41,071 bases of DNA from Deltaproteobacteria bacterium (lineage in GTDB: Bacteria; Desulfobacterota; GWC2-55-46; JAJCZF01), in assembly GCA_029262475.1 (NCBI GenBank), contig JAJCZG010000029.1:1-41071 (forward strand), in the 5' to 3' direction. The notes beneath the pieces are model-generated. The model worked only from the letters and a program-made list of their open reading frames with translations. It was not told the DNA's origin and made no database searches. Positions 1-41,071 of the stretch are shown one piece after another. Position numbers and translations under genes: made by a program. Every line of letters begins with the position of its first letter. Position 1 is the first letter of the stretch.

Positions 1-7
1 CCGCCAT
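1..7 (-). CDS. start of a further late gene, cut by the window edge
   Basis: An ATG on the minus strand (bases 7-5) follows the stop codon of the holin gene directly. Only two codons are visible (Met-Ala), so nothing can be said about function. The tight junction fits the late operon continuing leftwards out of the window. Confidence 0.3.
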
Positions 8-484
8 CTACTTGTCTCCTCCAAGTCTGTCTGCAACGCCCCGGAGCAGGTGCGAGCCAAAGAAGAAGCCTATAACGGCGAGGAAGCCGTAGCTGGAAAA
101 TTTAAATAAATCCTCGGAGGCCGGGACCATTCTATCGGCCCAGGCTTGTGACGCCATAGCCTTATAGCTACAGAAAAGGTAGATGCCAGCCGTCGCAATC
201 CAGATACGGATAAGCCATATAGCGACGATACGCCGAAGCCTACTCCTCTCCGAGTTTTCTTCGAGAGTGGCCTTTACGAAGGCAAGCTGATCCTTTATCC
301 CCTCCATAAAGGCTTTTGACTGCTCCTCATCGGTAAACTTCCGCTCGTCGTACATTGTTATGAGCGGCGTTATCGCCTCCTGCCCAGCCTTTATCATCTT
401 AATGGCGTCGCCGCCCTTGCCGGTGCTCGGCCCAAGAAGAAGGCTCCCTGCTATCTTTACTCCTGCTATAATTGCTCCAAACAT
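8..484 (-). CDS. 3TM-type phage holin
   Basis: A 158-aa protein resembling the holins found next to gene-transfer-agent and siphovirus lysis genes. An N-terminal hydrophobic Gly/Ile-rich stretch (residues 1-20) is followed by an amphipathic charged middle, a basic SRLRRIVAIW motif near residue 80, and two hydrophobic segments (about 86-106 and 130-147). Holins of this kind form inner-membrane lesions that let the endolysin reach the wall. The position at the end of the late operon, with an M15 endolysin and a spanin-like coiled-coil protein just upstream, supports the lysis assignment. The exact holin family is inferred from topology and the RRIVAIW region. Confidence 0.7.
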   Translation of the reverse strand: MFGAIIAGVKIAGSLLLGPSTGKGGDAIKMIKAGQEAITPLITMYDERKFTDEEQSKAFMEGIKDQLAFVKATLEENSERSRLRRIVAIWLIRIWIATAGIYLFCSYKAMASQAWADRMVPASEDLFKFSSYGFLAVIGFFFGSHLLRGVADRLGGDK

Positions 485-495
485 AATGCCTCTCC

Positions 496-810
496 CTAGT
501 TGATCTTCTGGTCGATCTCTTGTATTTTCTCTTTATAATTATCCCTGGTTTCTTGAGTCTCCTCAAGCTCGCGGCGTTCCGGTTCGCCGATCACCTCGCG
601 CCATCCGGAGCCGAAGCGGTCGCGGTACTCTTGGCGGAGCTCGTAGTATTCGTTTTGTACGTTTTCCTTGAGACGCTCGAAGCGCTCCTTTTGTATCCGC
701 CACGAGTTCTGGTCGGTCTTCTCCTCGATGCGTTCTAAATCCTCGGCAAAGGCAATAGTCCCAGCAAGCTTCGTGTAGCCCGTGTAGCCTGAACCCACAA
801 GCAGAACCAC
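496..810 (-). CDS. spanin-like coiled-coil lysis protein
   Basis: The open frame has an N-terminal hydrophobic segment and then about 80 residues of highly charged Glu/Lys/Arg/Gln coiled coil, the layout of Rz-type inner-membrane spanins. The annotated GTG start at 810 lacks a clear ribosome site. The same frame stays open upstream to the endolysin stop at 850 and would add KKISTIAGLVV, completing a better membrane anchor, so initiation may be further upstream at a rare codon (ATA, ATT or CTG) by coupling with the endolysin gene. No separate outer-membrane Rz1-like lipoprotein was recognised. Confidence 0.5.
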   Translation of the reverse strand: MVLLVGSGYTGYTKLAGTIAFAEDLERIEEKTDQNSWRIQKERFERLKENVQNEYYELRQEYRDRFGSGWREVIGEPERRELEETQETRDNYKEKIQEIDQKIN

Positions 811-849
811 CAGTCCGGCAATAGTTGATATCTTCTTAAGGTCATCCCC

Positions 850-1209
850 TTACCCTCCAAACTCAAAGTGGCCGGCGTCCCAGCCGACCTTCGTGTCGTA
901 GTCTTCAGGGGCTACCCCGAAGCGCCCGCCCCACCTGCCGCCTATTGACTCCCACTTCTCTCCGAGGGCTCTGTACTTCTCTTTATCGCGCACGTATCTG
1001 CCGTCGATGAAGAGGTTCATATCCACGGCAAGGCGGTCCTGATGCTTCGACCTCGTTACCCTGCTTGCGCCGCTCTTGAGGTGTAACGCCTGCTGCTCGT
1101 CTGTGCGAAAGGCCTCGCCCATCGTAAGCTCCATGCCGTGCTCGTAGGCGAAGAGGATCAACTCCGCCACCATAGTTGTAAACCTTCTTTGCTTCTCGGA
1201 TAGCTTCAT
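850..1209 (-). CDS. endolysin, M15-family peptidase
   Basis: A 119-aa single-domain protein with the M15 (VanY / L-alanyl-D-glutamate peptidase) zinc signature: SKHQDRLAVDMNLF near residues 53-66 supplies the first His and the Asp, and GWDAGHFEF at 109-117 supplies the second metal-binding His. By family analogy it cleaves the peptide cross-bridge of peptidoglycan. No signal peptide is present, so release by the neighbouring holin is expected. The length matches small phage M15 endolysins such as the T5 type, and the location in the lysis cassette agrees. Confidence 0.85.
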   Translation of the reverse strand: MKLSEKQRRFTTMVAELILFAYEHGMELTMGEAFRTDEQQALHLKSGASRVTRSKHQDRLAVDMNLFIDGRYVRDKEKYRALGEKWESIGGRWGGRFGVAPEDYDTKVGWDAGHFEFGG

Positions 1210-1213
1210 ATTG

Positions 1214-1426
1214 TCACCCTATTATAAATTTCTTGCTAATGAGAGTTAAGGCCGTTGTTACTCCAGATACGAACGCCGCCAGGCCGTAGGATTTAAGGTT
1301 CATGGATGTAACCTTTTTCTTTATACATTTGAGTTCTTTCTTGTTCTCTTTGATATCGTCTTGCACCGACTTCAATGTCGCTGTAAGCTCTCCAAGCATT
1401 CTGGATACTTCATCTACACCGCCCAT
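1214..1426 (-). CDS. small coiled-coil protein with C-terminal membrane segment
   Basis: A 70-aa protein: residues 1-42 are a charged heptad-like helix (KSVQDDIKENKKELK) and residues 46-66 are hydrophobic (YGLAAFVSGVTTALTLI) with a short basic tail. The architecture recalls XhlA-type haemolysin/holin-accessory proteins, which cooperate with holins, but there is no strong family signature. It sits just upstream of the endolysin with a 4-base gap and overlaps the preceding gene, so it is part of the lysis or tail-tip operon. Confidence 0.6.
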   Translation of the reverse strand: MGGVDEVSRMLGELTATLKSVQDDIKENKKELKCIKKKVTSMNLKSYGLAAFVSGVTTALTLISKKFIIG

Positions 1427-1713
1427 CAGGCACCCCCTCCCCCGGCTGGTGGCGCTGGCTTCTTAGGCGCTTCAAGGGCAGATATCCTTGCCTCATAATC
1501 ATCCAGGACTGCCTGTATACGCGGGTCTATGGGCATGGGTTCAGGTGGTAGCGGTGAATTATCCTCCGGAGGCGCGTCGGTAAAGATCAATCTATTAATC
1601 TTCCCGCCTTTACCGTCGCTGTGGTTTTGCTCTTCTTTTATACGCAGTCCTGGGTTCGCGGCTATCGCTGCCGCCCTCGATGCCGCATCTGTATATTCAA
1701 TCTTCTTTTCCAT
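1426..1713 (-). CDS. hypothetical late protein with Pro/Gly-rich tail
   Basis: A 95-aa protein of unknown function. The N-terminal half is mixed alpha/beta (IEYTDAASRAAAIAANPG); the C-terminal third is proline-rich and ends in APPAGGGGA. Its place between the tail-tip protein and the lysis genes suggests a small tail-fibre accessory protein. It overlaps the next gene at its stop, which argues for translation in the operon. No catalytic motif is visible. Confidence 0.55.
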   Translation of the reverse strand: MEKKIEYTDAASRAAAIAANPGLRIKEEQNHSDGKGGKINRLIFTDAPPEDNSPLPPEPMPIDPRIQAVLDDYEARISALEAPKKPAPPAGGGGA

Positions 1714-1724
1714 ATATCCCTCTA

Positions 1725-2282
1725 TTAAAGAGTTATTGTCGAGACATCAAATGTCGTGGCGTAAATCCTGAAATTTCGGACATAGGGGCCAGCGCCATTA
1801 GCGGTGGTATATATTTCTATGTCATCGTTATCGTTGAATCCTCCAAGGTCTTCAGAGTATGTAGCATAGGTATCGAAGGGAACAGTTCTTATTCGCTCAA
1901 TACCTATAGGACTGCCATTCTTATATATTCGTGCTTTTGCTGTTACGGCATAGCCGCCCGACGCTCCATGGAAATCAAACTTAATCCTGTATTGCCCGCC
2001 TCTTTTAATCTTTATTCTTTTAATTGCTGTATAGGTTCCATAAACTGTGCTTATTTCCGCGTCTGAAGATATAACCAGATTATCACCGGCAACGGCTGGA
2101 GCAAGGATGGAGCTATCTATACCGTTGTGGGTATGGGCAGCTTCCGGGGTATAACCCTTGCCTATATACTCCTTTAAAAATATCAGGTCTGCACGGACCG
2201 CCTTTAAAAACGTCTCGTTTATAGGCGAGTCTGCGTCCACCTGTGCTAAAAGTATATCCACCCAATTTTCAGTAAAAGCCAT
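1725..2282 (-). CDS. tail-tip / receptor-binding-like protein
   Basis: A 185-aa protein. The N-terminal region (1-35) resembles the attachment segment of phage tail-tip proteins; an AHTHNGIDSS motif near residue 49 is typical of fibre collars; the C-terminal 120 residues are Gly/Tyr/Thr/Ile-rich with beta-strand periodicity, like a jelly-roll head domain. It lies directly after the hub protein and before the lysis genes, where short siphovirus fibres usually sit. It is probably the distal host-contact protein. The assignment is by order and composition, not by a named domain. Confidence 0.55.
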   Translation of the reverse strand: MAFTENWVDILLAQVDADSPINETFLKAVRADLIFLKEYIGKGYTPEAAHTHNGIDSSILAPAVAGDNLVISSDAEISTVYGTYTAIKRIKIKRGGQYRIKFDFHGASGGYAVTAKARIYKNGSPIGIERIRTVPFDTYATYSEDLGGFNDNDDIEIYTTANGAGPYVRNFRIYATTFDVSTITL

Positions 2283-2290
2283 ACTCCCCC

Positions 2291-3994
2291 CTATGAACTA
2301 TAAAATCCCGGGTCTTTATTCGCCCCGAGCGTATTATCAACAGCTGCCCCTATAAATGCGTATTTTTTCTCAGGTGGTGTCGCGGCATCCCAGTCGTTGG
2401 TATGCGATGCCGGTGCCACGAACCCGTAATGCCTGTCAAGAGCTGCGGCCATCACCTTGTAAGTGACCTTCTCGCCCTGCCGGTGCTTCATCAGTACCTG
2501 GTACTTCGCCGTCTTCGGATTGCCCGTCTCGTCGAGGATATCGTTCGTCGTTACTTCGCAGAGATCTCCGACCTGCAGGTCCGCGTCCTTCGAGTCCACC
2601 CTGAAATGAAATATCTTAGGCGGTACCCTGAAGCGCATGAGGATCCTGTTTGCAAGGTAATGGGCCGGGATTTCCTGCGTCAACCAGCGGGAGAAGATCT
2701 TCCTGTCAGCCGGCGTGCCGTACTCGTCCGGACTCTCCTTATCCGCGTCGATATTGATATCGGCGGAGTAGTTCTCGGGCTTCTCGTCGTCTCCAAGGAC
2801 GTCCTTATTGTAATAGACGATCGCCCGGGAGACCCTCGCCTTCTCGTTATGCTCTGTCCTGGTTGACTTCTCCTCGATATTCACGGCGTCGGTAATGACC
2901 TTAGCCGTCTGCCCCGGAGTCACGGGCGCAAGCACCTTGAACCTGGCCTTCAGCGTCTCGTGGTTCCACCAGATATTACTGATGGTCTGCTCGCATATCT
3001 CGCGGATAGCCTCGCCCCCCTTCATCGGGCTCGATATATACGCCGTAAAGAACCAGCCCTCAAGCCAGGTGTCGCGCTCGGCCTCGGCCCCGGTTACATC
3101 TATATCCGCAGCGGCCATCCCCACGTCTGCGGTCAGTATCGAGTAGATGATATCCCAGGGGTTCATATTCTCGTAGACACGCGTCTGTTGCACTTGCGCA
3201 TCGAAAGAGTGCTGTGCCGCGACGGTGCCGAACTTGCCCCTGGTGCAGCCGGTGAGCTGGTTGCCGCTCTTGCCGGCGTACTGGATTATCTCGTCGCCTA
3301 TACGGATGTGACCGGCAGCCTCGTACTCCGCAGCGTCGTCGAGGTTGATCGTGACGGCTCCTACGGCAAGAGGGTTGTCCGCCACTTTGCCTCTCGTCGT
3401 GGCGGGGATATCGACGTTATCTGCCTTCTTCAGGTAGTCCTTCACGACCATCTTGAGCTGGCCGTTCGTGGGCCCCTTTATTGAGTCGATGATACCCTTC
3501 GTTACCGTCTGGTAGTCGACCTCCGCTAGCCCCTCATAGCCCCTCTTCACCAGGACCGTCCGTCCCGGGTAATAAGGATTCCTGGCAAGGAGTTTCTTCC
3601 AGAAGCTGCCCTGGACGCTCGTGCGCTGCGAGACGTATGGATCCACGCCGATATCCGGGTCTTTCTCATCGTCGCTGAAGATGAGAGTCAGCCTTGAGTT
3701 TATGGCGACCCCTTGCTCGGGCTTTATCTCTGTCGGTAGTTCCGTATAAGATTCGAGGTACGGCCTGATGCCAGGCCCGATAACGGGCCCCTCTCTCATG
3801 GAAAACTTGTAATCCTTCGTCGTGCGGTTATACGCCGCCGTGTACTTGCAGGTCGAGCGGGTATTGTAGCAGGGCTCTCCGGTCGCAAGGCACGGAGACA
3901 CCCCGAAGCTCTCGGCGCAGGTATCGAGAGATATCACCACGATCACGCGCGGCTCGCGGCTGTAGGCCGTCCTCTTCTCGTCGTAAGTCGCCAC
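2291..3994 (-). CDS. phage tail hub/baseplate protein
   Basis: A 567-aa protein immediately downstream of the distal-tail gene and upstream of the tip protein, the usual place of the central hub. The N-terminal 50 residues hold four cysteines (C26, C35, C42, C49), reminiscent of the cysteine cluster of tail proteins such as lambda gpL. The middle includes a run resembling the OB-rich hub fold (GDEIIQYAGKSGNQLTGCTRG, about 230-250), and the C-terminal part (QVGDLCEVTTNDI, near 475) looks like a DUF2163-type hub segment. It probably closes the tube and joins the fibres. Start ATG at 3994 abuts the upstream stop. Confidence 0.6.
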   Translation of the reverse strand: MATYDEKRTAYSREPRVIVVISLDTCAESFGVSPCLATGEPCYNTRSTCKYTAAYNRTTKDYKFSMREGPVIGPGIRPYLESYTELPTEIKPEQGVAINSRLTLIFSDDEKDPDIGVDPYVSQRTSVQGSFWKKLLARNPYYPGRTVLVKRGYEGLAEVDYQTVTKGIIDSIKGPTNGQLKMVVKDYLKKADNVDIPATTRGKVADNPLAVGAVTINLDDAAEYEAAGHIRIGDEIIQYAGKSGNQLTGCTRGKFGTVAAQHSFDAQVQQTRVYENMNPWDIIYSILTADVGMAAADIDVTGAEAERDTWLEGWFFTAYISSPMKGGEAIREICEQTISNIWWNHETLKARFKVLAPVTPGQTAKVITDAVNIEEKSTRTEHNEKARVSRAIVYYNKDVLGDDEKPENYSADINIDADKESPDEYGTPADRKIFSRWLTQEIPAHYLANRILMRFRVPPKIFHFRVDSKDADLQVGDLCEVTTNDILDETGNPKTAKYQVLMKHRQGEKVTYKVMAAALDRHYGFVAPASHTNDWDAATPPEKKYAFIGAAVDNTLGANKDPGFYSS

Positions 3995-3996
3995 TG

Positions 3997-4767
3997 CTAC
4001 TCCTTTATCCCTTCGAAGCTGAGGTCCAGCGTCCGCCTCACAGGGTCGAACGGGGCCTTAAGGCTGAACTTGTCCGGCACCTTGACGAAGTAAACCTCGT
4101 CCGGGTGCGTGCCGTAATCCCATACCCAGAAGAAGGGCTTGAGCTTGCTGATATGCGCGTCCCACGCAGGCTTGAATGTGCCCGTAAAGAACGCGTCCGT
4201 AACGCGCTGGAAGCGCGCCCTGAACTGGTGCTCGATATAACGGACCTCCGCTCCGAGCGGCTGGCCCGTCTGGCTCCGCGTGCTGCTCCCGTGTATTTGC
4301 TCGGGCTGGGGGTCGTACCCCTTCATGAGGTAGCGCGGAAACTGGAGCCTGTTGCCTACAATCAGGACCGCAAGCTGAGGGGCAGCGGTGAGCCCACTAA
4401 GGTAGAACTTCCAATACCGCTTCGTCTGGCTCGCAAAGGCCCTGAAGAAGGCCTTATCGTTATTAACCGTAAAAGGTCCCAGAGCCACGGTAGTGTCTGC
4501 GACAAAATTATCATCGGAACACAGGACCTGAATAGTCGCTCCTACGGTAGCCAGATTGTGCCCTAGCACGGCGACCGAGTCCGCAGACTTTCCAACCCCG
4601 CAGTCAATAATGATGTGCGTGGGAGAAGTCCCGGCACTCTTCCAAAAAGTATAAGGTCTCAAATCCTTGAGGTTCAGGACGTCATACCCTGCCTCCGTGC
4701 CTGGCCACAAAACCGTCGGCGTTCCGTCGTCAAACCTGTTATCAAATAATAAAACCGGCTTTTCCAT
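3997..4767 (-). CDS. distal tail / baseplate protein
   Basis: A 256-aa protein following the tape measure gene directly. Residues 1-125 look like a discoidin-like beta sandwich (WKSAGTSPTHIIIDCGVG, then SVAVLGHNLATVGATIQV), a fold seen in phage tail proteins that bind carbohydrate or neighbouring subunits; residues 140-256 resemble the first baseplate proteins of siphoviruses, ending in RRTLDLSFEGIKE. By position it is the Dit-like ring between tube and hub. Domain naming is inference from sequence texture and gene order. Confidence 0.55.
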   Translation of the reverse strand: MEKPVLLFDNRFDDGTPTVLWPGTEAGYDVLNLKDLRPYTFWKSAGTSPTHIIIDCGVGKSADSVAVLGHNLATVGATIQVLCSDDNFVADTTVALGPFTVNNDKAFFRAFASQTKRYWKFYLSGLTAAPQLAVLIVGNRLQFPRYLMKGYDPQPEQIHGSSTRSQTGQPLGAEVRYIEHQFRARFQRVTDAFFTGTFKPAWDAHISKLKPFFWVWDYGTHPDEVYFVKVPDKFSLKAPFDPVRRTLDLSFEGIKE

Positions 4768-7230
4768 CTATAATGCTCCGAATGAGACTTTATCGCCCTT
4801 CGCCTCGTCGATGTATGGGGCGAGCAGACGCACAAGCGATGCCGGGTCATGAATATCACCCGTTACATTTAAATTAATAATCCTGGGAGCCCGCTGCGGC
4901 TCCTCGAACCTCTCCGGTACCGGGCTCGCCGTATTCGACCCGCCCCCGTATGGCGCGTTAAATGCCCCGGACGTGGAGCCGACCGACCCGCCCGCGCCGG
5001 TCCCGGGCTCGGTCGAGGCTATAGACCTCGCACGCGCCACACCCGCTGCTATTGCGGCTACGGCTGCGGCTATTCCGAGGGCAGGCCCGATTACTGGTAT
5101 TCCGGATAAAGCCTTCTTTGCCTCGCCGGCGTCCACATAAGCATCGATCATTGTCTGTGCGATAGCGAAAGCTTTCATGGCCTGGAACATTTGCTTATTT
5201 TTCGAGTTAGTTACCGTCATCAGGTTCTGCATGAAGTTCGCCGCCGCACCGAATGACTGAGCGTATGCTTGAAGACGGAGCTGCTTCTCCTTGTTGACGT
5301 ACTGCATCTTGAGCTGACTGTACCTTGCCTCAACCTCCGCCTGTGATCTACCAGCTTGTATCATCATCTGAATCACCTGGGTATTATGATCAAGAAGAAC
5401 GTCACGCTTCATCTGATATTCTGCTATGATCCTCTCTATCTCCGTACCGCCGCCCTCGTTATATGGGCTATCGGCTTCCAGTCGAGCAAGTTCTTTTGCC
5501 GCTGCCTGCGCCTCCTCCTCCGCCCGGAGCCTCTGCCGTGCCGCAATGAGCTGGTTTACTATCTCTACCTCCGCCCCTTCGCTAACTAGCTTCTGCCTGA
5601 GCACTTCGTCGTAGGCGCTGGCGCTCAAAGTAAGTTTGTTGTATTGGTCATTGAGGGCGCCCAGTTGCGTAACGAGCGGCAAGCTTACCTTCTGTATCTC
5701 TTCGAGGGTCTTGAGCTCCGCCTCCGACCAGAGCTGCTTCTTCTCCACTATGGCAGCCCCTTCCTTTTTCACTTCCACCACCTGCTTCTCTATCTCAAGC
5801 ACCTTCTTCTGTTGTTCCTCCACTCCACGGAGCCGCACTATCAAGTCCTTCAGCCTCTTGACCTCGGCGATAAACCCGGCGTTGTTATTAAGAACCCCTT
5901 CGTGGTTCTGCCGCTCGAGGTCCTCAAGTTTAGCCTGTAGTTGCTCCAGCGGCGTCTGGGCGTTGTAAACCCCCTGCTCCCACTGCTTCCACTTGTGAAG
6001 CCCGTCCTCCACCCAAAGGGATGCCCGTGCCGCTATCTCCCCGAGCCACTTGGCGAAAGAAATAAACTCCTTCGTAGCATTAATAACCACAGGGACGATG
6101 GACTTGATCGCAGGGAGGAGGGAATCCCCTATCTCCGAGGCCAATATCTTCACCATATTCCACAACAGGTCAAGAGTAGACCTCGCCCCTTCCGAGGCCG
6201 CCTCGTACTCGATCATGATAGAGGTCCCCAGGAGTGCCTCTGCATTCGCTCTTGCAAGTTGTTCTTTAAAAATATCGACACCGCTGCTGAGTTTCAGAAG
6301 AGTGCCGGACGTTCTTGTCCCTGCAAGACCAAGGCTATTAATTACCTCCATGGCTTTAAACTTATCCAGCTCGCCCAGACGGTCAAGCAGCATCTGGAGC
6401 GCTTCTATTGGGCTATCCCTTAACGTACGGTCAAACTCCTTAAACGAAACACCGGAGGCTCGGGCAAAACCCTCAACATCGGATATCATCTTCAGCATAA
6501 TTTGCGACATGGATGTACCGCCGACCTCTATCTCAACTCCGGTCTCCCTTAATGTGGCCGCCAGGGCCATAACCTCCGGGGTTGTCAACCCCAGTTTTTC
6601 GGCAGCTCCGCCCATGCGCAGCGTAAGGTTCGCAATCTGGGAAGCCGTAGCGACCGAATTATTAGAGAGCTCGTTCATCACCGAAGCAAGGAGCCTCGTC
6701 TTCTCAATTGGCTCCTTCATCACATTGGTTATCTGTGCGAAATTCTCCGCCGCAGCCTCTGCCGTAAGGTCCGTTGCGACGGCGATCATTGCTATGTCCT
6801 GGGCAAAACTGGCTATCTGTGGGCCGTCTTTCTGCCCCATCTGCCCCGCTATCCTGGATATCTCCAGCAGCTCTCCAATTTCGATACCCTTCATCTCAAG
6901 GGAAAGTGCCCGGATACGCTCCCGGAAGAGTTCCATTTCTTTCCCAGCCAGGCCCGTCGTCTTGGCTACACTAATCTCCGCCTCTTCAATATCCATAGCG
7001 GCGTTGGCCAGAGCACGAACGCCAACTATCACGGCTGTCGCGGCTATCGCTCCCTGTAGGCTTATAACGCTGGCCTTGACGAGGTCGTACTGCCTGGCCA
7101 TCATGGCCGTAACGGACTTCGTCTTCCTGCCGAGAGTACCGACGTCCTTCTTCGCCTGGTCGACACCCTTGCCGATATAGCCGGTGCCGACTACTACCGA
7201 TACGTCGCCTTCAGCTCCTATTCTGGCCAT
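4768..7230 (-). CDS. tail tape measure protein
   Basis: An 820-aa protein, the longest gene of the tail block. Residues 1-80 contain a short hydrophobic run (IAATAVIVGVRALANAA); about 85-330 match the PhageMin_Tail/TP901 core style (MAVALAAT-like repeats, ETGVEIEVGGTSMSQIM); about 430-640 are long coiled coil; about 690-745 form a Gly/Ala hydrophobic segment (VIGPALGIAAAVAAIAAG) that may insert in the host membrane during DNA ejection. It scaffolds the tube and sets tail length. The ATG at 7230 lies inside the end of the frameshifted chaperone frame (stop at 7211-7213), the standard arrangement. Confidence 0.9.
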   Translation of the reverse strand: MARIGAEGDVSVVVGTGYIGKGVDQAKKDVGTLGRKTKSVTAMMARQYDLVKASVISLQGAIAATAVIVGVRALANAAMDIEEAEISVAKTTGLAGKEMELFRERIRALSLEMKGIEIGELLEISRIAGQMGQKDGPQIASFAQDIAMIAVATDLTAEAAAENFAQITNVMKEPIEKTRLLASVMNELSNNSVATASQIANLTLRMGGAAEKLGLTTPEVMALAATLRETGVEIEVGGTSMSQIMLKMISDVEGFARASGVSFKEFDRTLRDSPIEALQMLLDRLGELDKFKAMEVINSLGLAGTRTSGTLLKLSSGVDIFKEQLARANAEALLGTSIMIEYEAASEGARSTLDLLWNMVKILASEIGDSLLPAIKSIVPVVINATKEFISFAKWLGEIAARASLWVEDGLHKWKQWEQGVYNAQTPLEQLQAKLEDLERQNHEGVLNNNAGFIAEVKRLKDLIVRLRGVEEQQKKVLEIEKQVVEVKKEGAAIVEKKQLWSEAELKTLEEIQKVSLPLVTQLGALNDQYNKLTLSASAYDEVLRQKLVSEGAEVEIVNQLIAARQRLRAEEEAQAAAKELARLEADSPYNEGGGTEIERIIAEYQMKRDVLLDHNTQVIQMMIQAGRSQAEVEARYSQLKMQYVNKEKQLRLQAYAQSFGAAANFMQNLMTVTNSKNKQMFQAMKAFAIAQTMIDAYVDAGEAKKALSGIPVIGPALGIAAAVAAIAAGVARARSIASTEPGTGAGGSVGSTSGAFNAPYGGGSNTASPVPERFEEPQRAPRIINLNVTGDIHDPASLVRLLAPYIDEAKGDKVSFGAL

Positions 7231-7860
7231 CTGTCTTTTCCTTCGCCTCTTCGTGCGCTATGCGTTCGCATTCAGCCTTTATCGCCCCTAGAGCCTTCCA
7301 CTCGCTGTCCAGCAGCTCGTGCCGCCCGACCGGGCAACCGCCCTCGATAAGCCCCTTGTAGTGGAGCAGCTTCTCCAGTGCGGGGTTATCTACATATTTA
7401 TAGTGCGCGCAGCCCGGACAGACATGCTCCTCTAAATAATCGGGAGGGTTCTCCTCCGCGTCTGTACACTCGTCGCACCCGGGGACCTTCGACTGCTCGT
7501 GCAGCAGCCTCAGGTCCTCTATTAGTTTTTTGCGTCTACCTCTACATCAGAGGCTTCATACTTTTCTAAGATCGCCGCGTTCTTCCACTTCGACGGAATC
7601 TTCTCTTTTCTCTCTAGGGTTACGGGATCCCCGTCCTCATCCTCGAGGTTTTCTATCTTGGTGAGCAGATCGTCGAAGAAAGAGCAGCGGGCTTTTACCG
7701 ACTTGTCATCAGCCTTTACCTTCCTTCCCTTAGCCTGGATATCGTAGCGGCTGCCGAGAAACCCATTGATCTCCTCGTTCGTCGCCTCGCGGAGTGTAAA
7801 CTTTACCTCCTCATCGCCAAGTTCTGCCGTAACTGTCCATTCCCTTTGAAGTCTTGCCAT
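7211..7860 (-). CDS. tail assembly chaperone, -1 frameshift product (GT-like)
   Basis: The zero-frame product ends at 7522. Its last codons are GCA AAA AAC TAA, a canonical A AAA AAC slippery heptamer (7525-7531). After a -1 shift the frame stays open for 104 more codons to a TGA at 7211-7213 that overlaps the tape measure start, giving a protein of about 216 aa. The extension carries two CxxC pairs (CDEC and CPGC) plus two further cysteines, suggesting a zinc-binding fold, and ends in a charged helix. Such frameshifted chaperones bind the tape measure while tube subunits polymerise. The initial methionine is the same as in the short form. Confidence 0.8.
7522..7860 (-). CDS. tail assembly chaperone, short form (G-like)
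   Basis: A 112-aa protein between the tail tube and tape measure genes. The N-terminal part (WTVTAELGDEEVKFTLREA) is a small beta domain and the rest is helical and acidic/basic, as in gpG-type chaperones. The protein coats the tape measure before tube assembly. Translation ends at the TAA just after the slippery heptamer, so the short form is expected to be the major product and the frameshifted form the minor one. An AGGAGG-type site precedes the ATG at 7860. Confidence 0.75.
   Translation of the reverse strand: MARLQREWTVTAELGDEEVKFTLREATNEEINGFLGSRYDIQAKGRKVKADDKSVKARCSFFDDLLTKIENLEDEDGDPVTLERKEKIPSKWKNAAILEKYEASDVEVDAKN
7525..7531 (-). promoter_or_regulatory. programmed -1 ribosomal frameshift site
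   Basis: Minus-strand heptamer A AAA AAC in frame with GCA AAA AAC, immediately before the TAA stop. This is one of the most efficient bacterial -1 slip sequences, and it lies at the expected point of a tail G/GT gene pair. Confidence 0.85.
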
Positions 7861-7885
7861 CTGATAATTCCTCCTGTTGTTGTTA

Positions 7886-7937
7886 CGCGGGGCTGGCCTT
7901 CCGGCCTGACGGACAACAGGTAAGCCGCCACCCCGCG
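7886..7937 (-). terminator. hairpin between tail tube and chaperone genes
   Basis: A 7-bp outer stem (CGCGGGG at 7886-7892 with CCCCGCG at 7931-7937) encloses an inner GGCC-TTCC-GGCC hairpin. There is no T-tract, so it probably acts as a partial terminator or mRNA-stability element that keeps tube protein levels above those of downstream genes. Confidence 0.4.
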
Positions 7938-7954
7938 CAAGGTTGTTAATCCTG

Positions 7955-9019
7955 TTACGCAGCCAGGTACAGCGGCTGCGCGGTGTAGGCCTCGATAATC
8001 ATTACCGGGTTGGTCCCGTCGTCCTCCACGTCGCAGTCGAGTTTGCATGTGAGCACGTCGTTAACGCCTCCCTCCGGCAGCGGAGACGCCTTCAGCTTGA
8101 AGCGCGGTATGATTATCTGCCCGCCGTAATACATCGCGCCGGCCGGGTCTATGAGCGCCCCTTTGACATCGAACTCTATGGCGAGCGGGTTCTGTTGGTC
8201 GAAATGATCTATTTCCGTCTGTCCGTTAAAGAGCAGCGTGAAGCTCAGCTCCATCGTCCTTCGGCCATAGTCGATATCGAGGCTCAGGTCTCCGCCTCCT
8301 GAGCCGTCCTGCCGTTCGCAGTTGTTGTTGAAGGTACACTCGAAGGACTTGAAGCGCGCCCCGAGGTCCACGGGAGCCCCGCTCGATATATCCTGCGTCC
8401 CCTGGGTCCGGGCCCCGGCTATAACGATAGCCGGGCCGTTCTCCATCCAGACCTTGCAGTTTCCGATCTTCATGAAGCTCTCGGTAATAGCTGGCACGAA
8501 GGCCGTCGCCGAAGTCGCCCTGTCGCCGCCGCCGATAAGTTCAACGGCGCCATTCAGGTATTTCCCCGACTCACCGCCTATCTTGATGGAATTCCCCTTT
8601 ATCCCCTTATACGCATACTGTTTTCCACCCTTCTTGTGCTCCAGCTGTACGCTCGGTATCGCCGTGCCGACCGGTACCGGGATAATAGTATGCCTGTATG
8701 CCGGCAGGAGGGCGTCCTGGGTGACTGTGATATCCCCCATAACGAGCCCTGCAAAGAGCGCCAGGCTATTCGGCTTGAGGCGCGGCTCCTCGTAACTGAA
8801 GGCCGTCCTCTTCATTAAAATATCCTGCTCCGTGCCGTGCTCCTGCCCCGTGGTGGTATCCTTGTCCGTATCGACCTCGTCTTCCCATTTAGCCGTAGCG
8901 TTATAGCCGCGCATCGAGCAGGCATTCGCCGCGCTCATCGTTACGCCGGCGCCGTAGGTCAACTCCTTCTTAAAGGCCGATATCATCAACTGCTCGTCGA
9001 AACCCTTCTTAGTTATCAC
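7955..9019 (-). CDS. major tail tube protein
   Basis: A 354-aa protein in the tube position, between the tail-completion genes and the chaperone. The sequence is beta-rich with Gly/Thr/Asp loops: an N-terminal domain to about 120, a central domain about 125-280 and a C-terminal domain ending in VMIIEAYTAQPLYLAA. This suits a siphovirus tube subunit carrying an extra immunoglobulin-like or insertion domain, since it is longer than the usual 150-250 aa. The GTG start at 9019 overlaps the stop of the preceding small gene. It polymerises into the tail shaft around the tape measure. Confidence 0.7.
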   Translation of the reverse strand: MITKKGFDEQLMISAFKKELTYGAGVTMSAANACSMRGYNATAKWEDEVDTDKDTTTGQEHGTEQDILMKRTAFSYEEPRLKPNSLALFAGLVMGDITVTQDALLPAYRHTIIPVPVGTAIPSVQLEHKKGGKQYAYKGIKGNSIKIGGESGKYLNGAVELIGGGDRATSATAFVPAITESFMKIGNCKVWMENGPAIVIAGARTQGTQDISSGAPVDLGARFKSFECTFNNNCERQDGSGGGDLSLDIDYGRRTMELSFTLLFNGQTEIDHFDQQNPLAIEFDVKGALIDPAGAMYYGGQIIIPRFKLKASPLPEGGVNDVLTCKLDCDVEDDGTNPVMIIEAYTAQPLYLAA

Positions 9020-9200
9020 TGGCCTTCACCTCCTCTACATTCTTCTCCACCGCCTCGAAGCACCCTGGCTTATCCGAGAGTTTCATCTCCTTGGCCGAGT
9101 ACTCCGCCCCGGCCTCGAAGGTAACCATCGGCTTCCCTTTCGGCTCCGAGGTGTGAGGCATAGTGCATTTGTATTTAGTTTCCTTCTTTTGATTAGCCAT
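9009..9200 (-). CDS. small hypothetical tail-region protein
   Basis: A 63-aa Lys/Glu-rich protein (MANQKKETKYKCTMPH) with a good ribosome site (AGGAGA) ahead of ATG 9200 and an 11-base overlap with the tail tube gene. The fold looks like a single beta-hairpin unit (VTFEAGAEYSA), as in small phage proteins placed before the tube gene. Function unknown; probably a structural or assembly accessory. Confidence 0.65.
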   Translation of the reverse strand: MANQKKETKYKCTMPHTSEPKGKPMVTFEAGAEYSAKEMKLSDKPGCFEAVEKNVEEVKASDN

Positions 9201-9208
9201 GGCTTCTC

Positions 9209-9661
9209 CTATATAACCTCCTCTATGAACATCGTGAGCTCAATTGCAAAGAAATAAATGGGATGAAAGTATCCTTCGTCGTTAGCGGAACCACCGGGTA
9301 TTATATTTAGCTCTTCGACCTTCATCCCCTGATCCGCGAAGAGGGCCTTTATTACCTCCTCTTCGAAGAGTACGAACTGATCCTGCCCGAGCGACCTATC
9401 CTTCTGGTGAAAGCCGCAATAGAGCAGTACCGTCGAGGTACGCCCGATAAGCCCCCCTGTAAAGATCTCTCTGTCATGCTGTGGAGCCGTTATCATAATG
9501 ATAGGCAACTCCGTAAGCCCTACATCCGTGCTCTTTTTGTACTCTTTCTTAACCGTCAGGTCTCCTCCCAGGTTCACGGCGCAAAAGGTTTCGAGCGCGC
9601 TGCTTCCTTCGAGCGCCTTTTTGATGAGTTCCGTTACGTCGGTAAAACTACTTAAAGCCAT
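9209..9661 (-). CDS. tail terminator / completion protein
   Basis: A 150-aa protein between the gp10-like gene and the tube gene, the standard location of tail terminators that cap the tube and join it to the head. The layout (helix 1-30, central strand LPIIMITAPQHDREIF, C-terminal FFAIELTMFIEEVI) resembles gpU-like terminators. It overlaps the gp10-like gene by 14 bases. The assignment rests on order and secondary-structure pattern. Confidence 0.6.
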   Translation of the reverse strand: MALSSFTDVTELIKKALEGSSALETFCAVNLGGDLTVKKEYKKSTDVGLTELPIIMITAPQHDREIFTGGLIGRTSTVLLYCGFHQKDRSLGQDQFVLFEEEVIKALFADQGMKVEELNIIPGGSANDEGYFHPIYFFAIELTMFIEEVI

Positions 9662-10154
9662 CCGTCTCCTTTTTCACCTCTTTTTCAACCGCTCCTCGCG
9701 TGTCGAATCGCTTGAAGGCATCGTCGATAAATGGACGTGGGCCGTACTTCGCGCTTGACCCCTTCCCCTCGTGAATCTGAGATGCATAACGGGCGGTGTT
9801 AAAGACTACCGCCTCATTAAGCCCCGTCGTAAATGAGACCCCATCTATCGACTTGCTGCGCCCGGGTCCGATCCACTGGAGCATCCTCCGGAGGTGGCCC
9901 ACTACCCTGGGTACCGGGTACTCGCCCGCCGCCTCGCTCTTGCCTATGACGGTCCGCTCGATGCCGTTACGCGACTTGATAGTCTGCACCCCGCGCCGGG
10001 ACCCGGTGAGCAGGTCTATCGAGATCCTCGCCACGCCCGAGCCTATCTTCCTTAAGGCCCGGGGTAGCGCCTTCTGCTCAATCCCCTTATCGAGTCTGTT
10101 GAGGCCGCTTATGACCAGGCGTTCGTTCTTGAGGGTGACCGATATGTTGAGCAT
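9648..10154 (-). CDS. HK97 gp10-like head-tail / tail completion protein
   Basis: A 168-aa protein beginning MLNISVTLKNERLVISGLNRLDKG, a short strand then the Leu-rich helix of the HK97-gp10 family. The central VPRVVGHLRRMLQW and the C-terminal ARYASQIHEGKGSSAKYGPRPF segment (YA..iHeG....yGPRPFl) are the most conserved parts of that family. It functions at the head-tail interface. It is tightly packed with its neighbours. Confidence 0.8.
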   Translation of the reverse strand: MLNISVTLKNERLVISGLNRLDKGIEQKALPRALRKIGSGVARISIDLLTGSRRGVQTIKSRNGIERTVIGKSEAAGEYPVPRVVGHLRRMLQWIGPGRSKSIDGVSFTTGLNEAVVFNTARYASQIHEGKGSSAKYGPRPFIDDAFKRFDTRGAVEKEVKKETDGFK

Positions 10155-10583
10155 CTACGACCCCTCATCCTGAACGAAATGGCTTGATACCTCCGCCGAT
10201 CCGGCAAAAGAGTCGCTGCCTATGATATTCACCAGCCGCTCCGCTATCTTCATGGCATCGTTCCTGCACGCCTTCGCGCGGTTCCGCTCGTCCTGTCCGC
10301 TCGGGGCGTCCTTTGAGGTGATATCCGCCAGACGGTAGTTCGCCTTACGGTCCCATAGCTCAGCCGCAGCCAGGAGAATCTCAAGCCGCTTCACGTCATT
10401 AAGGCGCGTCGCATCCTCATATATCGTCGTCCCCCTGCCGAGCAGGTCCTGTACCTCAAGGACGTTCCTGTCGAGGATCTCCTGCACGAAGGCATCTATA
10501 TCCGGATGCGAGCCAGTAAGGTCGTTAAGCGACGGGAGGCTGAATCCCATATTAAGTACATCCTGCGGCGTAGCTTTTGACAT
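10155..10583 (-). CDS. head-tail connector protein
   Basis: A 142-aa, mostly helical protein directly after the capsid gene, the place of gp6/gp15-type connectors that dock below the portal. Helices at about 22-45, 55-80, 83-98 and 105-125 are visible (DVKRLEILLAAAELWDRKANY). The ATG at 10583 lies downstream of a strong palindrome that separates it from the capsid gene. No cysteine or catalytic motif. Confidence 0.6.
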   Translation of the reverse strand: MSKATPQDVLNMGFSLPSLNDLTGSHPDIDAFVQEILDRNVLEVQDLLGRGTTIYEDATRLNDVKRLEILLAAAELWDRKANYRLADITSKDAPSGQDERNRAKACRNDAMKIAERLVNIIGSDSFAGSAEVSSHFVQDEGS

Positions 10584-10607
10584 GATCTATGAAACCCCTT
10601 CAACTAT

Positions 10608-10631
10608 CCCGGAGGCCCTAGGGCCTCCGGG
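10608..10631. terminator. perfect 24-bp palindrome after the capsid gene
   Basis: A continuous G+C-rich palindrome centred on CTAG (half-site CCCGGAGGCCCT) lies between the capsid stop and the connector start. No T-run follows on the minus strand, so it is a transcript-stabilising or attenuating hairpin that would favour capsid mRNA over downstream genes. Confidence 0.6.
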
Positions 10632-10666
10632 AATTCACTTTACTTCCCTACCTTCTCAGACTAGCC

Positions 10667-11614
10667 TTAGGCGAGAGCGCACTTTTTGAAGAGCAGCTTG
10701 TCTGCTATCGCGGCATTGAACTTGCCCTCCCAGGTTATGTCCTCTGCGCGCCTCAATGCGTCCCTCTGACTCTCGGAATTAAGGTCGTCCCATACCGCCC
10801 TCTTGCTCTTTATTCCCGGCACACATACCCAGTAATTCGCATCTGGGATCTTCGATGAGGCTATTACCTCATCGATGTTGTAGACGATCTGGTTGTTGTT
10901 ACTGTTGGGCAGATAGAAAGCCGCAGCCAGCGCCTTGGCTATACGCGCCTTCAATCCCACACCGCAAAGTATCTTAAAGGACGGGTTCTCCCCGGGGGCG
11001 TACCCCTTCCCTTCGAGGTCCTTCAGTATCTGGGCGCACGCGTTGTTGATGGTGGTGACGTCGTCCGTGGCGAAGGCCTGGTCTATGCCGGTAAGCCCGG
11101 TAATCAGGCTGTAATGAACCCCCGCCATGGTGTTGTAGTACTTTGCCCTGACGTCCCTGACGATATCGTCCATCAGGTAATACTGGTTAAAACGGAACCA
11201 GTCGTCCAGGAAGCCGAGGCCGCCGCCGTATTTGAGATACCCGACTGGGGCCTTTGCTGTGGACACCTTCCTGAGTTTAATCACATCGCCTTCTTTGACC
11301 TGCTCGAAGGTTATACCGTTAGTGGTGTCCAGTATTTCGAAGGTCTTGGACGTTGACCCCCTCATGTCAACGAAGTCGAATACCCTCTCGTAGCCGAAAT
11401 CCACCTCCGCAGTATTGGAGAAAACATTTATTATCGGGATAGCCCCAGTAAGGTTTCCGTCGGATGGGAACATCTTTGTCCCCTGGGCCTTAGCCGCGGC
11501 CTCGGCAGGCTCCTTGAAGTAATCCGAGAGATCTAAAGCAAGGTCCTTTATTGCCTGAGGGTCGTCAACGTCTTTTGTAAACGCCTCCCAGTCTATGCCA
11601 GTTGAATTACGCAT
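10667..11614 (-). CDS. major capsid protein
   Basis: A 315-aa protein following the protease-scaffold and decoration genes. It shows an extended N-arm (1-60), an E-loop-like stretch (about 60-110), a long spine-like helix FRFNQYYLMDDIVRDVRAKYYNTM near 138-161, and a Gly/Asn-rich A-domain region (LPNSNNNQIVYNIDEVI). This matches HK97-fold capsid subunits in length and pattern. A strong site (AGAGGAGGATGAG) precedes ATG 11614. The protein builds the icosahedral shell and is probably trimmed at its N-arm by the upstream protease. Confidence 0.8.
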   Translation of the reverse strand: MRNSTGIDWEAFTKDVDDPQAIKDLALDLSDYFKEPAEAAAKAQGTKMFPSDGNLTGAIPIINVFSNTAEVDFGYERVFDFVDMRGSTSKTFEILDTTNGITFEQVKEGDVIKLRKVSTAKAPVGYLKYGGGLGFLDDWFRFNQYYLMDDIVRDVRAKYYNTMAGVHYSLITGLTGIDQAFATDDVTTINNACAQILKDLEGKGYAPGENPSFKILCGVGLKARIAKALAAAFYLPNSNNNQIVYNIDEVIASSKIPDANYWVCVPGIKSKRAVWDDLNSESQRDALRRAEDITWEGKFNAAIADKLLFKKCALA

Positions 11615-11671
11615 TTATCTCATCCTCCTCTATCTATAAATTGTTAAGCCGGTAAAAACAGTTCCTCCGGT

Positions 11672-12022
11672 CTAGTAGTTAACGCTGTTGTCGAGTTCCA
11701 GTACGCAGAGCGCGTCCCCTCCAAGCTTATCCTCGACGAAGATGCCGCACTTGGTGTTGGTGCCTACCACGTTGGTGAAGTTAGCCGCGCCATTATCCCA
11801 GTAGGCCGTTTCACCCGAGGTGAGAGCCACGGCCGCCTTGGGCGCTTCTACCCTCTCTCCCCCGTGGACGTAAACGCCTTCCGCGTTGGCCAGGTAGTCG
11901 TCGAAAGCTATGAGCACCCTGCCGCCCAGGAGGATAATGTCGTCCTCGGCTACCGCGGCGGTGTGAGTGTATTTTAACGTCTTAGTCCTGAGACTATCGG
12001 TTAGGTTCGTTGCCTTTGCCAT
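11672..12022 (-). CDS. capsid decoration protein (DUF2190-like)
   Basis: A 116-aa beta-rich protein ahead of the capsid gene. The pattern T-x-A-V-A-E-D-D-I-I-L-L-G-G-R-V near residues 17-33, a run ending KAAVALTSGETAYWD, and the final CGIFVEDKLGGDALCVLEL repeat the DUF2190 family layout (capsid cement proteins related to lambda gpD). It would bind the outside of expanded capsids and stiffen them. Length is normal for the family. Confidence 0.8.
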   Translation of the reverse strand: MAKATNLTDSLRTKTLKYTHTAAVAEDDIILLGGRVLIAFDDYLANAEGVYVHGGERVEAPKAAVALTSGETAYWDNGAANFTNVVGTNTKCGIFVEDKLGGDALCVLELDNSVNY

Positions 12023-12081
12023 TATCTATACTCCTTACAAATTAAAAGTTAGGTGAAATTTAATAGGAGGATATTCTTGAA

Positions 12082-12558
12082 TTACTCCTCCTTCTTGGAT
12101 GCCTTCTTCTTCCTGAAGCTGCGCCTCCCCTTGGTTCCTACCTCGCTGTCATCCCTATTTTCGGCGACACCCTTGGTATTGAGCTGCCCTTCGTCCGGGA
12201 ATTTTGCATTCACCATGGGCGTAAGGAAGTCGATATCCCCCTTGATCTCATCCAGGGTCTTGGCGGCGAGCTGCTTCTCGCGTGCCTTCACATCTTCATC
12301 CGAGTCGCCGACCCGCTTCAGAAGCCTCTCAAATTTCACCTGCTTCTTGATTAGGTCCTCCCTGTACACCTTGCCGTCCTCGGCGTTGGCCTTGAGGGTC
12401 TTAGCTGTCTCGACAGTAATGTCGTCCCCGAGCTCCGCTAAAACAGGCTCGTAGGTCTTGAGCCTGGTTTCCCTTTCCTGTAGTCTCTTCACTGCGTCAA
12501 CGGCGTCGGCCTCTTCAGTCGCAGGAGGTAGCCCCAGCGCCTTCATTAAATTTTTCAT
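12082..12558 (-). CDS. probable internal-start scaffold protein (Nu3-like)
   Basis: Inside the protease-scaffold gene an in-frame ATG (residue 235, MKNLMKALGL) is preceded by AGGAGG at 12570-12575, 11 bases upstream. Translation from here would yield a 158-aa scaffold lacking the protease, as lambda makes Nu3 within gene C. The upstream Glu/Asp-rich linker encodes the ribosome site. Confidence 0.55.
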   Translation of the reverse strand: MKNLMKALGLPPATEEADAVDAVKRLQERETRLKTYEPVLAELGDDITVETAKTLKANAEDGKVYREDLIKKQVKFERLLKRVGDSDEDVKAREKQLAAKTLDEIKGDIDFLTPMVNAKFPDEGQLNTKGVAENRDDSEVGTKGRRSFRKKKASKKEE

Positions 12559-13260
12559 AGGTTTCTCATCCTCCTCTGTATTTGAGTCTTTCTTTTTAGT
12601 ATCCTCGTTCTCTATGTCAACGCCGCGGTCGTCATGACCGCAGCGGCAAGTACCTTCCTTATGCGCACCCTTGGTGATAGTTGCACCGGGCTGGGCGCCG
12701 AGCCATACTAGCGAGCCTTCCAGGGCCTCCCCCGGGGCCTTGTATTCCCAGTAGAGGGTCTCACCACTCTCCTCGTTTACCTCCTTAACGCGGGAAGAAG
12801 CGTTGAATCCTATGGAGACATGACGCGCTATCCCGGCGTCTATATCTTTAAGGAGCGCTTCTTTATCCGGCGTCCTGGTCGTATAGAACCATCCAAGGAG
12901 GAAGACGACCTTTGTCACCCCCTCGGGGAGCTTTATATCCTCACCTGTGGAGCTGCGGGCCTCTTCCAGTGACATCTCTTCGAGCTCGGCCTTGAAAAAT
13001 ATCCCCTCGCCGGGAGGTCCCCACGCATGCCCTATAAGGAATGATTTTCCTGGAAGCGTTTCCATAAAGGCCTTAAGGAGCTCCTCGCTGAAACGCTCGT
13101 TGTCCCTGTCTATCGCGTTATGGGCAAGGCGCACCTTCCGCACGTAGAGATCCTCGGCTTTGATTTCTTCGAGGGTATACTTGCTGATAAGTGTAAGCTG
13201 ATCATCTAAAACCTCAGCCCCCTTGCCGAAGCCCTTTAGGGCAAGCTGTTTTATCTTCAT
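12082..13260 (-). CDS. prohead protease fused to scaffold
   Basis: A 392-aa protein with two parts. Residues 1-200 resemble a herpes-fold prohead serine protease: H47 in AHNAIDRDNERFSEE, H78 in LIGHAWGPPGEG and S149 in RHVSIGF are the likely catalytic positions. Residues 235-392 are a charged coiled coil (RLQERETRLKTYEPVLAEL) with a basic C-terminus, typical of a capsid scaffold. A short Cys/His stretch (CRCGHD, about 204-209) links them. The protein directs shell assembly, then cuts scaffold and capsid arm. A second, in-frame start for scaffold alone is described separately. Confidence 0.75.
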   Translation of the reverse strand: MKIKQLALKGFGKGAEVLDDQLTLISKYTLEEIKAEDLYVRKVRLAHNAIDRDNERFSEELLKAFMETLPGKSFLIGHAWGPPGEGIFFKAELEEMSLEEARSSTGEDIKLPEGVTKVVFLLGWFYTTRTPDKEALLKDIDAGIARHVSIGFNASSRVKEVNEESGETLYWEYKAPGEALEGSLVWLGAQPGATITKGAHKEGTCRCGHDDRGVDIENEDTKKKDSNTEEDEKPMKNLMKALGLPPATEEADAVDAVKRLQERETRLKTYEPVLAELGDDITVETAKTLKANAEDGKVYREDLIKKQVKFERLLKRVGDSDEDVKAREKQLAAKTLDEIKGDIDFLTPMVNAKFPDEGQLNTKGVAENRDDSEVGTKGRRSFRKKKASKKEE

Positions 13261-13264
13261 GGGC

Positions 13265-13579
13265 CTACCCCTTCTTGCCGTGGTTCTCTATCCGCCACTC
13301 GATATCCTTAATCGCCCTCTCACGGGCCTGGCGGCTGGTCATAATCTGTCCGGTCATAATGCCGCCCTTATCCTCCTCCTCGCAGCATCTCTTGTGCTTA
13401 GCCTTTGCCGCGTCGAGCTCGGCCTCCAGCTCCTTCTTACTGGGCCCCTTGTCGGCCTTAGGCTTCTTCGGGGCTTTCTTGTCGGCGGTCTTCTTTCCCT
13501 CTACTCCGGGTCCTCCGAAGGTCTTCTCCCCCCCGGTCTTCGTCTCGGTTATAGTCTCGTTACCCTTCTTTTCAGTCAT
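13265..13579 (-). CDS. small basic hypothetical head-region protein
   Basis: About 104 aa from the ATG at 13579, which follows AGGAGAGAGAGG directly; a further upstream TTG in the same frame is a poorer start. The middle is a Lys/Pro/Ala tract (KKAPKKPKADKGPSKKE) and the C-terminal half is a charged helix with a Cys pair (KRCCEEED). It sits between the portal-MuF and protease genes. The function is unknown; basic low-complexity head proteins may bind DNA or scaffold, but that is speculation. Confidence 0.55.
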   Translation of the reverse strand: MTEKKGNETITETKTGGEKTFGGPGVEGKKTADKKAPKKPKADKGPSKKELEAELDAAKAKHKRCCEEEDKGGIMTGQIMTSRQARERAIKDIEWRIENHGKKG

Positions 13580-13592
13580 CCTCTCTCTCCTT

Positions 13593-15701
13593 TCAATTTT
13601 CAATTACAGATGCGAGCGTGCAGTAGCACCGCGGGTGAGTAGCCTCTACCGGCAGCGGCACCTTATCTATGTCATAAATACCTACGAGTGCCTGACAGAT
13701 AGGACAGGCGTCCGGGGCCGACACGAACTCGACCTTCTTAACCTCCTCAGCCTTGAATTCATCCAGCTTCCCTCGCTCGGCTGCCATACTCATCTCCGAG
13801 CGAGCCAGGCGCTCCCAACTGTTATTGGCGTCCCCGAATATCTTTGAGAGCTGTCTGGCCACATGCCTCGGGTTCGACCCGGCGAGCATATGCGCTTCCA
13901 TCTCCGGTATAATTTTCTCCAACAGAACGCGCGTAGTGTTGCTTTTAACCCTTTCGAAGCCCGTCTCAACAAGTTTCTCGAATATCTCTGAATTGGTGAT
14001 AATGTCTATTATTGGCCTGGAAGCACCCGTCATGTGGGCCGCCTGAATAGCGCCGAGGCTGTATGACTCGCCGTAATAGAAGGAGAGAGCCCTGCTTTCG
14101 TCATATGCCGGGTTCCATTCACCAGCGAAATCCTTCATGGCTTTTTTGACAGCGGCTACTTGCTCATCTGTGAACTTAAACTCCTCTGCCAGGGGTAGGT
14201 CCTCCGGGCCCTTAACCGACTTCGATTCACTCGGCAGCTTGAGGATCGTCAGGACCTTCTCCTCCGTCTGCTTCCACCCCTCGGTCAGCTTATCGAGTAA
14301 GGTATTCTCTACGGCGTCAAGCTCCGGGTGCGGTATAGGGCGCGCCTCTTTTGCTTGAGTTTCACCGCAGCATTTGCTGCCCTTACTCCTCGTCGGCGCT
14401 GCGCCCTTTTCCGGAGGATCCTCACGGCGGGTTGCGGAATCTCCGCGCACCATCTCGGCCTGCGCATCGAGGAAGTTCGCCCTGGCCCGGGCCTCGATAT
14501 CGAAGAGGTTCGGCCTGTCGTAAGCGAGGAACCAGTCGTCGCGCTTCCACTTTCTACCACGGAGCCTGAGCATATCCTCTATGATTTTCGTATAGACCGG
14601 CAGCCGTGGAGAACACCTCGTCTCGGCCTCCTGGAGCATTAGAGTCGACTGTTGTTGAGCCAGGCGTTCATTCGTCCCCCACACGAAGCCGAATACCCAT
14701 GGGAAGAGCCCCGTCTTGGCGCATATCTGCTCCAGGGCGTGGCGTGTGGGTATCTCCATTTCAAGCACCTGGTTGTCCGCACCAATGACTTGTATGACAA
14801 TATCCGAGTCGCTATCCACTCCCCATACCAGGTCCCCGGATTTCCCTTCGCGCTTCCCCTGGATTAAGGACTTAAAAGCCTTCTTGAGTGCCTCTGCTCT
14901 ATCTTTGACGATATCCTCTCCCAGCTTTTTTTTGCCTGCCTTATAGAGGACCTTATACATGGGATCGCCGAAACGCTCCCAGCTGTTGAGCGTGGCGTTC
15001 TCTATCGTTAGAAGGGTCTTTGCGACGAAAGGCATCGAGCGAATGATGCTCGTGCCGTAGGGGTTCGAGTTCTCGTTAGCTATCGACGAGTAGATAACCT
15101 TATCGTTGTCAAGCTGCACCCACCCCTGCTCAATAAGCGATGAGATATCCGCAGCGGAGATGTTGTCCCTCAGGATATCGCCTACCTGCTCGGTAGAATC
15201 CCTTGATCTGCCCTTGTAATCGCTCCTACCTCGGTACCATACCTCCATGCCGCCCTTACCCTTGCGAAAGCGTATATCCTTACTGTCGGCGACGTTCAGG
15301 CGCACGATATCTGTCTTATCGCGGTTAGGTACCGCCTCGGCGATACAGAAGCCCTGCTCGTATGTCTCGCCTCCCTGGTTATTAACGAAGGACTGAAAAC
15401 CCCGTTCCATATCGTTGACCCGGACACTGCCTTTCCAATCCTCTATCTCTTGAACAAGCCCTTTATTATCTCCATCGACCACAACCAACCCGTCAAGGGT
15501 GGTGAGTTTTCCAATGGCGGTGTCAATTACAGGTATGGACTCACGCAGTGCCTCATAGAGCGACGGGCTCACCTTGCGCGCGACATAATTCTTAAAAAGC
15601 GAAGTATACGGCCCCTGGGGGTTGGCTTCCCGCTGAAGGGGCCCCGGAGGTCCGTCGTCCTTTTTCTGCTTCGATCCGAAGATATTTCTAATTAGACTCA
15701 T
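13593..15701 (-). CDS. portal protein with C-terminal MuF head-morphogenesis domain
   Basis: A 702-aa fusion. Residues about 1-430 are a portal (DUF935/Mu gp29-like): YTSLFKNYVARKVSPSLYEAL, then NSWERFGDPMYKVLY near 240 and FGFVWGTNERLAQQQSTLML near 340. A basic linker with KCCGE follows (about 440-455). Residues about 500-702 resemble the MuF/SPP1 gp7 domain, ending in CPICQALVG (C666, C669) and THPRCYC (H689, C692, C694), a likely zinc site. The portal forms the packaging vertex; MuF proteins are minor head proteins carried into the cell or used in assembly. Start ATG 15701 overlaps the terminase stop. Confidence 0.8.
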   Translation of the reverse strand: MSLIRNIFGSKQKKDDGPPGPLQREANPQGPYTSLFKNYVARKVSPSLYEALRESIPVIDTAIGKLTTLDGLVVVDGDNKGLVQEIEDWKGSVRVNDMERGFQSFVNNQGGETYEQGFCIAEAVPNRDKTDIVRLNVADSKDIRFRKGKGGMEVWYRGRSDYKGRSRDSTEQVGDILRDNISAADISSLIEQGWVQLDNDKVIYSSIANENSNPYGTSIIRSMPFVAKTLLTIENATLNSWERFGDPMYKVLYKAGKKKLGEDIVKDRAEALKKAFKSLIQGKREGKSGDLVWGVDSDSDIVIQVIGADNQVLEMEIPTRHALEQICAKTGLFPWVFGFVWGTNERLAQQQSTLMLQEAETRCSPRLPVYTKIIEDMLRLRGRKWKRDDWFLAYDRPNLFDIEARARANFLDAQAEMVRGDSATRREDPPEKGAAPTRSKGSKCCGETQAKEARPIPHPELDAVENTLLDKLTEGWKQTEEKVLTILKLPSESKSVKGPEDLPLAEEFKFTDEQVAAVKKAMKDFAGEWNPAYDESRALSFYYGESYSLGAIQAAHMTGASRPIIDIITNSEIFEKLVETGFERVKSNTTRVLLEKIIPEMEAHMLAGSNPRHVARQLSKIFGDANNSWERLARSEMSMAAERGKLDEFKAEEVKKVEFVSAPDACPICQALVGIYDIDKVPLPVEATHPRCYCTLASVIEN

Positions 15702-17461
15702 CTAAAACTTGCTCCGCCTTCAAACATATCCGCCCCGGTCTCGTCGGGGATTACCATCTTTAGCGTACACGCCCTGTCGGCGTCTATCGTGTGGTCGTCT
15801 ACCTTGCTGTAAATAATGTTCCTGGAGCCGATCGTGTATGTATGGCTAGAATAAGACCTGATTAAGTCCGGGTCGGGTGGCATCTCCCACTCGCGCCGCT
15901 GCATCTTCTGCTGCATGATGCCGGTTGCGAGTTCCTTCGCCGGCTTCCTCTTCGGCTTCCCGGTCTTCTTGTCCTCGATGACCTCGCCGTTCTCGTCGAT
16001 ATCGTCGTAGGCCTCGGCGAATTGATACCCCGTGACCTTCTCATCGTAATGTTTCTCCGGGTAGGCGTCCTCGGCCTGTAGCATATGGACGAGAGCGCTG
16101 CCTGCGTTGCCGAAATCCTGGCCGATACCCTTGGGTTCGAATATATCGTCCATGATGTCTATGGCTTCGGCCTGGAGGTCGTAGGTGGCGCCTTTCATAT
16201 GGAGCCTCGCTACCGTCCGCCATGTCTTGCCTATTATCAGCCTGACCAGGATCTCTGTCGGGTCGTTCGAGAAGCCGAAGTCCCCGCCGAAATACTTAAG
16301 CCCCGGTATAGGGCTGAATGCGTCCCTGATGACCTCTCTCAGGTTGAAGCCGCTGCGGCTGACCGTCCGGTCCTCCAGGAGCTCCTCCTTCCCCGTCTTG
16401 TCTCCGCCCTTCGCATTAAGCCTGTAAGATGCGGAGAAGATACTTACAGTGCCGGAGCCCTCGTCAAAAAGCAGCTTGAGGGCCTTATACTCAGGAATAT
16501 CCTTAAGGCACGCCTCAAGGTGGTGCCACGGAAAGACCGGGTTTTCCGGGTCGCCGTCCTCGCCGAGCACGTTACGGCGGTATCCGCCGCTATCGCGGCC
16601 GCCGTAAAGCTTCTCGTAAAACCGCTGCCGCTCCGGTGTCCAGAAGGGAGAGGGCTGGTCGGTCTTCTTCCAGTTGTAATAAGTGAATTTGCGCTCTTTG
16701 AGAATTCCATCAAGCTCGTCCGGCTCCCTGTCGCTGCCCTGAAGGTTTACATTCCCCTTGGCGGCTTCCTTCAGCCTGTAAAAATTCGTAGTCCTGACTC
16801 CGTCCGGTACCGAGTAAAGTCTGAATACGCATCCGGGCTTTCCTGACCGCCAGAACTCCTCCCATATTTTAGGATTATGCAGTTTGGCAGCTTCATCCAG
16901 GAACGCATAATCCCTGACATGCTTGCCTCTAAAACTTACCCCCGCAAAACCCGCCGGACAGAAGTAGATCTTCGCCCGGTTCTGAAACGTAATTACGTGG
17001 TGCGGGTGCTTCTTATGCCTCTTAAGCCCGGGTTTTAATACCTTCGAGTCTTCTATCTGCTCTATGCAGTACTCGATGATCTCGTCGAGGTGAACCTGCT
17101 CCGGAGCTCCTACAAGGGATGAAGCCCCTTTCTTCGTAAAACTCTTCCAGAGGAGCAGGTTGCCTATCTCTCTGGTCTTACCTACCTCGGCCCCGTCCGA
17201 GTGAATGACGTCGCCTTCGTCGAGCAGGCTGGGGACCTGGTAGGGGAAATAAATGTATGGGTCCCCCGTGTCCGGCTCCACCAGGAAGGCCCTTGACCAC
17301 CATTCTGGACTTGAGCAGATAAGGCCGAGGTGAATATCATCGAAGCTTAGTTCCAGGTCGCCTCGTGCCAGCTGCTGCCAACTCCACCCCCGTCCCTGAA
17401 GGAAGGCGTCCAACGCCTCCTCGGGGATCAGGAGCTTCCCCTTAATGATCTCCAGGTTCAC
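15698..17461 (-). CDS. terL: terminase large subunit
   Basis: A 587-aa packaging motor. Walker A is GAEVGKT (90-96, a deviant P-loop in which the usual Ser/Arg-rich form is replaced); Walker B is YAFLDEAAK with D189 and E190. The C-terminal RNase-H-like nuclease shows KYFGGDFGFSNDPTEI (D394), KGIGQDFGNAG (D449) and TIDADRACTLKM near the end. It pumps DNA through the portal and cuts concatemers. The GTG start overlaps the small-subunit stop (GTGA). The gene sits between the small subunit and the portal, as expected. Confidence 0.9.
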   Translation of the reverse strand: MNLEIIKGKLLIPEEALDAFLQGRGWSWQQLARGDLELSFDDIHLGLICSSPEWWSRAFLVEPDTGDPYIYFPYQVPSLLDEGDVIHSDGAEVGKTREIGNLLLWKSFTKKGASSLVGAPEQVHLDEIIEYCIEQIEDSKVLKPGLKRHKKHPHHVITFQNRAKIYFCPAGFAGVSFRGKHVRDYAFLDEAAKLHNPKIWEEFWRSGKPGCVFRLYSVPDGVRTTNFYRLKEAAKGNVNLQGSDREPDELDGILKERKFTYYNWKKTDQPSPFWTPERQRFYEKLYGGRDSGGYRRNVLGEDGDPENPVFPWHHLEACLKDIPEYKALKLLFDEGSGTVSIFSASYRLNAKGGDKTGKEELLEDRTVSRSGFNLREVIRDAFSPIPGLKYFGGDFGFSNDPTEILVRLIIGKTWRTVARLHMKGATYDLQAEAIDIMDDIFEPKGIGQDFGNAGSALVHMLQAEDAYPEKHYDEKVTGYQFAEAYDDIDENGEVIEDKKTGKPKRKPAKELATGIMQQKMQRREWEMPPDPDLIRSYSSHTYTIGSRNIIYSKVDDHTIDADRACTLKMVIPDETGADMFEGGASFR

Positions 17462-18159
17462 GGCCCGCCGGGTATCTTGTCTGCGAGCTTGCTAACCGTA
17501 TTGGCTAGGTGGTTAGCGATATTATCCTTCTTCTCCTCCTCGTCACTCCGCTTCGCCTTCTCGATCTCCTTTGGCGTCAACATAAACTCCCCGGGAGAGA
17601 GGTTGAGCTTCTCAAGGAGCTTCATGTAATGCGCTAATGCCGGGTGAGGCATATACTCGTAGCCGATGATGGAGCCGTGTTTACCGTGCTTCTCGCTCTT
17701 TACGACGACGCCGTCCTCGAGGATAGCCTCCTTCATCTGGCGAAGGATATCGAATGCCCCGGCCATTTCTATAGCCGCTAGCCCCTGAAAGTCGTCGTAC
17801 TCCTTGCTTTTGATGGCATTAAAAATGGTATCGACGGCCTCGGCCATGTATTGCCGGTCAAGGCAGGTCTCTCCGGGGTGTACAACTTCGTCTCTAACGA
17901 GCTCGCACTCGGCGTACTTGTGGCACGAGCTCTGGCACGGCTTACCGAGTGTTCCGAAGAAGGTCTGCGCGTAGAGGCCATGCTTCCAGGCGTTCCTGGA
18001 GCTCGCGGCCTTGCCATCGTCGGAGGTCGGCCCCGTGGACTTTTGGGCATTCTCCCTGCGGGCCTTAAGCGCAGCCTTGCTCATGGTATAGGGCCGCTTG
18101 ACCCTCAGGCTCTCCGGAAGGCCGGTCCCCTCATACTCTTTGGACGTCTCTTCCGTCAT
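17458..18159 (-). CDS. terminase small subunit-like protein
   Basis: About 233 aa from ATG 18159. Residues 35-64 carry RRENAQKSTGPTSDDGKAAS followed by RNAWKHGLYA, a motif common in phage proteins at the small-terminase position and probably DNA binding. Four cysteines follow (C75, C79, C85, C99; PCQSSC...GETC), suggesting a metal site. The rest is helical, with a central amphipathic block and a charged tail. It would recognise the packaging site and load the large subunit. Position upstream of terL supports it; classical HTH features are not obvious. Confidence 0.65.
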   Translation of the reverse strand: MTEETSKEYEGTGLPESLRVKRPYTMSKAALKARRENAQKSTGPTSDDGKAASSRNAWKHGLYAQTFFGTLGKPCQSSCHKYAECELVRDEVVHPGETCLDRQYMAEAVDTIFNAIKSKEYDDFQGLAAIEMAGAFDILRQMKEAILEDGVVVKSEKHGKHGSIIGYEYMPHPALAHYMKLLEKLNLSPGEFMLTPKEIEKAKRSDEEEKKDNIANHLANTVSKLADKIPGGP

Positions 18160-18172
18160 CACCCACCCTGAA

Positions 18173-18203
18173 AAAGAGAAAGGCCACCCATACGGGTGGC
18201 CTT
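18173..18203 (-). terminator. hairpin upstream of the terminase genes
   Basis: Perfect 10-bp stem (AAGGCCACCC at 18180-18189 with GGGTGGCCTT at 18194-18203), loop ATAC, followed on the minus strand by a T-rich run. It would stop transcripts arriving from the right or form part of the packaging region. Confidence 0.55.
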
Positions 18204-18288
18204 AAATATTAAAATGTCCGTACCCGCAGCGGGCGGGCCGGTATCACGAAAAAAAGTCAATAGAGTCTACCTCATTGAATTCTCCAAT

Positions 18289-18324
18289 AAAAAAACGGGC
18301 ATAAGGATTAACCTTATGCCCGTT
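18289..18324 (-). terminator. intrinsic terminator of the cargo gene
   Basis: A 13-bp perfect stem (AACGGGCATAAGG at 18294-18306 with its complement at 18312-18324), a 5-base loop, and a run of T on the minus strand from 18295 to 18289. Together with the second hairpin it isolates the late operon from the early region. Confidence 0.85.
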
Positions 18325-18393
18325 ACGTTAACAGGTAATTTGTGAAGTTTTTAGGGGGAAAACTTCACTTTCTTTATCATCAATAGCTTTTTT

Positions 18394-18996
18394 CTAACGC
18401 TTCAATATGGGTTTTAGGTAAACCTCCATTAAAGAGATTGCTTTCTTTATTTTGGTTGATATATCATCCTCTGAATTACGGGTAGCAAATACTTCGTTTC
18501 TGTTTTCTATCACTACCTTTTCATCTCTTGGGTCTGTGTTGCCAGCCATTATATCTAAATAGAATTCTGTTGATTTCCATAAAGTTTCAACACAATCTCT
18601 AAATCTACTAGAGATATGTTTTACATTAACCCCAAAGACAGCCTCCGCCTCCAAGGTAGCCGCATCGTATTCTATTAAAGAAACCCATATAGGCTTCCAT
18701 CTATTATGGAAAACGTCTATATGTGCATTATACCTACTGGACGGTGCCTCTGAGTGGGCATCGCTCTCTGTAAACTCTGAAGCTGAAATAAGTGGGTCCC
18801 GTGCATCAAAAATCGCATCTCTTAATTTATAGGTTGCCAGTAGAAGGTTGCGGGCAGAGTCATATTTGACTTTACCCGATATCTCTCTTTTCCAGCTTGT
18901 TACTCCATAAAACGCAAGACATGTCGTCACTACTGCGGCAAAAGCAATAATAATGTCTTTTATAACAGAAATATTAGAACAAGTCTCTGCTTCCAA
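18394..18996 (-). CDS. membrane-anchored hypothetical cargo protein
   Basis: A 200-aa protein with one N-terminal membrane segment (ISVIKDIIIAFAAVVTTCLA, residues about 9-29) followed by a soluble helical domain of about 165 aa (SARNLLLATYKLRDAIFDAR). It is visibly more A+T-rich than the phage genes on either side and has its own terminator, marks of a moron (independently acquired cargo). This kind of protein is common as an uncharacterised single-TM protein near mobile elements; function unknown. Confidence 0.75.
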   Translation of the reverse strand: MEAETCSNISVIKDIIIAFAAVVTTCLAFYGVTSWKREISGKVKYDSARNLLLATYKLRDAIFDARDPLISASEFTESDAHSEAPSSRYNAHIDVFHNRWKPIWVSLIEYDAATLEAEAVFGVNVKHISSRFRDCVETLWKSTEFYLDIMAGNTDPRDEKVVIENRNEVFATRNSEDDISTKIKKAISLMEVYLKPILKR

Positions 18997-19078
18997 ACCA
19001 AACCTCCAAGAAAAAGCACACCGTAAATATATTAATTAAACTCTAACAAAACATATTATCTTTGTCTACCCATAGACT

Positions 19079-19837
19079 TCACCAACTCCTTATCAATAAC
19101 TCCTTCTTGAGTGCTGCCTTCCCGTACTTACTCCCCAATGAGTAGTTGATCTTGAGGGTCTCCATATTGAAACCCTTAAATACCCGCCGCATCTCCGGGT
19201 GATCGTTCACGCTTATTATCATACTCCCCTCTATCGAGCGGGCAAGCTCGGAAAGACGCTCATACTCTTCAAATGCAAAATCCACACCATACCCCTCAGT
19301 TTCCCAATATGGCGGGTCGCAATAGAAAAGACTGTGCGGGCGGTCGTACTTCTCAATACACTTCACCCACGGCAGGTGCTCGATAAATACCCTTGATAGT
19401 CTTATATGCGCCTCACTGAGTTCCTCCTCTATCCTCAAGAGGTTTATCCTTGGCTTACTCGTCGTGGCCGTACCGAAGCTCTGCCCATGAACCCTACCGC
19501 CGAACGAGCTCCGCTGGAGGTAATAGAAGCGAGCTGCCCGCTGGATATCGGTTAGGGTGTTTGGTGGAGTGGCTTGGAGCCATTCGTATATCTTACGGCT
19601 CGTAAGCGCCCACCGGAACTGTCTTACAAACTCCTCCAGGTGGTTCTGGAGTACTCGGTAAAGAGTCACCAGGTCGAGATTGATATCGTTTATGACTTCA
19701 ACCTTCGACGGCTCTTTAAGGAAGAAAAGAGCGGCACCACCGGCGAAGGGTTCTACGTAGCAGGTATGTTCAGGAAAAACCGGTAAGATCTGTTTTGCCA
19801 GGCGGCCCTTGCCGCCGATCCATGGGATTATACTCAT
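19079..19837 (-). CDS. dam: D12-class adenine-N6 DNA methyltransferase
   Basis: A 252-aa Dam-type enzyme. The FxGGK-like start is PWIGGKGRLA (5-14), motif I is EPFAGGAALFF (29-39), and motif IV is DPPY at 174-177. By family it methylates N6 of adenine, usually in GATC or a short palindrome; the target cannot be read from sequence. In prophages such enzymes protect against restriction or regulate phage promoters. It follows the Mor-like gene after a 158-base structured leader whose sequence can pair with this gene's own ribosome site (GGGAGG, 13 bases before ATG 19837). Confidence 0.9.
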   Translation of the reverse strand: MSIIPWIGGKGRLAKQILPVFPEHTCYVEPFAGGAALFFLKEPSKVEVINDINLDLVTLYRVLQNHLEEFVRQFRWALTSRKIYEWLQATPPNTLTDIQRAARFYYLQRSSFGGRVHGQSFGTATTSKPRINLLRIEEELSEAHIRLSRVFIEHLPWVKCIEKYDRPHSLFYCDPPYWETEGYGVDFAFEEYERLSELARSIEGSMIISVNDHPEMRRVFKGFNMETLKINYSLGSKYGKAALKKELLIRSW

Positions 19838-19845
19838 AATTACTG

Positions 19846-19995
19846 TCGCACCTCCCTATAACGGTTGAATTATTACACTCCAGACTGCTACACTATCCTT
19901 GCTCCGCGCGGGGCGAGGACGGTAGCGGACCTGGTCCGTCATGTGCTTTTTCACATGGTTTCAGGGAGGTGCGAACTCCCGGGGACTGCCGTCCT
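19846..19995 (-). promoter_or_regulatory. structured leader of the adenine methylase gene
   Basis: Between the Mor-like stop and the methylase ATG. On the minus strand a 7-bp outer stem (AGGACGG 19995-19989 ... CCGTCCT 19922-19916 in transcript sense) encloses three hairpins: a 5-bp stem with a 7-base loop, CATGTG/CACATG with a 6-base loop, and CGGAC/GTCCG with a 3-base loop. Transcript positions 19974-19963 (TCGCACCTCCCT) are the exact complement of 19857-19846 (AGGGAGGTGCGA), which contains the methylase ribosome site, so the leader could switch between local hairpin and site occlusion. Translational control is an inference. Confidence 0.6.
19865..19995 (+). ncRNA. possible opposite-strand structured small RNA
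   Basis: Read on the plus strand the same region has a weak promoter-like pair (TTGAAT at 19865-19870, 18 bases, TACACT at 19889-19894) and then a four-way-junction fold. Its outer stem is 10 bp on this strand because a U-G wobble replaces the A-C mismatch seen on the other strand (19916-19925 with 19986-19995). It could therefore be an independent RNA complementary to the methylase leader. Only sequence-level evidence. Confidence 0.3.
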
Positions 19996-20271
19996 TTATT
20001 TAATGCCAGTTATAAGCTCTCTTACCCAGCGCTCAGTTAAGCCCCACTCATCAGCGAGCTCTAAAAAGTTCTCACCATTAAAAGCCGCTCGGATCTGCTC
20101 ATCTCGACGCTGACGATAGAGTTTCGTCATATTTGGGATCTCTATCTTCTCCCCCTGGTAGCTCTTACACAGGCGTTTGAGTACCTCCGATCCCCTGGGA
20201 TCGCCACAAACCTCGTTCAACAGCCGCTCTATGTCGGGTAGAAACCCTTCACCGCTAATCTGAACTTTCAA
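19996..20271 (-). CDS. Mor-family transcriptional activator
   Basis: A 91-aa protein whose C-terminal half matches the Mor/Martha-type activators of Mu-like phages: YRQRRDEQIRAAFNGENFLE and then LADEWGLTERWVRELI (helix-turn-helix, about 70-87). Mor dimers turn on middle or late promoters. It overlaps the recombinase stop and directly precedes the methylase leader, so it is cotranscribed with them. In this siphovirus-like prophage it is the best candidate for the late-gene switch. Confidence 0.8.
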   Translation of the reverse strand: MKVQISGEGFLPDIERLLNEVCGDPRGSEVLKRLCKSYQGEKIEIPNMTKLYRQRRDEQIRAAFNGENFLELADEWGLTERWVRELITGIK

Positions 20272-21277
20272 GCCGCCTCCAAATATCGTTAGGGATAGCC
20301 GTCTTCTTAAGGGCCTTCTCGCTTACCACGATATACCTCTTCGTCGTCTCGACAGATTCATGTCCCATGATAAGCGAGACCATATAGATATCGAAGCCCG
20401 CGTCATAAAGCGCCGTAGCAAAGGTCGATCGCATCTTGTGGACGAAGACCTTCTCGTCGGTAATACCCATGCGGGCGGCATAGAGCTTAAGGATCTGGTT
20501 ATACCCGTTAGCCGAGAGGGGACGGCCCGGCCGGTTCCTGGCCATCGAGCAAAAGACGGGCCCCTTCCCCTGGGTATATTCGCCGCTCACAAACTCCTCC
20601 CGGATTTCCAACCAGAGCTTGAGCGAGTCTGAAGGGTTCTTCCGGAGGCGGACGAGGCGCTCTTTATTCCCCTTCCCTTGGAACTGAAGGTATATATCAG
20701 CCCCCTCGAACTTAAGGGATCCCATCTCCAGCTCCTTAAGCTCGTTTACTCGAGGCCCGGCGCCGAAGAGGACCTTTAATATCGCCAGATCCCTAATACC
20801 CTTCCTGGTGGATAGATCCGGTGCGGCGAAGATCTTCTTCAACTGCGCTTCGGAAAACTTCTGAGGCACCGGCCGCGACGTCTTGGGCGACGGGACCCGC
20901 TCCATCGGGTCTACCTTGATATACCCTTGATAAAGGAGGTACTGCCAAAAGGACTTGATCGCCGCCAGCTTTACGGCCCGGGTTACCCCCTTCTGCTGCC
21001 CCTGGTGGTAATAGAGGTCCTTCATCCATCGCTCGACGTCGCCGGTCCGGATATAAGCGATATCGGCGCTTCCCCCCGCGCCCCCCGATTTTTCAAGCCA
21101 CTCGAAAAACTGCTCAAGGCTCCTGATATACCTCTTAGAGGTCCCTAGAGCCTGCCCTTTAAGCGCAATAAGATATTCATCGAAGCCCGCCAGGAGCTCA
21201 GGCAGCCTTATCAACCCCCTGGACCCGGCTGATTTCGATGATGCCCCCTGAACCACCCATTTTTTCAAGCTATTCAA
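20255..21277 (-). CDS. tyrosine recombinase (XerD/integrase type), second copy
   Basis: A 340-aa site-specific recombinase. The N-terminal SAM-like core-binding domain spans about 25-130 and the catalytic domain about 140-325, with R176 (GAGPRVNEL), H280 and R283 (HKMRSTFA), H306 (MGHES) and the nucleophile Y315 (TTKRYIV). All catalytic residues are present, so it is probably active. The start is a TTG at 21277 after GGAG. It lies by the probable replication origin, not the tRNA, and may resolve multimers or invert a segment; the true integrase is at 39730. It ends 17 bases inside the Mor-like gene. Confidence 0.85.
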   Translation of the reverse strand: MNSLKKWVVQGASSKSAGSRGLIRLPELLAGFDEYLIALKGQALGTSKRYIRSLEQFFEWLEKSGGAGGSADIAYIRTGDVERWMKDLYYHQGQQKGVTRAVKLAAIKSFWQYLLYQGYIKVDPMERVPSPKTSRPVPQKFSEAQLKKIFAAPDLSTRKGIRDLAILKVLFGAGPRVNELKELEMGSLKFEGADIYLQFQGKGNKERLVRLRKNPSDSLKLWLEIREEFVSGEYTQGKGPVFCSMARNRPGRPLSANGYNQILKLYAARMGITDEKVFVHKMRSTFATALYDAGFDIYMVSLIMGHESVETTKRYIVVSEKALKKTAIPNDIWRRLESSD

Positions 21278-22011
21278 AAATCAGCTCCAATTTATAATCG
21301 CTACTAGGTACCTATAAGCTCTTTTAAAGCCTAGTTTTTTGCCCGGGGGTACCCCTATTTAAACCCACGGTCCTGCCCTTATAAGTGTATCTATATGTTA
21401 TTATTAGCTTATTCATTTCGTTTTTAGGTTCGTTCCAAGGCCCCTCAAAAGAAGTCGCCAATAGATATCAAAAACAGAGTAGATATTCCCTTTATCTATT
21501 AATAACTTATAAGAAATATAAAGAGTTTAATAATGGGTAGTAAAACTAACCTTTCACGAGCCATACAAGCCCGTTACACCCTTATAAAGCCCCTGATCCC
21601 CGCGCCACAGCCCCCTGGACACCCCTTTTACGGCGCGAATAAAGGTTTGGAGTTTTGCCTTATAGCCGCCGTAAACATCCACCTCTTCCACCCAATCTAC
21701 TCAACTTCTTGATTATATTGCTCTTTTTTGGGTGGATGTTGGGTTGAAGCTTCCACCCCTCTTCCACCCTTAATGCCGTAACCTGTTGATTTCACTGGGT
21801 TGATGTTGATTTAATTTTAGTCTAACATCCACCCAACATCCACCCACATCCACCCAACATCCACCCACAACATCCACCCACTTAACGTATTGATATTATT
21901 AATAAAAATAGAATTTGGGTGGAAGAGGTGGATGTTGAGAGAGATGCCCCTTGATATTTTTTCCCGTATAAAACAAAAAAAAGGAGAAAAACACGCAACC
22001 TGTTGATATTA
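21278..22011. other. A+T-rich intergenic region, probable replication origin
   Basis: A 734-bp stretch without a gene. Bases 21278-21660 are A+T-rich with short palindromes but no motif I can name. Bases 21674-21936 contain iterons, and 21880-21915 is an A+T-rich tract (unwinding-like). Direct repeats TTGATATTATTA (21891, 22003) and AACCTGTTGAT (near 21780, 21997) lie at the flanks. The adjacent primase-helicase gene supports an origin. The promoter of the second recombinase may lie at the left end. Confidence 0.55.
21674..21936. repeat. iteron array with flanking 20-bp inverted repeat
   Basis: Five tandem 11-13 bp copies of the unit AACATCCACCC occupy 21823-21881 (the third lacks its first A). 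Degenerate or inverted copies occur at about 21730 and in the flanks. A perfect 20-bp inverted repeat bounds the block at 21674-21693 and 21917-21936, built from the iteron core joined to CTCTTCCACCC. Such clusters are initiator-binding sites; the initiator here is not identified. Confidence 0.7.
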
Positions 22012-25000
22012 TTAGGATATCGCATTTTCCACCTTAAGAGCCTTCCTGAACTTGTATTTCCGCTCTCCATGGATACAGACGTAGTGGTTCTGCCCGGGCT
22101 TCTTAATGAGCGACCAGTGGTCGTCCTTCAGGGAGTGCTCGTCGTTCACGAGCCTCACGCCGAGCTGCCGCTGGTTCCGGTAAGGCTGCCGCATCCCCAG
22201 CGCCTTACAGAGCTTCGAGAAGAGCGTGAAGAGATCCCCGCTCGATGCCAGAAATTCCACGTAGTCCTTATTGGCCTCCACGGTCATCTCCAGCCCATAG
22301 TCATGATGAGTGAGACGATACCCCAGCTCCCCGTCGCCGATGCTCTCGAAGTCGTGTTTATCCTTAAGGAGCAGGCTGTACTCCCGCCACAGGCTGTTTA
22401 ACATGGTGAGTATCGGGTTGGTGCCCACCTCGGTCTCCTTGGCCTTCTCGTTCTGATACTCTATCCACTTCCGCCTCGTCTCTGCCGCCCCGTTGTCCCG
22501 GAGATCCAGCAGCTCGGTCTCGTCCTCGTCGTAGAAGGGTATGTACTTGAGCACCCCCTCCAGCAGTAGCGAGAGCATGGCCAGATATTCGTTCGTCCTC
22601 TCCTTCGAGTGGCCACGGTACTCTTTTTTGAGTACGATGTTATACTCCCGGCGCCTGTCGAGGTTCGGCAGCACCAGGCTCGATATGATCTTCAGTATCG
22701 CCGAGAGCATCTTATCCCTCTCTTTAAGGATGCTGGTATTGACGTCGTCCTCGAAAAAGTCGTCGCTCTTGTGCCTGTGCGAAAACTCTATATCGTAGGT
22801 CCTGTTTATGAGCTCCGTCTTGGCGAAGGGCTCTATGGCCGTTATGAGCACAAGGGCCTTCGGGGTCTCTTCTACCGTCTCCGTGTCCGTGCCCCCGGCC
22901 CGCTTCTCCTTGGATCCTTTCGTCACAGAGAGGAGCAGGAACTTTAATATCCCCTTCGTCACGTCGTCGCTCTCCAGGTTGTCTATGGTTAAGAGCGGGT
23001 TGCTCGCGGCCACGGTATATGCCGCGCTCGCCGTAGGGTCCGACAGGTGAGGGTCGCCGTATAGGAGCAGGTTCAGTAGCTTCGCCGCCGTCGTCTTGCC
23101 CGATGAGCTCGAGCCCGAGAATTTCATGAGGGCCGAGTACGGTGAGAAGTCCATAAGGAAGCAGCTCATGAACCAGCAGAGTATCAGGTACCTCTGCTCC
23201 CGGTCGCATGTAAGGTTCCTGAATATGAGCTCGTTCAGGAGCTTCATTCCTTCGGAGACCTTGACGTCCGGCATATAATTGAAGGGCATTATCCTCGATG
23301 ACGAGTTCAGGAGCACCTCCTCGTCGTTCGTCCCGTTGAGTATCTCCTCTATCTTGCCGCCCGATACCTTTAGTATGGTGTTCTTGTCGCTATTGAGGTT
23401 GATGTAGATAGTACTTGTCTTCCGGTCAGTATGGAGCCAGCGCATGACGTTTATATGCTGGCCGCGGTTGTAGCACTCCGATGCGAGCGATTCCCATACA
23501 GATCTCCCCGGCTCCCGGGTCGGCAGCAGCATGGTATGCCTTTTTATGAGCGCGTTAAAGGGCCTGTTCGAACCTGCCTTGTATATCTTGTGCCTCCAGA
23601 AGAGGTAGCAGTTGTCCTGGCTGTCGTAGAACCATCGGCCCTTATTGGCAAACCCTTCGAATATCAGCCCGGCCAGCTGGTTCGGGTCGGCGTCTTTGCG
23701 GTTTTCCTTCTCTCCGAAGTAGCCCTTAACCTTATCTAAGAGCGAATTATTCGTCTCGAGCTGCTGTTCTACGGCCTTCTTTGAGAAACCGAGCGCCTCG
23801 AGCTTCTCTATCATCACTTCTTTTTCGACCTCTACGAGTTCCGCCACCCGGGCGAATACATCGTTACCTTTAAGCGCCGAAAGCTTCTCCTCGAGCGACG
23901 TCAGCCCTTTTACCTGTAGAATTTCCCACGCCAGTGGAGAAATCGCCGCGCCGAAAACTCGCTTCGCTTCGGTTGGCTTCCCGTCCTTTACGCACTTTCT
24001 GAGGAGATCGTCAATATCCTTCACGCCTCCGTCTTCGTACGACTTCTCGTCTATTGGAATGACCTTAATATGGTACTCAGGCCCCTCCATAGCCTTCACG
24101 ATCCTCCTGACGTAGCCGTGGCCGGCCTTGTCGTTATCCAGGCATAGGTATAGGTGCTTGTCTTTACAGAAATTAAGCAGGGTTTTTATCTGCTCCAGTG
24201 ATATCTGCCCGATCGAGCCTATGACGTTCCTGTAGCCCCCCTCCATCCACGCCTGGACGTCGTTCTCCCCCTCGACGAGGATCACCACCTTGTATTTGGC
24301 CAGGGCGTCCTGGTTGTAGAAGCGCCAGTACTTCGACCGGCACGACGCCGGCAGTTGATGCTCCTTGCGCGCTTCCTTATCGGGATTGGGGTCTTTCTGA
24401 GTGAAGTGGGTTACCTCGCCGCGGAGGTAGTGAGGATAGATGAAGAGTCCGGAGGGGAAGAAGTCGTAGAGGCCTCCGGAACGGTTTTCTTTGGCCATAC
24501 CGCTCTTGAGTATCTCTTCCTTCTTGAAGCCAAGCTTTGTGAGGTATCCGTGGAGGGCGCCGTCCGCATATCCTACCCCCATCTCCTCTAGGATAGCCTG
24601 TGAGCGGCCCCGCTCTTCCCGTAGATACGATGCCCGCCCCTTTTGCCAGAGCGCCTTTTGATAATAGGTGGCGGCCGCCAGGAGTATCTTCTGACGCGTC
24701 GACGGCGCCTTCGGCTTCTCCGTACTTGTCGGCAGCTCTATGGAGGCATATGCGGCCGCGTCTTTAAGGGCGTCTGCCTTTGACAGCCCCTGCGCCTCAA
24801 GGAAGCTATAGACGTCGCCCCCCTTGCCGCACCCCGCGGAGAAGCACTTGAATAGCTGCTTCCCCTCGTCTATCCGGAAACACTCCTTGTGCCCGCAAAA
24901 AGGGCACTCGCTCAGAGACAGCGACTGCCCCGCCCTGACCAGCTCCTGGCTGGTCCTGCTTTTAATAAATACCGCCAGATCTATGGCGTTCTTGACCTTC

Positions 25001-25017
25001 TCGTGTATCTCGCTCAA
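22012..25017 (-). CDS. bifunctional primase-helicase
   Basis: A 1001-aa replication protein. A zinc-finger primase start (C38, C41, C58, C63; SECPFCGHKECF) is followed by a TOPRIM domain (VVILVEGENDVQAW with E249; CLDNDKAGHG with D294 and D296), then a middle region and a C-terminal ATPase with Walker A GSSSSGKT (635-642) and Walker B LLTIDN (675-680). It resembles phage primase-helicases in which one chain makes primers and unwinds the fork. No DnaB-like or DNA polymerase gene was seen, so the host replisome is probably used. The gene points into the iteron region. Confidence 0.85.
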   Translation of the reverse strand: MSEIHEKVKNAIDLAVFIKSRTSQELVRAGQSLSLSECPFCGHKECFRIDEGKQLFKCFSAGCGKGGDVYSFLEAQGLSKADALKDAAAYASIELPTSTEKPKAPSTRQKILLAAATYYQKALWQKGRASYLREERGRSQAILEEMGVGYADGALHGYLTKLGFKKEEILKSGMAKENRSGGLYDFFPSGLFIYPHYLRGEVTHFTQKDPNPDKEARKEHQLPASCRSKYWRFYNQDALAKYKVVILVEGENDVQAWMEGGYRNVIGSIGQISLEQIKTLLNFCKDKHLYLCLDNDKAGHGYVRRIVKAMEGPEYHIKVIPIDEKSYEDGGVKDIDDLLRKCVKDGKPTEAKRVFGAAISPLAWEILQVKGLTSLEEKLSALKGNDVFARVAELVEVEKEVMIEKLEALGFSKKAVEQQLETNNSLLDKVKGYFGEKENRKDADPNQLAGLIFEGFANKGRWFYDSQDNCYLFWRHKIYKAGSNRPFNALIKRHTMLLPTREPGRSVWESLASECYNRGQHINVMRWLHTDRKTSTIYINLNSDKNTILKVSGGKIEEILNGTNDEEVLLNSSSRIMPFNYMPDVKVSEGMKLLNELIFRNLTCDREQRYLILCWFMSCFLMDFSPYSALMKFSGSSSSGKTTAAKLLNLLLYGDPHLSDPTASAAYTVAASNPLLTIDNLESDDVTKGILKFLLLSVTKGSKEKRAGGTDTETVEETPKALVLITAIEPFAKTELINRTYDIEFSHRHKSDDFFEDDVNTSILKERDKMLSAILKIISSLVLPNLDRRREYNIVLKKEYRGHSKERTNEYLAMLSLLLEGVLKYIPFYDEDETELLDLRDNGAAETRRKWIEYQNEKAKETEVGTNPILTMLNSLWREYSLLLKDKHDFESIGDGELGYRLTHHDYGLEMTVEANKDYVEFLASSGDLFTLFSKLCKALGMRQPYRNQRQLGVRLVNDEHSLKDDHWSLIKKPGQNHYVCIHGERKYKFRKALKVENAIS

Positions 25018-25045
25018 TAGCCCTACGCTTTCTTTTCACTTAAGC

Positions 25046-25074
25046 TTGACAAATCGGCAATATGTACCTATATT
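25046..25074 (+). promoter_or_regulatory. consensus sigma-70 promoter of the plus-strand island
   Basis: TTGACA (25046-25051), 17 bases, TATATT (25069-25074). Transcription would start near 25081, inside a CCTGAGCACAGG palindrome, giving a ready repressor site. It drives the 40-aa ORF and its neighbours. Confidence 0.8.
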
Positions 25075-25081
25075 TAAATAA

Positions 25082-25095
25082 CACCTGAGCACAGG
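25082..25095. promoter_or_regulatory. palindromic operator-like site at the start point
   Basis: CACCTGAGCACAGG contains the near-palindrome CCTGWGCWCAGG. Its exact reverse complement recurs at 25314-25327 beyond the small ORF, as a pair of sites about 230 bp apart. Confidence 0.5.
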
Positions 25096-25110
25096 ACCAA
25101 AGCTCTCATT

Positions 25111-25153
25111 CCGACGATTCTCCGCAACGGGGCAGGCGGTAACTAATCGTCGG
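25111..25153 (+). promoter_or_regulatory. 5'-leader stem-loop ahead of the 40-aa gene
   Basis: A perfect 9-bp stem (CCGACGATT 25111-25119, AATCGTCGG 25145-25153) with a 25-base loop ends 2 bases before the AGGAGG ribosome site. It may stabilise the mRNA or tune translation. Confidence 0.5.
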
Positions 25154-25168
25154 AAAGGAGGTGGCTAT

Positions 25169-25291
25169 ATGCCTAAAGCTAAGGTAAAGTGCCGTCCTAC
25201 TAGGACCAGCGCTAAACCGGGGCCGAAAACTGTTTCCGTTACGGGACATAAACGGTCCACGCCGAAACCTATTAAGGGCAAATGCAAATAA
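25169..25291 (+). CDS. small basic protein, 40 aa
   Basis: AGGAGG (25156-25161) sits 7 bases before ATG 25169, a near-ideal ribosome site. The product is rich in Lys, Arg, Pro and Thr, starts MPKAKVKCRPTRTSAKP and has two cysteines (8 and 39). It is expressed from a consensus promoter with an operator-like site and is flanked by an inverted repeat. No family was recognised; a nucleic-acid or phage/host-factor binding role is only a guess. Confidence 0.65.
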   Translation: MPKAKVKCRPTRTSAKPGPKTVSVTGHKRSTPKPIKGKCK

Positions 25292-25309
25292 TAGGTAGTA
25301 GGCTGCGGC

Positions 25310-25329
25310 GGCACCTGTGCTCAGGTGCC
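25310..25329. promoter_or_regulatory. hairpin or second operator copy
   Basis: GGCACCTG (25310-25317) pairs with CAGGTGCC (25322-25329) around a TGCT loop. It has no T-run, so it is either an operator copy (it contains CCTGTGCTCAGG) or a weak attenuator before the next gene. Confidence 0.5.
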
Positions 25330-25355
25330 TAATAAACTTAACAAAGGAGCCTATT

Positions 25356-25844
25356 ATGACTGTATTAAACGACGCACAGCTTAGTATTCTGTCAGCACTC
25401 TTCAATTTGAAACCTAAATTTAAAACTCATGAATATATAAGCTATAATGTAATTAGTGAAGCAATCAATCTCGACCCCGAAGATATAGAGCTGCAAATTA
25501 GAGGCTCTAATGATTTTAAAGGCCTTGAAGAATTTGATTATGTAAGATCAAGCACGCCAACATCGGTTCCCACTAAAGACTACGGAGCTAGAATAACCGA
25601 CGCAGGGATAAATGCCCTTAAGAATGTAAAGATAAAGAGTAAACTCCACTGCACCTCCGAAGGATGCTATCACTTAAAAGACTATGAGCCTACCCCTATC
25701 CCTTCAACCGCAGACCAAGTCAGAATACAGGTATGCCATGATCACAAAATACCACTTGAATATAATTGTATTCATTGTGGAACCTCAGCAGAGCCAAATA
25801 GGGTAATAAACACCTGTAAAGTCTGTACATTCGTTATAGAATAA
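25356..25844 (+). CDS. hypothetical protein with C-terminal zinc-ribbon-like region
   Basis: A 162-aa protein starting at ATG 25356 (MTVLNDAQLS), which follows AAAGGAG; an earlier in-frame start is less likely. Residues about 5-95 form a winged-helix-like unit (LSILSALFNLKPKF ... ARITDAGINALKNV), and the rest has two Cys pairs (CTSEGC, CIHCG and CKVC) like a zinc ribbon. The gene is A+T-rich. It may be a DNA-binding regulator or recruited cargo; not assigned to a family. Confidence 0.65.
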   Translation: MTVLNDAQLSILSALFNLKPKFKTHEYISYNVISEAINLDPEDIELQIRGSNDFKGLEEFDYVRSSTPTSVPTKDYGARITDAGINALKNVKIKSKLHCTSEGCYHLKDYEPTPIPSTADQVRIQVCHDHKIPLEYNCIHCGTSAEPNRVINTCKVCTFVIE

Positions 25845-25885
25845 TTCCCCGCTACCGTAAGGGCAAATTGTAAGGAGGATGCCAT

Positions 25886-26113
25886 ATGTCCGTTCAGTGT
25901 TCATACTTCAAGGAAGTCCCCTTTAAACAGAAAGAAGAGTTCCGTGGCCAGGATACGCTGTTAGGGAGAACAACCCCTACTCATAAAAATTACTGGATGT
26001 GTACTTATCGACTCCGCCCTCGCCCTTGCCCTATGGATGTACCTGACGGTCAAGGTCACTGCCGCCACGAGGACGAAGGAGGCCCTTTTCCTACTCCTCC
26101 GGCTTCCCGATGA
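25886..26113 (+). CDS. hypothetical Cys-containing small protein
   Basis: 75 aa from ATG 25886, with AAGGAGG 7 bases upstream. Cysteines at 5, 39, 48 and 59 (YWMCTYRLRPRPCPMD, GHCRH) suggest a metal-binding module. The last third is Gly/Pro-rich, and its 3' end overlaps a convergent minus-strand gene by about 23 bases. The strong ribosome site argues that it is real. Function unknown. Confidence 0.5.
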   Translation: MSVQCSYFKEVPFKQKEEFRGQDTLLGRTTPTHKNYWMCTYRLRPRPCPMDVPDGQGHCRHEDEGGPFPTPPASR

Positions 26114-26264
26114 ACATAGTGTACCCGCAGCACTCCGGCCAGCCCGTCGCCAGGCACTCGGCGGCCTCCACCTTGCCGGTCTTCCCGCATACGGTACAGT
26201 AGACGTCACCTTTCATGGGGTCCTCGTGCCCCTCCGCCATCTTTTCGTAAAGTCCGTCTAGCAC
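26091..26264 (-). CDS. small zinc-ribbon-like protein
   Basis: 57 aa from GTG 26264 (ribosome site AAGGGGG) or 49 aa from the internal ATG 26240. Cysteines in CTVCGKTG and in ECLATGWPECCGY make a C-x2-C ... C-x6-CC pattern that fits a zinc ribbon. This codon frame is the only one open here on the minus strand. It lies at the end of the early minus operon; role unknown. Confidence 0.55.
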   Translation of the reverse strand: MLDGLYEKMAEGHEDPMKGDVYCTVCGKTGKVEAAECLATGWPECCGYTMFIGKPEE

Positions 26265-26353
26265 CTTATAATTACCCCCTTCCTACTACCCTCGGCCCCT
26301 TCGAAACGCCCCGCACAGGCGATCCTCGAAGGCCGTTTTTCAGCGGTTTTCCG

Positions 26354-26440
26354 CTATTCTTCCGGGATGAGCGCCAGGGCGTAAAACACCAGCACCATCA
26401 CGGCCGCAAACCCTATCGCTATAAATAATACGGCCCACAC
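26354..26440 (-). CDS. 28-aa single-pass membrane micropeptide
   Basis: Starts GTG TGG GCC at 26440 a few bases after the stop of the preceding gene. The product (MWAVLFIAIGFAAVMVL...) is almost entirely one hydrophobic helix ending in acidic PEE. A ribosome site is weak (GTAGGGGC). It resembles the other tiny membrane genes nearby. Role unknown. Confidence 0.4.
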   Translation of the reverse strand: MWAVLFIAIGFAAVMVLVFYALALIPEE

Positions 26441-26444
26441 GCCC

Positions 26445-26915
26445 CTACTTCCCCGCCGTCAGCATCAGCCGCCCTGTGACGATCTTATCCAGCTCCGGCA
26501 CCAGCATGTCGCCGACCGTCTTATTCGGCGCGACCAGGAAGTGCGCTAAAAATGCCTGCTTAAAGTCCACCACTCCGCAACTCGTAAGCATCACCAGCGC
26601 CTTCAGGTAATCATCGAGTATCGAGAACGAAGCCCTGTAGGCTATCTCCAGCTTTTTCTCCCACCACTCGTCTTCATCTCCATTCTTTCTCCATGTATAC
26701 GGGTCTTCCTTCAGGTAGGCCTCCGCCAGCGCCTTGTAATCGAGCGGCACGCAGACCGGCAGCCCCTCGTGCTGGAACCTGACCCTTACGACCTGAGTTT
26801 CGAAGTCCTCTTCAAACGATAGCCGTGCTACCCCTAGCTTCCTGAGCGCGCTCTTTATCCGTGCCTGTGCCTTCGCCGGGTCGGCCTTGCTATTAGAGTA
26901 CGGTAAGTTAGTCAT
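26445..26915 (-). CDS. hypothetical phage early protein
   Basis: 156 aa when started at ATG 26915, the start that overlaps the preceding stop (TGATG) and follows GAGGGGGGAG; a longer frame exists but its extra residues come from the neighbouring gene. The sequence starts MTNLPYSNSKADPAKAQARI. It has an ordinary soluble alpha/beta pattern with a central SILDDYLKALVML helix. No family motif or catalytic residues recognised; probably a replication or host-interaction accessory. Confidence 0.6.
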   Translation of the reverse strand: MTNLPYSNSKADPAKAQARIKSALRKLGVARLSFEEDFETQVVRVRFQHEGLPVCVPLDYKALAEAYLKEDPYTWRKNGDEDEWWEKKLEIAYRASFSILDDYLKALVMLTSCGVVDFKQAFLAHFLVAPNKTVGDMLVPELDKIVTGRLMLTAGK

Positions 26916-27073
26916 CACTCCCCCCTCGTATCCAAGAAGTCGTCGCAACTCTCGCTCTCATTGTCGTAATGGGGGGCGATCCAGCTCTGGTTAAAACCAG
27001 AGACACTTGTATAACGCCAGCAGTAAACCTTTATATTGCATCCTTCTCCTGAGCACTTGGAGACATCAACCAT
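26915..27073 (-). CDS. small Cys-rich protein
   Basis: 52 aa, from ATG 27073 just inside the preceding gene's end; its TGA overlaps the next ATG. Cysteines in KCSGEGCNIKVYCW and SCDDF suggest a zinc-binding fold. Translation coupling on both sides (ATG in ATGG, then TGATG) argues that it is a true gene. No function known. Confidence 0.6.
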   Translation of the reverse strand: MVDVSKCSGEGCNIKVYCWRYTSVSGFNQSWIAPHYDNESESCDDFLDTRGE

Positions 27074-27293
27074 CGCCTTTCCTCCATTTATAAAGCCCGT
27101 AAACGCATAGCCCTAGATATATTCCAAAGAGCGCCGCCTGGGGGTATAGCCCCGCCTTGAGGTCTACCGCTATCCACCCGACGTTCGCTGCACCCCAGAG
27201 ATAAAAACCCCGAGTATCCTTCCGCGCGTTAAGCACCGTCCCTGCGATACTAAGCGCCACCAGCGACCATGAGAGGAGCGAGTAGAGGGTCAA
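27066..27293 (-). CDS. small membrane protein, PnuC-like
   Basis: 75 aa with three hydrophobic stretches: SLLSWSLVALSIAGTV, GFYLWGAANVGWIAVDL and QAALFGIYLGLCVYGLYKW. The GFYLWGAANVGW block resembles small phage proteins related to the PnuC nicotinamide riboside transporter core, but only part of a full transporter is present. The TTG start at 27293 overlaps the stop of the next small gene. Confidence 0.6.
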   Translation of the reverse strand: MTLYSLLSWSLVALSIAGTVLNARKDTRGFYLWGAANVGWIAVDLKAGLYPQAALFGIYLGLCVYGLYKWRKGDG

Positions 27294-27394
27294 AATAAAT
27301 CCTTCATTAAGTTATAAACAAGCGTGCCGGCGAGAAGAGCTGTTATCGCCAGAAAAACATCTATCCAATCAACCCGTGGTCTTTTAAATTTCAC
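27290..27394 (-). CDS. 34-aa single-pass membrane micropeptide
   Basis: A GTG start (27394) follows GAGGAG with 5 bases between. The product begins MKFKRPRVDWIDVFLAIT and has one hydrophobic helix (DVFLAITALLAGTLVYNL) with positive residues before it, predicting a cytoplasmic N-terminus. The stop overlaps the TTG start of the PnuC-like gene. Function unknown. Confidence 0.6.
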   Translation of the reverse strand: MKFKRPRVDWIDVFLAITALLAGTLVYNLMKDLF

Positions 27395-27407
27395 CCTAAC
27401 TCCTCTA

Positions 27408-27512
27408 CTAGGCAACTAATAATAGTACGATCAACCAGAACACGGAAGAGATCAGAACCCCTATAATCACACCGCCTTTGGTCGCCGCGATGAGTTTATC
27501 TTTCTCTCCCAT
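27408..27512 (-). CDS. 34-aa single-pass membrane micropeptide
   Basis: ATG 27512 follows a GGAAGGAAAAAGGG purine stretch. The peptide MGEKDKLIAATKGGVIIG then runs into a hydrophobic helix to the end (VLISSVFWLIVLLLVA). It overlaps the next small gene by 17 bases. Confidence 0.55.
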   Translation of the reverse strand: MGEKDKLIAATKGGVIIGVLISSVFWLIVLLLVA

Positions 27513-27597
27513 TACCCTTTTTCCTTCCTCTCCAGGCCACAAAAATGTGCGCCAGCACCCCTATGCCGACGATAAAGAGAAATACCTTAAGTATCAC
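27496..27597 (-). CDS. 33-aa single-pass membrane micropeptide
   Basis: GTG 27597 overlaps the stop of the ASCH gene (GTGA) and follows AAGGAGG. The product MILKVFLFIVGIGVLAHIFV is one hydrophobic helix ending in a basic tail (WRGRKKGNGRER). The basic tail suggests a cytoplasmic C-terminus. Confidence 0.55.
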   Translation of the reverse strand: MILKVFLFIVGIGVLAHIFVAWRGRKKGNGRER

Positions 27598-28031
27598 TCC
27601 GCCTCCTTCAACGCCTCTAAAAGCCTCTTAGCCGGCTTAACAATATATTCCTCATGGTAGTCCTCGGTTAACCCCACCCTCTCGCAGATCCACTCCGGCA
27701 CGTCCAGCTTGAATAGCCCCGGCATACCCCTTACCTCGAAGCGCTCCTCGCGCCTGAACTCCCGAACGTTGCCGAGGTGCCAGCCTATCGCCCCGTCGTA
27801 CGGCTCGCAGCATGCCGCCTCCCATTCCTCGTCCTTCATGGGACGGCAGTCCACCAGGTCGACTATGCCGAGCGCCTGTTTTACAGGGTATTCATTGAAG
27901 TGGACCCGGGTACTCACTATCACGAGCGGACCCCTGTGACAGACCTGCCACTTCCGCGTCTCGATGGACTTAAGCTCCTGTATGACGAGCGATGCGTATG
28001 GCTGATGGATACTAAGCGCCGGCAGTATCAT
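27594..28031 (-). CDS. ASCH-domain protein
   Basis: A 145-aa protein whose first 30 residues (ALSIHQPYASLVIQELKSIE TRKW) match the ASCH/PUA-like family: the S-I-x-Q-P-Y-A start and the ET-R-K-W motif. ASCH domains bind RNA or modified nucleotides and some are nucleases or demodifiers; phages often carry them. The gene follows the nuclease gene with an overlap. No active-site residues could be assigned. Confidence 0.75.
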   Translation of the reverse strand: MILPALSIHQPYASLVIQELKSIETRKWQVCHRGPLVIVSTRVHFNEYPVKQALGIVDLVDCRPMKDEEWEAACCEPYDGAIGWHLGNVREFRREERFEVRGMPGLFKLDVPEWICERVGLTEDYHEEYIVKPAKRLLEALKEAE

Positions 28032-28371
28032 ACTGCTCCTTCTTCACGTGCCCGAGTTCCTTCATCACCGAGGAGAAGTCCCTGCCGTCCGGCAACGTGA
28101 CCGCCGCCAGGTACCGCCCGTACTTGCCCGCCTTCGTGGACTTGATATGTACCGGCAGTCCCATAAGGAGATTCTCTGCGGCTGAAGTCGCCCTGCGTCC
28201 GGCCTCCCTCTCTCCCGGCAGCTTCGGCCTGAAGGTCTCGGGTGTGTCGAGGTCGAGCACCCTGTACTTATGCGTAAACTTTATATGATAGCCGAGGTCC
28301 ACCTCCGCCTCGAAGGTATCTCCGTCTATTACCCGGGTAACCACGGCCTTTCTGATATACTCGTCTCTCAT
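28012..28371 (-). CDS. thermonuclease-family (SNase) nuclease
   Basis: A 119-aa protein with the TNase fold pattern: VTRVIDGDTFEAEVDL (13-28), YRVLDLDTPE with the first Arg (36-45), and later ERE ... KAGKYGRYLAAVTL (second Arg). Metal-dependent DNA/RNA cleavage is expected. There is no signal peptide, so it acts in the cell, perhaps on host DNA during infection or in recombination. It overlaps the DUF3820 gene at its start (ATGA). Confidence 0.8.
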   Translation of the reverse strand: MRDEYIRKAVVTRVIDGDTFEAEVDLGYHIKFTHKYRVLDLDTPETFRPKLPGEREAGRRATSAAENLLMGLPVHIKSTKAGKYGRYLAAVTLPDGRDFSSVMKELGHVKKEQYDTAGA

Positions 28372-28541
28372 CGGTCCTCCTCATAAAAATGACTGTCTTC
28401 CATATCTCTCAATTCGAGCACGTCCTGTATCGCCTCCTGGAGCTCGTCGTCTCCTTCGGCCTTCAGGAGTATCCATCGCAGATAGTCCGTAGGGACCTCC
28501 TCTATCTCCTGCCCCTTATATCCACCGAACTCAAACTTCAT
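28368..28541 (-). CDS. DUF3820-family small protein
   Basis: 57 aa from ATG 28541 with GGAGGGAAG upstream. The sequence FGGYKGQEIEEVPTDYLRW matches the DUF3820 (putative quorum-sensing-regulated virulence factor) core, F-G-x-Y-K-G-x-x-I-x-E-V-P-x-D-Y-L-x-W. In phages it is often found in nuclease or recombination operons, as here. The molecular function is not known. Confidence 0.8.
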   Translation of the reverse strand: MKFEFGGYKGQEIEEVPTDYLRWILLKAEGDDELQEAIQDVLELRDMEDSHFYEEDR

Positions 28542-28668
28542 CTTCCCTCCTTAACAGCGGAGCCCTCCGGGCGTCAGAAATGGTTTGTGGAGCCTAAACT
28601 GACGTCTATGGGAAAAGTTTTTGTTCCCCGGAGCTCCCCCGCCCCGCTGCAAGCCTTTAAACTCTCTT

Positions 28669-29076
28669 CTACGGATGTATCGCAGACTCATACTTATCGA
28701 GTAGCTCATCAACCCCCTTTACCATCCCCACCTCCTGCCCCCGCAGCGCCTTGATCACCGGTAACACTACCTCGGCCTCCTCCGGAGATATCGACATCGA
28801 AAGCGACGTCGGCCCCTGCTCCGAAGGTTTGCACCCGGGCATATTGAGGACCGCGCCGAGGTCCGGCCCTTCGCCTTCGCCCCTTAGCGCCCAGTCCAGC
28901 GACACTATAAACCTATCCGCCGCCTTTATCGCCAGATCGGCGGGAAACTCCCCTCTCTTCTTGTAATTCGATAGAGCCTGAGGCGTCACCCCCAGCTCCC
29001 TTGCCAGCGCCGAGTCGTTCTTACACCCCCCGGCCGCCTTAAGCCTCTCGGCTACTTCCTCGTATGGTACTCCCAT
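28669..29076 (-). CDS. CI-like HTH regulator
   Basis: A 135-aa protein with an N-terminal helix-turn-helix: LARELGVTPQALSNYKKRGEF (residues about 24-44) and then ADRFIVSLDWALRGEGEG, the layout of the phage CI repressor N-terminal family. The C-terminal half lacks a LexA/S24 peptidase and is a short helical tail. ATG 29076 follows GGAGG. It may control the early operon or act as Cro; the main repressor is at 34063. Confidence 0.75.
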   Translation of the reverse strand: MGVPYEEVAERLKAAGGCKNDSALARELGVTPQALSNYKKRGEFPADLAIKAADRFIVSLDWALRGEGEGPDLGAVLNMPGCKPSEQGPTSLSMSISPEEAEVVLPVIKALRGQEVGMVKGVDELLDKYESAIHP

Positions 29077-29100
29077 GATAATGACCTCCCTGTTGTTTAA

Positions 29101-29133
29101 CGCTCCCCCCGTTACCTGTTACCGGGGGGAGCG
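29101..29133. terminator. G+C-rich hairpin between early genes
   Basis: A perfect 11-bp stem (CGCTCCCCCCG at 29101-29111 with CGGGGGGAGCG at 29123-29133) and an 11-base loop just upstream of the CI-like gene on the minus strand. No T-run; an attenuator or mRNA processing barrier is likely. Confidence 0.5.
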
Positions 29134-29167
29134 CCTTCACCGGGCCCCATGCCCGGATCTTAAGATC

Positions 29168-29530
29168 TTAAATCCCTCCGTACCCCCGCTTCTCCATCCC
29201 CGGCAGCCCCGCCTGATGCGACACCCGGGCTTCTTCTTTCTTCGGTTTTTCCGGGTGAGTGGATGGCTCAGCCTTCAAATATTTCCTGAGGATCGTCAGC
29301 ACGTACTTGCAGAGCGCTATGACCGCCGCCCTGTGCTTGTCCCTGTCACCGCCGTCGTGCTCCTCGCGCGCCGCCATAAGGCGGTCCACCTCCTGCTCTT
29401 CTTCCTGCGAGTACATATAGAAGGCCTCCCTGGCCGCCTCCCGGCTGACGTTAAAATCCTTACAGGCCAGCCCTACCGCCTTATCGAAGAGCTCCTCGTA
29501 CTCCACCTGGTATGGGTCAGGCCCGCTCAA
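29168..29530 (-). CDS. hypothetical helical early protein
   Basis: A 120-aa, charged, mostly helical protein (EEEQEVDRLMAAREEHDG; ALCKYVLTILRKYLKAE) with a proline-rich stretch near the C-terminus. The TTG start at 29530 overlaps the SSB-like stop. It lies directly downstream of the SSB-like gene, so a replication or recombination role is possible. Not identified. Confidence 0.6.
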   Translation of the reverse strand: MSGPDPYQVEYEELFDKAVGLACKDFNVSREAAREAFYMYSQEEEQEVDRLMAAREEHDGGDRDKHRAAVIALCKYVLTILRKYLKAEPSTHPEKPKKEEARVSHQAGLPGMEKRGYGGI

Positions 29531-30195
29531 AACGGAACATCCTCCTCCTTAACTTCCTCTTCCTCGGGCTGAGACGCCTGGGGCGAGGTATCCTCCTTCA
29601 CCTTCTCCGTCACCTCGACGACCGGCTCGGAGTACCTCTCCGTCTCTCCGTACTCGTTCTCCTCGCGCTTTATAGCGCCCTTGACCTTTACCTTTTGCCC
29701 GACCTCGGGGCTGTGATGTTCCAGTGTGACCTCGTCCGGCAGAAAGACTACGAAGGGCTCGTCCCTGTCCGGGAACTCCCCGGTGCCATTGACATGCACC
29801 GACAGATGGAGGTCTACCCCGCCGTCTGCCGGGGTGAGTTCCGTTACCGTCCCTCCCATGAGGAAGACGGCCCGCTTCGTCTTATGCCTGGTCTCTGACG
29901 GGTTCCAGCTCTGTATCTTGAAGCCTGTAAAGTTCGTCCGTATCTCCCCGTCCTTCTTCCCCGGGTACTGCTCCATGATACCGGTGATATTCACCGTATC
30001 TTTACTGGAGCATTCGAGGACTTCGTTCGACCGCTTAAGCCCCCAGAAACGTACATGCACGAGTACCTCTCCGTACTTCTCCGATGGGCACCCGAGCCTC
30101 ACCTCGACGAAGGGAACCTTATTCTTGGATCTTTCGCTCTTCATCGAGAGGATCTTCCCCCACAGATGCGCGACGTTAAAGTCCTTACCCGGCAT
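29527..30195 (-). CDS. single-stranded DNA-binding-like protein
   Basis: A 222-aa protein ending in acidic EEEEVKEEDVPF, the SSB C-terminal tip (D-D-I-P-F in bacteria) used to recruit replication partners. Two beta-rich blocks (about 10-55 VEVRLGCPSEKYGEVLVHVRF, and 105-175 VFLMGGTVTELTPADGG ... FVVFLPDEVTLEH) look like two OB folds. The family is therefore SSB-like rather than a standard 150-180 aa SSB. It follows the zinc-finger/DUF1599 gene and precedes the hypothetical at 29168. Confidence 0.7.
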   Translation of the reverse strand: MPGKDFNVAHLWGKILSMKSERSKNKVPFVEVRLGCPSEKYGEVLVHVRFWGLKRSNEVLECSSKDTVNITGIMEQYPGKKDGEIRTNFTGFKIQSWNPSETRHKTKRAVFLMGGTVTELTPADGGVDLHLSVHVNGTGEFPDRDEPFVVFLPDEVTLEHHSPEVGQKVKVKGAIKREENEYGETERYSEPVVEVTEKVKEDTSPQASQPEEEEVKEEDVPF

Positions 30196-30769
30196 GCCTC
30201 TGCCTCCTTGCTATCTTTAGCAGCACCAGGTACCCGGCGAGATCGAGTATCGCGTCCTCTTCGTCGTCGCCCTCACCTTGCCCTACCCTTGATATCTTGT
30301 CGTCTATACGCACCAGTAGCTGCTCCTCCGCATCGGCCTTACTGAATACCCTCTTGGGGTCCAGCGCGCTGTTACCGTACTTGCGGTTCTTAGCAAGCAA
30401 CATCTCCTTGAGCCCGTCGCACTCCTCGGCGATAAGGTTCAGAAATATGTCTCTTCTCTCCGGCCTATCTTCGACCGGCCCCGCCGTCTTCTCCGTCTTC
30501 GCTTTCGGCTTCTTCCTGTTCTTGGCCGAGCACGACCGGCACTTCCCCTTCTTCGTCAGCTTCGCGCCGCACCCGGGGCATTTCTTCTCTTCCTCGGCTG
30601 CCGGCGTAGCGCCCTGCTCCTTCTCCGGAGGCTCTCCACCCGAGACATGCGAGGCCCCGTTCCCCCCGGTTGCCTCTTCCTTCTTCTTCGCAAAACCATA
30701 ATGCTCCGCGCAAAAGCCACCAATCGTTGAACCCCTGGTACACCCGGCGGCGTTACATGTTCCCGGCAT
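30185..30769 (-). CDS. zinc-finger protein with DUF1599 / Nmad1 domain
   Basis: A 194-aa protein. The N-terminal C5, C10, C20, H23 cluster and the CPGCGAKLTKKGKCRSC motif (about 64-80) make two zinc fingers; a Lys/Pro linker follows. The C-terminal half (LLAKNRKYGNSALDPKRVFS ... RIDDKISRV ... AILDLAGYLVLL) matches the DUF1599 / nucleotide-modification-associated domain 1. That domain is found near genes altering phage nucleotides. The fusion could direct a modification or salvage enzyme to nucleic acid. It overlaps the SSB-like gene by 11 bases. Confidence 0.7.
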   Translation of the reverse strand: MPGTCNAAGCTRGSTIGGFCAEHYGFAKKKEEATGGNGASHVSGGEPPEKEQGATPAAEEEKKCPGCGAKLTKKGKCRSCSAKNRKKPKAKTEKTAGPVEDRPERRDIFLNLIAEECDGLKEMLLAKNRKYGNSALDPKRVFSKADAEEQLLVRIDDKISRVGQGEGDDEEDAILDLAGYLVLLKIARRQRHAG

Positions 30770-31067
30770 ATTTCTCCCCCTCCCTGTTGATATCCTCTAG
30801 TATCTCTTCCGTCTCCCCGCCCAGCGAGAGCCGTATAAATACGGCGTTATTGAAATCGACGAGCCTCTTGTTCTTATCCCAGGCCCTGACGGTCTGAAGC
30901 TTTAAGGCGCTAACCTGCGTATCCAGCATTACTGCCCTGAGATCTTTCACCTCTTCGAGGTACCGCTTCTCATAGAACCGGCCCCCGTGAAAGACCCCGA
31001 CTGCGATCACAAAGATAAAAACCAGTGTGGGCAACTTTTCGAGCTTCTTGAATATCCAGTCTTCCAT
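30753..31067 (-). CDS. hypothetical single-pass membrane protein
   Basis: A 104-aa protein: hydrophobic segment VFIFVIAVGVFHGG (about 16-30) after a basic/acidic N-terminus, then a charged helical region. It overlaps the zinc-finger gene by 17 bases and is likely cotranscribed. No family recognised. Confidence 0.55.
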   Translation of the reverse strand: MEDWIFKKLEKLPTLVFIFVIAVGVFHGGRFYEKRYLEEVKDLRAVMLDTQVSALKLQTVRAWDKNKRLVDFNNAVFIRLSLGGETEEILEDINREGEKYAGNM

Positions 31068-31075
31068 CTTCCCTC

Positions 31076-31405
31076 CTACATCCTGAGCGGCAGCTCGAAC
31101 TCCCCCCGCCGCGACTGAGAAACCTTCATGCCGATAAACATCATATCCAGGACCATCTCCATCGCCTTCCTGTCGGCTGCCATGGTCACGCAGAGACCGA
31201 ACTCGTCGGCTATCCTTTGAATCTCCTCTACCGCCTCGTCCTTGTTAGTCGGTTTCAGGATCGTCAATATCTCGTCCATCGCATCCACAGCCTTCTTCTC
31301 CGGCTCCGGCCCCTCGAGTAGCGCCGCCTTCGCCTCTTCACCCGCTTTGTGGAGTTCTCCTGCCCGCTTAAGGTCTATCAGTTCGAATCTCAGCTTCTCA
31401 CTCAT
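31076..31405 (-). CDS. hypothetical helical early protein
   Basis: About 109 aa from ATG 31405, which overlaps the serine recombinase stop (ATGAGTGAG); a longer upstream frame exists but would lie in the recombinase gene. The sequence is helical and acidic (LRFELIDLKRAGELHKAGEE), with a Met-rich C-terminal part (MVLDMMFIGMKV). No motif identified; perhaps an accessory of the recombinase. Confidence 0.55.
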   Translation of the reverse strand: MSEKLRFELIDLKRAGELHKAGEEAKAALLEGPEPEKKAVDAMDEILTILKPTNKDEAVEEIQRIADEFGLCVTMAADRKAMEMVLDMMFIGMKVSQSRRGEFELPLRM

Positions 31406-32099
31406 TAGCCGCCTCCAGCCTCTCTTCGAAGGCCTCGACGACATTCTTTACCGTCTGCGCCGACCACTGCCCGCCCCTCTTCGCGGGGGTCCTCATATTG
31501 TTAAGGTCCGCAGCTATCGCCGAGTAGCCCCCGCCCTCGCCCCGCAGCTCCATAATCACCCGGATAGTATCCTGCTCCGCCTCGTTCTCCACGAGCACAC
31601 CGTCTACCGCGTTCCACCCGTAAGGGGGGTGGTTAAAGACGAGCCCCTGAGCCTTCTTGTGCTGGAGCGCCCCGATCGTCCGCTCGCTTATGAGGTTCCT
31701 CTCCATCTCAGCGCAGGCCGCCATGATAGTGAAGAAGAACTTCCCCATCGCCGACTGCGTGTCTATAGACTCGGTTACGCTGTGAAGCCCTACGCCGAGC
31801 TCTTTCAGGTCCTCGGAGACTCCGAGGGCCTCCTGCGCGTTTCTGAACATCCTGTCCAGCTTGTAGACTATTATCCCGTCTATGTGGCCGTTCTCTGCTG
31901 CGGCCAACGCCATCCTTACGCCCGGCCTCCCGTCTATGCTCTTCGCAGAAAAGCCCTCGTCCCTGACTATCTCCACCAGGTCGAAGTCGTGCAGGTCTGC
32001 ATAGGCCATGATCTTAGCCTTCTGTAGAGACAGGCTCACGCCCTTCTCGGCCTGACCTTCCGTCGACACCCTTATATATCCGAACGCTTTCTTTCTCAT
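31398..32099 (-). CDS. serine recombinase
   Basis: A 233-aa resolvase/invertase-type protein from ATG 32099, which follows GGAGGTCAGGAGAAT. The motif AFGYIRVSTEGQ places the nucleophile at S12; DRMFRNAQEA, GKFFFTIMAACAEMER and NLISERT hold the conserved Arg/Glu pattern. A short C-terminal DNA-binding region (GGYSAIAADLNNMRTPAKRGG) is present; it is shorter than large serine integrases. It could resolve dimers or invert a DNA segment; a substrate site was not located. The extra N-terminal frame from 32228 is repeat-derived. Confidence 0.85.
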   Translation of the reverse strand: MRKKAFGYIRVSTEGQAEKGVSLSLQKAKIMAYADLHDFDLVEIVRDEGFSAKSIDGRPGVRMALAAAENGHIDGIIVYKLDRMFRNAQEALGVSEDLKELGVGLHSVTESIDTQSAMGKFFFTIMAACAEMERNLISERTIGALQHKKAQGLVFNHPPYGWNAVDGVLVENEAEQDTIRVIMELRGEGGGYSAIAADLNNMRTPAKRGGQWSAQTVKNVVEAFEERLEAANE

Positions 32100-32150
32100 A
32101 TTCTCCTGACCTCCTTTAACCCCTTCGCCCCGTGCCGGTCTCCCCTGTGT

Positions 32151-32187
32151 CTCCCTCTCCCCCTGTGGGAGAGGGTTGGGTGAGGGG
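32151..32187. repeat. REP-like palindromic repeat
   Basis: A 9-bp perfect stem (CCCTCTCCC at 32153-32161 with GGGAGAGGG at 32167-32175) and the tail GGGTTGGGTGAGG, resembling the ubiquitous dispersed palindromic repeat found between genes in many proteobacteria. It lies in the gap upstream of the serine recombinase and appears to be an insertion, not part of the phage core. Confidence 0.6.
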
Positions 32188-32234
32188 TCCTTGCACGGAG
32201 CCCCGGGGCGGATAGAATGAAGGGACAAAGCGGC

Positions 32235-32486
32235 TCACTTCGCCCTTCCTTCTTGGGGCCGGAGGAGGGGTTGGACTCCTTCGGCCTCGGGAACCGCCTG
32301 GCAACATGGATTCACTGGGCGGTCCAATACGCCATCGTCGGCGCGTGTTGTCGGCAGGGTCGTCGCCGGCAAACTCTCTTCATCTCTCTCTTTAATCCAC
32401 CTGCCCATCGTCGCAACGTACTGGCCGGTGTGCTCCCCGTCGAAGAGGCCGTGTATCAATTCCCTGCACTCCTCGACCTGCCCCAT
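32235..32486 (-). CDS. hypothetical early protein with atypical C-terminal half
   Basis: 83 aa from ATG 32486, which overlaps the excisionase stop. The first 40 residues (MGQVEECRELIHGLFDGEHT) look like a normal small helical protein; the rest (PVNPCCQAVPEAEGVQPLL) is Pro/Arg-rich and may be read-through into repeat-like DNA. The protein may be truncated or extended by the nearby repeat. Confidence 0.45.
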   Translation of the reverse strand: MGQVEECRELIHGLFDGEHTGQYVATMGRWIKERDEESLPATTLPTTRADDGVLDRPVNPCCQAVPEAEGVQPLLRPQEGRAK

Positions 32487-32698
32487 CACCCCACCCTCCT
32501 GACGCTTGACCGTTTGAGGCTTGGCCTCCGTTCGACCTTCATTATCCTCACAAAGTTCTCCAGCTCCGAGACCTTGAACTTCGGCCTCCCGCTGAGTCGA
32601 TAATGGGGCACCTTCTTCGCCTGCACCCACTTCCGGAGCGTTGCCGGCGCGCACCCCAGCAGCTCGGCCGCCTCTTTTAAAGTAATAAGCTTCTCCAT
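32486..32698 (-). CDS. excisionase-like HTH protein
   Basis: 70 aa starting MEKLITLKEAAELLGCAPAT, the MerR/HTH-17 excisionase pattern (T-x-x-E-A-A-x-L-L-x-x-x-x-x-T-L-R-K-W), followed by a basic tail. Such proteins bind near att sites and steer excision. The start at 32698 overlaps the stop of the regulator gene (TAATG). It is some 8 kb from the integrase, so a regulator role in the early operon is also possible. Confidence 0.8.
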   Translation of the reverse strand: MEKLITLKEAAELLGCAPATLRKWVQAKKVPHYRLSGRPKFKVSELENFVRIMKVERRPSLKRSSVRRVG

Positions 32699-33195
32699 TA
32701 CCTCACCATCTCTTCCAGCCGCGCCATTAAAGCTGCCCCGGCATGCAGGTCCTCGCGAAATTCGCGATAAATTTCCTTGTACTCGCCCTCCTTGAGACGC
32801 CCGTCCTTCAACCCCTCGCTTATCTTCTTCGAAGTCTCGCCGAACTCCTGCGTCCACTTGAGTATCGCCTGCACCAGCTCCTCGTCCGTAGTCGAGGTCG
32901 CAGGCATCATCACCGGCGGCATAAAGCCGAAGCGCGCGCACAACCACTCAATGGGCAGGTATGCCCTGCCCTCGTCTATTAACTTAATTGTCTCGATGAT
33001 CTTTGCTATGCGGTCTAGCGGGTTGGTAGACCCCGACTGATCGGGGTTGTCGTGCGTGGAGGGTGGTTCCTTGAACTTACGGACGTAAGGGGCGCTCAGG
33101 CCCATCGCCCTGGCCACCCTCTCTGTATCGCGCCTGATGCTCTCTTCCAGTACCTCGAAGCTCTCAAGCTGCCTTAACTCTTCGTGTTTCTCCAT
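32698..33195 (-). CDS. CII/CP76-like early regulator
   Basis: About 165 aa from ATG 33195 (ribosome site GGTGGAG); a GTG 5 codons earlier is an alternative. RVARAMGLSAPYVRKFKEPP (about 28-47) and the SGSTNPLDRIAKIIETIKLI core resemble the phage CP76/CII-like regulators, which bind promoters and shift the lysis-lysogeny balance. It heads the early minus operon. No peptidase domain is present. Confidence 0.65.
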   Translation of the reverse strand: MEKHEELRQLESFEVLEESIRRDTERVARAMGLSAPYVRKFKEPPSTHDNPDQSGSTNPLDRIAKIIETIKLIDEGRAYLPIEWLCARFGFMPPVMMPATSTTDEELVQAILKWTQEFGETSKKISEGLKDGRLKEGEYKEIYREFREDLHAGAALMARLEEMVR

Positions 33196-33259
33196 GCTAT
33201 CGTTCTCCACCCAAACGATTCTTGCGGGCCTGTTGCCGCCACGCTACAATGAGATTAGG

Positions 33260-33288
33260 TTGACCCTCTTAACTCCGCGTGATAAACT
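33260..33288 (+). promoter_or_regulatory. promoter of the 82-aa gene
   Basis: TTGACC (33260-33265), 17 bases, TAAACT (33283-33288) on the plus strand. It lies upstream of the well-formed ribosome site of the 33437 gene. Confidence 0.5.
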
Positions 33289-33436
33289 TTTTACAAAGCT
33301 ACAGACAACCCCGCTCCACACACCCATGCTTCACGGGGTTCGTCTGTCTTGGCCGGGACTGATGATATGCTTGGAGAGCGATACCGCCCGGGCTCAAGCT
33401 GTTTATGGTCTTTTTCATTCATAAAGGAGGTTCCCT

Positions 33437-33685
33437 GTGTCAGTCGAAATCGATATCGAGTCTCTATCTCCAATGGAAAAAATTCAGCTTGAGTTCTACC
33501 TCCAGGTGCTTTCTCATCTCTCCGCATCCAATGACATGATTGATGAGATACATGCCAAGCTTCACGGCGATGAGGATAAAGAACCCTCCGAGAGGAAGCT
33601 TGCCCTCGCTGAGCAGATTAAGGTCTATGACGACTACTGGCCTGACGAGTTATTAAAACTCAAGCTACTCTCAAAGCTGTCTTAG
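33437..33685 (+). CDS. small helical plus-strand protein
   Basis: 82 aa starting at GTG 33437 after AAAGGAGGT. The sequence is acidic and helical (MSVEIDIESLSPMEKIQLEF, SKLS end). It is convergent with, and overlaps by 4 bases, the minus gene at 33682, so the two may interfere. It may be an antirepressor or lysogeny-control protein; not identified. Confidence 0.6.
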   Translation: MSVEIDIESLSPMEKIQLEFYLQVLSHLSASNDMIDEIHAKLHGDEDKEPSERKLALAEQIKVYDDYWPDELLKLKLLSKLS

Positions 33686-33987
33686 TCAGTGGGAGTCCGA
33701 ACCTTAACGGCGCTATTAGCCAGCATAGAGAAAAAATCTATGCGGCCACGCTTAAAAACGCCTTTTACTTCTTTAAGCGCCTCGATGGCTTCATGGACGG
33801 CTATTTGGGCCTCAGTAATCTTCGTGAGCCATTTATCGCGAGACGCCTCTTCTTCTTCGAGGCAGGGCCTCGATATTCTCTTCCCGGCATCATCCGGGGG
33901 TAGAAAACTGGCCTTATAATATTTGGCATTCAGGTCGTCCTGTATTGCCTGTAGTTGTGAAATTTGATATCTGATATCCATGTGCAT
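33682..33987 (-). CDS. coiled-coil early protein divergent from the repressor
   Basis: A 101-aa protein starting MHMDIRYQISQLQAIQD; nearly all helical, with coiled-coil periodicity (EAQIAVHEAIEALKEV). ATG 33987 is preceded by AAAGGAGAGCG. It is the first gene after the repressor operator on the minus side, where a Cro-like gene usually lies, but no helix-turn-helix is visible. Confidence 0.65.
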   Translation of the reverse strand: MHMDIRYQISQLQAIQDDLNAKYYKASFLPPDDAGKRISRPCLEEEEASRDKWLTKITEAQIAVHEAIEALKEVKGVFKRGRIDFFSMLANSAVKVRTPTD

Positions 33988-34009
33988 CGCTCTCCTTTCG
34001 ATGTGCTGA

Positions 34010-34058
34010 TGAATATATTATTATGCATAAACTGAATATATGTCAAGGTAAATATTCA
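34010..34058. promoter_or_regulatory. operator repeats between the repressor and early genes
   Basis: TGAATATAT occurs at 34010-34018 and 34033-34041 in direct repeat 23 bp apart, and its inverse AATATTCA at 34051-34058. They overlap the minus-strand early promoter (TTGACA 34046-34041, 18 bases, AATAAT 34022-34017). Repressor binding would shut this promoter. Confidence 0.65.
34017..34046 (-). promoter_or_regulatory. early promoter divergent from the repressor
   Basis: Minus-strand TTGACA (34046-34041), 18 bases, AATAAT (34022-34017). It reads leftwards into the 33987 gene and probably the early operon. Confidence 0.65.
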
Positions 34059-34062
34059 TAAA

Positions 34063-34632
34063 ATGAATAGAAATCTTACACCTAATCATTATAAAGACGC
34101 TGGGAAGCGTGTTGAGCTATTACGAGGCAAGCTCAATCAGACTGAATTTGCTAGTCTTTTTGAAGCCACACAGTCTGACATCAGTAGGATCGAAAACGGT
34201 AGCCTGAAAAAGCCTAACATTGACCTTTTAAGCAGAATTTGCATATATTATGGCAGGAATTTAGACTGGGCCTTCTACGGTGAAGGTGGCGAAGCTGAAG
34301 AAATATCCTACGCCGTCCCTGACGACTCAGGCCATGCAAGGACAGCAGAGGAGGCCGTATCGGCCTCCTACGGAGATCTCCGCGCCGAAGAAAAGGAATA
34401 CCTGGCAAAGCTCCTCTTGATCTTTCGGACAAAGGACAGGGGCACCAGGAGCGCAATAACGCAGAATATAGACACCTTCCTCAGGGTCCCGTCCAAAGAC
34501 GAATGTAAAGACGGGGATAACTGCGGGGAGGATAGCAAGCCTCCGGACGCAAAAGACGGAGGCAAGAGTACTCTACCAAAAAAAAGCGGCCCCAACTCGG
34601 ATTCACCCACCAAAGAAACAAAGGCCGTATAA
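34063..34632 (+). CDS. XRE-family prophage repressor
   Basis: A 189-aa protein. Residues about 10-70 form an XRE helix-turn-helix (RVELLRGKLNQTEFASLFEA; then QSDISRIENGSLKKPNIDLL). The C-terminal third is hydrophilic (KDECKDGDNCGEDSKPPD), with no LexA-type self-cleavage motif seen, so induction may work through an antirepressor. The ATG follows an AAGG 14 bases upstream, close to the operator repeats, suggesting autoregulation and a short leader. It is the likely CI. Confidence 0.75.
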   Translation: MNRNLTPNHYKDAGKRVELLRGKLNQTEFASLFEATQSDISRIENGSLKKPNIDLLSRICIYYGRNLDWAFYGEGGEAEEISYAVPDDSGHARTAEEAVSASYGDLRAEEKEYLAKLLLIFRTKDRGTRSAITQNIDTFLRVPSKDECKDGDNCGEDSKPPDAKDGGKSTLPKKSGPNSDSPTKETKAV

Positions 34633-34719
34633 TAAAGCTCTGCTTCTCCTGCAGACAGACGGACCGATGCCGCTGCCTGCAACGACAAATGGAGCTCTTC
34701 TAACCATACGGAGGCAAAT

Positions 34720-35298
34720 ATGGCCAGAATACTACTTTTCTTTTTTCTTTTATTATTCCCTGTATCAACCTGCGCCTCTAGTGCAGCTCCTGTATTGAGC
34801 AAGGTGATATTTGGAGCACAGCTCGGCGAAAGCACTCAACAGCTTGAAAAGCGGTGCGAGGAGGCGGGAAAAGAACTGGATAAAGATGGACTAAAATTCG
34901 CAGACCCCGACATGCCAAGTAAGATTTTTAGAATCCAAGGCGCCCTGAACGGGAATGCTTCTATTGACAAAACACATTTCTATTTATACAAAAATATGAT
35001 TTATACAATATCGGTCTACTTCAAGGACTCTTCCTTAAAAAACTACAATACCATTAAGTATTCTTTAGCACGGAAATATGGAGATAATTATGCCAAGGCG
35101 TCAGAATCGAAAGAGCGGAGGTCTATATTTAATACAAAAATCAATAAGGACTATGTCATTATTGTCTTAGACAGGGAAGAAGTATATGGTTCAGGTAACG
35201 ATATATTAATGTTGACCTATGAGTACGTTTCTCTATCCACAATGGTTGACGATGAACATGAGAAGCGGAAACTACATAAAATAGAAGACGACCTGTAA
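34720..35298 (+). CDS. exported hypothetical protein
   Basis: A 192-aa protein with a hydrophobic signal peptide (MARILLFFFLLLFPVSTCAS, residues 1-20). The VSTC could be an imperfect lipobox, but Thr at -1 makes normal lipoprotein processing uncertain. The mature part is a soluble alpha/beta domain. More A+T-rich than the phage core; it is probable lysogenic-conversion cargo. No family recognised. Confidence 0.65.
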   Translation: MARILLFFFLLLFPVSTCASSAAPVLSKVIFGAQLGESTQQLEKRCEEAGKELDKDGLKFADPDMPSKIFRIQGALNGNASIDKTHFYLYKNMIYTISVYFKDSSLKNYNTIKYSLARKYGDNYAKASESKERRSIFNTKINKDYVIIVLDREEVYGSGNDILMLTYEYVSLSTMVDDEHEKRKLHKIEDDL

Positions 35299-35339
35299 TC
35301 CTCTGAAACAGAGAAAATATAGCAATAGAAAGGCCTCTT

Positions 35340-35534
35340 ATGAAAAAAATTATATGCCCCAACCCTAAATGTGACTTCACTGGCAAACCGAGCAAAAAAG
35401 CCAGGGGTAGCACGCTGGTGGGTTTAATCTTGTGCCTCTTTTTCCTGCTGCCCGGGATAATCTATTTTATTTTTAAGAGCGGTTACCGGTATTACTGTCC
35501 GAATTGTGGAATACAGGTAGGCAATCAAAATTAA
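35340..35534 (+). CDS. zinc-ribbon membrane protein
   Basis: 64 aa: CPNPKCDFTG near the start, one membrane segment (VGLILCLFFLLPGIIYFIF, about 27-45), then YYCPNCGIQVGN. The two Cys pairs (C6, C11 and C53, C56) would meet on the cytoplasmic side of the membrane if the segment is a hairpin. This is a known layout for small stress or envelope proteins; the exact role is unknown. Confidence 0.65.
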   Translation: MKKIICPNPKCDFTGKPSKKARGSTLVGLILCLFFLLPGIIYFIFKSGYRYYCPNCGIQVGNQN

Positions 35535-35553
35535 TATAAGCGTCATAACCCTA

Positions 35554-35883
35554 TTGATACTCATCCCCCTCACCGCCTGGGCGGGGCATAAGCATCCCGA
35601 GCGTTACTACCAGGAGAGATGGTGCAATGAGGCCGAGGGAGTGATGGAGTACGTCCTGCCGGACAGATCGCGCGTAGACTGCCTTACGGATGAATATGCC
35701 GTGGAGGTAGACTTCGCACCGAAGTGGGCCGAGGCCATAGGGCAGGCTAAATATTATTCAAAAATGACAGGCCGCAAGCCCGGCATAGTGTTGATACTGG
35801 AAGAAGAGAAAGACCAACGCTACCTCGACCGCCTCAACCGCGCCATCGATGGCGAAGGGTTTACGATCTGGACGGTGAAGTAA
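35554..35883 (+). CDS. exported protein resembling PDDEXK nuclease
   Basis: 109 aa from TTG 35554. A signal-like start (ILIPLTAWAG) is followed by a compact domain: CNEAEGVMEYVLPDRSRVDC, LTDEYAVEVDFAPKWAEAIGQ, YYSKMTGRKPGIVLI. The D ... ExD and Q-x-x-Y spacing resembles a PDDEXK nuclease core with the Lys changed to Asp. The frame is open upstream through KINISVITL, which would complete the signal peptide, so the true start may be a rare ATT or ATC codon. Activity is uncertain. Confidence 0.55.
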   Translation: MILIPLTAWAGHKHPERYYQERWCNEAEGVMEYVLPDRSRVDCLTDEYAVEVDFAPKWAEAIGQAKYYSKMTGRKPGIVLILEEEKDQRYLDRLNRAIDGEGFTIWTVK

Positions 35884-35898
35884 AGCGGGTGACCTGAG

Positions 35899-36054
35899 CC
35901 CCGGAAAAAGAAGGCCCGGGGGCCGCGTCAAGGGCATTCACCCCCGACGACGAAGCAGCAAACGAAAAGTAACCTGCCTTAAATGCTACAGGTGGGGTTC
36001 GTGCGCCTGCTTCTGCCAGGTGGAGATGTCTTCGGGGAGAGGGAATGTTAAATA
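35899..36054 (+). CDS. possible Cys-rich short ORF without normal start
   Basis: A frame open from a CTG (35899) to TAA, encoding a basic stretch and CLKCYRWGSCACFCQVE, a striking five-cysteine block. No ATG, GTG or TTG in frame was found and no good ribosome site. It may be a decayed gene, an unusual start, or chance. Listed because the Cys spacing looks non-random. Confidence 0.2.
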
Positions 36055-36069
36055 ATTAGGGCAGTATAA

Positions 36070-36480
36070 ATGACCGATTTTTTGAGCCCGGAACAACGCA
36101 GCAAGCTGATGTCTCGTGTAAGAAGAAAGGACACTAACATTGAAAAAATCGTCCGCTCCGAACTTCATAAACGAGGCTTCAGATTCAGAAAACATGTCAA
36201 ATATCTTCCAGGCACCCCAGACTTGGTCTTTACTCGTATCAAGATAGCGGTCTTCCTGGATGGCGATTTCTGGCACGGCTATAGATTGCCGAAGTGGGAA
36301 CATAAACTTCAGTACTTCTGGAAGGATAAAATAAGGAAGAATAGAGAGCGTGACCAAAAGAATTTCAGAAAACTTCGTAGGATGGACTGGAAAGTCATAA
36401 GGATATGGCAACACGAAATTGAAAAAGATCTAGACTCTTGCGTTGAAAGAATCATTTCTGCTATCAACGAGAGAGTGTAG
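36070..36480 (+). CDS. vsr: Vsr-family DNA mismatch endonuclease
   Basis: A 136-aa Vsr fold. The conserved MSRVRRKDTNIEKIVRSELH start, PGTPDLVF (D51) and DGDFWHGYRLP (H69) match Vsr enzymes. Aligned with E. coli Vsr, D51 and H69 are kept, H64 is Asp (D64), and the zinc ligands C66, H71, C73 and C117 are replaced (D66, Y71, L73, and no Cys in the IWQHEIE segment). It may not need zinc. Vsr cuts near T-G mismatches from deaminated methyl-C and normally travels with a C5 methyltransferase, as here. Confidence 0.85.
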   Translation: MTDFLSPEQRSKLMSRVRRKDTNIEKIVRSELHKRGFRFRKHVKYLPGTPDLVFTRIKIAVFLDGDFWHGYRLPKWEHKLQYFWKDKIRKNRERDQKNFRKLRRMDWKVIRIWQHEIEKDLDSCVERIISAINERV

Positions 36481-36644
36481 ACCGGTCAAATATCTTGCTT
36501 CCCGAATAGCTATGCATGCGTTACAATAAAACTCACGGAGCATGAGTGGAGTGTCCGAGTTAGCCCCTCTCATGGTTGGCATAGAAAAACATAAAAGAAC
36601 CGGCTAGTTAACTCAATCTATTGCAAACTAATACAAGTGTGACT

Positions 36645-37685
36645 ATGTCAAAAAACATTAAAGCGATCGACTTTTTCTGTGGTGCTGGCGGCTTAACTCG
36701 TGGGTTGTTGAACTCTGGTATCGAAGTTTTAGCAGGGGTCGATAACGACGAAGGTCTTCGTACCACCTATGAGACGAACAATGCGCCTTCCAAGTTTCTC
36801 TGTGAAGATATCAATGAAATTGACATCCTGTCGTTACGTAAAGAGTTAAGCGTTTCAGATAAAGACTTCGTTCTTTATGCCGCATGTACGCCATGCCAGC
36901 CTTTCTCCACACTCAATCGGATGGAAGGCAAGGATGAACGTAAATATTTATTGTTATCTTTTGCTGAGCTTGTCAGGCAGGCGCCACCCGACTTCTTGAT
37001 TGTAGAGAATGTCCCAGGCTTGAACAATGCTTACGGGAAAGAAATTTATGAAGAGTTTATCGATACGATTTCAGAGAGTGGCTTCAATGACATTTTCGCC
37101 GACTTCCTTGACGTTAAAGACTACGGCGTACCTCAAAGAAGGAAAAGATTTATTCTACTAAGCAGTAGACACGGCAAAATATCTCCACCAAAGGTAAGCG
37201 ACAAAGTATCAACCGTCGCCGATTACATTAAGAAATATCATCCTATCAAACATGGTGAATCGTCCAAGAGAATAGTTAACCATGTTGCAAGGAAACTACA
37301 ACCGCACCACCTGAAAATAGTGAAAGCAGTTCCCAAGAACGGTGGCAGCCGTAGCGACATTAAAGATACCTCTATTTTATTGAAATGCCACCAGAAAAAA
37401 CCAAAAGTACATAAAGATGTCTTTGGAAGAATGGCATGGGACTTACCCGCGCCAACATTGACTTGCCGATGCACGGATATATACTGTGGACGATTCATTC
37501 ATCCGACTCAAGACAGAGGTATATCTTTACGTGAGGCTGCCGCCATACAGACTTTTCCTGACGATTATGAGTTTTTCGGAAAATTTATTCATATCGCTCG
37601 ACAAATAGGCAATGCGGTACCCGTGAAATTTGCTCAAAGACTCGGTGAGACTATAGTCTCTTCATATGCAAATAAAGGAATTTGA
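36645..37685 (+). CDS. dcm: DNA (cytosine-5) methyltransferase
   Basis: 346 aa from ATG 36645; an earlier TTG adds 8 residues without a ribosome site. Motif I DFFCGAGGLTRG (9-20), motif IV CTPCQPFS with catalytic C84, motif VI FLIVENVPG (E121), motif VIII VPQRRKRF, a target domain of about 110 residues (185-300), motif IX REAAAIQTFP and motif X QIGNAVPV are all present. It methylates cytosine C5 at an unknown target. It lies between the Vsr gene and the GHKL-nuclease gene on one strand. Confidence 0.9.
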   Translation: MSKNIKAIDFFCGAGGLTRGLLNSGIEVLAGVDNDEGLRTTYETNNAPSKFLCEDINEIDILSLRKELSVSDKDFVLYAACTPCQPFSTLNRMEGKDERKYLLLSFAELVRQAPPDFLIVENVPGLNNAYGKEIYEEFIDTISESGFNDIFADFLDVKDYGVPQRRKRFILLSSRHGKISPPKVSDKVSTVADYIKKYHPIKHGESSKRIVNHVARKLQPHHLKIVKAVPKNGGSRSDIKDTSILLKCHQKKPKVHKDVFGRMAWDLPAPTLTCRCTDIYCGRFIHPTQDRGISLREAAAIQTFPDDYEFFGKFIHIARQIGNAVPVKFAQRLGETIVSSYANKGI

Positions 37686-37687
37686 TC

Positions 37688-39607
37688 ATGTCTGTGAAAG
37701 ACTTTAAAATGCTATTTGATATAGGGACGATTAAGCACTTAGGTATTCATATGTATTCGACCCTTCCTCCGGTGATCGGCGAACTGGTATCAAACGCATG
37801 GGATGCGGATACGGAGGTTGTTGAAATCACGATCCCTGACGGACCACTTAACGACGACTCTGAGATTGTCGTATATGACAATGGTTGTGGAATGTCGGAC
37901 GAGGAGGTGCGCCTAGCTTACCTTATTGTCGGTCGAGACAGGAGAAAAGACGACGATGACGCACCAACTGCAAAATATGGCCGGGCTGTAATGGGAAGAA
38001 AAGGTATCGGTAAATTCTCGGCTTTTGGCATCGCCAGCGAAATAGAAATTGAGACCGTAAAGGAAGGGAAAACTTCCAGGTTTATTATGAATTATGAAGA
38101 GCTGGAGAAGTATGCTGAGAAGCGTGAGTACTTAATGCCTCCTCTTGAGGCGAGCGGAAAAGTAAAAACAGGGACCAAGATCACTCTACGCAATATTAAT
38201 AAGTATAGAAGTAGAAGTATCTCCGTTCCGAATTTGAGGCGAGGGCTCGCCAGACGGTTCTCTATTATTGCCGAGGAGAAAAACTTTGCCGTATCAATTA
38301 ACGGTAAGAAGATAACACTTGAAGAGAGAGACCTGCAAAGGTCGCTAGATCTTGACACAGATGGGAACAAATACCTGTGGGAAATAAATGACGAAGAAAT
38401 CAAGCCTGAGACAGGCTGGACCGTGAAAGGATGGATAGGTGCCCTAAAACGTACGGACTCTGCGGGAGACGATATTCAACGTGGCATAGTAATCATGGCG
38501 CGTGGGAAATTGGTTCAAGAACCGTTTGTTTTCGATGCAACGGTAGGGCAACAATATGCTCTCTCGTACTTGGTCGGGGAACTTCACGCCGAATTCGTTG
38601 ATGCTTCGGAAGACACCATTGGAACGACAAGAAATTGCTTGGTATGGGATACGGACAGGAACAGCGCATTTAAGGAGTGGGGGGAAAAGAAGGTTAATAA
38701 AATTGCTAGAGAATGGGCAGAGAAAAGAAAAAAGGATAACGAGAAAAAGTTGAAAGAAAACTCTTTCTATCTGACGTTCTCCGACAAAGCGAAAGAATTT
38801 GAGAATAGAAGGTCCGTTAAGATTGCCGACAAATTGATCAGAGAGGTGGCGGTCAACAACCCTTTGGCTGAGGACAAAGAAATGGCCTCGGTAGTTACTA
38901 TGTGTTTAAACTTCCTAGAGTTTGACGCTTTTCGTGAGTTGTCCGAGGACTTGATGGAGTCCGATTTAGAAGAAGTGGCGCGTATCGTTGACTTATTCAA
39001 GGAGTGGGAGATAGTCGAAGCCAAAGAGATGATGCGCGTAACCGAAGGACGAATAAATACGATAGAGAAACTTCAAAACTTGATAGACGGAAACGCATTG
39101 GAGGTACCTACTCTCCACAACTTTCTGAAAGAATTCCCGTGGGTTCTGGATCCTCGTTGGACTTTGGTTGAGGACGAAGTCAGGTATAGCGACTTGTTAA
39201 GAGAAAAATTTCCAGAAAGTAACGAAATCCCTGAGAAAGACAGGCGTATAGATTTTCTCTGTGTCGCTGAAAGCAATAGCGTAATAGTTGTCGAAATAAA
39301 ACGTCCAAAATTTAAGGCTTCGAAAAAAGAGCTGCTGCAGTTAGAAGAATATGTGCTCTTTATGCGTGACCATATTACTCAATCAACAGACCCCTCCGTA
39401 AGGAAGGATGAAGTTATAGGGTACTTGTTATGTGGTGAACTTGTGGATACTAGCTTCGTAAGAGAAAAACGAAAAACTTTCACAAAAGACAATATTTTCA
39501 TAAGGCTCTATAGCGATTTATTGAAAATGGTCAAAGACAACCATAAGGAATTTCTGAACAGGTATATCAAACTAAGTGAAGCCAAAAAAAAAGCGCTTCA
39601 ACCCTAG
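37688..39607 (+). CDS. GHKL ATPase fused to C-terminal PDDEXK nuclease
   Basis: A 639-aa protein from ATG 37688 (AAAGGA before it). Residues 1-200 are a Bergerat/GHKL ATPase: ELVSNAWDAD (E32, N36), DNGCGM (64-69) and GRKGIGK (103-109). A long helical middle (330-500) follows. The C-terminal part has D522, VVEIK (E536, K538) and Q551-L-E-E-Y, a PDDEXK nuclease core of the DUF4263/Shedu-like kind. MORC/MutL-like GHKL ATPases are known to associate with restriction-modification genes. It probably cuts DNA in an ATP-gated way, with the C5 methylase as protection. The Dcm stop overlaps its leader. Confidence 0.8.
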   Translation: MSVKDFKMLFDIGTIKHLGIHMYSTLPPVIGELVSNAWDADTEVVEITIPDGPLNDDSEIVVYDNGCGMSDEEVRLAYLIVGRDRRKDDDDAPTAKYGRAVMGRKGIGKFSAFGIASEIEIETVKEGKTSRFIMNYEELEKYAEKREYLMPPLEASGKVKTGTKITLRNINKYRSRSISVPNLRRGLARRFSIIAEEKNFAVSINGKKITLEERDLQRSLDLDTDGNKYLWEINDEEIKPETGWTVKGWIGALKRTDSAGDDIQRGIVIMARGKLVQEPFVFDATVGQQYALSYLVGELHAEFVDASEDTIGTTRNCLVWDTDRNSAFKEWGEKKVNKIAREWAEKRKKDNEKKLKENSFYLTFSDKAKEFENRRSVKIADKLIREVAVNNPLAEDKEMASVVTMCLNFLEFDAFRELSEDLMESDLEEVARIVDLFKEWEIVEAKEMMRVTEGRINTIEKLQNLIDGNALEVPTLHNFLKEFPWVLDPRWTLVEDEVRYSDLLREKFPESNEIPEKDRRIDFLCVAESNSVIVVEIKRPKFKASKKELLQLEEYVLFMRDHITQSTDPSVRKDEVIGYLLCGELVDTSFVREKRKTFTKDNIFIRLYSDLLKMVKDNHKEFLNRYIKLSEAKKKALQP

Positions 39608-39646
39608 CCTTATACCCCCCTCTACCGTTCCCCCTGAAAACGATAA

Positions 39647-39675
39647 TTGACAGACCTTCCTCTTAGTTATATCTT
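39647..39675 (+). promoter_or_regulatory. integrase promoter
   Basis: TTGACA (39647-39652), 17 bases, TATCTT (39670-39675), about 55 bases before the GTG start. Suitable for a low, constitutive supply of integrase. Confidence 0.6.
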
Positions 39676-39729
39676 TCCATGTATGATGAATAGCTATCTC
39701 TACGGACTCATACAGGCGGGGATCTGAAC

Positions 39730-40866
39730 GTGCCCCACCTCTACTCACATAAAAGCTCCGGCTGGCGCGTACACTATCGCGTCTACTTCTCCGACGGCAC
39801 CCATGTCGATAAGGCCCGCTACGCAAAGCAGAAGGCCAAGGCGGGCCTCATCCTGCGCGAGGCAGGCACGCTGGAAGATCTCTCCAGGCGCGGCACCGTT
39901 ACTAACGACGAGATCGTCTTCTTCATCAACCAGAAATATATCACACCCGAAGAAGCCGGCGACATCCTCTCCGGAGCGCAGGGGCTGGCACTTACATGGA
40001 CGGAGCTCGAAAACAAGTACGCCGACTACTCGCGCCTCAATTGCACCACCTATACCCACTCATGCAATATTAGTAGGCTGAAGACAATCCTTGAGCATTT
40101 CACGCCGGACCGAATTCCCTCCGGCGTTACGGAAACGGATGTTGAGGACTACCTGAAGGAACGGAGCAGCCTGGTTAAGAGCGCGACCCTCAACAAAGAG
40201 CTCCACATTCTCCGCCGCCTGCTGGACCCGCTTGGCGATAAGAACCCGGCGCGGAAAGTAAAACCGCCGAAGATCAAGGAAGAGAGGGTACCAAGGCCGC
40301 TATGGGACGAAGAGATACTTCCCCTCATGAAAGCCCTCAGAAGCCATCGTAAGGGTCTCAGGGGCTACTTCAGGGCCATGGCATTGACCAGCCTCTACAC
40401 CGGAGCGAGGCCTTCCGAGGTGGTATCTCTCACGCGCAAGGATGTAAACCTCGATGCAGGCAGGATACATATCCAGGCGAAGGACGGCTATACGACCAAG
40501 ACAGGCAAGGCCCGGAGCCTCGATATTCACCCCAAGCTTGCTGTCCACCTGCGGGTATGCTTGAGAAAGGGAGGTAAATATCTCTTCGGAGGTGATCGGG
40601 CTCAGCTCTCCAAGTCCTTTATAAGACTCCTCCGCATGACAATGAAGGAAGCCGAACTCGATGGAGTTACGCCTTACTCCCTGCGCCATACCTTTATCAC
40701 GAGACTACTTAAAACAGGAGCGGGGCTGCCCTACGTCATGGAGGCGGCTGGCCATAGAAGACTGGCCACCACTACCAGGTACCTGCACGTCATCCCGTCC
40801 GACGACTCCCCGCTCAGGAGAATGAGCCTGAAGGCAGCACGGGAGCAGGCAAAACGAACACCATAA
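39730..40866 (+). CDS. int: phage integrase (tyrosine recombinase)
   Basis: A 378-aa integrase. The N-terminal arm-binding region (HLYSHKSSGWRVHYRVYF) precedes a core-binding domain (90-180) and a catalytic domain: R227 (TGARPSE), K260, R319 in PYSLRHTF (where the usual first His is Tyr316), H342 (AGHRR) and the nucleophile Y351 (TTTRYLHV). The start is GTG 39730 after GGCGGGGA. It lies next to tRNA-Glu, so that tRNA's 3' end is the likely attachment site. Downstream repeats resemble arm sites. Confidence 0.9.
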   Translation: MPHLYSHKSSGWRVHYRVYFSDGTHVDKARYAKQKAKAGLILREAGTLEDLSRRGTVTNDEIVFFINQKYITPEEAGDILSGAQGLALTWTELENKYADYSRLNCTTYTHSCNISRLKTILEHFTPDRIPSGVTETDVEDYLKERSSLVKSATLNKELHILRRLLDPLGDKNPARKVKPPKIKEERVPRPLWDEEILPLMKALRSHRKGLRGYFRAMALTSLYTGARPSEVVSLTRKDVNLDAGRIHIQAKDGYTTKTGKARSLDIHPKLAVHLRVCLRKGGKYLFGGDRAQLSKSFIRLLRMTMKEAELDGVTPYSLRHTFITRLLKTGAGLPYVMEAAGHRRLATTTRYLHVIPSDDSPLRRMSLKAAREQAKRTP

Positions 40867-40928
40867 AAAACACCATAAACCCTGAGATCATACCCCCTAA
40901 AACACTAAAAACACCACAAAAAACACCA
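40857..40928. repeat. integrase arm-site-like repeats
   Basis: Exact AACACCA at 40857-40863, 40869-40875, 40910-40916 and 40922-40928, plus a variant AACACTA at about 40901. They lie between the integrase stop and the tRNA, on the phage side of the presumed attachment site, as arm-type binding sites do. Confidence 0.5.
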
Positions 40929-41036
40929 CACTTTTGGGCGGGTACCCCCACATAAAACCACCATGTTCCGGGCAAAAAAATAGCCGCAACCACATGACTT
41001 CATTGAAAAGTCAAACAATTACAGCTACTTAAATTT

Positions 41037-41071
41037 TGGCGTCCCCAAGGGGAGTCGAACCCCTGTTGCCG
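41037..41071 (-). tRNA. tRNA-Glu, 3' part, and likely attachment site
   Basis: Read on the minus strand, the sequence gives a T-arm (AGGGG TTCGACT CCCCT), a 3' acceptor strand TGGGGAC, discriminator G and encoded CCA. It matches bacterial tRNA-Glu (5' GTCCCCA). The anticodon half lies beyond the window. The adjacent integrase makes this 3' end the probable attachment site. Confidence 0.85.

Follow-up and report, generated by a model that had tools for sequence, protein, structure and literature searches.

A phage-borne Vsr, C5 methyltransferase and GHKL ATPase-nuclease operon as a probable, divergent Type II restriction-modification system

The fusion of a GHKL ATPase to a nuclease has been on record since the description of paraMORC3, in which GHKL, S5 and RE-fold nuclease domains are joined in one protein, and the gene neighbourhoods of the MORC and paraMORC families include both cytosine methylases and Vsr nucleases (Iyer, Abhiman and Aravind 2008, PMC2292703). 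A standalone paraMORC3, VcSduA (Shedu type I-D), was reported in 2025 to provide phage defence alone, with the ATPase and the nuclease residues both needed (PMC12137116). On the side of modification, M.HgiDII is a characterised m5C methylase of GTCGAC and M.BbrUII is likewise a characterised m5C methylase (PMC5867850). Among phages, KL3 carries an EcoRII-C, Vsr and EcoRII methylase module in the order R-V-M (PMC3091744), and the P2-like Escherichia phage PhiR44_1 (PV340563) combines a ParaMORC3 fusion with a Dcm C5 methylase. Here we compare these systems with a three-gene module found in the window, by which we mean the whole stretch of DNA analysed, a single complete contig of 41,071 nucleotides from a deltaproteobacterium. 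We read the module as a Type II restriction-modification system that is carried by a prophage and brings along a gene for very short patch repair, and put the probability of this reading at about 0.8. It is a divergent case of an arrangement already described and common in other phages, in which the only new elements are the deep position of the fusion within its family and a target left unassigned by the family match.

As the preliminary description of this DNA had it, the module consists of three co-oriented genes on the plus strand, all with intact open reading frames, for a Vsr-family endonuclease, a full C5 methyltransferase and a 639-aa fusion protein, at the positions given in Table 1. 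The methylase frame opens at an alternative TTG (36621), the ATG at 36645 being the likelier start, and the ATG of the fusion lies 2 bp past the methylase stop codon, so that the linked methylase and nuclease genes which a Type II system requires are present. With KL3 the window shares a module of nuclease, Vsr and C5 methylase carried by a temperate phage, but the KL3 nuclease is unrelated to the fusion and has no ATPase domain; with PhiR44_1 it shares the fusion and a C5 methylase, whereas the methylase of that phage lies downstream on the opposite strand and is not accompanied by Vsr.

Table 1. Features of the module and its surroundings in the window.
Feature	Position	Strand	Evidence
Vsr-family endonuclease, 136 aa	36070..36480	+	TIGR00632 over cut-off, PF03852, 1cw0
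C5 cytosine methyltransferase, 346 aa from ATG	36645..37685	+	PF00145, TIGR00675 over cut-off
GHKL ATPase-PD-(D/E)XK nuclease fusion, 639 aa, predicted restriction enzyme	37688..39607	+	NF050001, PADLOC REase_II
GHKL (Bergerat) ATPase domain, residues about 1-210	37688..38317	+	HATPase_c_3
PD-(D/E)XK nuclease domain, residues about 455-639	39050..39604	+	Conserved residues, model fold match
HTH regulator, probable prophage repressor	34063..34632	+	HTH_3 E 1e-5
Prophage tyrosine integrase adjoining module	39730..40866	+	PF00589 E 6e-22
Right attachment end, 38 bp	41034..41071	+	Identical to tRNA-Glu 3' end, contig C43

Carriage by a prophage, also claimed at the outset, is borne out by minus-strand genes for phage tail, head, portal, terminase and primase in the window, by the adjacent tyrosine integrase and by the last 38 bases, whose identity to the 3' end of a tRNA-Glu gene elsewhere in the same genome means that integration probably took place at that tRNA; the left junction of the prophage lies outside the window. 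The module sits between the HTH regulator and the integrase and does not share the strand of the structural genes, and its G+C content is about 43-46%, against about 53-59% in most of the phage core. The interval between regulator and integrase, at the lysogeny end, is the usual site of cargo genes in prophages. It could nevertheless be supposed that the module serves the lytic cycle, with the nuclease degrading host or rival DNA and the methylase shielding the phage genome, as was proposed for the phage-borne three-gene module of KL3 (PMC3091744). This we hold to be highly improbable, since the methylase of a lysogen would also modify the host chromosome, the location and strand of the module are those of typical cargo, and homologues of the fusion are found on plasmids and chromosomes as well. 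As a restriction-modification system, the module would instead benefit the lysogen by excluding other phages and would help to retain the prophage.

An Rfam search gave no match, and promoter matches did not rise above those in shuffled sequences. The prophage also encodes, besides the tyrosine integrase, a second, serine-recombinase-like protein (31398-32228, minus strand; phrog_95 integrase, E 4e-70). Just upstream of the module a 109-aa open reading frame (35554-35883, plus strand) has no family match, and its stretch VDCLTDEYAVEVDF resembles, by eye, a small PD-(D/E)XK-type core; the 64-aa product of 35340-35534 (plus strand) has a hydrophobic stretch and a zinc ribbon resembling that of LITAF (26.5 bits, cut-off 23.8).

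The proposed joining of a Bergerat ATPase to a PDDEXK nuclease holds for both halves of the fusion. The ATPase half matches HATPase_c_3 at 71 bits (cut-off 25), and its residues E32, N36, D64, G66, G68, G103, G106, G108 and K109 are invariant in all 42 aligned sequences. An AlphaFold model of the full protein (pLDDT 82) matches TRAP1 and MORC2 in its N-terminal part over about 370-430 columns, running past the ATPase domain into the region where an S5-like domain is expected. For the nuclease half, the SduA_C (DUF4263) profile scores 23.0 bits, below its gathering cut-off of 27, and is matched by 6 of the 42 aligned sequences at E 0.001, while a profile built from this half points weakly to the folds of EndoMS/NucS and SduA; the same folds are returned when a model of residues 455-639 (mean pLDDT 87) is compared with the PDB (EndoMS/NucS, E 2e-6; Shedu SduA, E 2e-5). 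The C-terminal half is thus predicted to be a PD-(D/E)XK nuclease, an assignment weak by sequence but clear by modelled structure. All 42 sequences have E472, D522 and E536 in this domain, and the position of K538 is a lysine in 37 of them and methionine in five, in keeping with the choice of E32 and K538 as key residues in the preliminary description. The five methionine-bearing sequences, in which the D and E remain invariant, belong to alignment A4; L023 and L035 in alignment A1 also have methionine in this column, and migration of the catalytic lysine of the ExK motif is possible in such proteins.

In these respects the fusion shows the GHKL catalytic motifs and the C-terminal RE-fold nuclease, with E-D-ExK, of paraMORC3, differing in that no helicase gene belongs to the set in the window. 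It likewise shares with VcSduA an N-terminal GHKL ATPase and a C-terminal PD-(D/E)XK nuclease, and E32 and K538 have their functional counterparts in E27 and K557 of that protein. Over its full length the fusion matches the BbrUII/HgiDII restriction enzymes: residues 6-631 align to positions 1-650 of the 659 in NF050001 (E 2e-111), a family matched by all 42 alignment members, and in PADLOC the fusion matches REase_II, a Type II restriction enzyme class (E 6e-53). The window thus has in common with this family a full-length GHKL-nuclease match and an adjacent C5 methylase, but it departs from it in a score (373.6 bits) under the equivalog cut-off of 550, in an identity of at most 33% to any relative found, and in the recognition domain of its methylase. 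The link between GHKL/MORC-like ATPases and restriction-modification genes to which the preliminary description pointed is indeed in the literature, for cytosine methylases and Vsr alike (PMC2292703). By contrast, the suggestion that this set of genes might be uncharacterised does not survive the NF050001 family, the PADLOC Type II class, the paraMORC3 description of 2008 and the recurrence of the gene order elsewhere. The module is a small example, carried by a phage, of a large family whose restriction enzymes incorporate a MutL/MORC-like ATPase.

Relatives were gathered through the fusion, by tblastn against plasmids and phages, from whole genomes and by a profile search of IMG/VR, which gave 158 confirmed matches, of which 80 were kept. 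The profile search was needed because single-sequence searches were nearly empty, those for close relatives of all three proteins in viral contigs finding none and that for the fusion in genome contigs one partial match only. One weak fusion locus (L045) entered through the methylase search, and nearly all others through the fusion alone. The preliminary description had let its proposal depend on homologues of the fusion occurring beside methylases; they do so, for in 96 of 104 loci, the window not being counted, a C5 methylase lies no more than 2.5 kb from the fusion, and 88 of 99 methylase matches lie within 100 bp of it. Methylase and Vsr occur together in 20 of the 104 loci, and the exact order Vsr-methylase-fusion on one strand recurs in three viral contigs (L071, L120 and L125). 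De-replication at 80% identity and the exclusion of short rows left 67 rows, the window among them: the fusion is accompanied by a methylase in 43 and by Vsr alone in 2, both genes are present in 17, and neither is in 5.

In a quick tree of the fusion, the window forms a lone deep branch of clade A (25 rows, support 99), while two sequences over the NF050001 cut-off, L031 and L032, fall in the other half, clade B. The methylases differ accordingly: nearly all those of clade B bear the recognition signature GGxW, with counts slightly low there because an earlier GG was used to score a few rows, and all 22 of clade A lack it, among which 11, the window's included, carry GGxR. That methylase type tracks the fusion clade is as expected of pairs inherited together, although such joint inheritance is no proof of a common target. 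Since recognition type differs between the clades, the GTCGAC target should not be carried over to the window. Its assignment on the strength of the family name was rejected, the score of the fusion being below the cut-off and the methylase recognition domain of another type; GTCGAC occurs 6 times in the window against 10 expected, a difference too weak to gauge site avoidance.

The main uncertainty concerns the dependence of the fusion on the methylase, because VcSduA works alone and because the sequence with the highest identity to the window fusion in the tree (L046, 32%) lies on a viral contig with neither methylase nor Vsr nearby, so that some close forms may also act by themselves. One could accordingly picture the fusion as a standalone nuclease akin to Shedu type I-D, under the control of its ATPase and of DNA ends or phage signals, with the methylase as an independent neighbour. 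VcSduA lends this picture its architecture, its self-sufficient defence and its need for both domains (PMC12137116), and the nuclease fold does match SduA, yet the score for SduA_C is below the cut-off, the fusion is accompanied by methylase and Vsr, and the frequency with which the methylase adjoins the fusion, the 2-bp spacing in the window and the agreement of methylase type with fusion clade all speak against an independent neighbour. We regard this alternative as very unlikely.

Under the restriction-modification reading, the methylase would modify a cytosine within one target and so protect host and prophage DNA, and the fusion would be the restriction enzyme that cuts the same target when it is unmethylated. 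The methylase itself has a strong family assignment (PF00145, E 7e-54; TIGR00675 over cut-off), its PCQ, ENV and Q-R-R motifs are invariant, and one further C5 methylase gene is present elsewhere in this genome. That the methylase should mark self DNA and the ATPase-nuclease attack unmodified DNA, as first proposed, appears well supported by genomic context and family membership. What the sequence itself shows is which genes these are, that their catalytic residues are intact, that their neighbourhood is conserved and that they lie in a prophage, whereas cleavage, a common target, the role of the ATPase, repair and defence are inferred. Within the fusion, the C-terminal PD-(D/E)XK domain would act as the blade, and the GHKL ATPase at the N terminus would dimerise and form a clamp under ATP control. 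Ordinary Type II restriction enzymes are ATP-independent, and we found no literature report on the role of ATP in this restriction-enzyme family. A more specific, and tentative, version, on balance doubtful, is that closure of the clamp on DNA licenses the nuclease at a target other than GTCGAC; if true, such ATP gating would separate this branch from ordinary Type II enzymes. A methylase-nuclease-Vsr operon on a prophage is a convenient system in which to ask what the ATPase does.

Several loci met in the survey combine related genes differently. Close relatives of the window's methylase in L042 and L043 have a HEPN-like nuclease and a DUF262 protein as partners in place of the GHKL fusion. 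L031, L032 and L038 are strong NF050001 members with an adjacent Vsr and no detected C5 methylase, and large open reading frames beside them resemble, as judged by eye, DISARM-type (DrmB-like) proteins; on a Deinococcus plasmid, fusion, methylase and Vsr occur together with annotated DISARM genes.

The Vsr gene, the sole one found in this genome, scores 123.9 bits against TIGR00632 (cut-off 97.85), with further matches to PF03852 (E 2e-24) and 1cw0 (E 1e-17). Its product keeps E25, D51 and H69, which act in catalysis in E. coli Vsr, as well as M14, F67 and W68 and a W84 aligned with W86 of E. coli, the four residues that intercalate at the mismatch in that enzyme. Position 64 is D and not H, and the H/C zinc ligands of E. 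coli Vsr are absent; for both reasons the chemistry may differ from that of the E. coli enzyme. Judged from sequence, the likeliest role is the repair of T:G mismatches at the methylase target, in which Vsr would nick the mismatches arising from deamination of the methylated cytosine; the three-gene module of phage KL3 is a precedent for this reading (PMC3091744). The loss of the zinc ligands and of H64, together with the adjacency of Vsr to fusions lacking a detected C5 methylase in L031, L032 and L038, would also fit a second DNA-cutting effector in place of a repair enzyme, a substitution that touches this one step and may leave the rest standing. With the full TIGR00632 match over cut-off and the mismatch-intercalating residues kept, we think it unlikely. 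Within the defence unit of three genes that was originally envisaged, Vsr is less likely to take part in the attack than to serve the methylase by repair. The operon is also suited to asking by what means phages counter the mutational burden of cytosine methylation. The combination of D64, missing E. coli-type zinc ligands and retained intercalating residues defines a Vsr subgroup that comprises, besides the window, L028 (7264-7677) and L035 (4586-5035).
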